A stretch of DNA of 64,000 nt from an uncultured Spirochaetales bacterium. Its GTDB lineage: Bacteria > Spirochaetota > Spirochaetia > Sphaerochaetales > Sphaerochaetaceae. Below the pieces are notes generated by a model, which did no database searches, was not told where the DNA came from, and saw only the letters and a list, made by a program, of their open reading frames with translations. The stretch lies in contig CALXOO010000002.1 of NCBI GenBank assembly GCA_944390045.1, positions 1-64,000 of the forward strand. Direction: 5' to 3'. Positions 1 through 64,000 of this stretch are shown here, one piece after another. Made by a program: the position numbers and the translations under genes. Positions within the stretch are counted from its first letter, which is position 1. Every line of letters starts with the position of its first letter.

Positions 1-76
1 GGGTGCTTGGCCGGCAGTTCCGGTGCTCTGGGCGGCAGCCCTGGTCCCAAAGCCTGAGAATGGTGTACGGACATGG

Positions 77-126
77 TGCAAGCCTATCCACCAGAACCCC
101 ACAGGCTTGCCTGTGGGAGCAGTCAG
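77..126 (+). repeat. 50-bp dispersed hairpin repeat, copy A
   Basis: A 50-bp sequence that recurs in inverted orientation at 35208-35257 with only two mismatches. Its core is a perfect inverted repeat, CCCACAGGC then a 2-nt loop then GCCTGTGGG. Copy A overlaps the stop codon of leuS, so on the minus strand it forms a hairpin directly after that gene and may act as its transcript end. It has no clear U-run, so terminator function is uncertain. Confidence 0.7.
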
Positions 127-2639
127 TTCACGACCAGGTTGACGAGCTTTCCGGGAACTACGATTTCCTTGACGATTGTGTGACCCTCGATGTAGGGGAC
201 AATCTTCTCGTTCTGCTTTGCCTGAGAGAGCATCTCATCCCGTTCTGCCGCTGCCGGCATCGGGATGCGTGCTCGCAGCTTTCCGTTGATCTGGACGACC
301 ATTTCGATCATGTCCTCGGCGCAGAGGGCCTCATCGTAGTCCGGCCACTTCTCGTTTGCGATGCTGGGTTTGTGTCCGAGCATCTCCCACAGTTCCTCTG
401 CAAGGTGAGGAGCGTAGGGTGAGAGGAGGAGGGCCAGCTTCTCGAGCACGCTTCTGGGAACTGTCTCAAGCCTGTTCATCTCGTTGACAAGCACCATCAT
501 CTGGCTGATGGCCGTGTTGAAGTTCAGGCTGGCGGTATCTTCCGTGACCTTCTTGATCGTCTTGTGCAGCAGTTTCTCGAGGTCAGATGGAATCTCCACT
601 TCCCCGATCTTCTTCTCAGTCGCGATCCTCCAGATCCTGTCTAGGAAGCGGTAGACGCCGATCGTTCCCTGTGTCGACCAGGGCTTTGACATCGTCAGCG
701 GACCCATGAACATCTCGTAGACCCTCATGGTATCTGCTCCGTAATCGCGGATGACGTTGTCCGGATTGATCACGTTCTTCAGGCTCTTCGACATCTTCGT
801 GACGATCTGCTCGACGCTCTCGCCGGTGTCCTTTTCCACGAACTTTCCTGCACTGACCTCCTCAACGCAGTCTGTCGCGATGATGACTCCGTTTTTCTTC
901 TTGTAGGCGAAGGATGTGATCATTCCCTGATTCACCAGTTTCTGGAAGGGCTCCTTAGTGCTGACCAGTCCAAGGTCATAGAGGACGTGGTGCCAGAATC
1001 TGGCATAGAGCAGATGAAGCACCGCATGCTCCGCGCCTCCGATGTAGAGGTCGACAGGCATCCAGTATTTCTCCTTCTCCGGATCAATGAAGGCCTTGTC
1101 GTTTCTTGGATCGATGTACCTGAGGTAGTACCAGCATGAACCGGCCCACTGGGGCATTGTGTTAGTCTCCCTCTTCGCAGGACGTCCGCAGACGGGGCAG
1201 GTGGTATTGACCCAGGAGTCGATGTTAACCAGAGGGCTTTCTCCTGTGCCGCTCGGCTCGTACTTCGAGACCTCGGGCAGGCGGAGCGGAAGCTCGTCAT
1301 CCGGAACCGGCACGATCCCGCAGTGGTCGCAGTGGATCAGAGGAATAGGCTCGCCCCAGTAGCGCTGGCGTGAGAAGACCCAGTCGCGCAGCTTGTAGTT
1401 CACGGCCTTGTGTCCGCACTTCTTCTCCTCAAGGAACTCAAGCATCCTGCTTATCGCATCTGCCTTGTTCAGGCCGTCGAGGAAGCCGGAGTTGACATGG
1501 ATTCCGTCCTCAGTCCAGGCCTGTTCCTGCACATCGACTCCGCTCTTGAGCACTTCAATGATCGGCAGGTTGAACTTCTTTGCGAACTCCCAGTCCCTTG
1601 TGTCGTGGGCGGGAACAGCCATGATCGCGCCGGTGCCGTAGCTGATAAGCACATAGTCGGCAATCCAGATCGGGATTCTCTTCCCGTTCACCGGGTTGAT
1701 GGCATAGCTTCCGGAGAAGACTCCGGTCTTGTCCTTTGCAAGATCCGTCCTGTCCAGATCGCTCTTGTGGCTGGCCTGCCTGACATATGCCTCCACCGCC
1801 TCCTTCTGTCCGGCCGTGGTGAGCTTGCCGACAAGCGGGTGCTCCGGTGCGATTACCATGTACGTTGCACCGAAGAGCGTGTCACAGCGGGTCGTGTAGA
1901 CTTCAAGCTTGTCATCAAGCCCCTCGATATCGAAAAAGACAGCGGCTCCCTCGCTCCTTCCGATCCAGTTGCGCTGCATCAGCTTGACTGATTCCGGCCA
2001 GTCCAGATCATCCAGACCATTCAGAAGCTCGTCGGCATAGGCCGTGATCCTGAGCATCCACTGCCTGATGTTCTTTCTCTCGACAGGTGTGCCGCATCTC
2101 TCGCACAGGCCTTCCTTGACCTCCTCATTGGCAAGTCCTGTCTTGCAGGAAGGACACCAGTTGATGGGAGTGTGGGCCTCGTAGGCCAGTCCCTTCTTGT
2201 AAAGCTGGAGGAAAATCCACTGGGTCCAGTGGTAATAGTCCTCCTCGCAGGTGCTGATCACGCGGTCCCAGTCGTAGCACATACCCAGACTCTTGATCTG
2301 GCGCGTGAAGTTCTCTATGTTCTTGCGGGTGGTCACACGCGGATGCGTGCCCGTCTTGATGGCGTAGTTCTCGGCCGGCAGTCCGAATGAGTCAAATCCC
2401 ATCGGATGCAGGACATTGTAGCCCCGCATTCTGTAAAAGCGGGAGTAGATGTCGGTCGCGGTGTAGCCTTCCGGATGTCCGACATGAAGACCTGCCCCGG
2501 AGGGGTATGGGAACATGTCAAGGACGTACAGCCTCTTCTCAGGCGGAACTGAGGGATCCTCTGTGACGTGGAAGGTGTCGTTCTCCTCCCAGTAGCGCTG
2601 CCATTTCTTCTCTATGTCGGTGAATGGATACTTGCTCAT
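123..2639 (-). CDS. leuS: Leucyl-tRNA synthetase
   Basis: Charges tRNA-Leu with leucine in the cytoplasm. The 838-residue product has the class I synthetase signatures: the HIGH-type motif (GLHVGHPEG) near residue 55 and KMSKS in the C-terminal half, with the inserted editing domain between them and a C-terminal anticodon-binding region ending VNLVVN. Length fits bacterial LeuRS. An in-frame GTG lies 6 nt upstream at 2645, but I chose the ATG at 2639. A promoter (TTGAAC-N17-TATGAT) ends 8 nt before it, and there is no Shine-Dalgarno sequence, so the mRNA is probably leaderless. The gene ends inside the 50-bp hairpin repeat. The promoter overlaps the last codons of the upstream MerR gene. Confidence 0.97.
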
Positions 2640-2647
2640 GGACACAT

Positions 2648-2676
2648 ATCATAATCATCGATTGATGGGTGTTCAA
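2648..2676 (-). promoter_or_regulatory. leuS promoter (leaderless type)
   Basis: Minus strand: -35 TTGAAC (2676-2671), 17-bp spacer, -10 TATGAT (2653-2648), then 8 nt to the ATG at 2639. The expected start point is at or next to the start codon. Confidence 0.7.
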
Positions 2677-3482
2677 TCCATCAGGGCGACCCGGATCTGT
2701 GTTATGAAGTCTTCTTCTTTCCTTGTGGCCGGAATGTTTACGGAAAGCTCCTCATAGATATCTCCGGCGGGCACAAGATGTGCCTCTGATATCTGCCTCA
2801 GAAAGTCTGCGTAGTGTTTTTCCACATCCACATATGGACCGCGGAAGTAGGTGTAGGCATAGCGTCCTGCCGCTATGGTTTTCCGGCACCTGCGGGCGCT
2901 TACCGCATACAGCTCCCTGACAAAGAAGGGGTTGCCGCGCTGCGCTTCCTCAAGGGGGATGATGCTTCCGATTGCGCAGATGTTCATCCTGCCGGCCTTT
3001 CTTGCCAGTTCATCATAGGCCTTGTCCCAGGCATCGTTTGTGGTATAGCCCCCTGTGGTGTCGACCTTCACCGTCACAACGGGAGAGGAGGCGAAGGAGC
3101 CGACATACAGCTTTCCGGCTTCCTTCGAGACTGCGTCCCGTATCCTCATGCTGATTTCCCCGATGACCGTCAGCCTTGTCTTCAGGGCGTCTATCTTTGC
3201 CTCCACAGCGCCCCTCTCCTTGTCCATTACGTCCAGGAAGGAGTCCACTGACTGTCCCTCCATTGCCTGTCCTATGGCAGGAAGGGAGAATCCCAGTTCC
3301 CTGAGGTTCAGAATGGCGTCGAGCTCGGCCAGCTGTCCGGCTGAATAGAAGCGGTATCCGTTCGGCTTTCTCAGATCCGGCTGGAACAGCCCGATCCTGT
3401 CGTAAAAGAGCAGGGTGTCCTTCTGTATGGAGAACATGAGCGCGACTTCTTTCGGCGTGTAATACTTCGTTGCAGTTTTCAT
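2673..3482 (-). CDS. MerR-family regulator with GyrI-like effector domain
   Basis: A 269-residue transcriptional regulator. The N-terminus (YYTPKEVALMF, then the DTLLFYDRIGLF helix) is the MerR winged helix. A coiled coil follows at about 80-125, and the C-terminal half is a GyrI/BmrR-like ligand-binding domain, so it probably senses small hydrophobic or cationic compounds. I used the ATG at 3482 because the homologous region begins there. The longer open frame upstream runs back through the divergent promoter into the MATE gene. It is divergent from a MATE efflux gene 55 bp away, the typical BmrR-Bmr type arrangement. A TATGAT box ends 6 nt before its ATG. Confidence 0.9.
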   Translation of the reverse strand: MKTATKYYTPKEVALMFSIQKDTLLFYDRIGLFQPDLRKPNGYRFYSAGQLAELDAILNLRELGFSLPAIGQAMEGQSVDSFLDVMDKERGAVEAKIDALKTRLTVIGEISMRIRDAVSKEAGKLYVGSFASSPVVTVKVDTTGGYTTNDAWDKAYDELARKAGRMNICAIGSIIPLEEAQRGNPFFVRELYAVSARRCRKTIAAGRYAYTYFRGPYVDVEKHYADFLRQISEAHLVPAGDIYEELSVNIPATRKEEDFITQIRVALMD

Positions 3483-3488
3483 TCCGCC

Positions 3489-3529
3489 ATCATAGCACTT
3501 GACTATTGAGTTGCTCCATGGTTTTGAAT
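3489..3529. promoter_or_regulatory. Divergent MerR/MATE promoter region
   Basis: Plus strand toward MATE: TTGACT (3499-3504), 19-bp spacer, TTGAAT (3524-3529), then 8 nt to the ATG. A 19-bp spacer is the known hallmark of MerR-activated promoters. Minus strand toward merR: TATGAT (3494-3489), 6 nt before its ATG. The two promoters interleave, so the MerR protein bound to the long spacer could also control itself. Assignment of the weak TTGAAT box is tentative. Confidence 0.5.
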
Positions 3530-3537
3530 GAGATGCC

Positions 3538-4875
3538 ATGCAGAACAACGAGAAACTCTTTCTTGAGACGAGGTCGGTTCGTCTGTTTTTCCGTGCCTCA
3601 GTGCCCGGTGCCATAGGCATGGTGGCCTCGAGCATTTACTTCACAATGGAGATGCTGCTGATCGGGCAGCTTGTCGGACAGACCGCATTCGCCGCGGCCA
3701 ATCTCGCCATGCCCTTCATTCTGATAAACTTCGCACTCTCCGACCTAGTGGCAGTCGGTTCATCTGTCAGGATAGCGATCCGCCTTGGAGAGGGGAGGAA
3801 GAAAGAGGCTGACAATCTCTTCACTGTCTCAATCATCGTCTGCATGATACTCTGCGCGGTCTCCGGCATAGCACTGGTCTTTGCGAGTCCTGCAATATTC
3901 AGGATGATGGGTGCCGGAGAGGCCCTGATAGACCAGGCCATGGCCTATCTTGGGGTCTATGCCATCTTCAGCCCATTCACCGGACTGGTCTTCGCCGTCG
4001 ACAATTATCTCAGGATCTGCGGAAAGATAAGGTTCAGCATGGGGATCAATATCTTCATGAGCGTCTTCTGCTTCATCCTGCAGGCCATCTTCCTCTGGCT
4101 CATGGACGGAGGCATCGCCTATGCCGCACTGGGCAGCAGCCTAGGCATGACGCTTGTCGCCATCATCTGTCTGCTGCAGTTCCTGAGACGGGACATGGCG
4201 CTGAGCTATGTCAGGCCGCATTTCAGCCCTGCTGTCCTCTGGGACATCATCAAGCAGGGTCTTCCGGTCTTCCTGAACAATATCTCCGGAAAACTCACCA
4301 GCATCCTCATGAACAGCCTTCTGCTGCGCTGGGGCGGTGACATGGCGGTTTCGATATACGGTGTGCTGATGAGTGTGGACGGAATCATAGTACCCTGCAT
4401 GTACGGCGTGTTTGACTCGCTTCAGCCCGCAATCGGGTACAACTGGGGTGCCAAGAGAAAGGACAGGGTCAGGGCGATAAGCCGCTGCTGCGTGATTGCC
4501 ATTGCATTTATCTGCCTGCTTTCTGTCGTGATCATTGAACTCTTTCCCGATGTCATTTTCTCCCTCTTCCTGGCAGCAGATGCGGCTTCCCTGGCGCTGG
4601 CAGGACATGCCATCAGCATTATGGGTCTGACATACATCGTCCGCTGGATCAGCTACGCGGCCCAGTCATTCTCATCGGCCATCGGAAACAACAGGGAAGC
4701 CACGGTGCTCTCGCTGTGCAATGCCCTGATCTTCCCCATGCTGATGATGTTCACGCTTCAGCCTCTCGGTCTTGAGGGGATCTGGTTTGTCATGCCGTCG
4801 GCTGCCGCACTCACCAGCATGGTCGCCGCCGTGATCTATTTTTCCCGTATCCGCAGGACGCTCCGTCTGGATTGA
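3538..4875 (+). CDS. MATE-family multidrug efflux transporter
   Basis: A 445-residue inner-membrane antiporter that exports drugs or metabolites using a Na+ or H+ gradient. Twelve hydrophobic segments are visible. The N-terminal pattern (FFRASVPGAIGMVASSIYF...LLIGQLVG) and the repeated half (LPVFLNNISGKL) are typical of the NorM/DinF superfamily. Length is normal. The ATG at 3538 is the only usable start, because a stop lies just upstream in frame, and it has no Shine-Dalgarno sequence. Divergent from a GyrI-domain MerR regulator that is its likely ligand-dependent activator. The substrate cannot be read from the sequence. Confidence 0.93.
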   Translation: MQNNEKLFLETRSVRLFFRASVPGAIGMVASSIYFTMEMLLIGQLVGQTAFAAANLAMPFILINFALSDLVAVGSSVRIAIRLGEGRKKEADNLFTVSIIVCMILCAVSGIALVFASPAIFRMMGAGEALIDQAMAYLGVYAIFSPFTGLVFAVDNYLRICGKIRFSMGINIFMSVFCFILQAIFLWLMDGGIAYAALGSSLGMTLVAIICLLQFLRRDMALSYVRPHFSPAVLWDIIKQGLPVFLNNISGKLTSILMNSLLLRWGGDMAVSIYGVLMSVDGIIVPCMYGVFDSLQPAIGYNWGAKRKDRVRAISRCCVIAIAFICLLSVVIIELFPDVIFSLFLAADAASLALAGHAISIMGLTYIVRWISYAAQSFSSAIGNNREATVLSLCNALIFPMLMMFTLQPLGLEGIWFVMPSAAALTSMVAAVIYFSRIRRTLRLD

Positions 4876-4890
4876 TCTCCCGCCAGGGAT

Positions 4891-4896
4891 TATAGT
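4891..4896 (+). promoter_or_regulatory. -10 box, leaderless start of the M28 peptidase gene
   Basis: TATAGT ends 7 nt before the ATG at 4904. No Shine-Dalgarno sequence precedes the ATG. The -35 region is weak (TGGATT at a 17-bp spacing). Confidence 0.5.
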
Positions 4897-4903
4897 TCAT
4901 CGT

Positions 4904-6271
4904 ATGCTGAAATTACCCTGGCAGAGGAAAAAGGAAGAAAAGCGGGAGCTTTTCAATGCTGAGGTCAAGGCGAAGAGAATAGAGGGACTTGAGACGCTCA
5001 AGGCCTCAAGACTCGCCAGTCTTGTCATTGAAAAGTGCGGCCGGATCTTCAACGAGACCGGCGCGAGGGAGGCGGGAAGTCCTCAGGCGGCCCGCTGTGC
5101 CGAACTGCTGCTCGAGTCCTTCGGTCAGGTCAGCGACAGTGCGGCGCTGGAAGAGGAAAAGGCCGACTGTTCCAGCTTCTGGATGGTCTACAGCGTGCTG
5201 CCTGTCGCGTCCCTGGCCATGCTCGTCTTCTGCTGGACCGGCTTTCCGTCCCTGGCCCTTGTCCTCTGCATTCTCACCTGTCTTTTCATATGGCACAGCT
5301 TCCTGCTGTGCAGCGGGCGTGATCGCGGACTGCTGAGCCGCGACATCGTGAATGTCAGTGCGAGCATAGAACCGGAAGAAGCTGTTCAGGACACGGTCAT
5401 CTTCACCAGCCATCATGACAGCGCACCCATGTTCTCGCGACAAGGTCAGTCTCCTGTCATGGCACTGTATCTTCCGACAGTGCATTTCATTCTCCTGTCA
5501 GTGGTGTCATTGTGTCTGTTCATCAGCGAGATCATCACCGGACAGCTGTTCCGCTTCAACCTGCCGCCGCTTGCGATACTGATTCTCCTGGTCCTGCTGA
5601 CGCTCTCTCTTCCGGTATATGCAAGGATGTTTTCCCTGGTCGGGAAGGAGTGCTCTCCCGGAGTCGGCGACAACCTGGTCAGCTGTGCGATACTTACCGA
5701 GCTTGCCCATTACTTCTGGTGGAAGAAGGGAAACGGTGAGGGACTGGCCCACACGCGCCTTGTCTTCGCCTCCTTTGACGGCGAGGAGTGCGGGCTCAAG
5801 GGCTCAAGGGCCTGGTACAGAAGGCACAGTGATGAGCTGGTCAATGCGGTGAACATCAACCTGGACTGCCCGCTCAGATCATTTGACTTCACTTTCCTGA
5901 CAAAGGACGTGAACGGCTTTGTCCCGCTTTCTTCCCGGCTTGCCTCCGAGTGCGCCCAGAGTGCGGCCAGCATGGGCTATGATGTGAAGGTCGGAGCGCT
6001 CTCAGTCCTCAGCGGAGCGACTGATGCCGCGAGTGCCGCCAGATGCGGCATTGAGGCGACAACCCTTATGGGAATTCCTCTCTCCGGTGCCGGAAGCGGC
6101 GTGATCCATACTGATGCCGACAACCTGAGCGTGCTGGACAAGGCCAGCATTGAGGAGGCCATCTCGATCTGCATCAAGATAGTCGAGGGAAGGGCGAGGG
6201 ATGATGCCGGTCAGGAGAAGACCGGCCTGCCGTCTCTGGCCGATGAGAAGAGGAAGTTCACCCTCCGCTGA
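4904..6271 (+). CDS. Membrane-anchored M28-family zinc peptidase
   Basis: A 455-residue putative aminopeptidase with hydrophobic segments around residues 85-130 and 185-245 interrupting the peptidase fold. The zinc-ligand motifs expected of M28 are present in order: HHDSAP, GVGDNLV, FDGEECG, NLDC and a late IHTDAD. The signature pair of acidic residues (DGEECG) supports catalytic competence. The active site is presumably cytoplasmic or membrane-proximal, and the substrate is unknown. It follows the MATE gene by 28 bp but has its own TATAGT box. It ends 7 bp before the convergent yigZ gene, with no obvious terminator between them. Confidence 0.85.
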   Translation: MLKLPWQRKKEEKRELFNAEVKAKRIEGLETLKASRLASLVIEKCGRIFNETGAREAGSPQAARCAELLLESFGQVSDSAALEEEKADCSSFWMVYSVLPVASLAMLVFCWTGFPSLALVLCILTCLFIWHSFLLCSGRDRGLLSRDIVNVSASIEPEEAVQDTVIFTSHHDSAPMFSRQGQSPVMALYLPTVHFILLSVVSLCLFISEIITGQLFRFNLPPLAILILLVLLTLSLPVYARMFSLVGKECSPGVGDNLVSCAILTELAHYFWWKKGNGEGLAHTRLVFASFDGEECGLKGSRAWYRRHSDELVNAVNINLDCPLRSFDFTFLTKDVNGFVPLSSRLASECAQSAASMGYDVKVGALSVLSGATDAASAARCGIEATTLMGIPLSGAGSGVIHTDADNLSVLDKASIEEAISICIKIVEGRARDDAGQEKTGLPSLADEKRKFTLR

Positions 6272-6278
6272 GTCACTG

Positions 6279-6872
6279 TCATTTCCAGCTCAGCGACGCG
6301 CGTCCCATTGTCAGTGAGGAGAAGAGCTCATCAAAGGCCTCTTTCTGGGTCTCTGCGATCTCTCCGCGGATCCTTATTCCCTCACCGAAGTCTTCCTCAA
6401 GACCTGAGATGTCGTAGGAGGGGAGGGCGCGCCTGATTCTGTCGTAGAACTCATATCCAGTAAGGATCGAGAAGCCGGTGCGCCTGACGATCTCCTCCGT
6501 CTCGACTGTCCGGAGCACTTCCCTGACGGCATCGCCATAGGCCTTCACGAGACCTCCCGTGCCGAGCAGCGTGCCTCCGAAGTATCGTACTATGCAGACA
6601 ATTATGTCTGTGATCCCGCTGCCCTTGAGCACTTCCAGAGCGGGCCGTCCGGCCGTGTTTTTCGGCTCTCTGTCGTCTGAGCATGAATACAGGCTTCCGC
6701 TGTCGCCGACAACGGCCGCATGGACGACATGCGTCGCCTCCGGGTGCCGCTGCCAGACTTCTCTGACCAGCGTCTTCACTTCATCCAGTGAGCTTATCGG
6801 AAGCGCAATTGCGATGAACCTTGACTTCTTGACGACTATTTCCGCCTCACTGGCCGTCTTCAGCCTCTTCAT
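6279..6872 (-). CDS. YigZ/IMPACT-family protein
   Basis: A 197-residue member of the UPF0029/IMPACT family. The N-terminal domain carries the diagnostic patterns KSRFIA, ATHVVHAA, DDREPKNTAGRPAL and YFGGTLLGTGGLVKAYGDA. The C-terminal domain is a ferredoxin-like DUF1949-type half. The family is linked to regulation of the translation stress response in eukaryotes; its bacterial role is unclear. The start is the ATG at 6872, preceded by a strong GAGGAGGAGG site, rather than the GTG at 6902. It overlaps the end of the upstream Nudix gene by 26 bp, so the two are translationally coupled. Confidence 0.9.
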   Translation of the reverse strand: MKRLKTASEAEIVVKKSRFIAIALPISSLDEVKTLVREVWQRHPEATHVVHAAVVGDSGSLYSCSDDREPKNTAGRPALEVLKGSGITDIIVCIVRYFGGTLLGTGGLVKAYGDAVREVLRTVETEEIVRRTGFSILTGYEFYDRIRRALPSYDISGLEEDFGEGIRIRGEIAETQKEAFDELFSSLTMGRASLSWK

Positions 6873-7818
6873 CAGCCTCCTCCTCAAGTACCCTGACGTC
6901 ACTTGAGATCATTTCCCTGTCATGGAAGATGAAATTGGCTTCGAACTTCCGTCCTTCCAGCGCGACCGGCAGCCACAGCCTGTCATCGGCCCACATGTTA
7001 TCAAACGGGATCTCGTCACGCCTGATCCAGAAAGGACGTGCCTCATCACACTCTGTAAGCTCTCCGCCCGCATAGGTGGCGAAATAGACATAGCCAAGCT
7101 CTCTGGTGCCGTCGGAGAACTGGAAGCGGAGCGTGCCGCGGAACTCAATGCCGCTTATATCCACGCCGGTTTCCTCCTTCGTCTCCCTGACGGCTGCCTC
7201 GAGTGCTGTCTCCGCCTCCTCTATGTGTCCTCCCGGGGCATTGTAGTAGCCCTCTCCGAGGCCGCGCTTTTTCTCGATGAAAAGCAGCCTGTCCCCGTCC
7301 TGCACGTATGTGATCACACAGCGGTGATTCGGCTCCCAGAGATCCCAGTCTATCTCGTCAACGCTCGTGGCCCTGGCATAGCCCTCGTTGATGACTTCCT
7401 CCCGGGGTCTCGCAGCCTCGGCCTTCTGCCTTTCCCTCTCCTGTCTTGCCTGCGCTTCCTCTGGGTTCTTCTTGTCATGGCAGTCCTGGCAGAGACAGTC
7501 ATCGTGCCCGATTATGAATTCCCAGCGGAGCTTTTTCCCGCAGTCCCTGCAGTGCAGGGTGAATGGCCATACGCGGCGCCGGAAGATGATGACGGTCAGT
7601 ATGACTAGGACAAGGCCTCCCCACACGCCGATTGCCGGAACCGGGTCCTGAAACATTGCCGTGACGACGACAATCATGTAGTAGGCGAGGGTGATGGCCG
7701 CCATCCAGATGAGGGCGACGCGCTTTCTGTTCGTATGCGGTATCTTCCTCTGCGAGATGTTGATCAGAAGAATCAGAACAAGTATCCAGGTATAGTTTGT
7801 GGTCAGGAAATTGAGCAT
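6847..7818 (-). CDS. Membrane Nudix hydrolase with zinc-ribbon-like insert
   Basis: A 323-residue protein with three parts. Residues 1-85 form two or three membrane helices. At about 90-115 there is a four-cysteine module (CRDCGKK and, 16 residues later, CQDC) resembling a small zinc ribbon. The C-terminal Nudix domain, from about 165, has a canonical box with G-x5-E-x7-RE-x2-EE-x-G spacing (GGHIEEAE, RETKEETGV). Nudix enzymes cleave nucleoside diphosphate derivatives; the exact substrate is unknown. The combination is unusual. Transcribed with yigZ from a leaderless-type promoter (TTGCAC-N17-TATTCT, 7 nt before the ATG). Confidence 0.85.
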   Translation of the reverse strand: MLNFLTTNYTWILVLILLINISQRKIPHTNRKRVALIWMAAITLAYYMIVVVTAMFQDPVPAIGVWGGLVLVILTVIIFRRRVWPFTLHCRDCGKKLRWEFIIGHDDCLCQDCHDKKNPEEAQARQERERQKAEAARPREEVINEGYARATSVDEIDWDLWEPNHRCVITYVQDGDRLLFIEKKRGLGEGYYNAPGGHIEEAETALEAAVRETKEETGVDISGIEFRGTLRFQFSDGTRELGYVYFATYAGGELTECDEARPFWIRRDEIPFDNMWADDRLWLPVALEGRKFEANFIFHDREMISSDVRVLEEEADEEAEDGQ

Positions 7819-7825
7819 GAATCAA

Positions 7826-7854
7826 AGAATAGATTAGGAGGATTCCTTGTGCAA
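7826..7854 (-). promoter_or_regulatory. Promoter of Nudix-yigZ operon (leaderless type)
   Basis: Minus strand: -35 TTGCAC (7854-7849), exact 17-bp spacer, -10 TATTCT (7831-7826), then 7 nt to the ATG at 7818. Confidence 0.75.
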
Positions 7855-7879
7855 GTGAGGAGGGCCGTTTTGTCCTCGG

Positions 7880-7908
7880 TTGCCGAGTCACGTCTTTTGA
7901 AGTAGTCT
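7880..7908 (+). promoter_or_regulatory. deoC promoter
   Basis: TTGCCG (7880-7885), 17-bp spacer, TAGTCT (7903-7908). The expected start near 7915 leaves a 20-nt leader containing GAGGAG, so this promoter gives a conventional leadered mRNA, unlike many neighbours. Confidence 0.6.
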
Positions 7909-7934
7909 GGAGAGACCTGAGGAGATAACGAGAC

Positions 7935-8597
7935 ATGAAAATTGCATCGATGATTGACCATACGATTCTCGCTGCCGGTGCGACGGCAGAACAGATCGGG
8001 AAGCTCTGCCGTGAGGCTGTCGAGTACGGTTTTGCCTCTGTCTGCGTCAATTCGTGCCGTGTGCCGCAGGCACGCGCCCTTCTTGCGGACAGCAGTGTGA
8101 AAGTCTGCACGGTTGTGGGCTTCCCTCTGGGAGCAATGTCCACAAAGGCGAAGGCATATGAAGCCGCCGCAGCCGTGGAGGACGGCGCGGATGAAGTCGA
8201 CATGGTCATCAACATCGGTTATGTGAAGGACGGTGCCTGGGACAGCGTGCTTGATGACATAAAGGCCGTCAGGAAGGCCTGCGGTGACAAGGTCCTCAAG
8301 GTGATACTGGAGACCTGTCTGCTGACGGATGATGAGATTGTCAGGGCCTGCCGCACGGCGGTTGAGGCCGGTGCCGATTTCGTCAAGACTTCTACTGGCT
8401 TTTCGACCGGCGGTGCCACTGAGGAGGCCGTCCGGCTGATGAGGAAGACTGTCGGCCCGGACGTCGGAGTCAAGGCCTCGGGAGGAATCAGGAATCTTGA
8501 GACGGCTCTGAGGATGGTTGAGGCCGGTGCCAGCAGGCTTGGCTGCTCGTCAGGCGTCGCGATCGCGAAGGGGGAGGAAGGCAATGCCGGCTATTGA
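7935..8597 (+). CDS. deoC: Deoxyribose-phosphate aldolase
   Basis: Cleaves 2-deoxyribose 5-phosphate to glyceraldehyde 3-phosphate and acetaldehyde in nucleoside salvage. The 220-residue TIM barrel shows the short bacterial DeoC pattern: IDHTIL near the start, [28 protein letters not shown], the Schiff-base lysine region VKTSTGF, and VKASGGIR. Preceded by GAGGAG at a slightly long spacing of about 10 nt. The 3' end overlaps the next gene by 14 bp, pairing deoxyribose breakdown with a thymidine-kinase-like protein. Confidence 0.96.
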
Positions 8598-9726
8598 GCG
8601 GCAGCCATCGAGTGAGGACTTTCTCAAGAGTCTCGGCTTCCCGACGCTGTCAGTACATGAGACATTCACACATTTCGATTTCACCAAGCCGGGCCGCAGG
8701 GTCCTCCTCATAGGTCCCATGGGCTCCGGCAAGACGGAGTTCGCCGCACGCGTGTGGCGTGATGCCGCAGTCGCCCAGACCAAGAGCGATGCCGTGCGTG
8801 CCCTTACCAGCACAGGCGGCGTGGACCGCAGGAAGATCTTCTTCATCCGGTCTGAGATTGACGGGGCCCGCTTCACTGACTATCCGGAGGATGCCCTCGC
8901 ATACCGCAACGGCTATATCCGCTGCGGAGACAACATCGCGAGAATACGTGATTCGTTCGGACTGGAGCAGGTGATAAGGGACAATCCTGAAGTGGGCACT
9001 TACATCATCGATGAGGCCTCATTCTTCGACGAGCGCCTGGCCTATGTCGTGCGCAATGCCTCTCTTGAGAAGGGCTGCATGTTCATCTTCCCGACTCTTG
9101 TGCTGAACTTCAGGCGGGATCTTTTCAACAACACCGCCCGTCTGATGCTGGACATAGCGACAGATGTCATCCCGCTTACCGCCTACTGCGAGCATCCGGA
9201 CTGCATGGACAGCGCATTCTATACCTACCGCTTTTACAATGTGGACGGCATAGAGTGCCCGGCTCTTTTCTTTGACCCCCTTATCGTCGTGGGCGGAGAC
9301 AGGATCAAGGAAAGTCTTGCCGAGCCGAACTACGCGGCGCGCTGCGACAAGCATCACTATCTTCCGGGCAAGGAGTACACCTTCTTCACGCTCAAGCCGC
9401 TTGGGGAGATGGCGGGAAGAGGGGGGACTGAGCCGCTTGTCAGGGAGCTGGAGGCCATGCACTCACATGTCGAGGACAGTCTGCTGTACCAGAACCTGCT
9501 CATGCGCTATGGCGATGATGAATACGGTGAGAAATATATGGCGAGCATTCTGCCCGGCCTCATAGCAGAGAAGGCGCTGTGTTACCTGTTCTGTGAGCAG
9601 AACCTTGTCTCCGAACAGCTGCTGACCAGGCTTGTCTTCGATCTGGAGCTTGACATCCCCTATCTGGAGAAGACGCTTGCGGCAAACAGGAGGCCGGTTG
9701 TCTTCAACCAGCCCTATCTGCTATAG
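8584..9726 (+). CDS. Enlarged thymidine-kinase-like P-loop protein
   Basis: A 380-residue protein built on a type II thymidine kinase core. In order: Walker A GPMGSGKT (about residue 42), Walker-B-like IDEASFF (about 142), NFRRDLF matching the LDxDFRG position, a C-x4-C pair (CEHPDC), and [13 protein letters not shown] followed by a C-x2-H pair (RCDKHH), corresponding to the kinase lid and zinc site. Ordinary enzymes are about 190-220 residues; this one has an insertion after the P-loop and about 100 extra C-terminal residues of unknown fold. The ATG at 8584, with GGGGGAGGAAGG upstream, is preferred over earlier in-frame starts. Coupled to deoC, so a role in deoxynucleoside salvage is likely. 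Confidence 0.75.
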
Positions 9727-9774
9727 TGTCTGTAAAATCCAAAAGGCAGTCTCTTCTTGAAGCGCCCCTGGAGG

Positions 9775-10653
9775 TTAGAATTTCTCAAGGACGGAAAGTG
9801 TCTGTCTGTCTGTCGCCGGATCGTGGTTTTCCAGGAGTATGGGGACATCGATGGACCTCTTTCCGAGTTCTTTGAAAAAGTTTTCCCAGTCGAAAACACC
9901 AGTGAGCGCGCTCTTGTTGCCGATCTTGAAGCCTCTGTCGTCCAGGACATAGTCCTTGCAGTGTATCGCGCAGATCCTGTCCTGGTAGGCGTCCAGAGAC
10001 TGGATGTAGAAACGTCTCTGAGCCTCTGCGGAGGGTCTTGCGGGCCAGCTGCCGTCAAGTTCCATGATGCCGTTTACGGGGATGAGGTTCACGGGGTCAT
10101 AGATGACCTTGAGATGGTCACTCGGGAAGGTCTCGAGGACCTTTGCCATCCTTTCAACTGAGCAGACCGTGTGGTGGTAGCTCACCGCCTCAAGGGCACA
10201 TACGGCATCGTTCTCCTCGGCGGCACGGACCATCTCCTCCACACTTCTGAGCAGTACGGAGAACACCTTGTCCGTATAGGTCTCGATGTTGTATGAGATG
10301 TCATTCGTCCAGCTGCCGGTCTCCGTGCCGACAATAGGGCAGGAGAAGGCCCTGCTGAGCTCCAGGGAGTGCCTGAAGCGGGCGAGATGCTCTCTCCGGC
10401 AGTCCGGATCCGGATGCACCGGGTTTATGTAGCAGCCGACGACGGCAACCGAGATGCCATTGTCCCTGAGTCTGCCGCAGATGGAAGAGACATACTCCTC
10501 ATCCCACTCCTTCCAGGGGCGTGAGGGCTTGAGGACCTTGCCGATCGCAAGCTGGATGCATGTGGGTGTCCTGACGGCCCTGATGGCCTCAGCCAGGGCA
10601 TCGACTGTGGGGAATGTACCGAAATCGTGGGCACGGAAACCGATGTTTTTCAT
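9775..10653 (-). CDS. Sugar-phosphate isomerase/epimerase-like TIM barrel
   Basis: A 292-residue member of the xylose-isomerase-like (AP endonuclease 2) superfamily. Metal-ligand-type acidic and histidine residues lie at strand ends: VGTETGSW, ALEAVSYHH, KVIYDPVNL, AIHCKDYVL and LLENHDP. The family includes many sugar epimerases and inosose enzymes; the substrate is not identifiable here. Divergent from the GH28 gene at the edge of the pectin region, which suggests a sugar acid or uronate-derived substrate (inference). It has a near-consensus leaderless-type promoter. It converges with the thymidine-kinase-like gene without a visible terminator. Confidence 0.8.
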   Translation of the reverse strand: MKNIGFRAHDFGTFPTVDALAEAIRAVRTPTCIQLAIGKVLKPSRPWKEWDEEYVSSICGRLRDNGISVAVVGCYINPVHPDPDCRREHLARFRHSLELSRAFSCPIVGTETGSWTNDISYNIETYTDKVFSVLLRSVEEMVRAAEENDAVCALEAVSYHHTVCSVERMAKVLETFPSDHLKVIYDPVNLIPVNGIMELDGSWPARPSAEAQRRFYIQSLDAYQDRICAIHCKDYVLDDRGFKIGNKSALTGVFDWENFFKELGKRSIDVPILLENHDPATDRQTLSVLEKF

Positions 10654-10660
10654 GCCTTTC

Positions 10661-10689
10661 AGAATAATTGAACAGGGCTCTGCTGTAAA
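10661..10689 (-). promoter_or_regulatory. Promoter of TIM-barrel isomerase gene (leaderless type)
   Basis: Minus strand: TTTACA (10689-10684), 17-bp spacer, TATTCT (10666-10661), 7 nt to the ATG at 10653. Confidence 0.7.
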
Positions 10690-10712
10690 GAAAGAAGCCC
10701 GGGAGGAGAAGA

Positions 10713-12032
10713 ATGGCTGAATACCTGCTCGTCGGGGACGGAAAGACGGACAACACTGCCGCGCTGCAGGCCCTGCTGGACATGAAGGGCAAGCTTGTGC
10801 TGCTCAGGGGAGAGTACATGACAGGGCCCCTTACGGTCTCAAGCGATACGGAAATCGAGTTTGAAGAGGGCGCGGTGCTGAAGTTCATTGCCGATTTCGA
10901 CCGTTATGAGCCTGTCTATACGCGATGGGAGGGAGTGCAGTGCTGGTGCATGCATCCCTGCCTTTTCATCACCGGAGCCAGCAATGTCCGCATTCACGGC
11001 AAGGGTGTCATCGACGGAAATGGTGCCTCCTGGTGGAGGACTGCCAGCGAGAGGCGCAACAGCAGCAACGGACCTGAGAGCGAGCTTGAGAAAAAGTTCG
11101 CCGCCCTCAACCCCGGCTATGAGGATCAGCCCGGAGGAGGCGGAGGACGCCAGGTCCAGTTCCTCAGACCGCCTCTGGTGCAGATCCACAGGTCCTGTGA
11201 CGTCACGATTGAGGATGTGAAGATCACGAACAGCCCCTTCTGGACAGTTCACCCTGTGTTCTCTGACCGTCTCACACTGAGAAACCTCGTCATCGAGAAT
11301 CCTGCCGATGCCCCGAACACGGACGGTATCGACATAGAGAGCTCAACCAATGTCACGGTCGATTCCTGTTTCGTCCACGTCGGTGATGACGGAATCGCGC
11401 TGAAGAGCGGCAGCGGAAAGAGCGGCATCGAGGATGCGGCTCCCACGTCCAATGTCAGAATCACGAACTGTACGGTAAAGGCGGCCCATGGCGGTGCCGT
11501 CATCGGCAGCGAGACGGCTGCAGGCATCAGCAACATCGAAGTCAGTGACTGTCTCTTCGACGGGACCGACAGGGGAATTAGGATCAAGTCAAGGCGCGGC
11601 AGGGGAGGAGTGCTGCATGATCTCGTGTTCAGGAATCTGACCATGAGGAACAACCTCTGCCCGCTGGTAGTGAACATGTTCTACCGCTGCGGCTGCAGTG
11701 ATATGTCCTGCTTCTCGCTGGACCCGCAGCCTGTCACGGAGGAGACGCCCTGTCTTTACAATCTGGAGATCACAGACTGCAGGGGATACGACTCCCGCTC
11801 TTCTGCCGCAATGATTGTCGGCCTGCCGGAGAAGAAGGTGTCCAATGTCAGGATACGTGACTGTTACTTCTCCGTTGCCAGTGAGGGACTGCGTCCGGTA
11901 AGCGAGAGTGATATGTACCTCGGACTTCCCGAGATTGAGGACAGGGGAATCCGCCTGCGCTTCGTTGAGAATCTGGACATGGAGAACGTACATGTCGAGG
12001 GAGCCGGAAAGGAAGTGATTCTGGAAGACTGA
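10713..12032 (+). CDS. GH28 polygalacturonase-family glycoside hydrolase
   Basis: Hydrolyses galacturonate linkages in pectin-derived chains. The 439-residue right-handed beta-helix shows the GH28 catalytic set in order: NTDG (about residue 202), the GDD acid pair (about 225), the histidine in AHGG (about 259) and RIK (about 290). No signal peptide is present: the protein starts MAEYLLVGDGKTDN, so it should act in the cytoplasm on imported oligosaccharides, more like an exo-acting enzyme than a secreted endo-pectinase (inference). The ribosome-binding site GGGAGGAGAAG sits just before the ATG. It ends at a bidirectional terminator shared with eda. Confidence 0.92.
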   Translation: MAEYLLVGDGKTDNTAALQALLDMKGKLVLLRGEYMTGPLTVSSDTEIEFEEGAVLKFIADFDRYEPVYTRWEGVQCWCMHPCLFITGASNVRIHGKGVIDGNGASWWRTASERRNSSNGPESELEKKFAALNPGYEDQPGGGGGRQVQFLRPPLVQIHRSCDVTIEDVKITNSPFWTVHPVFSDRLTLRNLVIENPADAPNTDGIDIESSTNVTVDSCFVHVGDDGIALKSGSGKSGIEDAAPTSNVRITNCTVKAAHGGAVIGSETAAGISNIEVSDCLFDGTDRGIRIKSRRGRGGVLHDLVFRNLTMRNNLCPLVVNMFYRCGCSDMSCFSLDPQPVTEETPCLYNLEITDCRGYDSRSSAAMIVGLPEKKVSNVRIRDCYFSVASEGLRPVSESDMYLGLPEIEDRGIRLRFVENLDMENVHVEGAGKEVILED

Positions 12033-12054
12033 GCGCGGCAGCTATGCAAAACAA

Positions 12055-12083
12055 AACCGGGAGGGTTCCAGACCTTCCCGGTT
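12055..12083. terminator. Bidirectional terminator between GH28 gene and eda
   Basis: The arms AACCGGGA and TCCCGGTT flank a partly paired loop. A T-rich tract follows on the plus strand, and TTTTGTTTTGC follows on the minus strand. It serves both convergent genes. Confidence 0.8.
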
Positions 12084-12108
12084 CTTGTTTCTGCCATTCA
12101 GACAGCTG

Positions 12109-13071
12109 TCACTTCACAAGGTGGATTGCGAAGCCTCCGATCTCCTCGTTGAAGTAGCAGATCTTCATCTTGCCCTTGGCGTCGTATTTCACGCTCTCCT
12201 GTCTGACAGTGAAACCCTTCTTCTCAAGGTAGGCCACAGTCCTCTCAAGGTCGGGGCAGCGGAAGGCCAGGTGGCCCTTCTCACCGTAGAACGGGGTCTT
12301 CATGACCTCGATCGCCTTGTCCATGAAGATTGAGGAGTTGCCGTTGTTGATGCCCATTCCGAATGCGGCGAACGCCTGGGCGACCTTCATGGCCTCCTTG
12401 TCATCGGCATTGTTGATTCCGACATGGACGAACTCGAGACCCTGAACCTGTGTGACCGCCTCGCTGCACAGTCTTGTGATCTCATCCCACTGCTCATTCT
12501 CGATCAGGTCTGCCTTGACCATCCAGCTGCCTCCGATGGCGAGCACGTTCGGCGTTCTGGCATAGTCGAGCAGGTTCGCGGGGTTGATGCCTCCTGTGGT
12601 CATGAACTTGACCTGGGGGAAGGGGCCGGCGAAGTCCTTGAGCATCTTGACGCCGCCGCTTGCCTCTGCGGGGAAGAACTTAAGTGTGTCCAGCCCGAGT
12701 GAGAGGCCGAGCTCGATCTCGGAAGGTGTGCAGACTCCGGGTACGCAGGGGATGTCATGTTCGTTGCACCATCTGACTGTCTCGGGATTGAGTCCTGCGG
12801 AAACGATGAACTTGGCGCCGGCGGCGACTGCCTTTTCAGCTAGGGCCGGATTGATGACGGTGCCGGCTCCCACAACCATCTCCGGGCAGGCTTTTGTGAC
12901 GTTCCTGATGGCCTCTTCCGCGGCTGCGGTGCGGAATGTGATCTCCGCCACAGGGATTCCTCCTGCCATCATTGCCTTGGCCAGCGGCACAGCCTTGGCG
13001 GCGTCGTCAATCTTGACGACTGGAACGATTGCGATGTCGTGAATAAACTTCAACAGTTCGTTTTTAGTCAT
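12109..13071 (-). CDS. eda: KDPG/KHG aldolase fused to a VOC (glyoxalase-like) domain
   Basis: Splits 2-keto-3-deoxy-6-phosphogluconate into pyruvate and glyceraldehyde 3-phosphate. Residues 1-205 are a complete Eda barrel: EITFRT, GAGTV, the FIVSAG region, PGV, the Schiff-base lysine in TLKFFPAE, and TTGGI. Residues about 212-320 form an extra vicinal-oxygen-chelate domain (FVHVGINN, FRCPDLERTVAYLEKKGF, GFAIHLVK). Normal Eda is about 210 residues, so this is a fusion; the VOC part may bind a ligand or metal for regulation or a second reaction. An SD (GGAGTGGAG) precedes the ATG, and a KdgR-like operator overlaps its promoter. Confidence 0.93.
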   Translation of the reverse strand: MTKNELLKFIHDIAIVPVVKIDDAAKAVPLAKAMMAGGIPVAEITFRTAAAEEAIRNVTKACPEMVVGAGTVINPALAEKAVAAGAKFIVSAGLNPETVRWCNEHDIPCVPGVCTPSEIELGLSLGLDTLKFFPAEASGGVKMLKDFAGPFPQVKFMTTGGINPANLLDYARTPNVLAIGGSWMVKADLIENEQWDEITRLCSEAVTQVQGLEFVHVGINNADDKEAMKVAQAFAAFGMGINNGNSSIFMDKAIEVMKTPFYGEKGHLAFRCPDLERTVAYLEKKGFTVRQESVKYDAKGKMKICYFNEEIGGFAIHLVK

Positions 13072-13102
13072 ACTCCACTCCTTTTTTGTTCAAGCTGGAA
13101 GT

Positions 13103-13131
13103 ATTATAACACAGGTAATCTGAAAATGAAA
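13103..13131 (-). promoter_or_regulatory. eda promoter
   Basis: Minus strand: perfect -10 TATAAT (13108-13103), 17-bp spacer and a weak -35 TTTCAT (13131-13126). The -35 lies inside the KdgR-like palindrome, as expected for repression. Confidence 0.6.
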
Positions 13132-13148
13132 CGATGTTTCGAAATTTT
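13123..13148. promoter_or_regulatory. KdgR-like operator between eda and kdgK
   Basis: Contains the perfect dyad GAAAC-GAT-GTTTC (13128-13140) inside AAAATGAAAC...GTTTCGAAATTTT. This resembles the gammaproteobacterial KdgR (IclR-family) box recalled from the literature. Its first ten bases are identical to a site at the uxaB promoter (26264-26286). It covers the eda -35 and abuts the kdgK -35. The candidate ligand protein is the IclR regulator encoded with the uxa genes. Confidence 0.65.
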
Positions 13149-13149
13149 G

Positions 13150-13178
13150 TTGACGGATGCATGGTTATGCCATACAAT
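13150..13178 (+). promoter_or_regulatory. kdgK promoter
   Basis: TTGACG (13150-13155), exact 17-bp spacer, TACAAT (13173-13178). A leader of about 23 nt follows, with TTGGAGG before the ATG at 13208. Confidence 0.75.
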
Positions 13179-13207
13179 CGGATTCATAAAGAAAATTGGA
13201 GGCAATT

Positions 13208-14242
13208 ATGGCTAACAAATACGTTACATTCGGTGAGATCATGCTGCGCCTGAAGAGCCCTGAGAGGCAGAGACTCTTCCAGAGCCCGACGCTTGAGGCG
13301 ACCTTCGGCGGTGGTGAGGCGAATGTCGCTGTTTCCCTTTCCGTCTTCGGTGATGATGCGAAGTTCGTTTCCGCGGTTCCTGACAACGCGGTTGGTGAAG
13401 CCTGTGTAAGAGAGCTTATGAAGTATGGCGTCGACACGAGTGCCATCAACAAGGTGAAGGGCGGAAGACTCGGTATTTACTACCTTGAGACCGGAGCCAA
13501 CCAGAGACCGTCTCTTGTTGTCTATGACAGGGCAGAGAGCGCCATTGCCAAGTCCACGGTCAAGGACTTTGATTTCGCCTCCATCATGAAGGGAGCCACC
13601 TGGTTCCATACCACAGGCATTACTCCGGCTGTCAGCCAGGAGGCTGCCGACTGCGCCCTTGAGGCGATGAAGGAGGCCAAGAAGGCCGGTGCCACTGTCT
13701 CCATAGACCTGAACTACAGGAAGAAGCTCTGGAACTACGGCAAGAAGGCCCCGGAAGTGATGAGGGAGCTTGCCAAGTATGCTGATGTCATCATCGCCAA
13801 TGAGGAGGACATCCAGAAGTGCCTCGGCATCGAGGCTGACAGCGATGTCACGAAGGGAGAGCTTGACACCAAGGTCTACGAGAAGCTTGCAGAAGAAGTC
13901 AAGAAGCAGTTCCCCAACATCAGCGTGGTTGCAATCACTCTGCGCGAGAGCAAGAGTGCCGACCACAATGGCTGGAGCGCTGCCCTCAGCGGAAAGACAG
14001 GCTTCTATCTGTCCAGACACTATGAGATCACGGACATCATCGACCGTGTCGGAGGCGGAGATTCCTTCGCTGCCGGAATCATCTACGGCCTCAGCCACTA
14101 TGAGGATGAGCAGTATGCAATCAACTTCGCTGTTGCGGCATCCTGCCTGAAGCACTCCATCGACGGAGACTTCAACCTCTCAAGGCTCAGCGAGGTCGAG
14201 GCTCTGTGCAAGGGCGACGGAAGCGGCCGCGTCCAGAGGTAA
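13208..14242 (+). CDS. kdgK: 2-keto-3-deoxygluconate kinase (PfkB family)
   Basis: Phosphorylates KDG to KDPG, the step between UxaA and Eda. The 344-residue ribokinase-fold protein has the N-terminal GGGEANVA substrate motif, a middle [13 protein letters not shown] stretch and the C-terminal PfkB signature with the catalytic aspartate ([11 protein letters not shown]). The N-terminal style ([11 protein letters not shown]) is typical of KdgK. The ATG at 13208 has a good Shine-Dalgarno sequence; the open frame begins at a TTG 12 nt upstream. Divergent from eda across a 136-bp regulatory region. It ends at a terminator before hppA. Confidence 0.92.
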
Positions 14243-14288
14243 CCAAGTCATCGAGAGATGAGAATTCTCCTTGGAATAAATCGTTTCT

Positions 14289-14325
14289 CTTCGGGATCGG
14301 AGCAATCCGGTCCCGAAGTTGTTTT
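14289..14325. terminator. Terminator between kdgK and hppA
   Basis: The arms CTTCGGGA and TCCCGAAG enclose a smaller internal pairing and are followed by TTGTTTTCT. The structure also works on the minus strand for hppA. Confidence 0.75.
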
Positions 14326-14326
14326 C

Positions 14327-16396
14327 TCAGCCGAAAAGGGAGAATGATGCGAACAGCCCGCTTGCCAGCGAGGCCACCAGCGACACGACGGTGATCTGGG
14401 TGTTGATCGATGGCCCTGCCGTATCCTTGTAGGGATCTCCGACCGTGTCTCCGATGACGGCCGCCTTGTGTGCGTCACCGCCCTTTCCTCCCTCATGTCC
14501 GCTTTCCACATACTTTTTCGAGTTGTCCCACAGTCCGCCTGCATTCGACATGAAGAGTGCGAGCAGGAGTCCGCTGACAATGTTGCCGACCAGAAAGCCT
14601 CCGATGGCCCTGGGACCCGCGGTGAAACCGACCAGAAGAGTTGAGACTATTGCCACAAGACCTGCCGGAACGAGCTCCCTGAGCGCTCCCACTGTGGCGA
14701 TGTCGATGCATCTGCCATACTGCGGATCCGCATGCCCTTCCTTCAGTCCCGGTATCGAGCTGAACTGCCTGTGGATCTCTGCAACCATACGCTGTGCGTT
14801 ACGGTCAACGCCGAGGATGAGCATGGCTGAGAATATGGCTGGAATGGAGGCTCCTGCGAGAAGTCCGAAGAAAACGGTCGGGTCCATGATGTCGAAACCG
14901 GTCACAAGCTCTCTGCTCAGCTCTGCCAGTGCCGCGTTAGTCTCACTCATGAAGGCTCCCAGCAGGGATATCACGGTAAGTCCGGCAGCTGCTATCGAGA
15001 AGCCCTTCGTCACAGCCTTCACGGTATTTCCTGCACTGTCAAGCTCGTCAGCGACTCTGATCGTCTCCTCCCCGAGTCCTCCCATCTCTGCAAGGCCCCT
15101 GGCGTTGTCGACGATCGGACCGTATGCGTCGTTTGAGATTATCATGCCGACTATGGAGAGCATGCCGACAGCGGACATCGCTATTGCGAACAGCGCCCAG
15201 CTGCCGCCAAGCGGAGCACAGAGCCTGTAGCTCACCAGGGCAGACAGCGCTATGCCAACCATGGCAGGGAAGCACGATATGAAGCCGTAGCTTGTGCCTG
15301 AGAGGATGGTGAATGCAGGGCCTGAGGCAGATGCATGCGCGACCTTTCTGACTATGGGCTTCGTGTCATCCGTGAAATAGTCTGTCGTAAGTCCTATCAC
15401 GAGTCCTACAAGCAGCCCGGTTGCCGAAGCAAGCCATATTCTCCATGAGAATCCCTCGATAAGCCAGGTGGCCAGAGCGGTGAGGATGAGGAATATCGCA
15501 GTCGTGACATAGGTGGAACTGTTGAGCGCCCTGGTCGGGCTTCCGTCCCGTCCTACCCGGGCTGTGGCAATGCCCGCAATGGAGGAGAGCAGGCCGAGGA
15601 CAGCATAGCAGAAAACCATTGCCGTCGCGCTGTATGAGTCTGCACCCAGTGAGGATGCTATGACCAACGCACTGGTCATGGCCGCCACATTTGAATCAAA
15701 GAGGTCCGCTCCCATTCCTGCGACATCCCCGACATTGTCGCCCACGTTGTCCGCGATGACTGCCGGGTTTCTCGGGTCATCCTCCGCAATTCCAAGTTCC
15801 ACCTTGCCGGTCAGATCAGCCGCCACATCCGCACTCTTGGTGAATATGCCGCCGCCTGCCTTGGCGAAGAGGGCCAGTGAGCTGGCACCGAACGAGAAGC
15901 CCAGCAGGACGGATGTGTTTCCGGTCAGAAGCAGCACGAGTGCCACTCCGAAGAGAGAGCAGCCGACGACAAGGAGTCCCATCACCGCTCCCCCGCGGAA
16001 ACCGACGAGAAAGGCTTCCCTGAGACCCTTCTGCGCACGCTCCGCACAGCGGCCGTTGGACAGTGTCGCCACTAGGATTCCGATCTTTCCTGCCAGTGCC
16101 GAGAGTGCCGTTCCTGCGAGATAGGCCAGTGCTGTCATCAGGTTTGTCAGCGGATCAGACTTCCATATGGGCCTGGGAAAGACAAGCAGTATGAGGACAG
16201 CCACTGCCAGTGCGAAGACTGCAAGCAGTCTGTATTCCCTTCTGAGAAAAGTGTCCGCCCCTTCCTTGATCAGACTGCCTATTCTGCTGATTTCAGGATT
16301 CTCAACCTTCTGGGACTTGACCCAGAGATAGAGATAGAGCGCGAACATGAAGGCCAGTATTGCAGTAATAAAAGACAGGATATGGAAATATTGCAT
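14327..16396 (-). CDS. hppA: Membrane-bound H+-translocating pyrophosphatase, K+-independent type
   Basis: Couples pyrophosphate hydrolysis to ion export across the inner membrane. The 689-residue protein has about 16 membrane spans. The substrate loops are intact: ADLTGKVELG, DDPRNPAVIADNVGDNVGD and the late GDTVGDPYKDTAGPS. In GNTVKAVTKG the lysine sits where K+-dependent enzymes have alanine, which by published mutagenesis marks the K+-independent, H+-pumping subclass. The start is the ATG at 16396, with GGAGGCGGAGA upstream and homology beginning MQYFHILS. The longer open frame upstream is non-homologous. Confidence 0.95.
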   Translation of the reverse strand: MQYFHILSFITAILAFMFALYLYLWVKSQKVENPEISRIGSLIKEGADTFLRREYRLLAVFALAVAVLILLVFPRPIWKSDPLTNLMTALAYLAGTALSALAGKIGILVATLSNGRCAERAQKGLREAFLVGFRGGAVMGLLVVGCSLFGVALVLLLTGNTSVLLGFSFGASSLALFAKAGGGIFTKSADVAADLTGKVELGIAEDDPRNPAVIADNVGDNVGDVAGMGADLFDSNVAAMTSALVIASSLGADSYSATAMVFCYAVLGLLSSIAGIATARVGRDGSPTRALNSSTYVTTAIFLILTALATWLIEGFSWRIWLASATGLLVGLVIGLTTDYFTDDTKPIVRKVAHASASGPAFTILSGTSYGFISCFPAMVGIALSALVSYRLCAPLGGSWALFAIAMSAVGMLSIVGMIISNDAYGPIVDNARGLAEMGGLGEETIRVADELDSAGNTVKAVTKGFSIAAAGLTVISLLGAFMSETNAALAELSRELVTGFDIMDPTVFFGLLAGASIPAIFSAMLILGVDRNAQRMVAEIHRQFSSIPGLKEGHADPQYGRCIDIATVGALRELVPAGLVAIVSTLLVGFTAGPRAIGGFLVGNIVSGLLLALFMSNAGGLWDNSKKYVESGHEGGKGGDAHKAAVIGDTVGDPYKDTAGPSINTQITVVSLVASLASGLFASFSLFG

Positions 16397-16528
16397 TGTC
16401 TCCGCCTCCGGTTGAGCTTTGCAGGTCGACGAGGTGGAGGATACTGATGGAACCCCCCACCAGATTTTTCCATTGTCAGGATAGCACGGTTTTCGTCCCT
16501 GTGGTGGCAAAAGAGCTGCCGGAAGTGC

Positions 16529-16534
16529 TAGAGT
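16529..16534 (+). promoter_or_regulatory. -10 box of the SGNH esterase gene (leaderless type)
   Basis: TAGAGT ends 7 nt before the ATG at 16542. No good -35 is seen (TGGCAA or GGCAAA at 18 or 17 bp). Confidence 0.4.
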
Positions 16535-16541
16535 GATGCAC

Positions 16542-17201
16542 ATGAAAAGACTGTTTCTGCTTGGCGACTCAACCTGTGCTGAAAAAGAGGCCTCAGCCCG
16601 TCCAGAGACCGGCTGGGGAGAGATGTTCTCTGATTACCTGGCCGATGGCTGGGCCCTTGAGAACTATGCGAAGAACGGGCGCTCCACGCTCATGATCCTT
16701 CTGGAAGGCATTTTCTACGATGTTTTCTGGGCAGCGGAGGAGGGCGACTATGTGATCATTCAGTTCGGACACAATGAGAACAAGCCGGAAGTCTTCCGCT
16801 ACAGTGATCCGGATGGTTCCTTTGTCGTCAACCTGCGCTTCATGCTTGACAATCTCATGAAGAAGGGTGTGCATCCGGTCCTGGCCAGTCCTATCAGCCG
16901 CAGGCGCTTCAGCGGGGGGCATGCTGTCAACACGCATATCGGCTACCCCGAAGCGATGGAGCGCGTTGCGGGGGAATATGGCATACCCTTTGTCGAAATG
17001 ACTCAGAGGACGCTTGCCATTCTTGAGAAAACAGGAGACTTGGAATCAAGAAAGTGGTTCATGAACTTCCCGGGAGGCATTTATGAGAACTACCCGGATG
17101 GAAAGAGTGATGATACGCACCTGCGCCCTGAGGGAGCCGCCTGGATAGCGGGTCTCATGTACGATGCCCTCAGACCCTATAAGCTGCCCTTCCTGAAATA
17201 G
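16542..17201 (+). CDS. SGNH/GDSL esterase, CE12-like (pectin/rhamnogalacturonan acetylesterase type)
   Basis: Probably removes acetyl groups from pectic oligosaccharides. The 219-residue protein has the SGNH blocks of rhamnogalacturonan acetylesterases: GDST with the nucleophile serine near the N-terminus, the KNGRST glycine block, IIQFGHNEN, and the catalytic Asp-His pair in DTHLRPEG. There is no signal peptide, so it is cytoplasmic like GH28 and GH105 here. In-frame GTG and ATG codons lie at 16533 and 16536, but the homologous start MKRLFLLGDST is the ATG at 16542, placed 7 nt after a -10-like hexamer. Confidence 0.85.
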   Translation: MKRLFLLGDSTCAEKEASARPETGWGEMFSDYLADGWALENYAKNGRSTLMILLEGIFYDVFWAAEEGDYVIIQFGHNENKPEVFRYSDPDGSFVVNLRFMLDNLMKKGVHPVLASPISRRRFSGGHAVNTHIGYPEAMERVAGEYGIPFVEMTQRTLAILEKTGDLESRKWFMNFPGGIYENYPDGKSDDTHLRPEGAAWIAGLMYDALRPYKLPFLK

Positions 17202-17206
17202 AGGGC

Positions 17207-17235
17207 TTTACTTTTCTCCCGCTTTTCTACATAAT
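17207..17235 (+). promoter_or_regulatory. tRNA-Val promoter
   Basis: TTTACT (17207-17212), 17-bp spacer, CATAAT (17230-17235). The mature tRNA starts 15 nt further on. Confidence 0.6.
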
Positions 17236-17250
17236 CCATCCATGTCCATT

Positions 17251-17322
17251 GGGCGTGTAGCTCAGCGGGAGAGCATCGCCTTCACACGGCGGGGGTCGCT
17301 GGTTCAATCCCAGTCGCGCCCA
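17251..17322 (+). tRNA. tRNA-Val (anticodon CAC)
   Basis: A full cloverleaf can be drawn. The acceptor GGGCGTG pairs with CGCGCCC. The D arm contains AGCTCAGCGGGAGAGC. The anticodon stem TCGCC/GGCGG carries the loop TTCACAC with anticodon CAC. The T arm holds GGTTCAATCC. The discriminator base is A. CCA is not encoded. Confidence 0.97.
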
Positions 17323-17336
17323 GATCCAGTGGCAAG

Positions 17337-17362
17337 CCAGGCTTACAGGCCTGGTTTTTTTT
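17337..17362 (+). terminator. Terminator after tRNA-Val
   Basis: Perfect stem CCAGGC / GCCTGG with a 6-nt loop, followed by eight T residues. Confidence 0.9.
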
Positions 17363-17447
17363 GGCTCTTGCACAAAAGTGTTGGAAAAACAGAATCAGAC
17401 AAGTGTCAGCACAGAGAAAAGCATAAGTGGTGGGATAGAACAATAAA

Positions 17448-17473
17448 GGCGGGACCCTGTGAGGAATCCCGCC
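17448..17473 (-). terminator. Terminator after cstA
   Basis: GGCGGGA and TCCCGCC form a 7-bp stem. On the minus strand it is followed by TTTATTGTTC, suitable for the cstA transcript. The stretch 17363-17447 before it holds nothing recognisable. Confidence 0.7.
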
Positions 17474-17494
17474 GCTTGTTGCGCACCTGGGCGC

Positions 17495-19174
17495 TCAGGC
17501 TTCTCTTTTTCTCTTTACCAGCTCCTTGACTGAGGTGTACACGATTGTGACTCCGAGTATGACAAGCAGGATGGCCACAATGAGCTGGAGACCTTCGACC
17601 ATGAAGACGCCGGTTCCGGCACCGAATGCTCTGACCAGGGCGATTGAACGCTGGATCAGGGCAGTGAATGTGACGATGAGCATGATCACGAAGGGCGGGA
17701 TGAGAGTCTTCATCTCACGTCCAGTGACCTTGAGGAAGACGCAGAGCGTGATCAGGACCAGGGCGCTGAGCAGCTGGTTCGCACTGCCGAACAGCGGCCA
17801 GATGTTGGAATACCCGACCTGTGTGAGGATGTATCCGAAAAGCAGTGTGATGAATGTTGAGAAATACTTGTTGCACAGCACCTTTCTCCACAGCGGTGCG
17901 CTTGACATGTCATCGACGCTGAAGAGCTCCTGGAAACTCATCCTTCCGATTCTCGCGACAGAATCCAGTGTGGTGAAAGCCAGTGCAGAGACACACATGG
18001 TCATGAAACTCTGGGCGACGTAGACTGGGATGCCGAACATCTCGAGGAAGCCTGCGACTCCGGAGGAGAAAATCTGGAATGGTGTTCCCGTTGCCGGTGT
18101 TCCGTCGATTCCTGCCGCAGCTCCTGCGACACACAGTGCCACAATGGCCAGCAGGCTCTCGAGTATCATGGCTCCGTAGCCAATCTTCAGCATGTCCTTC
18201 TCATTTGAGACTGTCTTTGAGGAGGTGCCCGAGGAGACGAGACTGTGGAAGCCTGAGACGGCGCCGCAGGCTACTGTCACGAAGAGAATCGGGAACATTG
18301 TCCCAAGACTGCTTGAGAAGCCTGTGAAGGGGGCCAGGTTCATCGCGGGGTGGGCGAAGATCAGGCCCAGGACAGCACCGAGAATCATTCCGACGAACAT
18401 GAATGTTGACATATAGTCGCGAGGCTGCATTACGAACCACATCGGGAGCACTGCCGCGAGGAATATGTAGATGAACGCTATATAGACCCAGGCGTCCTTT
18501 CCGAGCTCAACCGGAAGCAGCATGCCGCATACAAAAGAGAGGATCGTGAAGACCAGACCCAGTGCGACTTCCTTCCAGCCTGTGAGTTTCGCCTTGTGCT
18601 GGATGCAGCCGAAGATGCAGGCGAAGAGTATGAAGAAGAGGGAGATGCTGCCCGCTGCCCCGTTGACGACGGCGCTGGCAACCGGTTCTCCTGTGACAGC
18701 ATCAAAGGCATTGAAGGTGTCGGCAACCATGTCTGCGAAGGCGGCCAGGACTATGAGGCAGAACAGCCAGCAGAAGCCCAGGAAGAGCTTGCGGCCCGTC
18801 TTTCCGATATACTTCTCGATCAGCAGCCCCATGGACTTTCCATCATTTTTCACACTGGCGTAGAGTGCTCCGAAGTCCTGGACCGCACCGAAGAAGATGC
18901 CTCCGACGACAACCCAGAGGAATACAGGCACCCAGCCGAAGACTGCGGCCTGAATTGCGCCGGTGACGGGGCCGGCTCCCGCGATTGATGAGAACTGATG
19001 TGCGAATACGGTCCATCCGTCAGTCGGCACATAGTCCTGCCCGTCGTTGTGAACCTGTGCGGGCGTCTTGGCCTTGGGGTCTATGCCCCATTTCCTGGCC
19101 AGCCAGCGGCCGTAGAGCAGATAGGCCGCCACCAGACAGACGGCGGCGATCAGTACGATGACAAGAGTGTTCAT
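17495..19174 (-). CDS. cstA: CstA-family carbon-starvation transporter
   Basis: An inner-membrane transporter of the CstA family, whose characterised members import pyruvate or peptides. The 559-residue protein has more than 14 hydrophobic segments and the family patterns VPTDGWTVFAHQFSSIAGAGP, split here by its own helices, with GFHSLVSSGTSSKT in the middle. It is shorter than E. coli CstA, matching the shorter bacterial form. The ATG at 19174 is preceded by TTGGAGAG. The upstream 269 bp to the symporter gene is AT-rich and carries both promoters. Its location beside pectin genes may link pyruvate overflow to galacturonate use (inference). Confidence 0.9.
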   Translation of the reverse strand: MNTLVIVLIAAVCLVAAYLLYGRWLARKWGIDPKAKTPAQVHNDGQDYVPTDGWTVFAHQFSSIAGAGPVTGAIQAAVFGWVPVFLWVVVGGIFFGAVQDFGALYASVKNDGKSMGLLIEKYIGKTGRKLFLGFCWLFCLIVLAAFADMVADTFNAFDAVTGEPVASAVVNGAAGSISLFFILFACIFGCIQHKAKLTGWKEVALGLVFTILSFVCGMLLPVELGKDAWVYIAFIYIFLAAVLPMWFVMQPRDYMSTFMFVGMILGAVLGLIFAHPAMNLAPFTGFSSSLGTMFPILFVTVACGAVSGFHSLVSSGTSSKTVSNEKDMLKIGYGAMILESLLAIVALCVAGAAAGIDGTPATGTPFQIFSSGVAGFLEMFGIPVYVAQSFMTMCVSALAFTTLDSVARIGRMSFQELFSVDDMSSAPLWRKVLCNKYFSTFITLLFGYILTQVGYSNIWPLFGSANQLLSALVLITLCVFLKVTGREMKTLIPPFVIMLIVTFTALIQRSIALVRAFGAGTGVFMVEGLQLIVAILLVILGVTIVYTSVKELVKRKREA

Positions 19175-19443
19175 TTTTTCGATCTCTCCAAATAGATATA
19201 GCGATAATATTCTCATGTCCGGATCGTTTCCAGATGTTTTTGTGGTTTTTCATGCAAATTTTTCCACTGTGGGCAAGAAATTGCGGACAGTGTGTTAAGA
19301 ATCTTCATCTGCTGCCAGCGGTATCGTAAGCGGCTGTGAGCCAGTTTCTGTCCGGGCTTGTCTGCCCGCATGGCGCAAAAAGCTTTGAGATTCACTGGAA
19401 GTGGCGTACCATGTAAGTAACACACATATAAGGAGGTTGCCCT

Positions 19444-20874
19444 ATGGTAAACACGGGAGCCCTTTTGATAGTAGCCGTCTATCTTGTCGGCATGCTTCTG
19501 GTCGGATTCATAGTCGGAAAGCTCAAGATCAAGGACAGTGAGGACTACATGGTTGCCGGGCGGAGAATGGGAATTTTCATGGTCGCATTCTCCCTTTCTG
19601 CCAACAACATTGGAGGCGGCTCCACAACAGGTCTGGCACAGAAGGCCTTCGAGGACTGGGGAATGAGTGCGATATGGTATGTCCTCGCGGCATCCATTGC
19701 GATGATTCCGCTTGCCTACTTTGCCCCCAGGATAAGAAAGACAATGGCAGTCACGATTCCTGAGGTCATTGAAAGGAGGTTCGGAAAGGGCAGTGCGACT
19801 TTCTCTGCCGTTCTCAACATTCTTGCGCTCTTCTGCCTGACTTCAAGCCAGGTGGCCGCTTCCGGAGGAGTCATTGCGACACTTACCGGAATCCCGCTGA
19901 ACGTCTGCCTCTTCCTGGCCGGCATCGTCATTATCGTGTATACGACGCTCGGTGGAATGATCGCGGACCAGATCAGCGATCTCGTGCAGTTCATAATAAT
20001 CCTGGTCGGACTTGCTGTCGCCACTCCCTTTGTCATCCACGGCTGCGGCGGCTGGGATGCCGTGAGTGCCGCACTGCCGGGAGAGCAGCTCTCATTCACG
20101 AAGATCGGATGGGTCGTCATCATCGGCTACATCTTCAACTATTTCTGCACCTTCCTCTCCGGCCCTGAGATGATCAGCCGTTTCGAGAGTGCGAAGGATG
20201 AGAAGACTGCAATGCGCGCCAGTCTGCTTTCCGGCGTGCTGATGGCTGCCATGGCGGTCTTCCCGACACTGCTCGGACTGTGTGCCCTGGCTGTGCGCGA
20301 TATGGTTCCGGATCTGACCAGCGCGACTGCGATGATGAGCGTCACAGAGCACTTCGCTCCGACGATAATCACAGGTCTGATCTCCGCAGCCATCATTTCG
20401 GCAACAATGTCCAGCGCAGACTCCAACCTGCTGTGCATGTCAACGATGTTCATGAATGATATCGTGAAGTCCAACTTCAATGTGAAGCTCGATGACAGGA
20501 AGATGATCTTCTATACGAGACTGTCGAATGTGATCTTCTGTGTGATCGCCATGCTGATCTCATTCCTTGGAGTGAACATCATCATGATGAACACATTCGC
20601 CTTCGCCATACGCTGTTCGGGTCCTTTCGCCGCCTATGGCCTTGGTCTTGTGATGCCGAAGGCGACCAAGAACGCCGGACGCATCTCCATCATCACTGGA
20701 ACAATAGGTGTCGTGTTCTGGCAGATACTCTCCGGAGGAGATTTCTTCCTGGGCATTCTGCCCGTTGTCTTCGGATGCGGAGTCGGCACACTGACCTTCC
20801 TCATCGTGAATGCGATCGAGCACAGAATGGGCAAAGAGGCCGCTCCGAGCGCCTATGTGGCGATAGAGGAGTGA
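19444..20874 (+). CDS. Sodium:solute symporter (SSS family)
   Basis: A 476-residue secondary transporter with about 13 membrane spans. SSS-type signatures include DYMVAGRRMG near residue 35, SANNIGGGSTTGLA (about 58) and SADSNLLCMSTMFMNDI in the sodium-site region. The substrate is unknown; its location next to the convergent iclR-uxa operon makes a uronate or sugar acid plausible. A strong AAGGAGG precedes the ATG. A possible promoter is TTGAGA-N16-TACCAT (19385-19412). It ends at a strong terminator. Confidence 0.88.
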   Translation: MVNTGALLIVAVYLVGMLLVGFIVGKLKIKDSEDYMVAGRRMGIFMVAFSLSANNIGGGSTTGLAQKAFEDWGMSAIWYVLAASIAMIPLAYFAPRIRKTMAVTIPEVIERRFGKGSATFSAVLNILALFCLTSSQVAASGGVIATLTGIPLNVCLFLAGIVIIVYTTLGGMIADQISDLVQFIIILVGLAVATPFVIHGCGGWDAVSAALPGEQLSFTKIGWVVIIGYIFNYFCTFLSGPEMISRFESAKDEKTAMRASLLSGVLMAAMAVFPTLLGLCALAVRDMVPDLTSATAMMSVTEHFAPTIITGLISAAIISATMSSADSNLLCMSTMFMNDIVKSNFNVKLDDRKMIFYTRLSNVIFCVIAMLISFLGVNIIMMNTFAFAIRCSGPFAAYGLGLVMPKATKNAGRISIITGTIGVVFWQILSGGDFFLGILPVVFGCGVGTLTFLIVNAIEHRMGKEAAPSAYVAIEE

Positions 20875-20897
20875 GACTGTCTCTGTCATTTAAGAAA

Positions 20898-20936
20898 ACC
20901 CTCCGCAGGCGGCTGACTCTGCGGAGGGTCTTTTCT
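20898..20936. terminator. Bidirectional terminator, SSS gene / iclR
   Basis: ACCCTCCGCAG pairs with CTGCGGAGGGT, an 11-bp perfect stem. CTTTTCT follows on plus, and TTTTCTTAAAT follows on minus. Confidence 0.9.
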
Positions 20937-20957
20937 GAATCTGTGCGTTTTCCTTTG

Positions 20958-21731
20958 TCAGTCCTTCTGCCAGCCCATTATGGCTGAGAGCGCATCCGTC
21001 GCGTTCGTGATTTCCTCGACGATCTTCTCGAAATCAGCCTGGTTGAAGCGGAACAGCGGCCATGACACGCTCATTGCGGCCACGACGGAACCGGTATAGT
21101 CCCTGACCGGACTTGCGATGCACATTATGTTGTCCTCGTGCTCCTGGTCGTCTATTGACCAGCCCCGCTGCCTGATGAGCTCAAGCTGCTGTCTGAGGGC
21201 ATCCACAGAACCGACAGTCCTGCTTGTGTAAGGCTTCAGGGTGTGGCTCCTGAGATAGTTCTGCAGATCCTCCGGCGTCATCTCGGACAGGAATATCTTT
21301 CCGATCGCAGTGCAGTATAGCGGGATGGACTTGCCTATCCTGGAGTACATGCGCAGCGTGTAGCTGGATTCCTCTTTCAGGACATAGACTGCCTGGTCTC
21401 CTTCAAGGATTCCCATATGGACAGTCTCTCCCAGACTCTGGCACAGTTCCTTCGCGAAGGGGCGTGCCTTGCCGATCAGATCGCTGTGCGCCAGAGCCCT
21501 TGACGCTATGGAGAAGAGCTTCAGCGTAAGCGAATACCGGTCCGCGTCATCGCGGCAGACATAGCCCAGGCAGGAGAGCGTGTTGAGAAAGCGCAGCAGC
21601 GTGGCCTTCGGCAGGTCCGTCTCCCTGGCAAGGTTCTCCAGGTTGATGGATCCGGCCTTGCTGAGCACCTCCAGGATTCTGACGGTGCGCACCACGCCGC
21701 TCATCTTGTTCTTGTCGTCCGTCTCCTTCAA
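20958..21731 (-). CDS. IclR-family regulator, candidate KdgR
   Basis: A 257-residue regulator with an N-terminal winged helix (TVRILEVLSKAG...LPKATLLRFLNTL, residues about 13-60) and an IclR effector domain (GETVHMGIL, YCTAIGKIFL, DDQEHEDNIMCIA, ending AAMSVSWP). Encoded last in the uxaB-uxaA-uxaC operon, three bases after the uxaC stop. The start appears to be a TTG at 21731, preceded by GAGGGC; the alternative ATG at 21704 has only a distant AAGGAG. By position and family it is the best candidate to bind the KdgR-like boxes at 13123 and 26264; no binding evidence exists here. Confidence 0.85.
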   Translation of the reverse strand: MKETDDKNKMSGVVRTVRILEVLSKAGSINLENLARETDLPKATLLRFLNTLSCLGYVCRDDADRYSLTLKLFSIASRALAHSDLIGKARPFAKELCQSLGETVHMGILEGDQAVYVLKEESSYTLRMYSRIGKSIPLYCTAIGKIFLSEMTPEDLQNYLRSHTLKPYTSRTVGSVDALRQQLELIRQRGWSIDDQEHEDNIMCIASPVRDYTGSVVAAMSVSWPLFRFNQADFEKIVEEITNATDALSAIMGWQKD

Positions 21732-21734
21732 GGC

Positions 21735-23138
21735 CTAGCCCTCGAAATAGTTCCTGGCGTTGTTGAAGCAGATGTTCTCAACGATCTTTCCGGTCTCCTC
21801 GGGATCGTAGTAAATCTCACCGTTCTCTGCCCAGGTCCCGATCAGATTGCACAGTATCCTCCTGAAATACTCGTGCCTGGAGTAGGACAGGAAGCTTCTG
21901 GAATCGGTGAGCATTCCGACAAAGCGGCTGAGCAGTCCGAGGTTTCCGAGAACCTGCATCTGCTCGTACATTCCGTCCTTGTGATCACAGAACCACCAGC
22001 CGGAGCCTAGCTGCATCTTGCCCGGGATTCCGTCGCCCTGGTAGCAGCCCATCAGTGTTCCAAGAGAGTAGTAGTCCTTCGGGTTGAGGGAGTAGAAGAT
22101 CGTCTTGGGCACACTGTCCTCTGCGCTGAGATGGCTGAAGAATGTCGCAGTATCCTGGGCCAGCTCGCCGTCGTAGGAAGCGTCGTAGCCGGTATCAGGT
22201 CCGAGCTTCTTGAACATTGTCGTGTTGTTGTCCCTGATGCAGGCGAAGTGGAGCTGCATGACGATTCCGAGCCTCTTGTACTGCCTGGCCATGCCGTAGA
22301 GGATGTATGTGATGTAGGCATCGACTTCCTCATCGGTGAGAGTTCCGCCATAGAGCTTCTTCTGCAGGATCCTGGTGACTTCTGCACTTGTCTTGAATGT
22401 GTGCGGGCAGTAGACCAGGGCATGGTCCGTGGCCCTGCAGCCCAGGCTGACGAAGAACTCGAGTCTCTTTGTCAGGGCCTCGATGACATCGTCCGCGCTC
22501 TTGATCTCGACTCCGGAGACCTGGCTGAGCTTCGTGATGTATGCACAGAAGTCATCCTTTTCGATGTGGATGGCCTTGTCCGGGCGGAATGAGGGGATGA
22601 CCTTTGCCGGGCACTTGCCGTCGGCGATGATCTTCTGGTGCATTGCCAGGTCGTCTGCCGGATCATCCGTCGTTCCGACCGCATAGACCCTGAACTTCTT
22701 CATGATGCCGAAGACAGAAAGCTCCGGATCGTTTGCGAACTTCTCGTTCGCCTCGTCGTAGATCTTCCTCGCGTTCTTCCTGTTGAGCACGTCGTAGATG
22801 CCGAAGTAGCGCTGCAGCTCAAGGTGTGTCCAGTGGTACAGCGGATTGCCGATGAGGTTCTCCATTGTCCCGGCCCAGGCCATGAACTTGTCGAAGGGGT
22901 CGGCGTTGCCTGTGATCAGTTCCTCATTGACGCCGTTTGACCTCATGGCCCTCCACTTGTAGTGGTCTCCTCCGAGCCAGGCTTCAGTGATAGTCGTGAA
23001 CCTCTTGTCCTCGGCGATCTGCGAGGGGATGAGGTGGCAGTGGTAGTCGAAGATCGGCATGTCCTTTGCATGATTGAAGAAGAGCTCCCTGGCACAGTCG
23101 TTCATCAGCAGGAAGTTCTCATCCATAAACTTTCTCAT
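21735..23138 (-). CDS. uxaC: Uronate isomerase (glucuronate/galacturonate isomerase)
   Basis: Converts D-galacturonate to D-tagaturonate and D-glucuronate to D-fructuronate, the first cytoplasmic step. The 467-residue amidohydrolase-fold protein shows the UxaC hallmarks: IFDYHCHL metal motif near residue 29, WLGGDHYKWRAMRSNG, WTHLELQRYFGI, VGTTDDPAD, and a late LTDSRSFLSYSRHEYFRR. Length is standard. It overlaps uxaA by the ATGA junction, showing translational coupling. An in-order operon with uxaB and uxaA upstream. Confidence 0.97.
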   Translation of the reverse strand: MRKFMDENFLLMNDCARELFFNHAKDMPIFDYHCHLIPSQIAEDKRFTTITEAWLGGDHYKWRAMRSNGVNEELITGNADPFDKFMAWAGTMENLIGNPLYHWTHLELQRYFGIYDVLNRKNARKIYDEANEKFANDPELSVFGIMKKFRVYAVGTTDDPADDLAMHQKIIADGKCPAKVIPSFRPDKAIHIEKDDFCAYITKLSQVSGVEIKSADDVIEALTKRLEFFVSLGCRATDHALVYCPHTFKTSAEVTRILQKKLYGGTLTDEEVDAYITYILYGMARQYKRLGIVMQLHFACIRDNNTTMFKKLGPDTGYDASYDGELAQDTATFFSHLSAEDSVPKTIFYSLNPKDYYSLGTLMGCYQGDGIPGKMQLGSGWWFCDHKDGMYEQMQVLGNLGLLSRFVGMLTDSRSFLSYSRHEYFRRILCNLIGTWAENGEIYYDPEETGKIVENICFNNARNYFEG

Positions 23139-24646
23139 AGTACAACTCCGTCCTTGAATATAGAGATTTCGGCATAGCCGTTGATTTCGTTGCGGGTGCG
23201 TATCTCCCCGCTTGCGACTTTGACAACATACTGGAGCAGGTCGTTGGTCACGCTGCTGGCGTCTTCGACAAGCAGTCTGCCCGCATTGAAGTCAATCCAG
23301 TTGGCCTTGTTTTTTGCAAGCTCGTTGTTCGTTGCCACCTTGACAGTGGGCACGGGTGATCCGAGCGGGGTGCCGCGTCCAGTGGTGAAGAGGATCATGT
23401 GGGCGCCGGCTGCCGCCTGGACCGTGGTGGAAACGATGTCGTTTCCCGGACCGCTGAGCAGGTTGAGGCCCGGTGTGGTGATCCTGTCGCCGTATTCTGC
23501 AACCGCGGTGACCACGCTGTCTCCGCCTTTCTGGACACAGCCGAGGCTCTTGTCCTCCAGCGTTGAGATGCCTCCTGCCTTGTTGCCGGGGGAGGGATTC
23601 TCGTAGACGACCTGTCCATGGCTGGTGAAGTAGTGCTTGAAGTTGTTTATCAGGCGGACAACATCCTCGAAGGTCTTCCTGTCCTTCGCCCTGTCCATGA
23701 GGATCTGCTCCGCACCGAACATCTCAGGCACCTCGGTGAGGATGGCTGTTCCTCCCATGGCGGTCAGCTCGTCACAGAAGCGTCCGACCAGCGGGTTGGC
23801 CGTGATTCCGGAGAAGCCGTCGCTTCCTCCGCACTTGAAGCCGACCCTGAGGCGCGACATCGAGACACTTGTCCTCCTGTCCCGGGCCATTTCCTCGGCT
23901 ATCTGGGCAAGCAGCTGCCTGCCTGCCTCGATCTCGTTCTCGACTTTCTGGCAGGTGAGGAATTTGACGCGTGACTCATCGACCTGTCCGACAAGTTCCC
24001 GGAATGACTCCGGTGTGTTGTTCTCACAGCCCAGAGAGAGCACCAGGACACCTCCGGCGTTGGGGTGGTGGACCAGGTCCGCCAGGATCTTCCTCGTGTT
24101 CTCGTGGTCGCCGCCGAGCTGCGAGCAGCCAAAGGGATGCGTCCAGACGTGAACACCGTCCCTGACATCAAGGTTCTGGCTGGCCCATGCGGAGAGATTC
24201 TCTCCTATGCGGTTCACGCAGCCTACCGTCGGGATGATCCACAGCTCGTTGCGGATACCGATGTCCCCGTTTGACCTCTCATAGGCCTTGATTGTCGGAA
24301 TCTTGTCCTTCCACCTGAGTTCGCGCTCTGCGGCGAGGGCCAGATATTCGCCGGCCTTCTTCTCATTCCAGGTGTATTCGGCCTCCTCGCTGAGCAGTGT
24401 CCTGATATTGAAGGCATGCACATGCGAGCCCTTCGGAATGTCCTGTGTGGCATAACCGATCGGATAGCCGTACTTGATCACCTTCTCCCCGCTGGCGATA
24501 TCGACAAGAGCCATCTTGTGGCCGGCCGGAAGATCAGTCACCAGGGTGTAGGTGACGCCATCCAGACAGATGATGTCACCCTTGAAAAGAGGCTCGATCG
24601 CAACCGCCACATTGTCGCGCGGGTTGATCTTAATCAGTTTCTCCAT
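23135..24646 (-). CDS. uxaA: Altronate dehydratase
   Basis: Dehydrates D-altronate to 2-keto-3-deoxygluconate. The 503-residue protein has the small N-terminal SAF-type domain (INPRDNVAVAI) joined to the UxaA dehydratase body with conserved cysteine motifs (PTVGCVNRI, HPFGCSQLGGDHE, LGCENN, FKCGGSDGFSGI). Standard full-length architecture. It has a weak Shine-Dalgarno sequence (GGGGAGAGC) and lies 11 bp after the uxaB frame. The product feeds KdgK, encoded 9 kb away. Confidence 0.96.
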   Translation of the reverse strand: MEKLIKINPRDNVAVAIEPLFKGDIICLDGVTYTLVTDLPAGHKMALVDIASGEKVIKYGYPIGYATQDIPKGSHVHAFNIRTLLSEEAEYTWNEKKAGEYLALAAERELRWKDKIPTIKAYERSNGDIGIRNELWIIPTVGCVNRIGENLSAWASQNLDVRDGVHVWTHPFGCSQLGGDHENTRKILADLVHHPNAGGVLVLSLGCENNTPESFRELVGQVDESRVKFLTCQKVENEIEAGRQLLAQIAEEMARDRRTSVSMSRLRVGFKCGGSDGFSGITANPLVGRFCDELTAMGGTAILTEVPEMFGAEQILMDRAKDRKTFEDVVRLINNFKHYFTSHGQVVYENPSPGNKAGGISTLEDKSLGCVQKGGDSVVTAVAEYGDRITTPGLNLLSGPGNDIVSTTVQAAAGAHMILFTTGRGTPLGSPVPTVKVATNNELAKNKANWIDFNAGRLLVEDASSVTNDLLQYVVKVASGEIRTRNEINGYAEISIFKDGVVL

Positions 24647-24657
24647 TTGCTCTCCCC

Positions 24658-26138
24658 TCAGGCAAGTGTCTTGATGGCAGCTTCCATGCCCTCATCGAAG
24701 ATCGTCTTCAGGTAGCCTTCCACGGCGTCCTTCAGCCCGTCGATCGTGGTCAGGTCCATTCCCCACCAGTCAGTCCTGGTCAGGATTCCCTCAGCCAGGG
24801 CCCTGGCCTTGCAGCCATTGCATTTGTAGCTGGCCTTGTAGAGCTCTGTGAAGACCTCGAGGTACTCCCTGTTGTCCTTGATCAGGTACTTCTCGCCGTT
24901 CCTGTTTCCGACAAGGGCATCACCCTCGAACTGTGTGCCCTGATAGAAGGCGATGAGCGCGGCGATGGAGAGTGCCAGATGCTGCGGCAGTTTTCCGGTC
25001 TTTTTCACGTAACCCAGCACTGAGGGCAGGTCGCGGGTCTTGAACTTCGAGACGCTGTTGAGTGAGATGGACAGCAGGAGGTGCTCGATGTAAGGGTTTG
25101 CGAACCTTTCCAGCACATCTGCTGCATACTGCTTGAGCTCTTCCACGTCGCCGTCCATAGAGGGAATGATCTCATTGAAGAGTCCGTTTCTCATGAAGGG
25201 ACCGACCACAGGGCTCTTTACAGAGTCCTCAACCGTGTTGATGCCGCACAGATAGCTGGCAAGGGACATCATGGTGTGGGTGCCGTTGAGGATGCGGACT
25301 TTTCTTGTCCTGTAGAATGTCATGTCGTCGGTCCAGACGACGTTCAGTCCTGCCTTTGCCGTGGGCAGCTCATCCTCATATGTCTTCTTATGGCACTCGA
25401 TGACCCACAGGAGGAAGATCTCGGCCGTGTCGATCAGATTGTCCTTGTAGCCGAGCTTCTCGCAGATGGCCTCGGCTTCAGCCCTCGGGTAGCCGGGTAC
25501 GATCCTGTCGACGAGGCTGTTGCAGAAGTCGCAGGCGTTCTCGACCCAGTCGGTGAAGTCCTTTCCGAGCTTCCACTCCTCAGCATACTGGAGGACGATT
25601 CTCCTGAGGTTGTCACCGTTCTTGTCGATGAGCTCACAGGGGATCATGACGAGGCCCTTCTTCTCATCACCGTTGAAGGCCTTGTATCTGTTGTAGAGGA
25701 AGGCGCAGACCTTGCCGGGGAAGCTTACCTGGGGCCTGTCCTCAAGCTTGTCTCCCTCATGATAGGCGATTCCTGCCTCTGTCGTGTTGCTGATTATGAA
25801 TCTCAGGTCTGGATTCTTGGCCTGTGCGATGAGGCCTCGTAGTCGGAGTAGGGGTTGATGCATCCGGCTACGGATGTGATCTGCCTGAACTCCTCGACAG
25901 GGCTGCCATTCTGGATGCCCCTGAGACAGGTCGTATAGAGTCCCTTCTGGTCATTGATCATGTTTCCCATGCCATTGGCCAGGGGCTGGACCATCATGAC
26001 GTTGCCGTTGAAGCCTCCCTTTTCGTTCAGATTGTCCACAATCCAGTCGACAAAGGCCCTGAGGAAGTTTCCCTCACCGAACTGAAGGACCTTGATCGGT
26101 CTGTCGACAGTCTTAACGCTTTCAACAATGCTTTTCAT
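24658..26138 (-). pseudogene. uxaB: Tagaturonate reductase gene with a single-base frameshift
   Basis: UxaB reduces tagaturonate to altronate with NADH. The reading frame is split. The N-terminal part from the ATG at 26138 (GGGAGGAG upstream) reads MKSIVESVK...VLQFGEGNFLRAFVDWIVD up to CINPYSDYEA, then leaves frame and stops at 25803. The C-terminal part continues in another frame from LIAQAKNPDLRFIISNTTEAG to the stop at 24658. Adding one C in the run at about 25830-25836 (GAGGCCTC to GAGGCCCTC) restores D-Y-E-A-L-I-A and a complete protein of about 490 residues. Either a sequencing or assembly error or a recent inactivation. The rest of the pathway is intact, so error is favoured. Confidence 0.85.
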
Positions 26139-26263
26139 TTTCTCCTCCCGTGTATGGATGAATATATGCAAAAGGCCGCTGTGGGGCCGGATGAACCGGA
26201 ACAGATGGCGCCGGAAAGGCAAATGAGGCCTGAATGGCCAATATGGAACCTGTTTGTCGCGCC

Positions 26264-26286
26264 AAAATGAAACATGATTCCACTTT
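26264..26286. promoter_or_regulatory. KdgR-like operator at the uxaB promoter
   Basis: Begins AAAATGAAAC, the same ten bases as the eda/kdgK box, with a degenerate second arm (GATTCCACTTT). It overlaps the -10 and start point of the uxaB promoter, a classic repressor position. Confidence 0.55.
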
Positions 26287-26310
26287 AAACCCGCCCATGG
26301 CTATTGTCAA
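26282..26310 (-). promoter_or_regulatory. uxaB-uxaA-uxaC-iclR operon promoter
   Basis: Minus strand: consensus TTGACA (26310-26305), 17-bp spacer, TAAAGT (26287-26282). A leader of about 140 nt follows, containing no feature I can name, before the GGGAGGAG site of uxaB. Confidence 0.75.
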
Positions 26311-26345
26311 CAAAATAGCACCTTCCGCAGCCCCCTGATGCACTC

Positions 26346-26376
26346 CGTTTTTGTACAATGTCTGATTTGCACAAAA
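26346..26376. promoter_or_regulatory. Candidate operator upstream of the hybrid regulator gene
   Basis: Contains CGTTTTTGTACA (26346-26357), repeated exactly at 29645-29656 upstream of the ABC importer. Here it also forms a spaced inverted repeat, TTTTTGTACA then 10 nt then TGCACAAAA. It lies just upstream of the regulator promoter, suggesting autoregulation. Confidence 0.5.
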
Positions 26377-26390
26377 CCGGACAATTTTTG

Positions 26391-26419
26391 TTGCCAACCA
26401 ACAGTGTCTGCCTTATAGT
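26391..26419 (+). promoter_or_regulatory. Promoter of hybrid regulator gene (leaderless type)
   Basis: TTGCCA (26391-26396), 17-bp spacer, TATAGT (26414-26419), then 6 nt to the ATG at 26426. No Shine-Dalgarno sequence is present. Confidence 0.75.
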
Positions 26420-26425
26420 CTACCT

Positions 26426-29400
26426 ATGGGAAGACGCATCGCATTCATTCTCGCCTCGATTCATGAGGGAACCTCGGTCCACATGTGGAACAGCTGCCTG
26501 TCATCTTTCAGAAGTGATGATGACGCGCTGATCTTCCTTCCCGGCGGACGCCTTGGCTACAGTACCAACGGGGAATACCTGAGGAATCATATCTACTCCC
26601 TTGTAGACAGCCGGAACATTGATGCCATCGTGGCCTGGTCAAGCTCACTCACAGGGCAGGCCAGTGCAGAGGAGGTGTCCTCCTTTCTGTCAGGCTACGG
26701 AAATCTTCCCATGGTCACTATCGGACTCAAGGTGGCAGGACAGGTTCCCTGTGTGGACTTTGATGCCTACAGGGGCTTCTACTCCCTAGTCGTTCATATG
26801 ATCAGGCGCCACGGTAAGAAGAGGATTGTCTACATCAGAGGCCCTGAGAACCATGAGTCCAGCCAGATGCGCTACAGTGCCTACAAGGCGGCACTCGCCG
26901 ATTGCGGCATCAGTTACGATCCCGACCTTGTCTCCAGTCCTTTTCCCTGGGGAGAGGGCAGGGAGGCTGTCCGTGAGATAGTGGAGACCCGTGGTCTTGT
27001 GCCGTCCCTGGACTTCGACTGTGTGGTCTGTGCCTCAGATCTGATGATGGTCTCCGCGGTGCGCTATCTTGAGAAGCTGGGCGTGGGCATCCCCCAGCCG
27101 GTCGGTGTGGGCGGCTTCAACGACAGCGAGACCAACAAGCTGCTTTCGGTCTCTCCTACAACTGTGAGAATGCCGATTGACGGCATGGCCAAGACCGCAC
27201 TGGAGAACATTGTCTCAATGCTGGACGGCAGCCGGCCGTGCGGCGACATAAAGCTGGATGCGCCGCTTGTCATCCGGCGTTCCTGCGGTTGTCATGACTC
27301 ATTCTCAGGGGAGGACGAGGCTGCGAAGGTCATCAGGGACGTTCCCTCATTCATCAGATGGGCAGTCGCATACAGCGACCAGAGACTGGGGCGTGATGAT
27401 CTGGAATATGTAGTCGCATATGCGATGAAGCTGCAGTCCCCCTCCCGTGTGGAGCGTGATACCTTCATCTCCCGTTTCGGTCTGATGTGCAGGATCTTCT
27501 TCATGCACAACGGTGAGGCGGATGACCTGCTGGAGATATTCCACTGGTTCGCGACCCTCCTGCCGCTTTCTGACCAGACGCGTGACTTCTGTCTCAAGAG
27601 TCTTCCCGGTGTCATTCTCGATGTCTACTCACATGTGGTCGGTGAGAATGAGTTCCACAGACTTGAACAGACCGGCAGGACAAATGCCTTCAAGATGGAG
27701 CTGCTGGGTACCAGGAGCATGAAGTCGCTGGCTCAGGCAATCCGGCACCATCTGCCGTCGCTGGGCTTCAGGCAGGCCTATCTTGTAATGGACAGGGGAG
27801 AGCGGGGCAGAGTCCTAGTCGGAGGCTACAGCAGCATAGACGAGAATCTGGAAATGGAGGATTTCTGTGCTCCTGACCTGCTTCCGGTGCGCTATGACGC
27901 GCTTACCAGACGCGGCTTCTTCGTCGTCGAGCCTCTGATCAGCGGAAATGAGGCGGTAGGGTATATCTTCCTTGAGGTCGAGGCCGGCATGGAAGCTTCC
28001 CTCATTGAGGATGTGATGGCCTGCGTGTCATCGACACTCAAGGGTATCAGACTTCAGGAAGAGGCAAAGGAGGCCCAGGAGAGGGCGGAAGGCGCCGAGC
28101 GTACGATCAGCGAGTTCTATGCCAATATCGCAGAGGGGCTGAGAGAGCCTCTCTCCTCGATCAGGAATGCCCTCAGCCTAGTGCCGGAGAGCGGAACGAG
28201 GGAGCTGGTGATCGACTGTGTGCTGAAGGCGGAGCACCTTCTGGACCTTGCCCTAATAGAGAAGGGTGAGGTGGAAGTGCACAAGACAATGTGTGACACG
28301 AAGGCCTTCTTCAGCGCCCTGACATCACTTCACAGCTTCTCCACGGCAGCCATTCCTGAGGATCTTCCTGCCATGTATACGGACCGCACCCTGCTGGACC
28401 AGAGTCTGGAGATTCTCTGTTCGCTTGCCTTACAGGATGGTGAGACCGGCGGTGTGGATCTTTCAGTCGCAGTCACTCCGAACGCGCTCAGCATTTCGGT
28501 CGGTGTCGCCAACTGGCATCCTGTGCTGATAAAGAACGATCCTTCCCTGCAGCTTGCCGAGCAGACTGTGATGCTCCTGTCAGGTTCCTTCCATTTCAAG
28601 GACCACTCGATCATGATCTCAATCCCATGGACCAGCCTGTCCGGTCCTGAGGCCCAGGGAGGTTTCGGAACCCTCCTCTTCATCAGGTCAGGCAGCGCGG
28701 ACCTGCCTTCCTGCCTGTCATCATTCAGCCGTGTGGAGATAATGGATGCCTCTGTGTTCTCGGGTTCCTTCTCCATCCCTGACGGTGTCACTCAGCTGGC
28801 CTATGACGCCTCCCGGGATGACGGCAGCGGAAAGGTCGCGCTCAACCTGCTGCGTGTTCATCAGGATACGAAGTCCCTTCCGTTCCTCTGTTTCAATCCG
28901 CCTGCATACGGACCTGATCTCTGGTCCAGTCTCTTCTCCGGCTCACCGGCAGGCCAGAGGGAGTCGAGCGCCGACATCCTCTGTTCCGGTGACTGTCCGG
29001 CTGGAATCGAGCGGCTCGACGCCTTCGGGCACAGGGTAGTTTTCCAGACCTTCGGGCAGATGATGGAGTCCATCTCCGCCACGCCGTCGCTGATCATCAT
29101 TGACAGCTGCCGCAGGGACCAGCTTGAGGCGCTGAGGCGCTCCCGGCTCACGAATCAGACTCCGGTCCTGATAGTCAAGGATCACTTCGCGGAAGGAGAG
29201 ATAGAGGAGGTGGTGTCGCTTCCCAATATTCTCGTCTGCAACAGCTGCATCTGTCAGTCAGATGAGTTCATGTCGCGTCTGGTCGGAATCTTCGCCGGAG
29301 GACAGATACTGCCGCCGCTGACCGGAGCGCTGGTCAAGAAGGCGATCGTATATCTGAACAATAAGGCACGCAGCCAGATAAGCCGCTGGCAGATAGCGGA

Positions 29401-29632
29401 CAGCGTCAACATTTCCGAGGACTATCTGACTAGGATCTTCAAGAAGGAGATGGGAATCTCGCCCTGGGATTATCTGAACAGATACCGCATCCAGCTTGCC
29501 AGCGAGATGCTCAAGACCTCAGGCAAGACGATCAACGAGATAGCCAATGAGATAGGCTTTCAGGATCAGGCCTACTTCTGCCGGGTGTTCAAGAAGATTG
29601 TGGGAGTGGCTCCGGGAAAGCTGCGGAAGTAG
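26426..29632 (+). CDS. LacI-type sensor / degenerate kinase / AraC hybrid regulator
   Basis: A 1068-residue single-chain regulator. Residues 1-280 are a LacI-like periplasmic-binding sensor without a leading helix-turn-helix (FILASIHEGTS..., VGVGGFNDSETN), ending RRSCGC. A GAF-like stretch follows at about 430-540. At about 562 a histidine-kinase dimerisation motif is recognisable (FYANIAEGLREPL), but the phospho-accepting histidine is missing. A poorly conserved ATPase-like part and a receiver-like stretch near 888 (LIIIDSC) come next. The last 105 residues are an AraC DNA-binding domain (ISEDYLTRIFKKEMG, IGFQDQAYFCRVFKK). The cytoplasmic location implies that it reads an intracellular sugar. 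It likely activates the ABC importer downstream. Confidence 0.85.
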   Translation: MGRRIAFILASIHEGTSVHMWNSCLSSFRSDDDALIFLPGGRLGYSTNGEYLRNHIYSLVDSRNIDAIVAWSSSLTGQASAEEVSSFLSGYGNLPMVTIGLKVAGQVPCVDFDAYRGFYSLVVHMIRRHGKKRIVYIRGPENHESSQMRYSAYKAALADCGISYDPDLVSSPFPWGEGREAVREIVETRGLVPSLDFDCVVCASDLMMVSAVRYLEKLGVGIPQPVGVGGFNDSETNKLLSVSPTTVRMPIDGMAKTALENIVSMLDGSRPCGDIKLDAPLVIRRSCGCHDSFSGEDEAAKVIRDVPSFIRWAVAYSDQRLGRDDLEYVVAYAMKLQSPSRVERDTFISRFGLMCRIFFMHNGEADDLLEIFHWFATLLPLSDQTRDFCLKSLPGVILDVYSHVVGENEFHRLEQTGRTNAFKMELLGTRSMKSLAQAIRHHLPSLGFRQAYLVMDRGERGRVLVGGYSSIDENLEMEDFCAPDLLPVRYDALTRRGFFVVEPLISGNEAVGYIFLEVEAGMEASLIEDVMACVSSTLKGIRLQEEAKEAQERAEGAERTISEFYANIAEGLREPLSSIRNALSLVPESGTRELVIDCVLKAEHLLDLALIEKGEVEVHKTMCDTKAFFSALTSLHSFSTAAIPEDLPAMYTDRTLLDQSLEILCSLALQDGETGGVDLSVAVTPNALSISVGVANWHPVLIKNDPSLQLAEQTVMLLSGSFHFKDHSIMISIPWTSLSGPEAQGGFGTLLFIRSGSADLPSCLSSFSRVEIMDASVFSGSFSIPDGVTQLAYDASRDDGSGKVALNLLRVHQDTKSLPFLCFNPPAYGPDLWSSLFSGSPAGQRESSADILCSGDCPAGIERLDAFGHRVVFQTFGQMMESISATPSLIIIDSCRRDQLEALRRSRLTNQTPVLIVKDHFAEGEIEEVVSLPNILVCNSCICQSDEFMSRLVGIFAGGQILPPLTGALVKKAIVYLNNKARSQISRWQIADSVNISEDYLTRIFKKEMGISPWDYLNRYRIQLASEMLKTSGKTINEIANEIGFQDQAYFCRVFKKIVGVAPGKLRK

Positions 29633-29640
29633 GGCCTGAG

Positions 29641-29656
29641 TGTACGTTTTTGTACA
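29641..29656. promoter_or_regulatory. Candidate AraC-type activator site of the ABC importer operon
   Basis: The dyad TGTAC-N6-GTACA lies immediately after the regulator stop codon and contains the 12-mer shared with 26346-26357. It is centred about 60 bp upstream of the expected start, a usual class I activator position. Confidence 0.55.
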
Positions 29657-29695
29657 GTCACGGCCCTGGAGCGCGCCTTTCAGAAGTCTGAATTT

Positions 29696-29701
29696 TACAA
29701 T
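29696..29701 (+). promoter_or_regulatory. -10 box of ABC importer operon
   Basis: TACAAT with no recognisable -35 at 17 bp (GCGCCT), consistent with an activator-dependent promoter. GAGGTGG precedes the ATG at 29757. Confidence 0.5.
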
Positions 29702-29756
29702 TTCCTGCAAGGATTGTTTCCAAAAGCCACCACATACTTTTTACACGAGGTGGAAA

Positions 29757-30824
29757 ATGACTAACAAGCAGAATGTGAAAACACCTGCATCTGACAAGGA
29801 GACAAAGGGCTCGAAAAAGCCTGCGTGGATCCTGGATTTCGCCAGGAAGCACAATGTCGAACCTTCCAGAGTCAAGGTCGTCAAGAGTGTGGATGGAAGC
29901 GAGTTGCTGATGATCAAGCCAAGTCTCGGACGCGAGATCGCACGTCATAAGGACGTGTACCTGCTGCTCCTCATTCCTTTCGTGTTCTACATTGTCTTCA
30001 AGTATGTGCCGATCTTCAACGCACAGATCGCATTCAAGGACTTCAGGGCCCGCGACGGTGTCCTCGGCTCGGCCTGGGTCGGAATGAAGAACTTCCAGGA
30101 TTTCTTTAACAGCTTCTATTTCTGGGAACTGCTGAGAAACACTCTGTTCTATTCATTCGGAAAGATCATCATCAGCCTGCCGGTTTCCATCATACTGTCG
30201 ATTGCCATTTATGAGTGCACCCACTACGCTCTGAGAAAGACAGTGCAGACACTGGCCTATCTTCCTCACTTCCTGTCCTGGGTCATCATGTACGGTGTCC
30301 TCTTTGCCCTGCTGAGCCCCTCAAGCGGCATCATCAATGATATAATCAAGCTCTTCGGCGGCACTCCGATAGACTTCCTTTCTTCAGTGCGTGCCTTCCC
30401 CTGGGTCGTCCTGCTTTCGGATGCCTGGAAGGAGATGGGCTGGTCCGCGATCATATTCATCGCCGCCCTCATGAACATTGACGTCTCCCTCTTCGAGGCC
30501 GCCATGGTAGAGGGTGCCAACAGCTGGCAGCGCGTCAGATACATCACGCTCCCGTCCATCAAGCCGGTCATCGTCACAGTGCTCCTGCTGAAGATCGGAA
30601 CGATCCTTGATGCCGGATTCAACCAGATGTACATGCTGTATTCCCCTCAGGTCTACTCAGTCGCAGACATCATCGACACCTGGGTTTACAGACAGGGACT
30701 GCTGAACTTCCAGTTCGGCCTTGCAACGGCCGTCGGCCTCTTCAAGGGCGTCATCGGCATGGTCCTGGTGCTTGTCTCCAACAAGCTTGTCTCGAAATTC
30801 AGTGAAGGTTCTTCACTCTTCTAA
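29757..30824 (+). CDS. ABC sugar importer permease, LplB/YteP family
   Basis: A 355-residue inner-membrane permease with six predicted spans and the cytoplasmic EAA loop that contacts the ATPase (EAAMVEGANSWQRVRYITLPSIKP). It belongs to the group of aldouronate/rhamnogalacturonan oligosaccharide permeases (KDVYLLLLIPFVFYIVFKYVPIFNAQIAFKDF pattern, split across the first helix). An unusual charged cytoplasmic N-terminal extension of about 70 residues precedes the first helix. The ATG at 29757 has GAGGTGG upstream. First gene of a permease-permease-binding protein operon followed by GH105; no ATPase gene is present. Confidence 0.9.
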   Translation: MTNKQNVKTPASDKETKGSKKPAWILDFARKHNVEPSRVKVVKSVDGSELLMIKPSLGREIARHKDVYLLLLIPFVFYIVFKYVPIFNAQIAFKDFRARDGVLGSAWVGMKNFQDFFNSFYFWELLRNTLFYSFGKIIISLPVSIILSIAIYECTHYALRKTVQTLAYLPHFLSWVIMYGVLFALLSPSSGIINDIIKLFGGTPIDFLSSVRAFPWVVLLSDAWKEMGWSAIIFIAALMNIDVSLFEAAMVEGANSWQRVRYITLPSIKPVIVTVLLLKIGTILDAGFNQMYMLYSPQVYSVADIIDTWVYRQGLLNFQFGLATAVGLFKGVIGMVLVLVSNKLVSKFSEGSSLF

Positions 30825-30840
30825 GGCTGGGGGTACTACA

Positions 30841-31779
30841 ATGGCTGAAACAGCAAAAGTCAAAAAGCAGAAAGTGCATCTCAAGCCGCAGATGCAGAAC
30901 AAGGCCGTACGCCCGACCCGTGCGGACAGGATATTCCAGATCTGTGTTGACGTCTTCATGGTCGTCATGCTGATCATCATTCTCGTGCCGCTCTGGTCGA
31001 CAGTCACGCTGTCCTTCCGTCCCAACACGTATATCGGAAGCTATCTCGAGGGCATGTTCCTCCCGCCCTGGGACTGGTCGATTGATGCCTACAAGGCCCT
31101 GCTCGGAAACAACGGCTTCCTCATGGCCTTCTCGAACAGCATCAAGATCCTCATCGGAGGCGTCATCTGTGCCCTGATCCTGACGATCCCTCTTGCCTAT
31201 GTCATGAGCGTCAAGAGCCTGCCGGGAAGAAAGGCACTGACCACAATCGTCCTCATCCCGTACATCTTTGATGTCGGAATGATCCCGGCCTACCTCCTGG
31301 TGCAGAACATCGGACTGATGAACCATCTGGCCGCAGTCTTCCTGCCCGGAGCGATCTCGACTTACAACGTCATCATCATGCGCCAGTTCTTTGACGGCAT
31401 CCCGGGTGAGCTGAAGGAAAGCGCGAGAATCGACGGCTGCAGCGAGGTCCAGATCCTGATGAGGATAGTCATGCCGCTGTCAAAGGCAATCGTCATGACA
31501 ATAGGTCTCTACTACGGCGTGTCGTTCTGGAACAACTTCTTCAACGCCATGCTGTACATCCAGGACAGCAACCTCAACCCGCTGCCGATCCTGCTCAGGA
31601 ACATCCTGATGGCCGCAGGCATGAATGAGTATGTCGAGGTCAGCGCCTTCGGCAACGCCCCGATCGAGGCAATCAAGGCCGCATCGGTCTTCATGAGTGC
31701 AATCCCGATGGTTATCGCTTACCCGTTCATCCAGAAGTACTTCACAAAGGGTACGATGGTTGGCGCGGTCAAGGGCTGA
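30841..31779 (+). CDS. ABC sugar importer permease, YtcP family
   Basis: A 312-residue partner permease with six spans and the EAA-type loop ESARIDGCSEVQILMRIVMP. After a basic 35-residue N-terminus it reads PLWSTVTLSFRP..., characteristic of YtcP-like permeases. The ATG at 30841 follows GGGGGT; it lies 16 bp after the first permease gene. It forms the channel together with the upstream permease and needs an external MsmX-type ATPase (known for the B. subtilis homologues; inferred here). Confidence 0.9.
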   Translation: MAETAKVKKQKVHLKPQMQNKAVRPTRADRIFQICVDVFMVVMLIIILVPLWSTVTLSFRPNTYIGSYLEGMFLPPWDWSIDAYKALLGNNGFLMAFSNSIKILIGGVICALILTIPLAYVMSVKSLPGRKALTTIVLIPYIFDVGMIPAYLLVQNIGLMNHLAAVFLPGAISTYNVIIMRQFFDGIPGELKESARIDGCSEVQILMRIVMPLSKAIVMTIGLYYGVSFWNNFFNAMLYIQDSNLNPLPILLRNILMAAGMNEYVEVSAFGNAPIEAIKAASVFMSAIPMVIAYPFIQKYFTKGTMVGAVKG

Positions 31780-31831
31780 TCATGTCGCTAGTGAAAAAGG
31801 AAATCTTTCCATATATCAATTGGAGGTAAAA

Positions 31832-33409
31832 ATGAAGAAACTCATCTCGATCCTTCTCGTCGCACTGCTTTCCTGCGCGTTTGTATTCGCAAACGGCGGC
31901 AGCGAGGCGACATCAGGACCCGTAACGAATGCAGACGGTACAGTCACCATTGAACTCTGGTATGGTGCCGCCATCACAGAGGCCGGACCGATTCCAGACG
32001 ACTGGATCGGCTATGACATCCTCCGCGAGGAGCATGGAATTGACCTCAGACTCTCCGTCCTCCCCTCAAACGAGAGTGACCAGGATGTCAGAATCCAGGC
32101 AGCTGCCGCAGGCAACAGCCTTCCTGACCTCTTCATGGTCTCCCGCCCCGTCCTCACGAGACTTGTGGACCAGGGCCTTGTCGCTCCGGTTGACGACTAC
32201 TACCAGCTGATGCCCAACCGCACAGCCCAGCAGTATGACGCCGACTCAATCGCGATGACGACAATCGACGGACACAGCTATGGCTTCGCTTCCCCCGGCT
32301 CAGTTGCCAAGAACGAAGGTCTCCTGATCAGGAAGGACTGGCTTGACAACCTCGGACTCGAGGTCCCGACAAACCTTGACGAGCTGATGGACGTGATGAG
32401 AGCCTTCACATATGATGACCCGGACGGAAACGGAAAGAATGACACCTGGGGCTACGGTGCCTACGTCGAGTCAGACGCCACGCTCAAGGGCTATCCCGGG
32501 GCCAGGCTCTTCCCGATCCTCGGTGCCTTCGGCGTTGACGGCCTGTGGTGCTTCGAGGAGGAGAACCTCGGACTGAACGTCTACAAGCCCGCTTTCTATG
32601 ATGCCATGGTCTACATCCGCCAGATGTGCACAGAGGGTGTCATGGATCCCAACTGGCTGACATATAAGAAGGATGACTTCCGCGCTGCCTGGAAGCAGGG
32701 CAAGTTCGGAATCATGAAGGAGCAGAATGCCGCATACGCCGCCGAGGCCAACTATGCACCATTCGACGCCAACTTCCCGGATGGAGAGTGGATTGTCATC
32801 GATCCTCCCACAGGACCGGAAGGCTATGCTTCTGTCGGTGCCTATGACCAGAACTACAGAATCTACGCAATGAGCCAGGATGCCGCAGACGAGGGCAAGG
32901 CCGAGAAGATCTGTGAGCTGCTGGAGTGGATGAGCTCCGATGAAGGCTACTTCCTCTGCGGATGGGGTCAGGAGGGTGTCAACTACGTCCTGGACGATAA
33001 CGGTGTCCCTGTTTCCGGCGATCTTGGCGACAATGCCTTCTCCGGACCTGACGGACAGGTCTACACCCAGCTGAGGAACATGGTCTTCTACAACAGCGAC
33101 ACAGAGCTGGCCAGCCGCTACCCGACCTATACCACGGCAGTCAGCGGTAAGACGATGTCCGCACTCACGACGCTGCGCGAGATGCAGTCCAAGTACTGGA
33201 CTCCCGCAATCGGAAGCGGCCAGATGCCGACCCCGAACGCCGATGTCCAGCGCTATTACGAGCAGTCTCTGGCAGAGTTCCTGTCCGGACAGAGGGCCCT
33301 CACTCCGGAGAACTGGCAGGCCTTCCTCGATCAGTTCAACGCGATTGGCGGAGCCGCCTGGAACCAGCAGGGCATTGACTACGCGAGAGAGAACGGACTT
33401 GTCCGCTGA
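31832..33409 (+). CDS. Sugar-binding protein of the ABC importer (YtcQ/LipO-like)
   Basis: A 525-residue extracytoplasmic solute-binding protein. The signal peptide (residues 1-21, MKKLISILLVALLSC then AFVFA) leads to a mature N-terminus NGGSEATSG, a style common in spirochaetes. An LLSC stretch could alternatively be a lipobox. The body has the family's FAYDDPDGNGKNDTWGYG-type calcium-like loop (DDPDGNGKNDTWG visible near residue 190) and aromatic-rich binding regions. TTGGAGG precedes the ATG. It captures pectic oligosaccharides (inference from context). A hairpin follows, possibly raising its mRNA level. Confidence 0.9.
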   Translation: MKKLISILLVALLSCAFVFANGGSEATSGPVTNADGTVTIELWYGAAITEAGPIPDDWIGYDILREEHGIDLRLSVLPSNESDQDVRIQAAAAGNSLPDLFMVSRPVLTRLVDQGLVAPVDDYYQLMPNRTAQQYDADSIAMTTIDGHSYGFASPGSVAKNEGLLIRKDWLDNLGLEVPTNLDELMDVMRAFTYDDPDGNGKNDTWGYGAYVESDATLKGYPGARLFPILGAFGVDGLWCFEEENLGLNVYKPAFYDAMVYIRQMCTEGVMDPNWLTYKKDDFRAAWKQGKFGIMKEQNAAYAAEANYAPFDANFPDGEWIVIDPPTGPEGYASVGAYDQNYRIYAMSQDAADEGKAEKICELLEWMSSDEGYFLCGWGQEGVNYVLDDNGVPVSGDLGDNAFSGPDGQVYTQLRNMVFYNSDTELASRYPTYTTAVSGKTMSALTTLREMQSKYWTPAIGSGQMPTPNADVQRYYEQSLAEFLSGQRALTPENWQAFLDQFNAIGGAAWNQQGIDYARENGLVR

Positions 33410-33429
33410 GACTCTTTTTCAAATCACGG

Positions 33430-33454
33430 ATGGCCGGCGGTTGACGTCGGCCAT
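33430..33454 (+). terminator. Intercistronic hairpin after the binding-protein gene
   Basis: ATGGCCG pairs with CGGCCAT around an 11-nt loop, with only a weak T-rich tail. Probably a partial terminator or RNA-stabilising hairpin that lets the binding protein be made in excess over GH105. Confidence 0.6.
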
Positions 33455-33476
33455 TTGATTATGAGGTAATAACAAT

Positions 33477-34577
33477 ATGAGACAAACAAGCCACCTGCCT
33501 CTGTCACTGGCAATTGCAAAGAGTGTTGAGAGCTACTACCAGCCCGGAATGATGCTCTGGCACTATGAACACGGACTTGTGCTTTACGCCTCGCTGAAGA
33601 GCGCAAGCTATCATAAGGACGATTCCATCTATCCCTGGGTGTACTCCATGTATGACAGACTCATTGGCCAGGATGGTACAATTGCCACTTACAGAGAGGG
33701 TGAGTTCAACCTTGATCAGATCAATGCCGGCCGGGCGCTTTTCCCTCTTTATGACAAGAGCGGCGAGGAGCGTTTCAGCAAGGCCGCGGACTGTCTGAGA
33801 AGCCAGCTTGTCCACCAGCCCCGGACCAGGAGCGGTGTTTACTGGCATAAGGAGATCTATCCCTGGCAGATCTGGCTGGACGGACTTTACATGCAGGGCC
33901 CCTTCAATGCCGAGTATGCAATGCGTCATGATGATGCCCAGGAGCTGGACGATGTCCTGAACCAGCTCATCATCACTTACAACACGCTGCGTGATGAGAA
34001 GACCGGCCTCCTGTATCATGCATATGATGAGTCCCGCGGTCAGCGCTGGAGTGACATCAGCACGGGCCTTTCACCGCATTTCTGGTCCCGTTCGATCGGC
34101 TGGTACTGCATGGCTCTGCTGGATGTGCTTGACTACACGCCGGCTGATCACCCCAGAAGGGGCGAGATTGAGGACATCATCCGCGCCCTGGCCCCGTCCG
34201 TGGCTGCCTTCCAGAGGGAGAGCGGGCTGTGGTATCAGGTCCCTGACTACCCGGATGCGGTTGGCAACTACCTCGAGACAAGCGGCTCGTCAATGTTCGC
34301 ATACCTCTATTTCAAGGGTGTGAGGACCGGCATTCTGGACAGAAAGTATCTGGACAATGGAAGAAAGGCCATTGACGGCATCAAGAGGGTCTATCTGACC
34401 TGTGATGAGAACGGGATATACCATCTGGATGGAATCTGCTCGGTCGCCGGACTTGGAGGCAATCCATACCGTGACGGATCCCTGAAGTACTACTTCCTGG
34501 AGCCTCAGAAGAGGGATGACTTCAAGGGAGTCGGCCCCTTCATCCTCGCGCTGCTGGAAAGCGAGATGGCGCAGTGA
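33477..34577 (+). CDS. GH105 unsaturated rhamnogalacturonyl hydrolase (YteR/YesR type)
   Basis: Removes the unsaturated uronate from the non-reducing end of pectic fragments made by lyases. The 366-residue (alpha/alpha)6-barrel protein shows WHYEHGLVLYA, YPWQIWLDGLYMQGPF, PHFWSRSIGWYCMALLDVL and YLETSGSSMFAYLYFKGV, the blocks typical of GH105/GH88. No signal peptide, so cytoplasmic. GAGGT lies upstream of the ATG at 33477. Co-transcribed with the ABC importer, which fits import followed by intracellular cleavage. Its product needs KduI/KduD-type enzymes that I do not see in the window. Confidence 0.92.
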   Translation: MRQTSHLPLSLAIAKSVESYYQPGMMLWHYEHGLVLYASLKSASYHKDDSIYPWVYSMYDRLIGQDGTIATYREGEFNLDQINAGRALFPLYDKSGEERFSKAADCLRSQLVHQPRTRSGVYWHKEIYPWQIWLDGLYMQGPFNAEYAMRHDDAQELDDVLNQLIITYNTLRDEKTGLLYHAYDESRGQRWSDISTGLSPHFWSRSIGWYCMALLDVLDYTPADHPRRGEIEDIIRALAPSVAAFQRESGLWYQVPDYPDAVGNYLETSGSSMFAYLYFKGVRTGILDRKYLDNGRKAIDGIKRVYLTCDENGIYHLDGICSVAGLGGNPYRDGSLKYYFLEPQKRDDFKGVGPFILALLESEMAQ

Positions 34578-34591
34578 TCCTTTCTCAGGCA

Positions 34592-34634
34592 TGCGGCGGA
34601 TACGGGCAGGCTCAGGTCCTGCCCTCTGGCCGCA
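34592..34634. terminator. Hairpin between GH105 and the convergent hydrolase
   Basis: Two nested stems, TGCGGC/GCCGCA outside and GGGCAGG/CCTGCCC inside. There is no strong T-run on either side, so its termination efficiency is uncertain. Confidence 0.45.
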
Positions 34635-34641
34635 GCCCTGA

Positions 34642-35175
34642 TCATGACCTGTCCAGGACCTCTGTCAGTCTGCCTGCGAGGTCCTCACAGGCTTCCTTTC
34701 CTGCTTTCAGACTGTGGCCAAGGCCGGGAAGGACGAAGAGTGGAATATTCCGCTTTTTTGCCCAGTCTTCCAGCTCGTGCACCGGCACGACACTGTCTTT
34801 CTCTCCTGCGACTGCAGCAAGAATTTTCTGTCTGTCATCAAATCCGCAAAGACAGTCAGCTGGCGGAGTGAGGAGGATGTGGGATGCTGACACGTTCATA
34901 AGATGAGACCATCTTCCTGCTGTATGGCAGCCCAGGCTTTTTGAGATTACAAGAGGATGCTCCGGGAGTTCTGTCCCCATGAGCGCGCAAATGGCGAAGC
35001 CAAGAGAGATGTCAACGGCCTGATCAACAGTCTCTATCGGCCTGAATGGAATCGCGGCGGTCCAGTCAACAGGAAGAATGCTGATGTCCTCTTTCGCGAG
35101 TCTGGAGGAAAGAATCACCATCAGCTCCTCTCTGTGACTCCATCCGGTGCCTGGGAAAAACACGCCTTTCTGCAC
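34642..35175 (-). CDS. Small alpha/beta hydrolase
   Basis: A 177-residue cytoplasmic alpha/beta-hydrolase-like protein. It has an N-terminal FFPGTGW turn, a nucleophile elbow (VISKSLGCHTA) where the usual first glycine of GxSxG is serine, an acidic GEKDSVVP turn and a terminal GLGHS with the probable catalytic histidine. Short for the superfamily, lacking a lid. The start codon appears to be GTG at 35175. A possible TAGAGA box ends 7 nt before it, and an AAGGAG lies further up. Substrate unknown. Confidence 0.65.
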   Translation of the reverse strand: MQKGVFFPGTGWSHREELMVILSSRLAKEDISILPVDWTAAIPFRPIETVDQAVDISLGFAICALMGTELPEHPLVISKSLGCHTAGRWSHLMNVSASHILLTPPADCLCGFDDRQKILAAVAGEKDSVVPVHELEDWAKKRNIPLFVLPGLGHSLKAGKEACEDLAGRLTEVLDRS

Positions 35176-35207
35176 TGTACCGTCTCTACTCCTTCTCTGG
35201 CATCAGT

Positions 35208-35257
35208 CTGACTGCTCCCACAGGCGAGCCTGTGGGGTTCTGGTGGATAGACTTGCA
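35208..35257 (-). repeat. 50-bp dispersed hairpin repeat, copy B
   Basis: Inverted relative to copy A at 77-126, with 48 of 50 bases identical. The hairpin core is CCCACAGGC / GCCTGTGGG. It lies between the hydrolase start and the Nudix stop, in an intergenic gap of 116 bp, so it is not tied to one kind of gene end. Confidence 0.7.
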
Positions 35258-35291
35258 GTACGGCATGGACCGGCGGACTGGAAGATGCATA

Positions 35292-35699
35292 TCAGGCCTG
35301 CCGGTCCGGTTCCGGAAAGTCCTCTTTCAGCCGCTGCACGACAAGCATGTCTGCAGGCAGCCAGCTGACACTGCCGAGTTCTTCCCGTGTCAGCCATCTG
35401 GCCTCATCATGCTCCATGAGTCTCGGCTGCCCGTCCTCAATGCTGCATATGTAACAGTCCATTGTGAGCAGGAAGTCAGGATACTGATGCTCAACGGTAC
35501 AGAAGAATCCGTCGACATGGATGCAGACATCCAGCTCCTCACGGATCTCGCGGATGATGCAGTCCTCGCCGCTCTCGCCTTTTTCCCGTTTGCCTCCTGG
35601 AAATTCCCAGCCGCCCCTGAATGGCCCCGCAGCCCTTCTTGTCGCATACACCATGCCGTTGCGGTGGATGACAGCGGCGCTCACCCTTATGTCCTTCAT
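35292..35699 (-). CDS. MutT-like Nudix hydrolase
   Basis: A 135-residue stand-alone Nudix protein. The box GGKREKGESGEDCIIREIREELDV follows the G-x5-E-x7-RE-x2-EE pattern; it is quoted here only by its key residues GGK, E, RE and EEL. Opening residues (VSAAVIHRNGMVYATRR) and FRGGWEFPGGK are typical of MutT/8-oxo-dGTP diphosphatases, so a nucleotide pool-cleaning role is likely. The start is the ATG at 35699, with GGGAAGG upstream; it lies 19 bp after the preceding small gene and is probably co-transcribed with it. Confidence 0.88.
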   Translation of the reverse strand: MKDIRVSAAVIHRNGMVYATRRAAGPFRGGWEFPGGKREKGESGEDCIIREIREELDVCIHVDGFFCTVEHQYPDFLLTMDCYICSIEDGQPRLMEHDEARWLTREELGSVSWLPADMLVVQRLKEDFPEPDRQA

Positions 35700-35718
35700 G
35701 CTGCCTTCCCTGCCGTGA

Positions 35719-36036
35719 TCAGGAGAAAGAGACACTGCCTGTCACAGTCTCTCCGTCAAGCCTGAGCATGGCCTCGGTCTCCCTGGTCCCGATGAATGAC
35801 AGCGGATTGCTCTCTACGGGATGCTCGAGAGTGAGGCTGAAGGTCTGTCTGCTGGAGCCGCCGCTGAAAGACACAAGCCTGGTCATAGCCTTGCCCAGAA
35901 TGCTGAAGGTCACCGGCAGGCGGATTTCCGAAGGGCAGCTGAAGACGAAGCATGCACGGACAGTCCACAGCCCGTCACCGTCCTCTGCCGCAGTGAATTC
36001 CACGTTCTCTATGTAGCCATGCGCCGTTTTCGTCAT
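35719..36036 (-). CDS. Hypothetical 105-residue protein
   Basis: Not recognised. The product alternates polar and hydrophobic residues in short strands (NVEFTAAEDGDGLWTVRACF, LPVTFSILG, QTFSLTLEHPV), which suggests an all-beta, immunoglobulin- or jelly-roll-like fold. No signal peptide or membrane segment. It starts at ATG 36036 with a possible TAATAT box nearby. Immediately upstream of the MutT-like gene in the same direction, so the two likely share a transcript. Confidence 0.55.
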   Translation of the reverse strand: MTKTAHGYIENVEFTAAEDGDGLWTVRACFVFSCPSEIRLPVTFSILGKAMTRLVSFSGGSSRQTFSLTLEHPVESNPLSFIGTRETEAMLRLDGETVTGSVSFS

Positions 36037-36184
36037 ATGAGTGCAATATTAACCGTATGGCGGGTGCGCTGGAAGACGTCACGCCTGAGGTTTTTTGCTG
36101 TATTTTTCGGTTGCGGTTTGTTGCATTTCTGCCAAGAGCTTTTCTTCCAATGATTTAAGTTGATGCGCTCTGCTCCGTATTTGT

Positions 36185-36213
36185 TTGACTTGTGCCGGGT
36201 GTGAATGTAGAAT
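36185..36213 (+). promoter_or_regulatory. Promoter of purine-nucleoside import cluster
   Basis: TTGACT (36185-36190), 17-bp spacer, TAGAAT (36208-36213). A leader of about 40 nt contains AAGGAG before the ATG at 36261. Confidence 0.75.
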
Positions 36214-36260
36214 GGGAATATCGGTTCGAAAACCCGATCAATCAAACAAGGAGATGGCAA

Positions 36261-37451
36261 ATGAAGAAATCCATTGCAATACTCATGATGCTTCTGGCTG
36301 CTTTCTCTGTCTTCACTCTCGCCTCCTGCGGCGGTGATGACAGCAGTTCATCCACAACAACAGCAACAAGCACCACATCCACCACGACAACTGCAAGCAC
36401 GACAACTGCCGCAGCTGCTCCCGCAGCTGAGACAAGCGCTCCCGCCCAGGAGTCCAGCGGTCCTGCCACAAGCGGTTCATCGCTGATGGTCGGCATGGTC
36501 ACAGATTCCGGCACAATCGACGACAGATCATTCAACCAGGGAACATGGGAAGGTCTTCAGAAGGCCGCCCAGGAGCTCGGCCTGCAGTGCACATATCTGC
36601 AGCCGAACGGAACGACGACAGGTGACTACACGACAGCCATTTATGACCTGTATGACCAGGGCTACAGGCTGATCGCCTGCCCCGGATATCTCTTCGAGGA
36701 TGCTGTCAAGGAAGTCCAGGCTGAGTGCCCCGATCTCAAGATCATCCTGATCGACTCCACACTCGGTGACCAGGTCGGACCCAACACAGTCACCATCTCC
36801 TACAACGAGCATGAGTCCGGATTCCTGGCAGGTGTCGCCGCGGCTGTCGAGCTGATCGACGGTTCAGTCGGCTTCGTCGGCGGAATCGAGATTCCCGCTG
36901 TCCAGAAGTTCAACTGGGGCTTCCAGCAGGGCGTAGCATTCGCCAATGAGAACTATGGAACGACAATCGAGATGGATTCCAGCAACTTCGTCTATTCCGG
37001 TTCCTTCGCTGATCTCGCACTTGGAACTCAGCTTGCTGCCGGCATGTACGACAAGGGTGTCGACGCCATCTTCGCCGCAGCCGGCGGTACAGGTGTCGGA
37101 GTCATCAACGAGGCCAGGACAAGAAGGCTCTCCGGCGAGAATGTCTGGGCGATCGGTGTTGATGTCGACCAGTACACTGTCGGTGATATGGGCAATGGCG
37201 AGAGCTGCATCCTGACATCCGCCATGAAGTATATCGACCAGACGACATATGACCTGGTCTATGCTGCATACAACAATGAGTTCCCCGGAGGAGAGAACCA
37301 GACGCTCGGTGCCGCAACCGCCAGTGTCGGAATCCCCAAGACGAACCCCAACCTCTCAGAAGAGACCATGGCTGTGGTCGCAGAGGTCGAGCAGATGATC
37401 ATCAATGGTGAGATCACTGTCCAGGGAACATCTGATGGACTTATCCCCTGA
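36261..37451 (+). CDS. BMP/PnrA-family purine-nucleoside-binding lipoprotein
   Basis: A 396-residue extracytoplasmic receptor. A lipoprotein signal peptide ends in the lipobox LASC (about residue 22). A long Ser/Thr/Ala-rich linker (about 28-72) then tethers the binding domain, which has the BMP hallmarks DRSFNQGTWEG, FVGGIEIPAVQKF and WAIGVDVDQ. The family includes T. pallidum PnrA (TmpC), which binds purine nucleosides. Downstream ATPase, two permeases and purine nucleoside phosphorylase support nucleoside uptake. AAGGAG upstream of the ATG. A terminator-like hairpin follows, so the receptor is probably made in excess. Confidence 0.92.
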   Translation: MKKSIAILMMLLAAFSVFTLASCGGDDSSSSTTTATSTTSTTTTASTTTAAAAPAAETSAPAQESSGPATSGSSLMVGMVTDSGTIDDRSFNQGTWEGLQKAAQELGLQCTYLQPNGTTTGDYTTAIYDLYDQGYRLIACPGYLFEDAVKEVQAECPDLKIILIDSTLGDQVGPNTVTISYNEHESGFLAGVAAAVELIDGSVGFVGGIEIPAVQKFNWGFQQGVAFANENYGTTIEMDSSNFVYSGSFADLALGTQLAAGMYDKGVDAIFAAAGGTGVGVINEARTRRLSGENVWAIGVDVDQYTVGDMGNGESCILTSAMKYIDQTTYDLVYAAYNNEFPGGENQTLGAATASVGIPKTNPNLSEETMAVVAEVEQMIINGEITVQGTSDGLIP

Positions 37452-37473
37452 GCGGGAACAAACAACTAACGAC

Positions 37474-37506
37474 AAAGGCCGCCGTAGAGTCTACAGCGGC
37501 CTTTTT
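37474..37506 (+). terminator. Terminator/attenuator after the receptor gene
   Basis: AAAGGCCGC and GCGGCCTTT flank a smaller paired loop, followed by a T5 tract. Partial read-through would supply the transporter genes. Confidence 0.85.
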
Positions 37507-37553
37507 GAACTATAGTCAAGCGGCTCAGTCCGCTTCCATTGCTTGGAGACCCA

Positions 37554-39089
37554 ATGTCAGACTACGTAATTGAAATGCTTGGCATACGCAAGGAGTTTCC
37601 TGGTATCGTGGCGAATGACGATATCACCTTGCAGGTGAAAGAAGGGGAGATCCATGCCATCCTCGGCGAGAATGGTGCCGGAAAGAGCACCCTGATGAGC
37701 ATCCTTTTCGGCCTCTATCATGCGGACAGGGGCGTGATCAGGGTCAGGGGCAGGGAAGTCAGGATCAATTCTCCGAATGATGCGAATGATCTTGGCATCG
37801 GCATGGTCCATCAGCACTTCCAGCTGGTACACAACTATACTGTCACAGAGAACATAATCCTTGGAAAAGAGGGCGGCTTTGTCCTTGATACAAGGCAGGC
37901 GGGAAAGAAGATCAAGGCCCTGAGCGAGAAATATGGACTCAATATTGATCCTGACAGTGTGATAGAAAACATCACGGTCGGCATGCAGCAGCGTGTGGAA
38001 ATCCTGAAGATGCTCTATCGTGATGCCAATATACTCATCTTTGACGAACCTACTGCCGTCCTGACCCCTCAGGAAATCGATGAACTGATGGAGATAATGA
38101 GATCTCTGGCAAAGGAGGGCAAGTCAATCATCCTCATCACCCACAAACTCGCCGAGATCAAGGCTGTAGCCGAGCGCTGCACCGTCATCCGGCGCGGCAA
38201 GCTGATCGGTGTTGTGGATGTCGCCTCCACGAGTGTTGACGAGATGGCAGCCATGATGGTTGGCCGTCAGGTCAATTTCAAGGTTGAGAAGACTCCTGCC
38301 AGACCGGGCAGCTGTGTCCTCAGCATCCAGGACCTCTGTGTGATGAACAACAAAAAGGTGCTGGGCGTGAAGAACTTCTCTCTTGATGTTTATGCAGGGG
38401 AAATCGTCGGCATCGCCGGAGTGGATGGAAACGGACAGAGTGAGCTCATTGAGGCCATAACCGGTCTCCGCCCTGCCGAGTCCGGAAAAGTGATGCTGCT
38501 GGGGCAGGATATCACAAGGGCTTCCATCAGGGAGCGCAATGAGGCAGGAATCGGCCATATCCCTGAAGACCGGCAGAAGAGGGGACTGGTGCTCTCCGAG
38601 ACACTTTGTGACAACTTCATCATCAAGGACTTTGACAAGGCGCCTTTCAGCAGGTACGGCTTCCTTAACAGAAAAGAGATCAGATCGTATTCGTCAAAAA
38701 TCGTTGAACAATACGACGTCCGTTCCGGAGAAGGCGTTGACAGCCTTGCCGGAAAGCTGTCCGGAGGCAATCAGCAGAAGGCCATCATCGGGCGTGAGGT
38801 AACTGCAGATCCGGAACTTCTCATTGCCGTCCAGCCCACACGCGGACTTGATGTCGGTGCGATTGAGTTCATTCACAGGGCTCTTGTAAGGCACCGCGAC
38901 AACGGGAAGGCGGTCCTGCTCGTTTCCTTCGAACTGGATGAGATCTTCAACCTGTCTGACAGGATCGCGGTCATCAATGCCGGCCAGCTGATTGACATTG
39001 TGAACACAAGCGAGACGGACGAGTACGCCGTCGGTCTCATGATGGCCGGAATAAAGAAGGGTGAAGGAGGCGGACATGAAAGCAAGTGA
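37554..39089 (+). CDS. ABC transporter ATPase, nucleoside/BMP-associated (two ATP-binding domains)
   Basis: A 511-residue double-domain ATPase driving the importer. The first domain has Walker A GENGAGKST (about residue 38), a signature region and Walker B ILIFDEPTAVLTP. The second domain has the degenerate GVDGNGQSE in place of Walker A, the signature LSGGNQQK and a Walker B-like stretch (LLIAVQPTRGLDVGA). This asymmetric layout is normal for NupA/YufO-type proteins. The ATG at 37554 is chosen for its TTGGAGA site. It overlaps the next permease gene by 14 bp. Confidence 0.95.
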   Translation: MSDYVIEMLGIRKEFPGIVANDDITLQVKEGEIHAILGENGAGKSTLMSILFGLYHADRGVIRVRGREVRINSPNDANDLGIGMVHQHFQLVHNYTVTENIILGKEGGFVLDTRQAGKKIKALSEKYGLNIDPDSVIENITVGMQQRVEILKMLYRDANILIFDEPTAVLTPQEIDELMEIMRSLAKEGKSIILITHKLAEIKAVAERCTVIRRGKLIGVVDVASTSVDEMAAMMVGRQVNFKVEKTPARPGSCVLSIQDLCVMNNKKVLGVKNFSLDVYAGEIVGIAGVDGNGQSELIEAITGLRPAESGKVMLLGQDITRASIRERNEAGIGHIPEDRQKRGLVLSETLCDNFIIKDFDKAPFSRYGFLNRKEIRSYSSKIVEQYDVRSGEGVDSLAGKLSGGNQQKAIIGREVTADPELLIAVQPTRGLDVGAIEFIHRALVRHRDNGKAVLLVSFELDEIFNLSDRIAVINAGQLIDIVNTSETDEYAVGLMMAGIKKGEGGGHESK

Positions 39090-40197
39090 GCCCAAACTCT
39101 TGAAGGAGCACAAGGCCGGGAATCTCCTTGTCTCAATCTCCGCAGTCATCGCTGGTATCCTGGCCGGCTGCATCCTGCTGCTGATCATCGGGCATAATCC
39201 GGTCCAAGCCATGAGCGATATCCTGCACGGAGCATTTGACGGCAGGAGGAGAATAGGACAGACGATTGCAGTGGCTGCACCTCTCATGTTCGTCGGCCTG
39301 TCTGTCGGCTTCGCCTACAAGGCGGGGCTCTTCAATATCGGAGGAAGCGGTCAGATGCTGGTCGGAGGTTTCGTGGCCTCCTGCTGGGCTTATTATGGTT
39401 CTGATATCCCAAGGCCGCTGTACCTTTTCCTGATCGTGGCCTCCGGCATGCTGGCAGGTGCCATCTGGGGCGGACTTTCCGGCTACTTGAAGGCCAGGTT
39501 CAATGTCCATGAGGTCGTCTCGTGCATCATGCTCAACTGGACCGCGCTCTGGGTTCTCTATGAACTCATACCGGCATTCATTCCTGATCCCTCAATCAAT
39601 TCCAGGTCGTTCACGGTGCCAAATGAGCTGACCCTGAGGACAGAGGTCCTGTCACAGTTCTTCCCGCGCAGTTACATCAACTGGGGCATCATCTATGCCA
39701 TTATCGCAGTCATCGTCATCAAGATCATCCTTGACAAGACGACGCTGGGTTTCCAGCTCAAGGCCGTGGGAGCGAACAAGTACTGTGCTGAATATGCCGG
39801 TATCAAGGTGAACCGCAATATCATAGTCAGCATGGTCATTGCAGGAGCCCTTGCCGGACTTGCCGGCGTCACTTATTACTGCGGCTATTCGAACATGATC
39901 TACCGCAACGCAATGCCGGACGAGGGCTTTGACGGCATAGCCGTCGCACTGCTGGGAAACAGCAACCCTGTGGGAATCTTCTTCTCGGCCCTCTTCTTCA
40001 GCATCCTGAAGGCGGGCAAGGGCAGTCTCAGCGCCTCAAGCGGAATCCCGCCTGAAATCGCTGACACGATCATCGCCACCATCATTTACTTCACGGCGAC
40101 CAGCGTGCTGTTCAGGAATCTGTGGAACAGGCTCTTCCATGCGGTTTATGAGAAGAGGCTGAGTGCCCTCGGCACAACGCAAGGAGGTGTGAAATGA
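39076..40197 (+). CDS. ABC nucleoside permease 1 (YufP/NupP type)
   Basis: A 373-residue inner-membrane permease with about nine hydrophobic segments, BPD_transp_2 family. Recognisable blocks: GFAYKAGLFNIGGSGQ, VHEVVSCIMLNWTAL and the late GFDGIAVALLGNSNPVG. The start at ATG 39076 is supported by GAAGGAGG. Overlaps both neighbours (14 bp with the ATPase, ATGA with the second permease), so the transporter is made as one coupled unit. Confidence 0.93.
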   Translation: MKASEPKLLKEHKAGNLLVSISAVIAGILAGCILLLIIGHNPVQAMSDILHGAFDGRRRIGQTIAVAAPLMFVGLSVGFAYKAGLFNIGGSGQMLVGGFVASCWAYYGSDIPRPLYLFLIVASGMLAGAIWGGLSGYLKARFNVHEVVSCIMLNWTALWVLYELIPAFIPDPSINSRSFTVPNELTLRTEVLSQFFPRSYINWGIIYAIIAVIVIKIILDKTTLGFQLKAVGANKYCAEYAGIKVNRNIIVSMVIAGALAGLAGVTYYCGYSNMIYRNAMPDEGFDGIAVALLGNSNPVGIFFSALFFSILKAGKGSLSASSGIPPEIADTIIATIIYFTATSVLFRNLWNRLFHAVYEKRLSALGTTQGGVK

Positions 40198-41495
40198 GTT
40201 CCCTGCTCAATAGTGTCGTACCTTCCGCCATTGCCTACACCATCCCTCTGCTGATGGGTGCGCTTGGCGGACTATACAGTGAGAGAAGCGGAGTCACGAA
40301 CCTCTGTATCGAAGGTCTGATGCTGATGGGCTGTTTCTGCTGTGCGGTCGTGATGACGCTGTTAAACGGAATTGTCAGCGGCAATGCCCTCTTCCTTCTC
40401 GGACTCGGGGCTGCGGTGCTCTTCACCGCAATCTTCTCCATACTGCATGCGGTTGCGTCGATCAACCTCAAGGCGGACCAGACAATCAGCGGCACGGCGA
40501 TCAACCTGCTTTCCACCGCACTTACGGTCTATCTCGCCAGGGCTATCACGAATAGCGGAAACATCACCATCATCGGTGTCGTTCCCTGGAATATCCAGCT
40601 GTTCATGCCTCAGGCCTGCCATGACATCCTGTGGAGCGCGCTCTTCATCTTCCTGGCCTGGATCCTGGTGAAGAAGATCGGCAACATGATCACGAAGGGG
40701 GCCTTCAGCGCAGGACTGAATACAAAGGCAGCCGCCTTCTGGTTCGCAGAGAGCCTGGTGATTGCACTTATTCTCTCCGCCTTTATACCCAGCGGAATCC
40801 TGGCTGCGGCGCTTGCCGCCGTTCTCGCGCTGCTGGATTATATCCTGGTCCGCAGAAAGGGCCTGCTGAAGGATGTTCCTGTCCTCAGGTCCGGCAGCAC
40901 AGGAACTGCCGCCAGTTTTCTGACCGGTGTCATCCTGCTGCTTGTGGCCGGACTGCTCTCGACCATGGGACTCGGTGCATTCCTGCGCACCATGATCTTC
41001 CGCCGCGTGTACTGGACGACGGTACTGTGTCTTGTCATCTGGGCTGCAAGCTACTTCCTGCTGTACAAGACGAGTTTCGGCCTTCGTCTCAGGGCCTGCG
41101 GAGAGCATCCCAGCGCCGTTGCAAGCGCAGGTGTCAATGTCTACAGGATGCGCTACATCGGCGTCATTGCCTCAGGTGTGCTGGCCGGCCTTGGCGGTGC
41201 GGTATACCTCATCACTGTCGGCGGCGAGTTCAACAGCGCATCAGGCATGAATGGTCTTGGCTTCCTTGCCATCGCCGGTCTGATCTTCGGTCAGTGGAAA
41301 CCGCTTGGAATCCTCGGTTCCACCTTCTTCTTCGGTTTCTGCTACACAATGGCGAACATGTCGAGGATCCTGCCATCGCTGAGCTTCATCCCGGCAGGTC
41401 TCTTTTCCGCCTTCCCGTATGTCGCGACCCTCATCGTTCTCATCTTCACCTCGAAGAGGAATGCGGCACCTCTGGCAAGCGGACAACCTTATTGA
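40194..41495 (+). CDS. ABC nucleoside permease 2 (YufQ/NupQ type)
   Basis: A 433-residue partner permease, also BPD_transp_2, with about ten hydrophobic segments. Family blocks include YSERSGVTNLCIEGLMLMG, LKADQTISGTAINLL, LRACGEHPSAVASAGVNV and GLGFLAIAGLIFGQW. Longer than the usual 300-320 residues because of an extra hydrophobic stretch in the middle (about 180-270). Starts inside the ATGA overlap with permease 1, with AAGGAGG upstream. Confidence 0.92.
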   Translation: MSSLLNSVVPSAIAYTIPLLMGALGGLYSERSGVTNLCIEGLMLMGCFCCAVVMTLLNGIVSGNALFLLGLGAAVLFTAIFSILHAVASINLKADQTISGTAINLLSTALTVYLARAITNSGNITIIGVVPWNIQLFMPQACHDILWSALFIFLAWILVKKIGNMITKGAFSAGLNTKAAAFWFAESLVIALILSAFIPSGILAAALAAVLALLDYILVRRKGLLKDVPVLRSGSTGTAASFLTGVILLLVAGLLSTMGLGAFLRTMIFRRVYWTTVLCLVIWAASYFLLYKTSFGLRLRACGEHPSAVASAGVNVYRMRYIGVIASGVLAGLGGAVYLITVGGEFNSASGMNGLGFLAIAGLIFGQWKPLGILGSTFFFGFCYTMANMSRILPSLSFIPAGLFSAFPYVATLIVLIFTSKRNAAPLASGQPY

Positions 41496-41508
41496 CATTA
41501 TGCATACA

Positions 41509-41538
41509 CAGGGGCCGGACTCCGGCCCCTGCGGTTTT
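41509..41538 (+). terminator. Terminator/attenuator between permease 2 and punA
   Basis: CAGGGGCCGGA and TCCGGCCCCTG form an 11-bp perfect stem, followed by CGGTTTTCT. punA starts only 15 nt later, so partial termination or read-through is expected. Confidence 0.75.
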
Positions 41539-41552
41539 CTGGAGATTCTTCT

Positions 41553-42377
41553 ATGACACTTATTGAAAAGCTCCGCGAGAGCAGTGACTACATCAGGAAC
41601 AGGATCGGAGACGGACCTGTCGATATGGCAATCGTCCTCGGATCGGGTCTCGGCGATCTTGCCGACAGCATTGAGAATGCGGTTACGGTTGATTACCATG
41701 ACATTCCCCATTTCCCGGTATCAACGGTTCCGGGGCACAAAGGCCGTCTGGTTGCCGGAACGCTTGAGGGCCGGCGTGTCGTGTGCATGCAGGGCCGCTT
41801 CCATTACTACGAGGGCTGGAGCTTGCAGGAGTGCGTGTATCCGGTGCAGACCTTCAATGTCATGGGAATTGGAAAACTCTTCCTGACCAATGCGGCAGGC
41901 TGTGTCAACACTTCCTGGCAGCCCGGGGATCTCATGATCATCACGGACCATATCAAGCTGATGGGCGACAGTCCCCTGAGGGGTCAGAATCCGGACGAGC
42001 TTGGTCCCCGCTTCTTTGACATGTCCTCAGTCTGGGATGCCCAGGCCAGGGAAACTGCGCTCGCAGCTGCACAGAAGTGCGCAGTCAATGTGAGGCAGGG
42101 TGTGTACATGCTCTTTGGCGGACCCCAGTTCGAGACTCCCGCGGAGGTCAGGCTGGCACGGATCCTCGGTGCGGATGCCGTCGGCATGTCAACAGTTCCC
42201 GAGGCTATTGCCGCAAGCCACATGGGCATGAAGACACTAGGCATCAGCTGTCTGACCAACATGGGTGCCGGCATACTGGACCAGAAACTCAACCATGAGG
42301 AAGTCCTGGAGACGGGAGAGAGGGTAAAGGCCTCATTCACCGCTCTTGTGAGGGAAATTGTCCGCACATGGATCTGA
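41553..42377 (+). CDS. punA: Purine nucleoside phosphorylase (trimeric type)
   Basis: Phosphorolyses imported inosine and guanosine to base plus ribose 1-phosphate. The 274-residue protein has the trimeric PNP motifs: VLGSGLG phosphate loop (about residue 28), PGHKGRL, GRFHYYEG, TNAAGCVN, GPQFETPAE with the nucleoside-contacting Phe and Glu, and CLTNMGAG with the base-binding Asn. TGGAGA lies upstream of the ATG. Following the nucleoside importer, it completes a salvage route. Confidence 0.95.
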   Translation: MTLIEKLRESSDYIRNRIGDGPVDMAIVLGSGLGDLADSIENAVTVDYHDIPHFPVSTVPGHKGRLVAGTLEGRRVVCMQGRFHYYEGWSLQECVYPVQTFNVMGIGKLFLTNAAGCVNTSWQPGDLMIITDHIKLMGDSPLRGQNPDELGPRFFDMSSVWDAQARETALAAAQKCAVNVRQGVYMLFGGPQFETPAEVRLARILGADAVGMSTVPEAIAASHMGMKTLGISCLTNMGAGILDQKLNHEEVLETGERVKASFTALVREIVRTWI

Positions 42378-42799
42378 TTGAGGATATCGTCAGGAAATAC
42401 AGGCTTGCGCCTCTGGAGGGCGAAGGCGGCTGGTTCCGCTTTCTGACACGCTTTTCAGACTGCAATGCCGGGTCAATCCTCTATCTCGTCAGCCGGGACT
42501 CTTTTTCCTCACTCCATCGCCTGGACACGGATGAGCTGTGGTTCTTCCTGGACGGCGGCGCTGCCGAGCAGGTTCTCTTTGACGAGGAGACCGGAACTGT
42601 AAGGAGGCACAGACTTGACCGGGACAACAGGAGCTGCCTGGCTCCTGCCGGTCTCTGGCAGTCAACCCGTCTGGTCGGAGGAGAGTGGGCGCTTTTCTCA
42701 ACGGTGATGTGTCCGCAGTTCAGTCCTGCCATGTATTCGGCCCCCACAGCCCGGCTGCTGGAGGCCAATCCCTTTCTGAAGGAGTATCTGAATGCCTAG
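42368..42799 (+). CDS. Cupin_5 (DUF985) family protein
   Basis: A 143-residue single-domain cupin. The family pattern is visible: GGWFRFL, SILYLVSRDSFSSLHRLDTDELWFFLDG (spread over two strands), APAGLWQS and FSTVMCPQFSPAMY. The function is unknown in general; some members bind metal and sugar-like ligands. It starts 10 bp inside the end of punA and overlaps the next gene by 8 bp, so it is part of the same translational unit. Confidence 0.88.
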   Translation: MDLIEDIVRKYRLAPLEGEGGWFRFLTRFSDCNAGSILYLVSRDSFSSLHRLDTDELWFFLDGGAAEQVLFDEETGTVRRHRLDRDNRSCLAPAGLWQSTRLVGGEWALFSTVMCPQFSPAMYSAPTARLLEANPFLKEYLNA

Positions 42800-43454
42800 C
42801 GTTCTCATTACAGGCGTTTTTTCAAACCTGGGCCGTGCTGTTGCCGGAACATTCGCTGACAGGGGATGGACTGTCTATGGCACGACAAGCAGACAGGGCC
42901 AGGACAAGGGGAACCTGGACAGGCTCTTCGTGCTGGACCTCTCCGGCCGTGATGTCTCCTTTCCGCAGCTGGACAGCCTTGATGTTCTGGTCAACAATGC
43001 CGGGGTGTTCACCGAATGCCATATTGAGGACATGACGGATTGTGATTACGACAGGGTCTTCAATCTGAACGTGCGCGGGCTGATCAAGACGATCCAGGCC
43101 TGCCTGCCGCTGCTGAAGGCCTCTGACGGTTCGGTTGTCAACATATCATCGATGAATGCCATTCATCCGGGTTTCGGGTCCACAAGTCACTATGATGCTT
43201 CAAAGGGTGCCGTGTCGGCACTTACGCGTTCCCTTGCCGCAGAGACCGGACTCAGGATAAATGCCGTGCAGAGCGGGCTCATCCACCGTCCCTCTCTGGA
43301 AGGCTCCGGTCTTGAGGCCTACTGGAAGTCACACACAGTGTGCCCGCAGCTTATGGACACTTCACAGATCGCAGACCTCGTGTACTTCCTCGCCACCTGC
43401 CGCGGGATATACGGGCAGTGCGTGACAATAGACAACGGATTCACTCTCTGCTGA
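42792..43454 (+). CDS. Short-chain dehydrogenase/reductase
   Basis: A 220-residue NAD(P)-dependent oxidoreductase of the SDR family. It has the N-terminal cofactor motif TGVFSNLGRAVA, a variant of TGxxxGxG in which the second glycine is serine-asparagine, then NNAGVF, the catalytic serine in NISSMNA and YDASKGA with the Tyr-x3-Lys pair. Slightly short (usual 240-260). The substrate is unknown. Last gene of the punA transcript. Confidence 0.9.
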   Translation: MPSVLITGVFSNLGRAVAGTFADRGWTVYGTTSRQGQDKGNLDRLFVLDLSGRDVSFPQLDSLDVLVNNAGVFTECHIEDMTDCDYDRVFNLNVRGLIKTIQACLPLLKASDGSVVNISSMNAIHPGFGSTSHYDASKGAVSALTRSLAAETGLRINAVQSGLIHRPSLEGSGLEAYWKSHTVCPQLMDTSQIADLVYFLATCRGIYGQCVTIDNGFTLC

Positions 43455-43488
43455 TTGACGGTTCTCCCGCCGTGAGTCCTTAAGAGAT

Positions 43489-43530
43489 CTGCCGGGCCAG
43501 AGCATCTTGATTTGATGCCGGCCGCGGCAG
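43489..43530. terminator. Hairpin between SDR gene and csoR
   Basis: A long imperfect stem, with outer arms CTGCCG / CGGCAG and inner GGCC and GCATC pairings around TTGATTT. It sits between convergent genes; no U-run is present, so its function as a terminator is tentative. Confidence 0.4.
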
Positions 43531-43539
43531 CCTGACGGA

Positions 43540-43806
43540 TCACTGTGCGGTCATCTTGTCCAGAAGGCTCAGTGCCTCCTCAAGTTTCTCGTTGGGTTCT
43601 TCTGTCTTCAGTCCCTGGGCCACACAGCCTCTGATATGAGCATGCAGGATCTCCTGATTGGTCTTCTTCAGTATCGCGATGGTCGCAAGCAGCTGGTTTG
43701 AAATGTCCACACAATACCTGTCCTCATCGATCATCCTGAGCACACCGTCCAGCTGGCCGCGTGCTATCTTGACCGATCTGGAAACCTTGTCCTTGTCCGC
43801 CATCAT
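43540..43806 (-). CDS. csoR: CsoR-family copper-sensing repressor
   Basis: An 88-residue all-helical DUF156 repressor that leaves DNA on binding Cu(I). The Cys-His-Cys ligand set is visible: the cysteine in RYCVDISNQL, and the histidine and cysteine in AHIRGCV. The basic GQLDGVLRM helix is typical. It overlaps the copA stop through an ATGA-type junction, so repressor and pump are made from one mRNA and autoregulated through the palindrome at 46397. Confidence 0.93.
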   Translation of the reverse strand: MMADKDKVSRSVKIARGQLDGVLRMIDEDRYCVDISNQLLATIAILKKTNQEILHAHIRGCVAQGLKTEEPNEKLEEALSLLDKMTAQ

Positions 43807-44018
43807 AGGTTCCTGATCCCCCTGACTTCGTAGCCTTCTTCCGTCACCGCGCCGGACAGCATCTCATCAGTGACGCTTCCGTCAACTGTGAGTGTGGCTT
43901 TCTTGTCCTCAAGAGAGACCTCAACACCGCTTGTTCCCTCAATTCCCTCAAGCGCTTTCCTGACATGCCTGACACAGTTCTGGCACATCATGCCCTCAAT
44001 CGACATTTCCTTTCTCAT
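43803..44018 (-). CDS. Predicted internal CopZ copper chaperone within copA
   Basis: In-frame ATG at 44018 (codon 790 of copA) preceded by GGAGG with 7-nt spacing, read in the pump frame as N-G-G-S-E. Translation from here would give a free 71-residue CopZ-like protein (MRKEMSIEGMMCQNC...) with its CxxC copper site. Copper chaperones of this size normally come from separate copZ genes, so this looks like a copA-copZ gene fusion that retained the chaperone's own ribosome-binding site. Use of the start is inferred, not shown. Confidence 0.6.
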   Translation of the reverse strand: MRKEMSIEGMMCQNCVRHVRKALEGIEGTSGVEVSLEDKKATLTVDGSVTDEMLSGAVTEEGYEVRGIRNL

Positions 44019-46385
44019 TTCTGAACCTCCATTGGTCTTGTTGATGATAATATCCTCTTTTCTTGTTGTGGCAACGGGGCAGGCCACAGCTGCATCCTGA
44101 TCCAGCGCCAGAGGCTTGAAGAACCTCAGGCGGAGCGCATTCGACACTACGAAGACGCTTGAGAAACTCATTGCGAGGGCAGCCACCATCGGATTCATCT
44201 TCAGTCCGAAGGCGTTGTAGAAAAGCCCTGCCGCCACCGGAATGCAGATGATGTTGTAGAAGAATGCCCAGAAGAGATTCTGCTTGATGTTCCTGATCGT
44301 GGCACGGCTGAGCCTGATCGCTGTAGGTACGTCCGCCAGATCGCTCTTCATGAGCACTATGTCGGCGCTTTCCATCGCAACATCAGTTCCGGCACCGATG
44401 GCGATGCCCACGTCAGAGCGGGCAAGGGCCGGAGCATCGTTGATGCCGTCACCGACCATCGCCACCTTCCTGCCTTCTTCCTGCAGTCTCCTCACTTCTG
44501 CTTCCTTGTCTTCCGGCAGCACTTCGGCGACAAAGCGGTCAACGCCAACCTGACGCTGTATTGCCGCGGCGGTCTTCTCATGGTCTCCTGTGAGCATGAC
44601 TACTTCAATGCCCATCTTCCGGAGTTCTTCTATGGCCTTCCTGCTCGTGGGCTTCACGACATCGGCAAGAGCGATGATGCCCAGAAGGCTGCCGTCCAGC
44701 GTGAAGTAGAGCGGGGTCTTGCCGTCTCTAGCCAGGCTGTCTCCGGGCTGGGCCGGAAGGTCGAGACCGCTGGCTGCCATCATGCGCGCATTGCCTGCCA
44801 GTGCTTTCTTTCCCTCAACGAGAGCCTCGACACCCTGTCCCGGTATCTGCCTGAAGTCTGATACAGGGATCTGTCCGGCTCCGCGTTTCTCCGCCTCTTC
44901 CACAATTGCCCTGGCAAGCGGATGGCTGGACAGCCGCTCTATCGAGGCTGCGACGGACAGAAGCCTTTCGGTGCTTGTGCCTGTATTCGTGATGATGTCT
45001 GTCACGACAGGGTGGCCCTGCGTGATCGTTCCTGTCTTGTCCAGTACGACAGTGTTGATGCTGTGTGCTGTCTCAAGGGCCTCAGCGCTCTTGATCAGGA
45101 TTCCGTTCGAGGCACCCCTCCCTGTTCCGACCATTATCGCGGTAGGAGTGGCCAGTCCCAGTGCGCAGGGGCAGGAGACGACCAGCACTGAGACCGCTAT
45201 GGTGAGAGCAAACTCAAAGGTGGCTCCGCTGATCAGCCAGACTATGGCACTGATGAGCGCGATTGCGATGACGACAGGGACAAAGATTCCTGCGACCCTG
45301 TCTGCAAGCTTTGCGATCGGAGCCTTTGAGCTTGTCGCCTCATCAACCAGCCGGATGATCTGGGCAAGGGCCGTCTCATCTCCGACTTTCGTTGCCTTCA
45401 TCTGGAAGTATCCGCTTGTGTTCAGAGTCGCGCCGATGACTTTGTCGCCTTCTTCTTTGTCGACAGGTATTGACTCTCCGGTGATCGCCGACTCGTCAAG
45501 CGCCCCGTGGCCCGTGAGGATCACGCCGTCAACGGGCACGGCCTCTCCGGATCTGACCACCAGGATATCGTCTTTCTGCACCTCCTGGGCGGGAATGATC
45601 TCCTCTTTTCCGTCCTTCAGTATGGTCGCGGTCTTGGGAGACAGATCCAGGAGCTTGTTTATGGCATCTGTCGTGCGTCCCTTTGCCCTGGCCTCAAAGA
45701 ACTTTCCGAGCGTGATCAGCGTGAGGATGGTTCCCGCTCCCTCGAAGTAGAGGTCGTGCGCGAAATGTGCTGCCGCAGCAAGATCTCCCTGCCCGAGCCC
45801 ATAGGCGATCTTGTACAGGGCGTATATGCCATAGACGAATGAGGCTCCGGAACCCAGGGCGATAAGGGAGTCCATGTTCGGTGATCTGTGCCACAGGCTC
45901 CTGAAGCCGTTCACGTAGTACTTGCTGTTGATGATTGCCACAGGAAGCGCCAGCAGGAAGAGCGTGAGCGCGTAGGTCATCGAGTTCTGTGGACCAAGGA
46001 AGAATGATGGAAGCGGCCAGCCCATCATATGCCCCATCGAGATGTAGAAGAGCGGAATGGTGAAGATGACAGACCATATCAGTCTGCGCTTCATTGAGCG
46101 GTAGGCCTGCTGTGCCTCATCAGTCGTGCTCCTGCCCTGGTGGGGCTGAGGAGCCTTTCCCGGCGTTGTCCCTGACAGCGGTGATGCCCCGTATCCGGCT
46201 TTCACCACCGCCTTTATGATGGCGTCCGTATCCACAATGCCCTCGTCATAGTCCACAACCATGCTGTTCTTCAGCAGATTGACGGAGACCTGGGTCACGC
46301 CGCTGAGCGCGGCCACTGACTTCTCGACTCTGGAGGAGCAGGCGGCGCAGCTCATGCCTGTTATGTTGAACTGTTCATGTCTCAT
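43803..46385 (-). CDS. copA: Copper-exporting P1B-type ATPase with C-terminal CopZ-like domain
   Basis: Pumps Cu(I) out of the cytoplasm. The 860-residue protein starts with a metal-binding domain (GMSCAACSS, residues 10-18), then eight membrane helices including the CPC site (VVSCPCALG), the TGES actuator loop, phosphorylation motif DKTGTIT and GDGINDAPAL hinge. After the last helix (MRLRRF-like LRLRFFKPL) comes a linker of about 30 residues and a second metal-binding domain (GMMCQNCVRHV), unusual for CopA. The linker encodes an internal ribosome-binding site (see 43803-44018). Start ATG 46385. The operator and promoter lie just upstream. Confidence 0.95.
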   Translation of the reverse strand: MRHEQFNITGMSCAACSSRVEKSVAALSGVTQVSVNLLKNSMVVDYDEGIVDTDAIIKAVVKAGYGASPLSGTTPGKAPQPHQGRSTTDEAQQAYRSMKRRLIWSVIFTIPLFYISMGHMMGWPLPSFFLGPQNSMTYALTLFLLALPVAIINSKYYVNGFRSLWHRSPNMDSLIALGSGASFVYGIYALYKIAYGLGQGDLAAAAHFAHDLYFEGAGTILTLITLGKFFEARAKGRTTDAINKLLDLSPKTATILKDGKEEIIPAQEVQKDDILVVRSGEAVPVDGVILTGHGALDESAITGESIPVDKEEGDKVIGATLNTSGYFQMKATKVGDETALAQIIRLVDEATSSKAPIAKLADRVAGIFVPVVIAIALISAIVWLISGATFEFALTIAVSVLVVSCPCALGLATPTAIMVGTGRGASNGILIKSAEALETAHSINTVVLDKTGTITQGHPVVTDIITNTGTSTERLLSVAASIERLSSHPLARAIVEEAEKRGAGQIPVSDFRQIPGQGVEALVEGKKALAGNARMMAASGLDLPAQPGDSLARDGKTPLYFTLDGSLLGIIALADVVKPTSRKAIEELRKMGIEVVMLTGDHEKTAAAIQRQVGVDRFVAEVLPEDKEAEVRRLQEEGRKVAMVGDGINDAPALARSDVGIAIGAGTDVAMESADIVLMKSDLADVPTAIRLSRATIRNIKQNLFWAFFYNIICIPVAAGLFYNAFGLKMNPMVAALAMSFSSVFVVSNALRLRFFKPLALDQDAAVACPVATTRKEDIIINKTNGGSEMRKEMSIEGMMCQNCVRHVRKALEGIEGTSGVEVSLEDKKATLTVDGSVTDEMLSGAVTEEGYEVRGIRNL

Positions 46386-46396
46386 AGTCTATACCC

Positions 46397-46413
46397 ATAC
46401 CCCGTGGGGGTAT
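46397..46413. promoter_or_regulatory. CsoR operator
   Basis: A 17-bp palindrome, ATACCCC-3 nt-GGGGTAT, the G/C-tract dyad known for CsoR. It lies between the -10 box and the copA start codon, positioned to block transcription. Confidence 0.8.
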
Positions 46414-46417
46414 ATTC

Positions 46418-46445
46418 ATGATAGCACATTTGCCGGAATAATCAA
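46418..46445 (-). promoter_or_regulatory. copA-csoR promoter
   Basis: Minus strand: TTGATT (46445-46440), 16-bp spacer, TATCAT (46423-46418). The predicted start point falls inside or next to the operator palindrome. Confidence 0.55.
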
Positions 46446-46449
46446 GGTG

Positions 46450-46478
46450 TTTCCACATTCGCCCGTCTCTGTTATGAT
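46450..46478 (+). promoter_or_regulatory. Promoter of metallophosphoesterase gene (leaderless type)
   Basis: TTTCCA (46450-46455), 17-bp spacer, TATGAT (46473-46478), then 7 nt to the ATG at 46486. Confidence 0.7.
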
Positions 46479-46485
46479 TTTGTCC

Positions 46486-47187
46486 ATGAAGATCCTTTGT
46501 GTGGCGGATGAGACCGAACCCCTGATCTACTCCAACCAGGCCAAGAGGCTTTATGCCGACTGTGATCTCGTGCTCAGTGCAGGCGACCTGCCGATCCGTT
46601 ACTACGACTACATCATGACAATACTTGGAAAGGACTTCTTCTACGTCTATGGGAATCACAATCTCGAGCACTTCGACGATGTGATGAGGAGAGGCGGCTA
46701 TGATCCTGCGATCGAATATGCCAGGACAGGGCGCTCCAGTTTCATGCCCGCGTTCGGAGGAAATCTTGTTGACGGAAGGGTGGTGCGCGACAAGAGGACG
46801 GGGCTCATCATAATGGGGCTCGGAGGCTCAATGCTCTACAACTACGGCAAAAGCCAGTACACGGAGAGACAGATGCAGTGGAGGATCAGGCGCCTGATTC
46901 CGAAGCTGATATACAACAAGAAGCGGTACGGCCGCTATCTCGACATACTGGTGACTCACGCTCCCGCACTTGGCTTCGGCGACGGAGAGGACATCTGCCA
47001 CAGAGGCTTCCAGGCCTTCCTCAGCTTCCTGGATGCCTACAGGCCGAAGTACATGGTGCACGGGCATGTCCACCTCTTCGATGAGAACTCAAACAGGATA
47101 TTCCAGTATCATGACACCAAGATCATCAACGTATACAAGAGCTACATCCTGGACGATCCCGAATTAGGAGAAGACGGAAATGGCTGA
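46486..47187 (+). CDS. Calcineurin-like metallophosphoesterase
   Basis: A 233-residue two-metal phosphoesterase. The five family blocks are visible: the opening VADETEP (where D-x-H is more usual), SAGDLP, YGNHN, VTHAP and HGHVH. The substrate is unknown. The ATG at 46486 starts exactly at homology and lacks an SD. It overlaps the following ParB-like gene by 8 bp; the two form an operon. Confidence 0.88.
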   Translation: MKILCVADETEPLIYSNQAKRLYADCDLVLSAGDLPIRYYDYIMTILGKDFFYVYGNHNLEHFDDVMRRGGYDPAIEYARTGRSSFMPAFGGNLVDGRVVRDKRTGLIIMGLGGSMLYNYGKSQYTERQMQWRIRRLIPKLIYNKKRYGRYLDILVTHAPALGFGDGEDICHRGFQAFLSFLDAYRPKYMVHGHVHLFDENSNRIFQYHDTKIINVYKSYILDDPELGEDGNG

Positions 47188-48085
47188 CGAATTCATCAGG
47201 CAGCAGTCGATAGACGACTTCCACAGGGCCAAGAACAGGGCCCGGATGCATACACTCTTCGACAAGCTGAGCTGGAAGAATCCGGATCTCTTGTCCCTTT
47301 ATGAGGTGACCAGCATCATCAAGCCCAAGAAGGAGACCTATCTTGGCATGCGGACGATAGAGATCGACAAGATCATCGGAAGCGAGGGCCGCTACCGTGA
47401 TTTCTCTTCTGCCTTTCTCCCTAAGCGGGAGATGCTGAAGGCCCGCTGGACCAGTGTGGACCAGGCCAGACTGACAGACGTGGTCCTTCCTCCGATTTCG
47501 GTCTTCTCTCTGGGCGGATACTACTTCGTGCGTGACGGAAACCACCGCGTGTCAGTCGCAAGAAGCATGGGCGTTGAGTTCATTGATGCTGAGGTCGTCG
47601 AACTGGACAGCGAGATCAGGCTGGAGCCGGGAATGACGACAAAGCAGCTCAAGCAGCGGGTTGTCGAATACGAGAGGAACGCCTTCATAGAGCAGTACAA
47701 GCCCAGTTATCTTCCAATGGGGGAGATATCCTTCACCACACCGGGATCGTATCCGGAGATGGTGAACCACATACTGGTCCACAAGTACTACATCAACCAG
47801 AACATCGAGGGTGAGATCTCATTCGAAGAGGCCGCGAAGAGCTGGTACCGGAACGTATATGCCCCGATAGTCAGGCAGATCAGGACTGACAACCTTCTCT
47901 TCTATTTTCCCGGAAATGCGGAAGGCGACCTGTATATGTGGCTGGTGCGCCGCTGGGATGAGCTCAAGAAGAACAAGGCGAACGCCTCGATAAAGGAAGC
48001 CAGTCAGGACCTCAGGAAGGAATCGGCCGGCGGGGTCATCTCACGCTGGGTCTCTCTCATAAAAGACAAGATAAGCCCGAGTTAA
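47180..48085 (+). CDS. ParB/sulfiredoxin-fold protein (DUF4032-like)
   Basis: A 301-residue protein with a ParB-like domain around residues 80-150 whose key block is VRDGNHRVSVARSMGVEFIDAEV (key residues DGNHR, as in ParB/Srx/SerK-like catalytic loops). The remainder is helical and charged. Similar proteins are often annotated as transcriptional regulators in spirochaetes, but no DNA-binding helix is obvious; an enzymatic or nucleotide-binding role is equally possible. It overlaps the phosphoesterase gene and ends 4 bp into the convergent flavodoxin gene. Confidence 0.7.
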   Translation: MADEFIRQQSIDDFHRAKNRARMHTLFDKLSWKNPDLLSLYEVTSIIKPKKETYLGMRTIEIDKIIGSEGRYRDFSSAFLPKREMLKARWTSVDQARLTDVVLPPISVFSLGGYYFVRDGNHRVSVARSMGVEFIDAEVVELDSEIRLEPGMTTKQLKQRVVEYERNAFIEQYKPSYLPMGEISFTTPGSYPEMVNHILVHKYYINQNIEGEISFEEAAKSWYRNVYAPIVRQIRTDNLLFYFPGNAEGDLYMWLVRRWDELKKNKANASIKEASQDLRKESAGGVISRWVSLIKDKISPS

Positions 48086-48672
48086 TCCTCCAGGTATTCA
48101 GCAATGGCCCTCGCGTAGGTCTCGATCACGCCGCCGAGGCGGTCTGAGGGGCGTATGTCATTCTCCTTTCCCTCCAGGTGGACTATGCCGGCAACCGGCT
48201 GGTTTGACAGCGCGATCTCCGTATGCACGCCATATGGAATGTGGATGAGAGCCATGTTCTGTGCCCAGTATAGCATGGAGTCCAGCGCATGGCTGCCCTC
48301 ACAGATCGAGTGCGCACAGCTCGTGAAGCAGCCGAAGAGCCGTCCCTCAAGTTCTCTGGACTCGCTGAGCGGGTAAGTCCTGTCGATGAAGGCCTTCATC
48401 TCGGCTGTCATGTTTCCGAAGCGGGTAGGGGCGCCGAGGATGATCATGTCTGACTTGAGCAGCGTCTCCTCCGTGGCGATCGGCAGCTCCAGAATGTCCT
48501 CATAGTACTGATTTACCGAGTCCTTTGTGTTGGCCAGTATGTGCAGGTCACTGTCCTCGACGCGGTACAGGCGGGCGTCTACGCCATTTTCGCAGAGTTT
48601 CTCCCTGAGATACTCTCCGATGATGTATATGTTTCCACTTACGGAGTGGATGATGAGACTGCATCGTTTCAT
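48082..48672 (-). CDS. Flavodoxin-fold NAD(P)H:quinone/FMN reductase (WrbA-like)
   Basis: A 196-residue FMN-binding protein. It opens with the phosphate-binding strand SLIIHSVSGNIY, then has the GAPTRFGNMTAEMKAFIDRTYPL block that lines the flavin and defines the WrbA/NAD(P)H-dependent reductase group, and HIPYGVHTEI further on. Probably reduces quinones or flavins in the cytoplasm. AAGGAG lies 6 nt before the ATG; a TATACT box lies further upstream, so this gene has a normal leader. Confidence 0.85.
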   Translation of the reverse strand: MKRCSLIIHSVSGNIYIIGEYLREKLCENGVDARLYRVEDSDLHILANTKDSVNQYYEDILELPIATEETLLKSDMIILGAPTRFGNMTAEMKAFIDRTYPLSESRELEGRLFGCFTSCAHSICEGSHALDSMLYWAQNMALIHIPYGVHTEIALSNQPVAGIVHLEGKENDIRPSDRLGGVIETYARAIAEYLED

Positions 48673-48714
48673 GGCTATCTCCTTTTCTCAAGTATAATGT
48701 CAGATCCGCCGTTT

Positions 48715-48933
48715 TCACAGCAGAAAATCACGGCACTTTTCGTATGCACGCTCAATTGCATTCCAGTCCGTGTGCCCCCGGCTGTCGCAGATCACGTATG
48801 ATGCGATGTTCTGTGCAAGCTCGTCATCACACTCCACTCCGGCCTTCCTGCACCAGCTGTATGCGTCGCATGAAATGAAGTAGGCAAGTACCCTTCTGTA
48901 CGTTTCGATGTCAGCCCTGGTGATTGTAATCAT
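48715..48933 (-). CDS. Small hypothetical protein (72 residues)
   Basis: Not recognised. A strong GGAGG site precedes the ATG at 48933 (product MITITRADIETYRR...EKCRDFLL). It is helical, with three cysteines and a DSRGHTDWN turn; no membrane segment. The longer open frame upstream lacks support. It lies upstream of, and in the same direction as, the WrbA-like gene. Confidence 0.5.
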   Translation of the reverse strand: MITITRADIETYRRVLAYFISCDAYSWCRKAGVECDDELAQNIASYVICDSRGHTDWNAIERAYEKCRDFLL

Positions 48934-49033
48934 CGTCCGCCTCCTGAGGCCATTTTCCACCTCCGGGAAGGACATATGCTGTCCTGCTTCTGTTTTTCTC
49001 CGCGATTTCACCTTGGTCTGCCACCGCATGTGC

Positions 49034-49039
49034 TAAAAT
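49034..49039 (+). promoter_or_regulatory. -10 box of flavodoxin gene (leaderless type)
   Basis: TAAAAT ends 6 nt before the ATG at 49046. No convincing -35 is seen. Confidence 0.45.
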
Positions 49040-49045
49040 CCGGGC

Positions 49046-49567
49046 ATGGCGACAACAATAACTTTCTCGACAGTCTATGGATCATCTGAACTCTATGCAC
49101 GGCGTCTGGCTTCCTCTCTGGATCTTGAGGCCCGTGACGTCGCGGATGTAAGCCGTGTCAGCGATGGTGTCCTTGTTCACTTCGGCGGGCTTTATGCCGG
49201 TACGGTGTGCGGCCTCAGGCGTGCATGCGCCCTTGCGAAGCCTCCTGTACGTCTTGTGGTGTGTACTGTCGGCCTTGCCGATCCCGGGATTGAAGACAAT
49301 GCGGAGACTATTGATAAAACAGTCAGAGCCATTGTCAGGAGAGACGATCTGGTCATTTTCCACCTGCGCGGACGCATGGACTACAGGAAACTGAGCGTGA
49401 AGCACAGGGCCATGATGTGGGCACTTGTCAAGGTTCTCATGAAGTCAAAAAAGGAGCTCAGTGATGAGGACAGGGCCCTGATCGGGACCTATGGCAAGAC
49501 CATAGACTTCGTGGATGAGTCCTGGCTTGATCCGGTAAGAACCTATCTGTCACAACAGGTGGAGTGA
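49046..49567 (+). CDS. Flavodoxin-domain protein (HemG/Flavodoxin_5-like)
   Basis: A 173-residue flavodoxin-like protein. The N-terminal phosphate loop (FSTVYGSSELYARRLA) and the VHFGGLYAGTVCGLRRA block match the Flavodoxin_5 group that includes HemG-type protoporphyrinogen oxidase. No heme genes are nearby, so the function is only suggestive. The C-terminal half (RKLSVKHRAMMWALVKVLMKSKK, by its key basic and aromatic residues) is amphipathic, which could aid membrane association. Confidence 0.75.
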   Translation: MATTITFSTVYGSSELYARRLASSLDLEARDVADVSRVSDGVLVHFGGLYAGTVCGLRRACALAKPPVRLVVCTVGLADPGIEDNAETIDKTVRAIVRRDDLVIFHLRGRMDYRKLSVKHRAMMWALVKVLMKSKKELSDEDRALIGTYGKTIDFVDESWLDPVRTYLSQQVE

Positions 49568-49689
49568 AGTCTTCTTTCCTGCCGGTGCGGTCCGGTCCGG
49601 CCGGTTTCAGAGGCCTTGCGGCTGTGCACAGGACGGAAAACAGTGGACGAAACCGGCTTCATGGTGGATGATTCTGGCAGGAGATCCTT

Positions 49690-50136
49690 ATGATATTCGA
49701 CACAATTGAAAACCTTCCTAAGTACTCGTGCCTCCATCCGGCAATCGCTGCCGTACTTGAGATCATCAATGACAGCAGCTTCAAGACACATCCTGACGGA
49801 CCAGTTGAGTCAGACCGCGGGGATCTTGGCGGCAGCTGGCAGACCTACACGACAGTGGCTGACAAGCCGGAGTACGAGTTCCACCGCGTCATGGCCGATC
49901 TCCAGGTCATGATATCCGGCCGTGAGATCATCAGGTATTCCAGAGCCCGTGCGGATATGGATGACCCTGCCTTTGAGAAGGCCGACATCGCCTTCATGAA
50001 GGCGGAGGAGGACTCATCCATCATCCTGTCTGAGGGAACATTCGCTATCTACTTCCCCGGAGAGCTTCACATGCCGGGTCTTGCCGCCGGCGGGACTGCA
50101 CAGGCCAGAAAGGCCGTCTTCAAGCTGAAGTTCTGA
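49690..50136 (+). CDS. YhcH/YjgK/YiaL (DUF386) family protein
   Basis: A 148-residue cupin-like protein. Family blocks: TYTTVADKPEYEFHRVMADLQVMISGRE by its key residues (E, H, D), then FAIYFPGELHMPGLA with the metal-binding histidine. Members such as YhcH are associated with sialic acid or sugar epimerisation; the role here is unknown. Ribosome-binding site CAGGAG. A 122-bp gap upstream shows no promoter that I can place firmly. Confidence 0.85.
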   Translation: MIFDTIENLPKYSCLHPAIAAVLEIINDSSFKTHPDGPVESDRGDLGGSWQTYTTVADKPEYEFHRVMADLQVMISGREIIRYSRARADMDDPAFEKADIAFMKAEEDSSIILSEGTFAIYFPGELHMPGLAAGGTAQARKAVFKLKF

Positions 50137-50156
50137 CTGCGGCAGTGCATTGTATG

Positions 50157-50184
50157 GCGGGGATGGCCCAGTTGCCATTCCCGC
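50157..50184 (+). terminator. Hairpin after the YhcH-like gene
   Basis: GCGGGGATGGC pairs with GCCATTCCCGC (one G-T pair) around a 6-nt loop. There is no T-run, so it may stabilise the RNA rather than terminate. Confidence 0.45.
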
Positions 50185-50228
50185 AGCCCTGCGTGCGGAT
50201 CCTTTCCTCATCCGGCTGCTGTCATGGC

Positions 50229-50258
50229 TTGATGGCCAGCGCAGGGGAGTAGTACATT
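50229..50258 (+). promoter_or_regulatory. buk promoter (leaderless type)
   Basis: TTGATG (50229-50234), 18-bp spacer, TACATT (50253-50258), then 7 nt to the ATG at 50266. Confidence 0.6.
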
Positions 50259-50265
50259 TGGCCAC

Positions 50266-51360
50266 ATGAGACTTCTGATCATCAATCCTGGTTCGACAAG
50301 CACCAAGGTCAGCGTCTTCGACGATGAGGTGCCTGTATTTACAGAAAGTGTCTTCCACGATGCGCCCCAGCTGCTGGCTTATCCTACTACCAATGACCAG
50401 CTTCCATTCCGCAAAAAGGTGGTGCTGGACCTGCTTGAGGCGCATTCTGTTCCGGTAGAAAGCATAGACTGCTTCGTCGGCCGCGGCGGCTGCGCGTATT
50501 CCCAGAAGGAAGGCGTGATGGAGATCGACAGGGCCCTGTACGAGGACACGAGAGACGACAGGGGCGGCAGTGACCATCCTGCCAAACTCGGCGTCATGAT
50601 GGCCTGGGAGCTGGGAAATGAGTACTCGAAGCCGATGTATACGCTCAATCCCACGAATGTCGATGAATATGATGATATCGCCAGGATAACAGGAATCAGA
50701 GGCGTATACCGGCGTGCCCAGTCGCATGTGCTGAATCAGAAGGGAATTGCCCGTCTGCATGCGGCGAAGCTGGGACGGAAGTACAGCGACTGTTCATTCA
50801 TCGTCTGCCATATTGACGGAGGAATAACAGTGGCTGCCCACCGCAATGGCCGGATGATAGACGGCACTGAGGGAGCAGGGGGAGACGGCCCATTCACTCC
50901 GACCCGGCTGGGTTCGGTTCCGGTCATGGAGATCGCGAGGTACCTTGAAGGACACACTCCTGCCGAACTTGAGGTCATGTGCTCCCGTTCCGGAGGCTTT
51001 GTCAGTCACTTCGGCACCTCGGACTCGGACCGCATCCACAATCTGGTCGTGGAGGGCGACGGACATGCTGTTCTCGTCTGGAATGCGATGATATACCAGA
51101 TATGCAAGTCGGTCGGTGCCATGGCAGCCGTACTCGGCGGCAGAGTTGATGCGATTCTGCTCACAGGCGGCCTTGTCCGCTTCGATGACATTGTCGACGG
51201 CATCACAGAGCGCTGCAGATGGATAGCTCCGGTATGCGTCTACAAAGGCGAAGTGGAGCAGGAAGAGCTGTGCGGTGAGGTCCTCAAGGTCCTGCGGGGA
51301 ACGGCACAGGCCGGCCGATATACCGGCCGTCCGGTCTTCAGCGGATTCAGCTGGGACTGA
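50266..51360 (+). CDS. buk: Butyrate kinase / acetate kinase-family (Buk)
   Basis: Interconverts butyryl phosphate and butyrate with ATP. The 364-residue ASKHA-fold enzyme starts with the phosphate loop INPGSTSTK, has the GRGGCAYS block, SDHPAKLGVMMA, CHIDGGITV with ATP-contacting Asp, and the GGRVDAILLTGGL helix. The length fits Buk (355-365 residues) rather than acetate kinase (about 400). No phosphotransbutyrylase gene is adjacent, so it may work with another acyl phosphate. It has a leaderless-type promoter. The end overlaps the lysR remnant on the other strand by 14 bp. Confidence 0.93.
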   Translation: MRLLIINPGSTSTKVSVFDDEVPVFTESVFHDAPQLLAYPTTNDQLPFRKKVVLDLLEAHSVPVESIDCFVGRGGCAYSQKEGVMEIDRALYEDTRDDRGGSDHPAKLGVMMAWELGNEYSKPMYTLNPTNVDEYDDIARITGIRGVYRRAQSHVLNQKGIARLHAAKLGRKYSDCSFIVCHIDGGITVAAHRNGRMIDGTEGAGGDGPFTPTRLGSVPVMEIARYLEGHTPAELEVMCSRSGGFVSHFGTSDSDRIHNLVVEGDGHAVLVWNAMIYQICKSVGAMAAVLGGRVDAILLTGGLVRFDDIVDGITERCRWIAPVCVYKGEVEQEELCGEVLKVLRGTAQAGRYTGRPVFSGFSWD

Positions 51361-51665
51361 ACGCCTCCTTCATGTACTGGATGAACCGTTTCGTCTCCGG
51401 TTTCTGCGCGGCGCTGAAGCAGTATATGCCATAGCTCAGTCTGCCGCTGTCCCTGACAGGGACGAAGGTCAGCCCGCTGTCCCTCCGGCAGCCCATTGCC
51501 GGAAGCAGCGCGACTCCATAGCCTGCCTCTGCCAGTGTCCTCGCCGCATCCTGTGTCGGGCACATGCGCAGCTCATCCGGATTTCTCCCCGCACAGAGTC
51601 TGTGCTGGATCCTGTCAACGGCCATCGGGCAGGTCCTCGGACTGGAGAGTATGAGCCTGTCCATG
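51347..51665 (-). pseudogene. Remnant of a LysR-family regulator (C-terminal half only)
   Basis: From about 51665 down to the stop at 51347 the reading frame encodes the second half of a LysR effector domain (DRLILSSPRTCPMAVDRI, then GYGVALLPAMG, PETKRFIQYMKEAFS). The DNA-binding N-terminus and first half are absent. The open frame extends further upstream into the structured RNA segment but is not LysR-like there (Pro/Arg-rich). The gene has therefore lost its 5' part next to that segment, which points to a deletion or insertion event. Confidence 0.7.
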
Positions 51666-51719
51666 CACTCCCTGATGCGCGTCTGGAGGAGGATGCGGAA
51701 ACGTCGCCTTCTTGGCCGG

Positions 51720-52031
51720 CTTTCCGCTGCCGTCACGGGGCCTTGCTCCCCGTCGCCCTTCGCCCATGTTGGAGGGGGTTTGTCGTGCATGGCGCCGTCC
51801 CTACCTGACAGGACTTTTGACCATGCACCGCAGAAGCAGTGGACTAGAGCCACATCCACTGGTGCCTATATATTCCCGACCAACGTAGTTCAGAGGCCTG
51901 AGCCTCATCACTGGGGCTAGTCAACGTCAGGCATTCGGAGTTTCCTCCTCATGCCTATAGTCTCGTGCTGCAGGTCGTTGACTTTCCTCACTCCTTTTCA
52001 TGCAGGAGGGGACCCTTGCGGATCCCCCCTC
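51720..52031 (-). ncRNA. Structured RNA element, HEARO/omega-RNA-like candidate
   Basis: About 310 nt read on the minus strand after the TRAP gene. In order: a 10-bp stem with a GCAA loop (52031-52006); AGUCAACG/CGUUGACU, 8 bp (51983-51976 with 51926-51919), enclosing a hairpin AGGCAU-GA-GGAG-GAAA-CUCC-GA-AUGCCU (51956-51929) with tandem G-A mismatches and a GNRA loop; GAGGC/GCCUC (51906-51893); CAGUGGA/UCCACUG (51861-51837); GUGCAUGG/CCAUGCAC (51828-51785); ACGGGG/CCCCGU (51753-51735). The GNRA loops exist only on the minus strand, fixing its orientation. Size, complexity and an ATGA at its 5' edge recall HEARO RNAs; identity is not proven. Confidence 0.55.
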
Positions 52032-52035
52032 ATGC

Positions 52036-54039
52036 TCATGATTTTGCAAGCTGTTCTTTGCGCTTCATTCCGTACTCGTAAACAACGACCAGGACCAGGG
52101 CTGTGAGGCCGACCAGGTCCGTCACGGTACCGGGTATGACCATGCACAGTCCTCCGATTGCCAGGATTATCCTGACCAGCGGATTGAGATGCCTGCCGAG
52201 GTAGCCGTTCAGGGCTGCGGCTATGCCGAAGATGCCAAGCAGGGAAGTGATGCAGATCTGCACGATCTCAAAGACGCTTGTCACATTGACGAAGAGCATT
52301 GCCGGATTCAGGGCAAAGACATACGGTACAATGAAGGCCGCTATGGCCAGCTTGGTTGCCACAAGGCCCGTCCTCATCGGATCAGACTTGGCGATCGCAC
52401 TTCCCGCATAGGCAGCCAGGGCCACAGGCGGGGTTATGTCGGCGACGATTCCGAAATAGAAGACGAAGAAGTGGGCTGCCACCGGCTCGACATTCAGGGC
52501 AATCAGAATAGGCGCGCAGACACCTGCCATGATGCAGTAGTTTGCAGTGGTGGGAACGCCCATGCCAAGCACGATGCAGCACAGCATCGTCAGCAGGAGG
52601 GCGATCATGGCGATGCCCTGAGACAGGGATACGATGGTGCCCAGCAGTATGGAGGCAAGTCCTGTGACAGTGATGCAGCCTGAGATTATTCCGGCAATGC
52701 CGCAGGCGACGACGACTGTTATGGAACTCCTGGAACCGTTCTCGAAGGCATCGAGTATCCAGCGGAATGACAGTGATGGCCGCTCTCCCTTTTCCTCTTC
52801 CTCACCGCCGTCAGTGGTGGCCTGGAAGTGCGGAACAATATTGTGGATTACTCCGACAACCATCGCGACCAGGATGGACAGTGTGGCTGAGTAGGCCATC
52901 GTGAAGGTGTTGGAACCTACCAGATAGATCAGTGCGATGAGAGGCAGAAGAAGATAGATGTCCTTGATCAGGTCCCTGACCTTGGGCAGCATTTCCTTCG
53001 GTATTCCCTTCATGCCGCTCTTCTTCGCCTCCAGATGGACGGCGATGAAGATTCCTGTGAAGTAGAGCACTGCAGGCAGGATCGCCATGACGGCAATCTG
53101 TCCGTATGGTATGCCTGTGAACTCGGCCATGAGGAAGGCGGCGGCTCCCATGATCGGTGGCATGATCTGTCCGCCCGTGCTGGCCGCGGCCTCAACGGCG
53201 GCAGCGAACTCGCTCCTGTAACCCATCTTCTTCATCATCGGAATCGTTATGGAGCCGGAACCGACTGTGTTCGCGACAGAGGATCCGGATGCCATGCCCT
53301 CCAGGGCGCTGGCGACAACGGCGACCTTTGCCGGTCCTCCTGTGAAGCGTCCGACGGCCGTGTTGGCGAATCGGATGAAGAAATCTGCGACTCCGGTGCG
53401 CTCCAGGAAGGCTCCGAAGATGATGAAGATGACGATGTACTTCACGCAGACGCCGACAGGGGTGGAGAAGATTCCGTTTGCTGTGTAGAAAAGCGTCCTG
53501 ATCAGCTGTGTCAGCCCGATCCCGCTTGCCAGAGTGTAGATGACAAGCGCTCCTGCCACGCAGAGGATCGGCAGACCCACACAGCGGCGGCAGAGTTCGA
53601 CCAGGGCCAGGATTCCGATTGCTCCGACTGTCATGAAAACCGGATCCGCCATGATCCTGGCGGAGAGTCTGATGACAGTCATTGCGTTGGCTGCATAGTA
53701 GAAATATGCCCCGGCGCCCACGACCATGATCACAATGTCGTACCAGGGCATGTGGTCAGGCTTCTCGATTCCCTTTTTCACGGGGAAGGTCAGGAAACCC
53801 AGAAGTATGATCATGCCCATGAAAACCGAGTAGCGGATCTCCTGAAGCGTGGTCAGGAAGATGGCGTCAATGATGCAGTAGATGGCGAAGGCCGCCATGA
53901 TGTAATGGATGACAGTCTTTCTCCATCCGGTCCATATGCGGGTGTTTGACTCTCTGTCATACTTTTTCATCACGGCCTCCACATCGGCCATGGTTCCCAC
54001 TGATTCATCGTGAATGAATTCTTCTTTCTTCTTTGACAA
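52036..54039 (-). CDS. TRAP transporter fused membrane protein (DctQM type)
   Basis: A 667-residue inner-membrane protein combining the small DctQ-like and large DctM subunits, the form that partners TAXI receptors. About 17 hydrophobic segments. Typical M-domain stretches are GMASGSSVANTVGSGSITIPMMKKMGY (key residues GSSVANT and GSITIP), ASTGGQIMPPIMGAAAFLMAE and GMGVPTTANYCI. I place the start at the TTG at 54039 because AAGGAG lies 6 nt before it; the open frame otherwise reaches a TTG at 54060 that includes the SD itself. It follows the TAXI receptor gene and an intercistronic hairpin. Confidence 0.93.
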   Translation of the reverse strand: MSKKKEEFIHDESVGTMADVEAVMKKYDRESNTRIWTGWRKTVIHYIMAAFAIYCIIDAIFLTTLQEIRYSVFMGMIILLGFLTFPVKKGIEKPDHMPWYDIVIMVVGAGAYFYYAANAMTVIRLSARIMADPVFMTVGAIGILALVELCRRCVGLPILCVAGALVIYTLASGIGLTQLIRTLFYTANGIFSTPVGVCVKYIVIFIIFGAFLERTGVADFFIRFANTAVGRFTGGPAKVAVVASALEGMASGSSVANTVGSGSITIPMMKKMGYRSEFAAAVEAAASTGGQIMPPIMGAAAFLMAEFTGIPYGQIAVMAILPAVLYFTGIFIAVHLEAKKSGMKGIPKEMLPKVRDLIKDIYLLLPLIALIYLVGSNTFTMAYSATLSILVAMVVGVIHNIVPHFQATTDGGEEEEKGERPSLSFRWILDAFENGSRSSITVVVACGIAGIISGCITVTGLASILLGTIVSLSQGIAMIALLLTMLCCIVLGMGVPTTANYCIMAGVCAPILIALNVEPVAAHFFVFYFGIVADITPPVALAAYAGSAIAKSDPMRTGLVATKLAIAAFIVPYVFALNPAMLFVNVTSVFEIVQICITSLLGIFGIAAALNGYLGRHLNPLVRIILAIGGLCMVIPGTVTDLVGLTALVLVVVYEYGMKRKEQLAKS

Positions 54040-54066
54040 TGCATTCTCCTTTGGTATCAAAAAGAT

Positions 54067-54090
54067 GGGGCTGTCAGATCAGACAGCCCC
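54067..54090 (-). terminator. Intercistronic terminator between TAXI receptor and TRAP permease
   Basis: GGGGCTGTC and GACAGCCCC form a 9-bp perfect stem, followed on the minus strand by ATCTTTTTG. Partial termination would favour receptor over permease synthesis. Confidence 0.75.
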
Positions 54091-54110
54091 CGGATTATCA
54101 GCTGTCCGCA

Positions 54111-55079
54111 TCACAGCGAGGGGACTTCGATTCCCTGTTCGGCGAAGTACCTTGCGGCGCCGGGATGGTATGGGACTGTGGTGATCGAGGTCGCGAAGGC
54201 GAGATCGAGCTCATTGCCCTTGTCGTGACTCTGTGCGATGGCCTCCCTGTCGTTGAAGATCGTGCTCACGACATCATAGACGGCATCCTCGCTGACATCG
54301 TTGCGTGCGATGATGACGGCTCCGACAGCGACTGTCTGACAGTCGTCATCTGTTCCGTAGACGCTGGCCGGGATGGTGTAGGGAGTGTAGTAGGGCGAGG
54401 CCTCAAGAAGGGCATTCATGTGCTCGTCATCGATGGATACCAGCCTCACGTCATGCGTTGTCGCAAGAGTGGAGACTGCGACTGTCGGAGCACCCGCGAC
54501 CACGAATGCGGCATCAATCTTTCCGTCCTGCAGGGCGTCGACGCTGTCGCCGAAGCTCTGATATGTGGGCGTGATGTCGGATTCCGTCAGTCCGTAGGCT
54601 GCCAGGATATCAAGCGCATTGTAATAGACGCCGCTTCCGGATGATCCGATGGAGACCGTCTTGCCTTCAAGGTCGGCTACCGTCTTGATGGAAGGGTCGA
54701 GGGTGACGATCTGGACCTGCTCCAGATAGAGGGCTGCGACCGTGGAGAAATCTGTGATCGCACCAAGCTCCGCGAAGAGGTTCGTTCCGTTGTATGCGTA
54801 GCTCATGACATCGGTCTGGACAAAGCCGAGCTGGTAGCTTCCCATGTCCATCATCTCGATGTTGTCCTGGCTGCCGGCACTGACGACAGCCACGACCTGT
54901 GTGCCTGTCTCTGATGAGATTCTCTGCGCGAGCACGTTGCCGAAGCCGTAGTATGTTCCCTGATCGCCTCCTGTTCCGAAGCGCAGTGTTCCTCCTGCGG
55001 ACTCACCGGCTCCTCCAGCCATCAGCGGAGAAGCCAGAACAAGTGCCAAAACTACAAGAATTATAAGTGTCTTTTTCAT
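54111..55079 (-). CDS. TAXI-family TRAP solute receptor
   Basis: A 322-residue extracytoplasmic binding protein. The signal peptide spans residues 1-21 (MKKTLIILVVLALVLASPLMA) with the mature form starting GGAGESAGG, a spirochaete-style N-terminus. The TAXI signature is seen as RFGTGGDQGTYYGFGNVLA, then VVSAGSQDNIEMM, VSIGSSGSGVYYNA and FVVAGAPTVAV. Ligands of TAXI receptors include glutamate and other dicarboxylate-like acids; this one is unknown. A good GGGAGGC site precedes the ATG at 55079. The promoter lies 90 bp upstream. Confidence 0.92.
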   Translation of the reverse strand: MKKTLIILVVLALVLASPLMAGGAGESAGGTLRFGTGGDQGTYYGFGNVLAQRISSETGTQVVAVVSAGSQDNIEMMDMGSYQLGFVQTDVMSYAYNGTNLFAELGAITDFSTVAALYLEQVQIVTLDPSIKTVADLEGKTVSIGSSGSGVYYNALDILAAYGLTESDITPTYQSFGDSVDALQDGKIDAAFVVAGAPTVAVSTLATTHDVRLVSIDDEHMNALLEASPYYTPYTIPASVYGTDDDCQTVAVGAVIIARNDVSEDAVYDVVSTIFNDREAIAQSHDKGNELDLAFATSITTVPYHPGAARYFAEQGIEVPSL

Positions 55080-55167
55080 TCTGCCTCCCGGGGAGTTGGA
55101 TGCAATTTTCTCGCTAATTCCTTTTAAAAACATGAAATGAAACAAGTTGCCAACCCCGTTGTATTCC

Positions 55168-55196
55168 ACTATCAGGCAAATAAGGCCTTGTGTCAA
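55168..55196 (-). promoter_or_regulatory. Promoter of TAXI-TRAP operon
   Basis: Minus strand: consensus TTGACA (55196-55191), 17-bp spacer, GATAGT (55173-55168). A leader of about 80 nt follows. Confidence 0.75.
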
Positions 55197-55222
55197 GACA
55201 TGTTTATTCACTTTATATTCAG

Positions 55223-55247
55223 AATATTGCATAAAAATGCAAATATT
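55223..55247. promoter_or_regulatory. AT-rich dyad upstream of the TAXI-TRAP promoter
   Basis: AATATTGCAT, 4 A, ATGCAAATATT: a near-perfect inverted repeat in a very AT-rich patch, 27 bp upstream of the -35. A possible activator or regulator site; the binding protein is unknown. Confidence 0.45.
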
Positions 55248-55303
55248 TTTTCCTGTTGAGTGTCGTCTTTCACGCTTTCATGAAGTGTGGTGCATATACA
55301 GAA

Positions 55304-55331
55304 AGCCGGACCCGTCATCGCAGGTCCGGCT
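55304..55331 (-). terminator. Terminator after glgP
   Basis: AGCCGGACC and GGTCCGGCT, a 9-bp perfect stem, followed on the minus strand by TTCTGTAT. It ends the glycogen phosphorylase transcript. Confidence 0.75.
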
Positions 55332-55361
55332 CATGATGCGCTTTCGGAAAATCTCAGGCGC

Positions 55362-57896
55362 TTATTTCTGCTCCTTCCTGAAAAGCGGGTTGAATGCGTC
55401 CTCGAGGACGGTGTCCTTCGTACTCTTCTTCACGGGGCATGGCTTCACGTGCCAGATTTCCCCGGCATATTCCTGGATGGTCCTGTCAGAGGAGAACTTT
55501 CCGGAGGCGGCAATGTTGAGGATGGCCTTCCTGTTGAAGAGGTCGAAGTCATCTCTGTAGAGGTCTGTCGCCTCATTGTGCCTCTCGTGATACATCCTCA
55601 GATCCGCGAAGATGCAGTATTTGTCACCGTAGTCGAAGAGCGAGCGGCGCAGCGGCTCGAAGATGTTCGGCTCGTTGAGGTTGAAGTGGTTGGAATCCAC
55701 CAGCTCGATCACGCGCCTGATGGCCTCGTCCTTCTCGACCCACTCCAGCGGTCTGTAGTCCTTTCTCAGCCCAGCGATCTCTTCCTCCGTGTGTCCGAAG
55801 ATGAAGATGTTGTCATCTCCGACCTCCTGGGCGATCTCCACGTTGGCTCCGTCAAGCGTTCCCATTGTCAGGGCACCGTTGATCATGAACTTCATGTTGC
55901 CGGTTCCTGATGCCTCGAGTCCTGCAGTGGAGATCTGCTCTGAAATGTTCGTGCAGGGAATGACGTGCTCGGCCATCGTGACGCGGTAGTTTGGCATGAA
56001 GTATACAGCCAGCCTGCCCCTTACAGCGGGGTCGTGGTTGATCACATGGGCGATGTTGTTGATGAACTTGATGATCAGCTTCGCGTTGACATAGCCGGGT
56101 GCAGCCTTTCCGCCGAAGAGGAAAGTCGTGGGCGGGAAGGCCTGGGCAAAGGCGCTGTCATTCTTCAGCCTGTCATAGATCATGAGAATGTTGAGCGCGT
56201 TCATCAGCTGCCTCTTGTACTCATGGATTCTCTTGACCTGCACATCCATGATCGTATCGGGATTGATGATGATGCCGCTGTCCTTTCTGAGGAAGTCGGC
56301 GGCGCGCAGCTTGGCCTCGTACTTGATCTTCGCGAAGTCCTCCCTGAAGGCCTTGTCGTCCGCAAAAGGTCTGAGTCTGGCTATCTGGCTGAAGTCCGTG
56401 ATCCAGCCGTCTCCGATCGCCTCTGTGATCTTCCTGGCAAGACTCGGGTTCGCATCAAGCAGCCATCTGCGCTGGGTGATGCCGTTGGTCTTGTTGTTGA
56501 AGCGGTCCGGGAAGATGGTGCTGAACTCCGGGAACATGGAAGTCTTCAGCAGGTCGGAGTGGAGCCGGGCCACACCGTTGGTGCTGTGGGTTCCGATGAT
56601 GGCAAGATTCGCCATGCGCACCATCTTTGGGTTTGACTCCTCGATGATGGAGACCTTTGCTATCTTGTCGCTCTGCATCGGGAAGAAGGAGACCGCCTTC
56701 TGGAGGAAGCGGTGGTTGATTTCGTAAATGATCTGCATGTGTCTGGGCAGGATTGACTCCAGCATGGGAATTGACCACTTCTCAAGTGCCTCCGGCATGA
56801 GTGTGTGGTTTGTGTAGCCCAGTGTCCTGACAGTGATGTCCCAGGCCTCGTCCCAGGAGAGGTTCTCCTGGTCGATGAGAATCCTCATCAGTTCGGGAAC
56901 CGCGATTGACGGATGGGTGTCGTTGAGCTGGATGGCTGCCTCGTCAGGGAATCTGGACCAGCTGTACTTTCCGGTCCTCTTGAAGCGGCGGACGATGTCT
57001 GCCAGCGAGCAGGCCACAAAGAAGTACTGCTGCTTGAGCCTCAGTTCCTTGCCCATGTAGAGAGTGTCGTTGGGGTAGAGGACCTGTGAGATGTTCTCCG
57101 CATTGATCTTGTGGCGGACAGCCTCCGTGTAATCACCTGAGTTGAACTCCTCGAAGCTGAACTCCATCGGTGACTGTGCGGACCAAAGGCGGAGTGTGTT
57201 GATTGTCTTTCCGCCGTAGCCGATGACAGGTGTGTCATAGGCCAGGCCGTTCACCTGCTCGGCGGGCACCCACTTGAAGATGTCTCGTCCGTTCTCGCGG
57301 ATGACCTTGACCTCGCCTCCGAAATAGACAGGATATACCAGATCGCTCCTCTTGACTTCCCAGGGATTGCCGTTCTTGAGCCAGTTGTCAGGCTGCTCGA
57401 CCTGCCAGCCGTTTCTCACCTGCTGGTTGAAAATACCGTAATTGTATCTGATTCCATAGCCGTAGGCCGGAATCTCCAGTGTGGCCAGAGAGTCCAGAAA
57501 GCAGGCTGCAAGGCGTCCGAGGCCTCCGTTTCCAAGTCCTGCGTCGGGTTCCTGGTCGACCAGGTCCTCAAGCTGGTAGCCGAGTGAGGAGAGCGCCTCG
57601 CGCACCGGCTTCTCAAGTCCGAGGTTAATTATGTTGTTCGTCATGGCCCGTCCCATGAGGAACTCCAGCGAGAGGTAATAGACCCTCTTCGCGCTCTTCG
57701 CCCGCTGTGTCTTGCGGGAGATGTCCCACTGGTGGATGACCCTGTCCCTGATCGCCATGGCCAGTGCCTGATAGCGTGCCTCTTCTGTCGTATGGTAGAC
57801 GTCAGCATCGAAAGTGTATTTCAGCTGTTCAGCGAAATCCTGGGCAATGTCCTTGGCCCCGTGTCCGTATCTTGTACGCTTTTCCGTAGTCGCCAT
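55362..57896 (-). CDS. glgP: Glycogen/starch phosphorylase
   Basis: Releases glucose 1-phosphate from alpha-1,4-glucans. The 844-residue GT35 enzyme has LEFLMGRAM and GNGGLGRLAACFLDS in the N-terminal domain and the PLP-binding lysine motif EASGTGNMKFMINGA with GTLDGANVEI in the C-terminal domain. Length matches bacterial GlgP. Start ATG 57896 with GGAGGC upstream; a TTGCTT-N16-TATATA pair further up is a possible promoter. Divergent from lemA. Stands alone, with no other glycogen genes in view. Confidence 0.97.
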   Translation of the reverse strand: MATTEKRTRYGHGAKDIAQDFAEQLKYTFDADVYHTTEEARYQALAMAIRDRVIHQWDISRKTQRAKSAKRVYYLSLEFLMGRAMTNNIINLGLEKPVREALSSLGYQLEDLVDQEPDAGLGNGGLGRLAACFLDSLATLEIPAYGYGIRYNYGIFNQQVRNGWQVEQPDNWLKNGNPWEVKRSDLVYPVYFGGEVKVIRENGRDIFKWVPAEQVNGLAYDTPVIGYGGKTINTLRLWSAQSPMEFSFEEFNSGDYTEAVRHKINAENISQVLYPNDTLYMGKELRLKQQYFFVACSLADIVRRFKRTGKYSWSRFPDEAAIQLNDTHPSIAVPELMRILIDQENLSWDEAWDITVRTLGYTNHTLMPEALEKWSIPMLESILPRHMQIIYEINHRFLQKAVSFFPMQSDKIAKVSIIEESNPKMVRMANLAIIGTHSTNGVARLHSDLLKTSMFPEFSTIFPDRFNNKTNGITQRRWLLDANPSLARKITEAIGDGWITDFSQIARLRPFADDKAFREDFAKIKYEAKLRAADFLRKDSGIIINPDTIMDVQVKRIHEYKRQLMNALNILMIYDRLKNDSAFAQAFPPTTFLFGGKAAPGYVNAKLIIKFINNIAHVINHDPAVRGRLAVYFMPNYRVTMAEHVIPCTNISEQISTAGLEASGTGNMKFMINGALTMGTLDGANVEIAQEVGDDNIFIFGHTEEEIAGLRKDYRPLEWVEKDEAIRRVIELVDSNHFNLNEPNIFEPLRRSLFDYGDKYCIFADLRMYHERHNEATDLYRDDFDLFNRKAILNIAASGKFSSDRTIQEYAGEIWHVKPCPVKKSTKDTVLEDAFNPLFRKEQK

Positions 57897-57980
57897 AAAG
57901 CCTCCGAAATTGTCAAATCAACCGCCTAACTATATATAACTTCCTATGCCTTAAGCAAGTGTTTGCCTGGAAAGGCAACA

Positions 57981-58009
57981 TTGACAAAAAAAGTGGGCAG
58001 GGTGACAAT
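57981..58009 (+). promoter_or_regulatory. lemA promoter (leaderless type)
   Basis: Consensus TTGACA (57981-57986), exact 17-bp spacer, GACAAT (58004-58009), then 6 nt to the ATG at 58016. Confidence 0.8.
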
Positions 58010-58015
58010 TTCGGC

Positions 58016-58564
58016 ATGATCGTTCTCATTGTGGCACTGGTCATTCTGGCCGTTATAGTCATCTATCTCGTGGCGACCTACAACTCCTTCGTCGGCCTGC
58101 GCAACAAGGCTGAGGAGGCGCTGAGCGCCCTGGATGCCCACCTGAAGCAGCGCTATGACCTGATTCCCAATCTCGTGGAGACAGTCAAGGGCTATGCGAG
58201 GCATGAGGAAGAGACGCTGACCCGGGTGGTCAACGCCCGCAATCAGGCCATGGCCGCGCCTGCTGCCGGAAAGGGCAGGGCCGAGGATGCGCTCTCTGGC
58301 AGCCTGAAGAGCCTGTTCGCCCTGGGTGAGGCCTATCCCGGCCTCAAGGCCGACGCCTCATTCCTGGACCTGCAGCAGAAGCTGGCACGGCTGGAGGATG
58401 ACATCCTCAATGCCCGCAAGTACTACAATGCGATCGCCCGTTCAATGAACGACAAGGTCCAGATGTTCCCCAGCAGTCTGGTGGCAGCTGCCTTCCACTT
58501 CCAGCGTCTGTCATACATAGAAGTGAGCGATGACGAGAGGCGCAATGCAGAGGTGCGCTTTTGA
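58016..58564 (+). CDS. LemA-family protein
   Basis: A 182-residue membrane-anchored protein. One N-terminal helix (MIVLIVALVILAVIVIYLV) is followed by the LemA antiparallel helical bundle: YNSFVGLRNKAEEALSALDAHLKQRYDLIPNLVETVKGYA (key motifs RN, QRYDLIPNLV) and ARKYYNAIARSMNDKVQMFPS. Function unknown; LemA proteins occur with DUF2207 partners, as here. The start is the ATG at 58016, not the GTG at 57959, because the promoter falls between them. It overlaps the next gene by 4 bp. Confidence 0.88.
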   Translation: MIVLIVALVILAVIVIYLVATYNSFVGLRNKAEEALSALDAHLKQRYDLIPNLVETVKGYARHEEETLTRVVNARNQAMAAPAAGKGRAEDALSGSLKSLFALGEAYPGLKADASFLDLQQKLARLEDDILNARKYYNAIARSMNDKVQMFPSSLVAAAFHFQRLSYIEVSDDERRNAEVRF

Positions 58565-60375
58565 AGAGATTAGCCGCGTCCCTCCTTCTGATACTCCTTC
58601 CCCTGGCTCTCTTCGCCGCAGACTATGACATAGTGCGTGCCGACTTCGAGGTGACAGTGACCGAGAACCGCCAGTATCTCATTCATGAGACTCTGGTGTA
58701 TGACTTCCATACGCCGCTTCACGGCATTGTCCGGGAGATACCGCTCAGCGGAGATCTCTCTATAGCGAACATACACGTCGGCGAGGATTTCTCTGTCTCC
58801 GGCAGCGGTTCCTTCGCTTCTGTGCGGATCGGATCTGAGGACGAGCTGGTCGAGGGCGTGCATGAATATGATATCAGCTATACTCTGGATCCGGGACGTG
58901 ACCGCAATGCGGGATATGATGAGGTCCATCTTGATCTCTTTTCCACTTTTGATGAGACCATGGACAATATTTCGTTCTCTGTCGCCATGCCAAAGGACAT
59001 CGATGCCGGAAAGGTCTGGGTCTCATACGGTCCATATGGCAGTACCGAGCGCGCTGAGACACATATCAATGACGGCCGCATAGTCGTGGGAAAGATCGGC
59101 AGTATCGGTCCTGAAAGCGGAATTACCGTGCGCATAGAGCTGTCCGACGGCTACTTTTACTGGAGCGACCATTCTGCCGCCGCCTTCGGTGCGGCAGTCG
59201 TGCTCACGCTCATTCTCCTTATCGTCTATGTCATTCTCTACAGGCGTCACGGGCGCGACGAGAATCCTGTCATCGTCCCGACATTCAGCGCCCCGGACGG
59301 ACTGTCTCCTCTTGACATCGGCTATCTTTTCGACAGCAGGGATGAGACGAAGGACTATGTCTCGATGATTTACTACTGGGCTGATGGCGGCTATCTGACG
59401 ATAGAAGAGGGTGACGAGGGGCACTTCACCCTTCACAGGATAAAGGACCTGCCTGCCGGTGCGAGGGATTATGAGCGGAACCTGTTTGATGCGATCTTCA
59501 GACAGGGGGATGATGCCGATCTGGACAGCCTGAACATATACAGCGACCTGGAACAGAACGTGAAGCCACTCCTGCTGCGCCGCTACAGCAGGGGGGAGTG
59601 CGATCTGTATGACGCAAAGTCGAGGAAGATCTCCTGTGTATGTGTCACTGCCCTGGTTGCCTATGCTGTCCTGATGAGCGTGGCCGTAGCGGTCAATGAC
59701 CTGAGATTCGGGCTTTTCGCCTTCTTCGTGCTTGCGATGCAGTATGTGTTCTCCTCGATGATCCTCTGGTCGCTCAACCGGAAGCTGTCCAACAGGAGAC
59801 AGTACATAACCGGTACCTTCTTCATTATTGTCATAACCCTGGCCAGTCTGCTGCTGATCAATGGAATCTGCACGTCTGCGGGCATCAGCCGCGGCCTCGT
59901 GAGGATAATGTCCGTCGTCATTGTCTGCGGTCTGTCGGTGCTTGCGGCCCTGGCCTTCTCCATAAGCAGGAGAAGTGCCTATGCCCAGGAGATACTTGGC
60001 CGTATCCTCGGCTACCGGGATTTTCTTGAGAATGTTGAAGCTGACAAACTAAGGACGCTGGTCAGGGAGGATCCCCAGTATTTCTACCATAATCTGGCAT
60101 ACGCGATCGTCCTGGATCTCGGCGATGACTGGGTCGGCAAGTTCGACGGCATATTCACACAGCCGGCCAGCTGGTATGCGGGACCTGCCGACATAGTCTC
60201 ATTCCACATCTATTCATCAATGGCACGCAGGATGAACCGCTGTTTCGTCAATACAGTGGCGGCGCCGCCCCAGAGTGCCGCCGGCAGCCGTTTCGGCTCC
60301 ACGTCGGGCTCTCATTCCGGTTTCAGCGGTTTCAGCGGAAGCGGAGCCGGCGGAGGAGGGGCCAGGGGATGGTAG
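58561..60375 (+). CDS. DUF2207-family membrane protein
   Basis: A 604-residue protein. Signal peptide or first helix (MKRLAASLLLILLPLALFAA), then an extracytoplasmic beta-rich DUF2207 domain (about 25-200, VRADFEVTVTENRQYLIHETLVYDF pattern), a helix at about 205-225, a cytoplasmic winged-helix-like part, two or three helices (about 360-480) and a glycine/serine-rich tail (FSGSGAGGGGARGW). This is the usual LemA partner architecture. It starts with a TTG that overlaps the lemA stop codon. It overlaps the next gene by 7 bp. The role is probably in envelope stress or membrane maintenance (inference). Confidence 0.85.
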   Translation: MKRLAASLLLILLPLALFAADYDIVRADFEVTVTENRQYLIHETLVYDFHTPLHGIVREIPLSGDLSIANIHVGEDFSVSGSGSFASVRIGSEDELVEGVHEYDISYTLDPGRDRNAGYDEVHLDLFSTFDETMDNISFSVAMPKDIDAGKVWVSYGPYGSTERAETHINDGRIVVGKIGSIGPESGITVRIELSDGYFYWSDHSAAAFGAAVVLTLILLIVYVILYRRHGRDENPVIVPTFSAPDGLSPLDIGYLFDSRDETKDYVSMIYYWADGGYLTIEEGDEGHFTLHRIKDLPAGARDYERNLFDAIFRQGDDADLDSLNIYSDLEQNVKPLLLRRYSRGECDLYDAKSRKISCVCVTALVAYAVLMSVAVAVNDLRFGLFAFFVLAMQYVFSSMILWSLNRKLSNRRQYITGTFFIIVITLASLLLINGICTSAGISRGLVRIMSVVIVCGLSVLAALAFSISRRSAYAQEILGRILGYRDFLENVEADKLRTLVREDPQYFYHNLAYAIVLDLGDDWVGKFDGIFTQPASWYAGPADIVSFHIYSSMARRMNRCFVNTVAAPPQSAAGSRFGSTSGSHSGFSGFSGSGAGGGGARGW

Positions 60376-61016
60376 CCAGTCAGGATCTCGCGGCGCTCGC
60401 GCTCTCATTCGCATTCATACTTGCCATCGTTGCTGCCGCATTCCTCCTCTACAGATATGCTCATCTGGGAGCTGAGGTGGTGCGCAAGCTGATACATATC
60501 GGGGTGTCGAACTGGGTCTTTATCCTGGTCTTCTGCTTCAGTGATCCCAGAGTGGCCCTGGCCGGTCCTGCTGCCTTCATCATCATCAATGCCGTTTTTG
60601 TATACAGCGGTGCGGCGAGGTTCCTGGGCATGGGGAACAGGAAGCGTGACAATGGCCTTATATATTTTCCCCTTTCGCTGCTGATACTCACTCTGCTGAA
60701 CATACGCGGCCTCATCGCTCCTTATGATGTCATCGCGGGAACCCTGGTCATGGGCTATGGAGACGGGCTTGCGGCCCTGATCGGCAGCCTCTGGGGACGG
60801 CACCAGTATTCTGTCATGAATGCCCGCAAGAGCTGGGAAGGAACCCTTGTCATGTTCTTTGTCTCTCTGGCGGTAGTGCTGATCTTCACGCCATACAGCC
60901 TGACCACCGCTCTTGTCATGGCGCTGGTGGCTGCTTTCTTCGAGGCCGTGACGCCGCTCGGACTTGACAATATCACGGTGCCGCTGCTCACCGTACTGAC
61001 TGGAGTGGTTCTCTGA
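60369..61016 (+). CDS. Phytol/dolichol-kinase-like membrane protein
   Basis: A 215-residue protein with about seven hydrophobic segments, related to the VTE5/SEC59/CdsA-like polyprenol kinase group. Diagnostic blocks: VRKLIHIGVSNW near residue 37, VMGYGDGLAALIGSLWG and KSWEGTLVMF, where CTP-dependent kinases place their nucleotide and lipid-phosphate contacts. Presumed to phosphorylate an isoprenoid alcohol. It overlaps the DUF2207 gene by 7 bp and the next gene by one base, so it is part of the lemA operon. Confidence 0.75.
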   Translation: MVASQDLAALALSFAFILAIVAAAFLLYRYAHLGAEVVRKLIHIGVSNWVFILVFCFSDPRVALAGPAAFIIINAVFVYSGAARFLGMGNRKRDNGLIYFPLSLLILTLLNIRGLIAPYDVIAGTLVMGYGDGLAALIGSLWGRHQYSVMNARKSWEGTLVMFFVSLAVVLIFTPYSLTTALVMALVAAFFEAVTPLGLDNITVPLLTVLTGVVL

Positions 61017-61840
61017 TGGCCTGGATTGACAGCTGGTTCTTTTCTCTGGATTTCCCTCTCAGGCTCGCAGTTGCGGGGCTTGTCATCGTCCTGATCGCCA
61101 TTCTCGCCTGGTGGAAGAGGCAGCTGAGCCCCTCCGGACTCATTGCGGCAATCATCATGGGCCTTGCAAGCACAATGATCGGCGGTTTCTCTTCCCTTTC
61201 CCTCTACCTTTTCTTCCTGCTTTCCGCCGCTGTCATCGGACGCCTCTCCGCAAGGATCTCCGGACTGGGAAAAATACACAAGAAAGGCGGCAGGAGGGAC
61301 TGGCTGCAGGTCCTAGCAAACGGCGGACCCGCGCTTGCCGCGATGTTCCTGTACCATGCATCAGGGGATGCGGTGTTTCTGGTCGTGTTCGCCGCCAGTC
61401 TCGGTGAGGCCTGTGCTGACACATGGGCGAGTGAGATCGGCGTGCTGTCGGGAAAGCCTCCCGTCTCGATCCTGACATTCACTCCAGTTCCCCGCGGCCT
61501 GTCCGGCGGGGTCAGCCTGCTGGGCACGTCCGCAAGTCTGCTGTGTGCGCTTCTCTATGCGCTCTTCTCCTTCTCTCTCTATGCCGCACCGCCGGCCCAT
61601 TGCGCCATTGTCGCGCTCTCGGCCTTTGCCGGCATGCTGGCCGACTCCTTTCTCGGTGCGACAGTGCAGGCGCATTATTACAATGAAGAGGAGGATCTCA
61701 TCACTGAACACAGCCGCGGCAGGGACGGCAGGAAGCTGCGCCTCGTGCGTGGAATCAGGTTCCTGGACAACGATATGGTCAACCTGACCAGCAATGTCAT
61801 TGCATTCCTGCTCTGTTTTTGTCTCTGTTGTCTGTTTTAA
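61016..61840 (+). CDS. DUF92-family membrane protein (VTE6-like)
   Basis: A 274-residue protein with about seven hydrophobic segments. DUF92 blocks: [60 protein letters not shown] and the late [13 protein letters not shown]. The plant and cyanobacterial member VTE6 is a phytyl-phosphate kinase. Following directly after a VTE5-like kinase, it would turn a prenyl monophosphate into the diphosphate. The native lipid in a spirochaete is unknown. Start overlaps the previous stop (TGATG). Confidence 0.85.
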
Positions 61841-61843
61841 GCC

Positions 61844-61872
61844 TTGCCGATCGTCCGCATAATCATTATTTT
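61844..61872 (+). promoter_or_regulatory. groEL promoter
   Basis: TTGCCG (61844-61849), 17-bp spacer, TATTTT (61867-61872); a second weak TTGAAA...TATACA pair lies closer to the gene. No CIRCE element is visible, so control by HrcA at this site is not supported. Confidence 0.5.
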
Positions 61873-61923
61873 ATCCCATGGTTGAAAACCAAAAGTGTCA
61901 ATTATACAAGGAGAGAAATAGAT

Positions 61924-63552
61924 ATGGCTAAACAGCTTCAATTCAATGAGGAGGCCCGCAAGTCGCTTGTCAACGGAGTCGAGAAGATCTCCAAGGCTGT
62001 CATGACTACACTTGGACCCAAGGGACGCCTGGTCCTGCTGGACAAGAAATATGGTGCACCGACAGTGACCAAGGACGGTGTCTCCGTAGCCAAGGAAATC
62101 GAGCTCGAGGATCCCTTTGAGAACATGGGTGCCCAGCTTCTCAAGGAAGTTGCCTCAAAGACCAACGATGTCGCTGGAGACGGAACCACAACCGCCACAG
62201 TCCTGGCCTGGGCCATTACCAAGGAAGGAATGAAGAGTGTTGCCAGCGGTGTCAATCCGATGGGCATCAGAAGGGGTGTGGATGCCGCCGTCGCAGATGC
62301 TGTCGAGGAGATCAGGAAGCAGGCGAAGACAATCCAGGAGAAGGAAGAGATCGCACAGGTTGCTTCTATCAGCGCCAACAATGACAGATCCATCGGTGAT
62401 GAGATCGCCAACGCGATGGACAAGGTCGGAAAGGACGGAGTCATCACGGTCGAGGAGTCCAAGACAATTGAGACCACAGTCGATTTCGTTGAGGGCATGC
62501 AGTTCGACCGCGGTTACCTTTCCGCATATTTCTGCAACAACCGCGACACCATGACAAGTGTGATGGACAATCCCTACATCCTGATCTATGACAAGAAGAT
62601 CAGCAACATGAAGGATCTCCTGCCCATCCTGGAGAAAGTCCTCCAGACAGGCAAGGGTCTGCTGATCATCGCCGAGGATGTGGACGGCGAGGCTCTCACG
62701 ACTCTCGTCCTCAACTCTGTCAGGGGAACCCTGAACGTGGTTGCCGTCAAGGCTCCGGGCTTCGGTGACAGGAGAAAGGCTATGCTTGAGGATATCGCAA
62801 TCCTGACAGGCGGCCAGGTCATCACCGAGGAGCTTGGAATGAAGCTCGAGAACGCAGATATCTCAATGCTCGGACGTGCCAAGAGCGTCAAGGTCGAGAA
62901 GGAGAACACGACAATCATCTCCGGAGCCGGCTCTCAGGAGGCCATCCGTGACAGGATCGCCCAGATCAAGGGACAGATCCTTGACTCCACAAGCGAGTAT
63001 GACAAGGAGAAGCTCCAGGAGAGGCTCGCCAAGCTTGCAGGCGGTGTTGCCCTGATCAATGTCGGTGCCGCGACCGAGGTCGAGCTGAAGGAGAAGAAGC
63101 ACCGTGTCGAGGACGCCCTCTCAGCCACCAGGGCCGCAATCGAGGAAGGTGTCATTCCCGGCGGCGGTGTCGCTCTGGTGCAGGCCGCTGTCGAGATGGA
63201 GAAGAAGGATCTCTCGAAGCTCGGTGAGGACGAGAAGATCGGCTACAACATTGTCAAGAGAGCCCTTGAGGAGCCTATCAGGCAGATCGCTGCCAATGCC
63301 GGACTTGACGGTGCTGTCATCGCTGACCACTGCAAGAACGAGAAGAAGGGTGTGGGCTTCGACGCCAATGCCATGAAGTGGGTCAACATGGTTGATGCCG
63401 GAATCATCGATCCTGCGAAGGTCACACGCTCTGCACTGCAGAACGCTGCTTCCATCGCGGCCCTGATCCTGACAACAGAGTGTGCTGTCACTGACATTCC
63501 CGCACCGGAGCCCCCGGCTCCCGCAGCCGGAATGAACGGCGGCATGATGTAA
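61924..63552 (+). CDS. groEL: Chaperonin GroEL (60 kDa)
   Basis: Folds proteins in an ATP-driven double ring. The 542-residue protein shows the GroEL nucleotide and apical motifs: [28 protein letters not shown], the GVITVEES region, [15 protein letters not shown] and the Gly/Met-rich tail (MNGGMM). AAGGAG lies upstream of the ATG at 61924. No groES next to it; the co-chaperonin must be elsewhere. Ends at a strong terminator. Confidence 0.98.
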
Positions 63553-63578
63553 TGAAAGACATCATCTCATGATGCAGG

Positions 63579-63618
63579 GCACCCCATAGGTGAGAATCTC
63601 ACCCCGGGGTGCTTTTTT
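63579..63618 (+). terminator. groEL terminator
   Basis: GCACCCC and GGGGTGC enclose an inner stem GGTGAG / CTCACC, followed by six T residues. Confidence 0.92.
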
Positions 63619-63634
63619 ATGTTATCATCTCTCC

Positions 63635-64000
63635 ATGAATATGATTGAGGCACTGAGCTGTCCGCTTCCTGAGCGGCTTGAGAACGCACTCCGGGCAGGC
63701 TTTCTGGATGAGGCCGAAAGGATAATTGATTCTGTAGTCTCAGGAGATGTTCCTGAGGCTCTCAGACAGCGGGTCCTGCTGGAGAGAATGATGATGCGGC
63801 GCCGCGCATCCCATTACACGTACACTTTCGACCAGGCAGAAGAAGCGCTTGCCGCGGCTTTCCCGAAGTATGAGAAGGGCATGCTTTCCTCTTTCATGAC
63901 GGAAGGCCTTGTTGACTGGGCCTTCATCAACGGAAATGTCATGTTTGAGAGGGAGCTTCTTGACAATGCCGCAAAGCGCTGCGCTGTGCTGCGGGAAGCT
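63635..64000 (+). CDS. Unidentified protein, N-terminal part, running off the window
   Basis: An open frame of 122 codons from the ATG at 63635 to the window end without a stop, beginning MNMIEALSCPLPERL. A TATCAT box (63623-63628) ends 6 nt before the ATG, the leaderless arrangement seen elsewhere. The visible part is helical and charged, with a patch (SFMTEGLVDWAFINGNVMFERELLDN) that reminds me of the N-terminal region of some bacterial transglutaminase-domain proteins. The catalytic part would lie beyond the window, so this is only a suggestion. Confidence 0.7.
   Translation, partial: MNMIEALSCPLPERLENALRAGFLDEAERIIDSVVSGDVPEALRQRVLLERMMMRRRASHYTYTFDQAEEALAAAFPKYEKGMLSSFMTEGLVDWAFINGNVMFERELLDNAAKRCAVLREA

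Follow-up and report, generated by a model that had tools for sequence, protein, structure and literature searches.

The minus strand of the window, a 64,000-nt stretch of DNA from an uncultured Spirochaetales bacterium, carries at positions 51670–51982 what is very probably the left portion of an insertion element of the IscB (HEARO) kind that was truncated by a later deletion. The 313-nt remnant comprises the left end, the omega-RNA and the first part of the iscB leader. It aligns without gaps to two copies in the same genome, and is 97.1% identical to the complete element L004 and 94.6% identical to L003. Because the right end is missing, the window copy is taken to be a deletion remnant and not a solo mobile element.

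The first-pass annotation had proposed a strongly folded RNA on the minus strand of 51720–52031, and this stood up to calculation. The minimum free energy of that strand is −127.7 kcal/mol, with a z-score of −2.8 (100 dinucleotide shuffles, one of which folded as well), and the plus strand of the same interval folds less well (z −2.1, shuffles). The tandem G-A mismatches described between AGGCAU/AUGCCU and GGAG/CUCC are present. Of the two GNRA loops reported, the GAAA tetraloop is present, but the hairpin with the GCAA loop (52029–52006) lies outside the element. A cmscan search of Rfam matched RF02033 (HEARO), the model that had been singled out, at 51982–51752 on the minus strand; the score of 92.8 bits exceeds the gathering cut-off of 83 bits, and the match covers model positions 1–211, which is the full length. 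The suggestion that this is a HEARO RNA, or omega-RNA, is thereby borne out. Covariation among homologues, the absence of which had been named as speaking against the claim, was also found: both-sided changes occur in 22 of 41 consensus pairs in 23 related sequences, as counted on a partial predicted structure and a sequence-based alignment. Homologues of the window RNA lie directly 5′ of iscB in L004, in L001 and in many relatives.

The window RNA is the HEARO RNA, or omega-RNA, of IscB elements, that is, the guide RNA of the IscB nuclease (PMC9755519). The missing protein gene is the sole point in favour of a new class of structured RNA, which had been offered as another reading. With RF02033 matched over its full length, and with near-identical copies directly upstream of intact iscB genes, the probability of a new class is vanishingly small and we treat it as excluded.

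The edges of the element differ from the 51720–52031 first assigned to it, since it starts at 51982 and homology ends at 51670. Identity with the other copies begins sharply at 51982, where the left end reads GTCAAC, and the upstream flanks differ in all copies. The segment 52031–51983, which includes the GCAA hairpin and an ATGA, is therefore host flank, outside the identity with all other copies. The hairpin (52006–52029, minus strand) stands behind a TRAP transporter (DctM) gene at 52036–54060 on the same strand (PF06808, 301 bits; conserved in the genus), and relatives that lack the element have a comparable G+C-rich hairpin in the corresponding position after their TRAP gene. The ATGA, some 55 nt outside the element, contains the stop codon of the TRAP gene. 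The rule given in the first-pass annotation, insertion after ATGA or GTGA on the 5′ side, does not apply here: complete copies sit before ATGA or ATGG, at their right end. Eight nucleotides before the element stands the Shine-Dalgarno sequence AAGGAG (51991–51996, minus strand), in the same arrangement as in the joined flanks of complete elements. Its position suggests that the element went in immediately ahead of a start codon since lost to deletion. The left flank of the window copy, AAGGAG-TGAGGAAA followed by the element, has the common form of start-codon insertions.

At its other edge, homology breaks off about 62 nt short of the point at which iscB begins in the complete copies, and lysR codons follow. 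Comparison with L004 places the deletion junction, at which the iscB leader is joined to lysR, at 51669/51670 (minus strand): on the two sides of this point L004 reads CATCAGGG and GCGTCGGG, whereas the window reads CATCAGGG and AGTGCATGG. The truncated lysR noted beside the RNA is a genuine remnant, at 51347–51669 on the minus strand. It consists of the last ∼107 codons and encodes the C-terminal part of the LysR substrate domain (PF03466 positions 124–208 of 209); the start and the helix-turn-helix part are missing. The absence of an associated nuclease gene is likewise confirmed, as no iscB lies downstream of the window RNA and lysR follows from 51669. The right-end hairpin and the ATGA/ATGG junction, both present in complete copies, are also absent, and in a comparison of the complete L004 element with the window, one 16-nt chance match was the only similarity outside the 313 nt. 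The window copy thus lacks both the downstream iscB and the right-end hairpin before ATGA or ATGG that mark a complete IscB element. A solo element would keep both ends without iscB, and this copy keeps the left end only. The RNA scaffold is whole and the element incomplete.

Fragments homologous to lysR adjoin the same kinase gene in two related genomes (G008 and G009). TRAP gene, kinase gene and lysR remnant also occur together in G009, which supports the assembly. By its TRAP gene G009 is the closest relative, and its lysR is truncated at another point; part of the lysR loss may therefore be older than the deletion, and the gene may already have been decaying. In G009 (contig C45; L030/L027) the lysR junction lies beside an apparent inverted ABC-transporter fragment.

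The first-pass annotation had called for a search of the genome for further copies and for iscB, and both are there. The genome (2.0 Mb in 62 contigs, 91% complete) holds five full-length HEARO RNAs, namely the window copy and four more. Two of these, L001 and L004, are followed by an intact iscB, and the other two, L002 and L003, by an internally deleted one. The L004 IscB has 419 amino acids with RRXRR and HNH domains and scores 345 bits against NF040563 (guided_IscB; cut-off 175); the second intact IscB, at L001, also has RRXRR and HNH and lies far above the NF040563 cut-off. A partial copy of the element is found at the end of contig C14 (L171), and the start of contig C33 (L172) bears the 3′ part of an iscB together with an element right end, which lies ahead of the epimerase start codon there. 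Matches to Y1 transposases (PF01797) number four in the genome (C55:408, C4:41842, C3:52406 and C29:22699), none of them beside a HEARO copy. These Y1-type transposases are candidates for mobilization in trans.

The right ends of complete elements share a conserved two-stem hairpin, in which an outer stem encloses an inner stem-loop, with matching internal loops between the two. The opposed internal loops read TTCC.. and ..TTTCC or ..TATCC shortly before ATG, and the structure is followed by a short run of several nucleotides and then by ATGA or ATGG. It is shared across phyla and recurs in Spirochaetales, Duodenibacillus, Sutterella and Youngiibacter. That complete copies in the genome end before ATGA or ATGG is in keeping with the NTGA or NTGG TAM of the related IsrB (PMC9581776).

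The joined flanks of 46 elements (from L001–L023 and L065–L142; Spirochaetales, Sutterellaceae and Youngiibacter) were surveyed by script. In 32 of the 46, the ATG that follows the element begins an open frame of 60 codons or more, and in nine further elements the frame is still open at the end of the sequence; among control ATGA/ATGG sites in the flanks, 36% begin such a frame. In 27 elements the 17 nt of left flank nearest the element contain a Shine-Dalgarno-like word (control 18%, P = 1e-9), and 20 combine open frame and Shine-Dalgarno-like word (control 7%, P = 1e-11); these P-values are too optimistic, as the elements are not independent and many copies come from the same genome. The pattern is nevertheless obvious on inspection of the joined flanks, as in aaggattaaggagagactg followed by ATGAAG. 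Within the survey the ATG assignment of L008 is doubtful, its right-end hairpin suggesting an earlier end, at TTGA. Pfam matches mark true gene starts at L096 (RecR, from the first residues of the domain) and L086 (DNA ligase, from residue 4), as well as at L142 (class-V aminotransferase), L007 (Band 7), L018 (class I/II aminotransferase) and L172 (epimerase); recR and the NAD-dependent DNA ligase gene are thus among the genes with start-codon insertions, in elements from several phyla. L002 is an exception and, from a reading of its sequence, interrupts a VOC-like frame. IscB/HEARO elements thus appear to sit mostly directly before the ATGA or ATGG start codon of a co-oriented gene, often behind its Shine-Dalgarno sequence. 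No statement of start-codon insertion by IscB elements was found in the literature searched, from which the original HEARO and OMEGA papers were absent.

For the window locus these features point to a history in two steps. First, the element would have inserted between the Shine-Dalgarno sequence and the start codon of a gene that lay downstream of the TRAP transporter, immediately ahead of that start codon. A deletion would then have removed what remained of the iscB leader together with iscB itself, the right-end hairpin, the target gene and the 5′ two-thirds of lysR. We infer this order of events, since no strain that carries the whole element at this locus came to light. Which gene was lost is also an inference; it was possibly the PNPOx-family gene (PF01243) that lies downstream of TRAP in six relatives, mostly with an ATGA start. 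When this genome was queried with a composite built from the sequences of two relatives, no PNPOx gene came up, which at 91% completeness is a weak negative. A precise empty site was sought in the relatives, and their TRAP-to-PNPOx intergenic regions agree in layout. Compared with the relatives' PNPOx starts, the left flank of the window copy outscores 99% of random ATGA sites in two relatives out of five, a fit that is not significant against shuffles, and it does not resemble the PNPOx start region of the closest relative. The resemblance is moderate only, and at most suggestive. Having lost its right end, the remnant should be unable to transpose.

A different origin was implied by the earlier proposal of a solo, trans-mobilized element. 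Put more specifically, the window copy would be a non-autonomous, MITE-like element of omega-RNA only, moved in trans by a TnpA-type transposase. Sister genomes do harbour such elements. L007 (355 nt, 1501–1855, plus strand) and L018 (357 nt, 1501–1857, plus strand), from two sister species, each have a left end, an omega-RNA and a right-end hairpin without iscB; they align over their whole length and seem to be diverged members of a single non-autonomous family. L022, in a sister genome, runs 422 nt from its left end on the minus strand, with iscB deleted internally and both ends kept, and L008 is probably a further omega-RNA element that keeps both ends without a working iscB. The four Y1-transposase matches in the genome would also suit this origin. 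The window copy itself, however, has neither right-end hairpin nor ATGA/ATGG junction. Its 3′ edge falls at an arbitrary point of the iscB leader and ends abruptly inside lysR, and no second copy with the same 3′ edge turned up in 16 genomes of the genus. The proposal thus holds for the sister genomes and not for the window copy, for which we consider it highly improbable. Large internal iscB deletions are also present in about six of 21 HEARO copies in Duodenibacillus, where the RNAs score above 128 bits. Given these, the damaged iscB copies at L002 and L003 of this genome and the solo and deleted copies of the sister species, it is common for the RNA to survive when iscB is lost.

A deletion remnant may still retain a function. 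In a complete element the omega-RNA takes its guide from the flank on the 5′ side. Presumably IscB cuts the empty site once it has re-formed (flank plus ATGA-type TAM), and repair from an element-bearing copy would restore the element, as in the scheme for the related TnpB, in which the nuclease cuts the re-formed empty site and repair restores the element (PMC11870625). By the IscB/IsrB layout, with the guide 5′ of the scaffold and the TAM 3′ of the target, the window RNA would have its presumed guide in the ∼16 nt that precede 51982 (51983–51998, minus strand), half of the ancestral target site, and its target would be the lost site. With its RNA scaffold nearly intact, the remnant might still be loaded into IscB in trans.

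That the window RNA is a retained, working orphan guide which loads into an IscB from elsewhere in the genome and acts in trans is nonetheless unlikely. The genome does encode a matching IscB with a 97% identical omega-RNA (L004), all nine substitutions relative to L004 are transitions, the GNRA loop is kept as GAAA, and the flank that would serve as guide is still attached. Against this, two of the nine transitions weaken the first hairpin relative to L004 (CCUGCAG/CUAUAGG, with one C-A mismatch and one G-U pair), the genome holds no second target with fewer than two mismatches to the presumed guide, no relative has the window copy at this site, and a crude scan for sigma-70 promoters found nothing. 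There is a slim chance that the remnant is still transcribed and guides the L004 IscB; with its TAM lost it would then be a permanent record of one insertion site, and could direct the nuclease to incoming alleles in which that site, the Shine-Dalgarno region and ATG start, is empty. On balance the window copy is regarded as a fairly ordinary fossil with a small chance of function.

Compared with known systems, the locus agrees with HEARO or IscB omega-RNA loci (RF02033) in the full-length covariance match, the left end GTCAAC and the near-identical copies before iscB in the genome, and differs in lacking iscB and the right end. It shares left end, omega-RNA and leader with IscB OMEGA elements of the IS200/IS605 superfamily, but is cut by a deletion and lacks a linked tnpA, a gene to which HEARO nucleases are in general seldom linked (PMC9755519). 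The literature searched yielded no usable account of standalone omega-RNAs. Such RNAs were reportedly found in Ktedonobacter racemifer by Altae-Tran et al. in 2021, at loci that likewise have no adjacent nuclease gene and an IscB elsewhere in the genome. The window copy has in addition lost its right end, and the complete solo elements detected all lie in sister genomes.

Overall, the window locus adds another case of an omega-RNA that has survived the loss of its nuclease gene. Two testable points surround it: this Spirochaetales genus contains solo omega-RNA elements that keep both ends, and IscB elements of several phyla lie between a gene's Shine-Dalgarno sequence and its start codon. If the start-codon pattern holds in a systematic survey, it would help to explain how IscB elements insert without killing a gene, and why their TAM resembles a start codon.

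What the first reader, a model, noticed from the sequence alone, without database searches (positions are those of the whole stretch)
60369..61840. Tandem VTE5-like and VTE6-like genes in a non-photosynthetic bacterium
In plants VTE5 phosphorylates phytol and VTE6 (DUF92) adds the second phosphate for tocopherol synthesis. Here the two homologues are adjacent and overlapping, behind lemA/DUF2207. A spirochaete has no chlorophyll-derived phytol of its own, so the pair may recycle another prenol (for example host or diet phytol, geranylgeraniol or undecaprenol).
Basis: partly seen in the sequence, partly recalled or inferred. Interest (0 to 1): 0.55.

Follow-up and report, generated by a model that had tools for sequence, protein, structure and literature searches.

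The report
Prenol-salvage kinase pair in spirochaetes
Two overlapping genes in an uncultured spirochaete look like the two enzymes that turn loose prenyl alcohols back into usable building blocks, and they sit in bacteria that seem to have lost the usual enzyme for making that building block themselves.

Summary
At 60369-61016 lies a 215-aa VTE5/SEC59-like membrane protein, and at 61016-61840 a DUF92 (VTE6 family) protein (PF01940, E 1.9e-62). They overlap by one base and follow lemA/DUF2207.

The pair is not a curiosity of one genome. In 35 of 36 DUF92-bearing family genomes the two genes are neighbours; in the 36th the contig starts inside DUF92. It also occurs, adjacent or fused, in Clostridia and Mollicutes, in places beside squalene/phytoene synthase or UbiA genes.

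Phytol, tocopherol and quinone roles are unlikely here: 0 of 16 genomes of the window's genus have UbiA or squalene/phytoene synthase.

Unexpectedly, the genus (16 of 16) has no recognisable trans-prenyl diphosphate synthase (PF00348), yet keeps UppS, which needs such a primer, and IspH. In the family, 36 of 37 genomes lack the presumed short-chain type; 22 of 24 outgroup genomes have it.

Best reading: a CTP-dependent two-step prenol salvage cassette (farnesol or geranylgeraniol to diphosphate) that primes undecaprenyl phosphate synthesis. Enzymology is inferred, not shown.

The parts
57959..58564 (+). LemA family membrane protein, first gene of the overlapping run (an in-frame ATG at 58016 may be the true start)
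   Evidence: PF04011 E 1.7e-48; sequence
58561..60375 (+). DUF2207 membrane protein; overlaps lemA and the VTE5-like gene
   Evidence: PF09972 E 3.5e-18, PF20990 E 3.4e-23; junctions read
60369..61016 (+). VTE5/SEC59-like predicted CTP-dependent prenol kinase, 215 aa; invariant R39 K40 H43, D132, A135, G139, G158, E192, D200 N201
   Evidence: ORF; 42-row alignment; model, CdsA fold; motif aligned with CdsA; no Pfam model
61016..61840 (+). DUF92/VTE6-like predicted CTP-dependent prenyl-phosphate kinase, 274 aa; invariant R94, N102, D135, D210, N252, N256
   Evidence: PF01940 E 1.9e-62; 46-row alignment; model and folds
61924..63552 (+). groEL, frequent downstream neighbour (a neighbour, not part of the pathway)
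   Evidence: TIGR02348 E 8.6e-253; GroEL cluster in 39 of 81 neighbourhoods, at +1 in 30

Best explanation
The two genes encode a membrane-bound two-step salvage route. The VTE5-like protein transfers a phosphate from CTP to a free prenyl alcohol, most likely farnesol or geranylgeraniol. The DUF92 protein adds the second phosphate. The product (FPP or GGPP) serves as the allylic primer for UppS, which extends it with IPP from the MEP pathway to the undecaprenyl carrier of the cell envelope. In the window's genus, and nearly all its family, the short-chain trans-prenyl diphosphate synthase that normally makes this primer appears to be lost, so the cell would depend on prenols from its surroundings. 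Shown: gene anatomy, family membership of DUF92, conservation of the pair, motifs, predicted folds, presence and absence of pathway genes by profile search. Inferred: enzyme activity, nucleotide, substrate, direction of flux, chain-length class of the synthases, dependence on outside prenols.
For: (1) The pair is kept together: 35 of 36 DUF92-bearing family genomes; adjacent in 58 and fused in 4 of 80 named loci. (2) The VTE5-like family keeps the RK..H clamp described for PfPolK (PMC10849223) in 42 of 42 rows and a D-x-x-A-x-x-x-G ... K-S-x-x-G motif that aligns with that of the lineage's own CdsA (P 0.0008); its four best PDB chains are CdsA (Foldseek prob 0.95-0.99; Z 8.7). DUF92's nearest solved folds include an archaeal membrane-lipid enzyme, 5guf (Z 7.5), and CdsA (Z 6.1). 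(3) Isoprenoid context elsewhere: SQS_PSY directly upstream in Soehngenia and Eubacterium, a phytoene-desaturase-like oxidase one gene further in Eubacterium, UbiA two genes before the fused form in an Oscillospiraceae MAG; SQS_PSY within 1 kb of the pair in outgroup G052. (4) PF00348 is absent in 16 of 16 genomes of the genus and 30 of 37 of the family; UppS is present in 35 of 37, IspH in 37 of 37. Six of the seven PF00348-positive family genomes hold only the type that in this set occurs with UbiA in 19 of 19 genomes; so 36 of 37 lack the other types, which 22 of 24 outgroup genomes have. (5) The only family genome without the pair (G027) also lacks UppS and PF00348. (6) dxr is the second gene after uppS in the own genome. 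(7) In 25 of 36 family genomes ispH is on the same contig within about 25 kb.
Against: No activity has been measured. Eight of the 61 genomes carry DUF92 and some PF00348 gene, and all 11 clostridial-type pair-bearers searched have PF00348, so the pair is not merely a substitute. PF00348 is also missing without the pair: G037 and G038 (81% and 91% complete), and 9 of 14 PF00348-negative genomes of the phylum sample, two of them at least 90% complete (G081, G145). G016 has UbiA but no PF00348, which hints that single absences can be assembly gaps. The association is dominated by one family, so the Fisher values overstate independence. Thirteen of 24 outgroup genomes have a distant VTE5-like gene without DUF92, so a lone member has some other use. 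S. aureus survives without IspA and HepT, so an unrecognised primer source can exist (PMC12345219). Profile-profile scores against CdsA are weak (prob 24 and 9). DUF92 scores below the cut-off of TIGR00297. No outside source or uptake of prenols has been shown.
Confidence: 0.48

Rival explanations
1. The primer for UppS is made inside the cell by an enzyme not recognised by PF00348, or UppS itself starts from DMAPP. The kinase pair then only recovers leaked prenols or serves another minor pool.
For: S. aureus lacking ispA and hepT is viable and a third enzyme is postulated (PMC12345219, passages). UppS of PF00348-negative genomes looks ordinary (14 rows) and could have changed primer use without visible motif change.
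Against: The same paper states that UppS of other bacteria does not use DMAPP. Only one UppS-family match per genome was found. All 35 UppS-bearing family genomes have DUF92, and the one family genome without the pair also lacks UppS and PF00348 (G027).
Confidence: 0.27
2. The pair recycles polyprenols such as undecaprenol: the VTE5-like protein stands in for the DgkA-type undecaprenol kinase, and DUF92 has an auxiliary role.
For: PF01219 (DgkA/UdpK) is missing in 16 of 16 genomes of the genus and 36 of 37 of the family. SEC59 is named dolichol kinase (PMC5898192 passage).
Against: Undecaprenyl phosphate needs one phosphate only, so a strictly co-conserved second kinase is unexplained. PF01219 is also absent in 20 of 24 outgroup genomes, all but one of the 24 without DUF92. 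The terpenoid neighbours found in Clostridia use FPP or GGPP.
Confidence: 0.13
3. The pair is a lipid-head module: the VTE5-like protein is a CTP-dependent diacylglycerol kinase and DUF92 a cytidylyltransferase of CdsA type.
For: Nearest folds are CdsA and the archaeal lipid enzyme 5guf; CTP-dependent diacylglycerol kinases are known in this superfamily (recalled, no call).
Against: The genome has its own CdsA next to uppS (L169 7440-8288, PF01148 E 8.8e-55). DUF92's characterised member VTE6 is a prenyl-phosphate kinase (PMC9782597 passage). Terpenoid genes are neighbours in some Clostridia.
Confidence: 0.07
4. Phytol salvage for tocopherol or phylloquinone as in plants.
For: Family names; plant-rich habitats in several MAG titles of relatives (rumen).
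Against: No UbiA-family enzyme in 16 of 16 genomes of the genus, so no known enzyme could prenylate a tocopherol or quinone precursor.
Confidence: 0.02

Closest known systems
Arabidopsis VTE5 (phytol kinase) and VTE6 (phytyl-phosphate kinase)
   Same: Same two predicted chemical steps; DUF92 family shared with VTE6 (COG1836, PMC9782597 and PMC3223725 passages)
   Different: Here the genes are overlapping neighbours in a bacterium without UbiA; likely product sink is UppS. No direct alignment with plant VTE5 was made
Archaeal SEC59-DUF92 fusion Mbar_A3310 (arCOG02245; PMC5898192)
   Same: Same two domains in the same order; authors proposed an isoprenoid kinase step and noted linkage of COG1836 to uppS
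   Different: Fused and archaeal; the published proposal rests on similarity and linkage, not on loss of the primer synthase
PfPolK, prenol kinase of malaria parasites (PMC10849223)
   Same: First step, RK..H clamp, salvage of farnesol and geranylgeraniol
   Different: No DUF92 partner described in the passages read; the parasite's MEP pathway supplies its own FPP and GGPP
CdsA (PDB 4q2e/4q2g) and archaeal lipid enzyme PDB 5guf (CarS, name recalled)
   Same: Nearest solved folds; aligned Asp motif with CdsA
   Different: Enzymes of phospholipid synthesis; the genome has a separate CdsA
S. aureus ispA hepT mutants (PMC12345219)
   Same: UppS working without the known FPP-forming enzymes
   Different: A laboratory mutant; no salvage pair is described in the passages read

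Membership tests
VTE5/SEC59/PolK prenol kinases (COG0170 group) | Arg-Lys-x-x-His clamp (described for PfPolK, PMC10849223) | tested here: met
   R39, K40, H43 invariant in 42 of 42 rows
VTE5/SEC59/PolK prenol kinases (COG0170 group) | CTP-site motif D-x-x-A-x-x-x-G with following K-S-x-x-G (motif for this group recalled) | tested here: met
   D132, A135, G139, G158 invariant, K154 nearly invariant; aligned with the CdsA motif
VTE5/SEC59/PolK prenol kinases (COG0170 group) | CdsA-like intramembrane fold | tested here: met
   AlphaFold2 pLDDT 94.4; four top Foldseek rows are CdsA, prob 0.95-0.99, E 0.055-0.15; Z 8.7 and 8.3 against 6.9 for the next entry. Moderate scores for a helical protein, none at E <= 0.001
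VTE5/SEC59/PolK prenol kinases (COG0170 group) | Match to a curated family profile | tested here: inconclusive
   No Pfam or NCBIfam match; whether those libraries hold a bacterial VTE5 model was not established
VTE5/SEC59/PolK prenol kinases (COG0170 group) | Direct sequence similarity to characterised plant or cyanobacterial VTE5 | not tested
VTE5/SEC59/PolK prenol kinases (COG0170 group) | CTP-dependent prenol kinase activity | not testable with these tools
   needs enzyme assay
DUF92 / COG1836 (VTE6 family) | PF01940 above curated cut-off | tested here: met
   211.3 bits, cut-off 27.5
DUF92 / COG1836 (VTE6 family) | Two conserved aspartates as in cytidylyltransferases (PMC5898192) | tested here: met
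   D135 and D210 invariant in 46 of 46 rows; D135 aligned with the CdsA motif Asp
DUF92 / COG1836 (VTE6 family) | CdsA-like fold | tested here: inconclusive
   VIA-align Z 7.5 (5guf) and 6.1 (CdsA) among unrelated helical proteins of similar Z; Foldseek E about 0.5
TIGR00297 (hypothetical equivalog inside DUF92) | Score above 205.85 bits | tested here: not met
   114 bits; therefore not filed as TIGR00297
DUF92 / COG1836 (VTE6 family) | Prenyl-phosphate kinase activity | not testable with these tools
   needs enzyme assay

The most novel reading that the evidence does not exclude
An entire bacterial family (Sphaerochaetaceae-type spirochaetes, including the window's genus) has lost the enzyme that starts polyprenyl synthesis and is prenol-auxotrophic: it scavenges farnesol or geranylgeraniol made by other organisms and activates it with this kinase pair to prime its cell-envelope carrier lipid.
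Probability: 0.33. Interest if true: 0.82.

Novelty: new variant of a known kind. Interest (0 to 1): 0.6.

Why it matters
[quoted passage not shown] How isoprenoid synthesis starts without IspA is called uncertain in PMC12345219 (passages). A cultured lineage that naturally lacks the primer synthase but carries a compact two-gene salvage cassette would let both be tested directly, and would point to exchange of prenols between microbes as a nutritional dependency.

Tried and rejected
Phytol/tocopherol/quinone role: rejected for this genus because UbiA and SQS_PSY were not found. 'The VTE5-like protein is the genome's CdsA': rejected, CdsA is elsewhere. Viral occurrence: one viral-contig scan gave no relative. 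A specific link to LemA/DUF2207 or GroEL: these neighbours are lineage-specific (DUF2207 cluster in 43, GroEL in 39, LemA in 37 of 81 neighbourhoods, none in the 30 non-spirochaete loci), so I treat them as context. Solved structures by sequence: none for either protein. Foldseek for DUF92 was weak (E about 0.5, rank 1 a GPCR complex). A direct VTE5-DUF92 profile comparison was weak (prob 10.6), although D132 and D135 line up. The tree of the pair (58 rows, quick method) needs 7 changes of the PF00348 label, at least 4 forced by starred branches; it is a gene tree with long branches, so it does not count losses on a species tree. The PF00348 tree (quick method) has 19 of 40 inner branches weakly supported; its deepest split is starred, the quinone-type clade has 93. 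Association tests are not corrected for kinship. Literature: the ten searches listed no paper on this pair in spirochaetes or on missing FPP synthase in Sphaerochaeta; the lists were capped, and only open-licence PMC papers are held. Papers seen: PMC9782597, PMC10849223, PMC3223725, PMC5898192, PMC7580956, PMC12345219, PMC6284720, PMC3726837 as passages, plus whole sections of PMC10849223 (section 6) and PMC5898192 (section 11); all others as listings only.
Full report
What is there. The window holds an overlapping run on the + strand: lemA (57959-58564), DUF2207 (58561-60375), a 215-aa membrane protein (60369-61016) and a 274-aa DUF92 protein (61016-61840), followed after 83 bases by groEL. 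The three junctions inside the run are overlaps of four, seven and one bases, as expected of one transcript read with coupled translation (inference). DUF92 is certain by PF01940 (E 1.9e-62). It does not reach the cut-off of the narrower TIGR00297 (114 of 205.85 bits). The 215-aa protein matches no curated model, so the VTE5 label is a reading from motifs and fold.

Motifs and folds. Over 42 rows the VTE5-like protein keeps R39, K40 and H43, the Arg-Lys-His clamp described for the malaria prenol kinase (PMC10849223, section read), and D132-x-x-A135-x-x-x-G139 followed by K154 (nearly invariant) and G158. Profile alignment with CdsA proteins of spirochaetes places this stretch on the CdsA motif (P 0.0008, probability only 24). 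The AlphaFold2 model (pLDDT 94.4) finds CdsA as its four best PDB chains (Foldseek probability 0.95-0.99, E 0.055-0.15; Z 8.7 against 6.9 for the next entry outside CdsA). DUF92 (pLDDT 95.3) keeps D135 and D210 in 46 of 46 rows. By VIA-align its closest solved fold is 5guf, an archaeal membrane-lipid enzyme (Z 7.5), with CdsA further down (Z 6.1), mixed with unrelated helical proteins; Foldseek alone was weak. A published HHpred link of DUF92 to pfam01148, with conserved aspartates (PMC5898192, section read), agrees with this.

How conserved the pair is. Among 61 genomes (own plus 60 relatives), DUF92 occurs in 37: 36 of 37 of the window's family f1 and one other, G052. In 35 of the 36 family genomes the VTE5-like gene lies beside it on the same strand; the 36th, G014, is cut at a contig start. 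In the loci read, a four-base overlap is common. Of the 24 non-family genomes, 13 have a distant VTE5-like match (E 2e-4 to 9e-13) without DUF92, one (G052) has a close match with DUF92, and 10 have neither. In 80 named DUF92 loci the partner is adjacent in 58, fused in 4 and not found in 18. Of the 18, three (L103, L112, L117) begin at or just before DUF92, and 12 are Bacillus-type genomes where DUF92 follows a gene clustering with a 5-FTHF cyclo-ligase. The nearest named relatives are uncultured Spirochaetales, Candidatus Aphodenecus pullistercoris and, further off, Sphaerochaeta species. I therefore call f1 'Sphaerochaetaceae-type'; the group codes themselves carry no names.

Neighbours. 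In spirochaetes the pair often sits between DUF2207 and groEL. IspH, the last MEP enzyme, is on the same contig within about 25 kb in 25 of 36 family genomes, 5 to 6 kb away in the two single-contig ones (G017, G036) and 4 kb away in the own genome, just beyond the window. In Soehngenia and Eubacterium callanderi the gene directly before the pair is a squalene/phytoene synthase (a Tissierellales MAG has a relative of it at the same place), and Eubacterium has a phytoene-desaturase-like oxidase before that; in an Oscillospiraceae MAG the fused form follows a glycosyltransferase and, before it, a UbiA enzyme. In outgroup G052 a squalene/phytoene synthase lies within 1 kb. In nine other loci only one to five neighbours each were scanned; apart from one tocopherol-cyclase-like gene they showed no terpenoid family (L094, L105, L109, L126, L129, L131, L135; and in spirochaetes L071, L072).

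Which sinks exist here. In the genus of the window (16 genomes) UbiA is found in 0, SQS_PSY in 0 and PF01219 in 0. That removes quinones, tocopherol, carotenoids and squalene as known sinks. UppS is found in 16 of 16 and IspH in 16 of 16; cdsA and dxr follow uppS in the own genome.

The missing synthase. PF00348 (trans-prenyl diphosphate synthases) is found in 0 of 16 genomes of the genus and 7 of 37 of the family, against 22 of 24 outside it; the search rang in 14 of 14 control genomes. All 43 PF00348 matches were fetched and placed on a tree. One clade of 19 rows from 19 genomes (HxA(S/T)LxHDD-like motif in 18) occurs only in genomes that also have UbiA, 19 of 19; four genomes have UbiA without it (G016, G037, G040, and G051 below the cut-off). 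I infer that it makes quinone side chains. The seven PF00348-positive family genomes all have this type, and only G031 has another. Outside the family each of the 22 PF00348-positive genomes has a member of the other clades, which I take to be short-chain; G049 sits there on a very long branch, and G059 sits there despite a quinone-type motif. So 36 of 37 family genomes lack the type that the outgroups use, while 35 of 37 keep UppS (not found in G020 and G027). Sphaerochaeta halotolerans, a cultured species, has the pair and one PF00348 gene with the quinone-type motif. In two searches of 247 genomes of the phylum (same totals, taken to be the same sample), PF00348 is absent in 14; of the 7 that are at least 90% complete, 5 are family members with DUF92 and 2 are not. 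Fisher p for that table is 1.6e-6, but the five share a family, so this is not independent evidence. Among 29 further genomes reached through named loci PF00348 is found in 20: all 11 clostridial-type pair-bearers, five lone-DUF92 genomes, Spirochaeta L109 and three Sphaerochaeta-type (one only a fragment below the cut-off); it is not found in seven spirochaete MAGs and in two Mollicute pair-bearers, L126 and L131, the latter a complete chromosome. Wall-less bacteria may lack it for other reasons.

Mechanism proposed. Free farnesol or geranylgeraniol enters the membrane; the VTE5-like protein adds one phosphate from CTP, DUF92 the second, and UppS extends the diphosphate. UppS of 14 PF00348-negative family genomes has ordinary length and keeps a second conserved stretch, R-x-x-G-E-x-R-x-S-(N/G)-F, in 14 of 14. 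UppS of other bacteria is reported not to start from DMAPP (PMC12345219, passage). The one family genome without the pair, G027 (1.2 Mb, 95% complete), also lacks UppS and PF00348 but keeps IspH. This is what one expects if the pair serves UppS, but it is a single genome. The dependence on outside prenols follows only if no hidden synthase exists, and S. aureus shows that such hidden sources can exist (PMC12345219, passages).

Known or new. The two enzyme families are known, and their fusion is published for archaea with a proposed isoprenoid role (PMC5898192). COG1836 was tied to phytol phosphate metabolism in 2011 (PMC3223725, table row). New, as far as my ten literature searches go (listed under Tried and rejected), are the family-wide co-conservation in spirochaetes, the loss of the primer synthase beside a kept UppS, and the resulting testable dependency.

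Noticed in passing
L126 3230-8019 (Acholeplasmataceae MAG UBA6190): The pair is flanked by a heliorhodopsin, a tocopherol-cyclase-family protein (PF14249, E 1.6e-17) and a photolyase, in a genome where PF00348 was not found. A tocopherol-cyclase-like gene beside VTE5/VTE6-like genes in a Mollicute is odd.
   Followed up: no
G027 (family member, 1.2 Mb): UppS, PF00348 and the kinase pair were not found but IspH was; possibly a spirochaete without any polyprenyl carrier lipid.
   Followed up: partly
G032 C61 and C28: Two copies of the pair: one groups with other spirochaetes, the other with Clostridia on the tree, suggesting horizontal transfer.
   Followed up: partly
L109, L119, L135, L136, L141, L145: VTE5-like and DUF92 domains fused in a single ORF, in spirochaetes and in Lachnospiraceae/Oscillospiraceae MAGs.
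   Followed up: partly
window 57981-58009: Promoter-like TTGACA-17-GACAAT just before an in-frame ATG of lemA at 58016, 57 bases after the listed start; the true lemA start may be there.
   Followed up: no
L121-L124, L127, L132-L134, L137-L140 (Bacillus-type genomes): DUF92 stands without a VTE5-like neighbour, directly after a gene clustering with a 5-formyltetrahydrofolate cyclo-ligase, in 12 loci; its partner kinase there is unknown.
   Followed up: no
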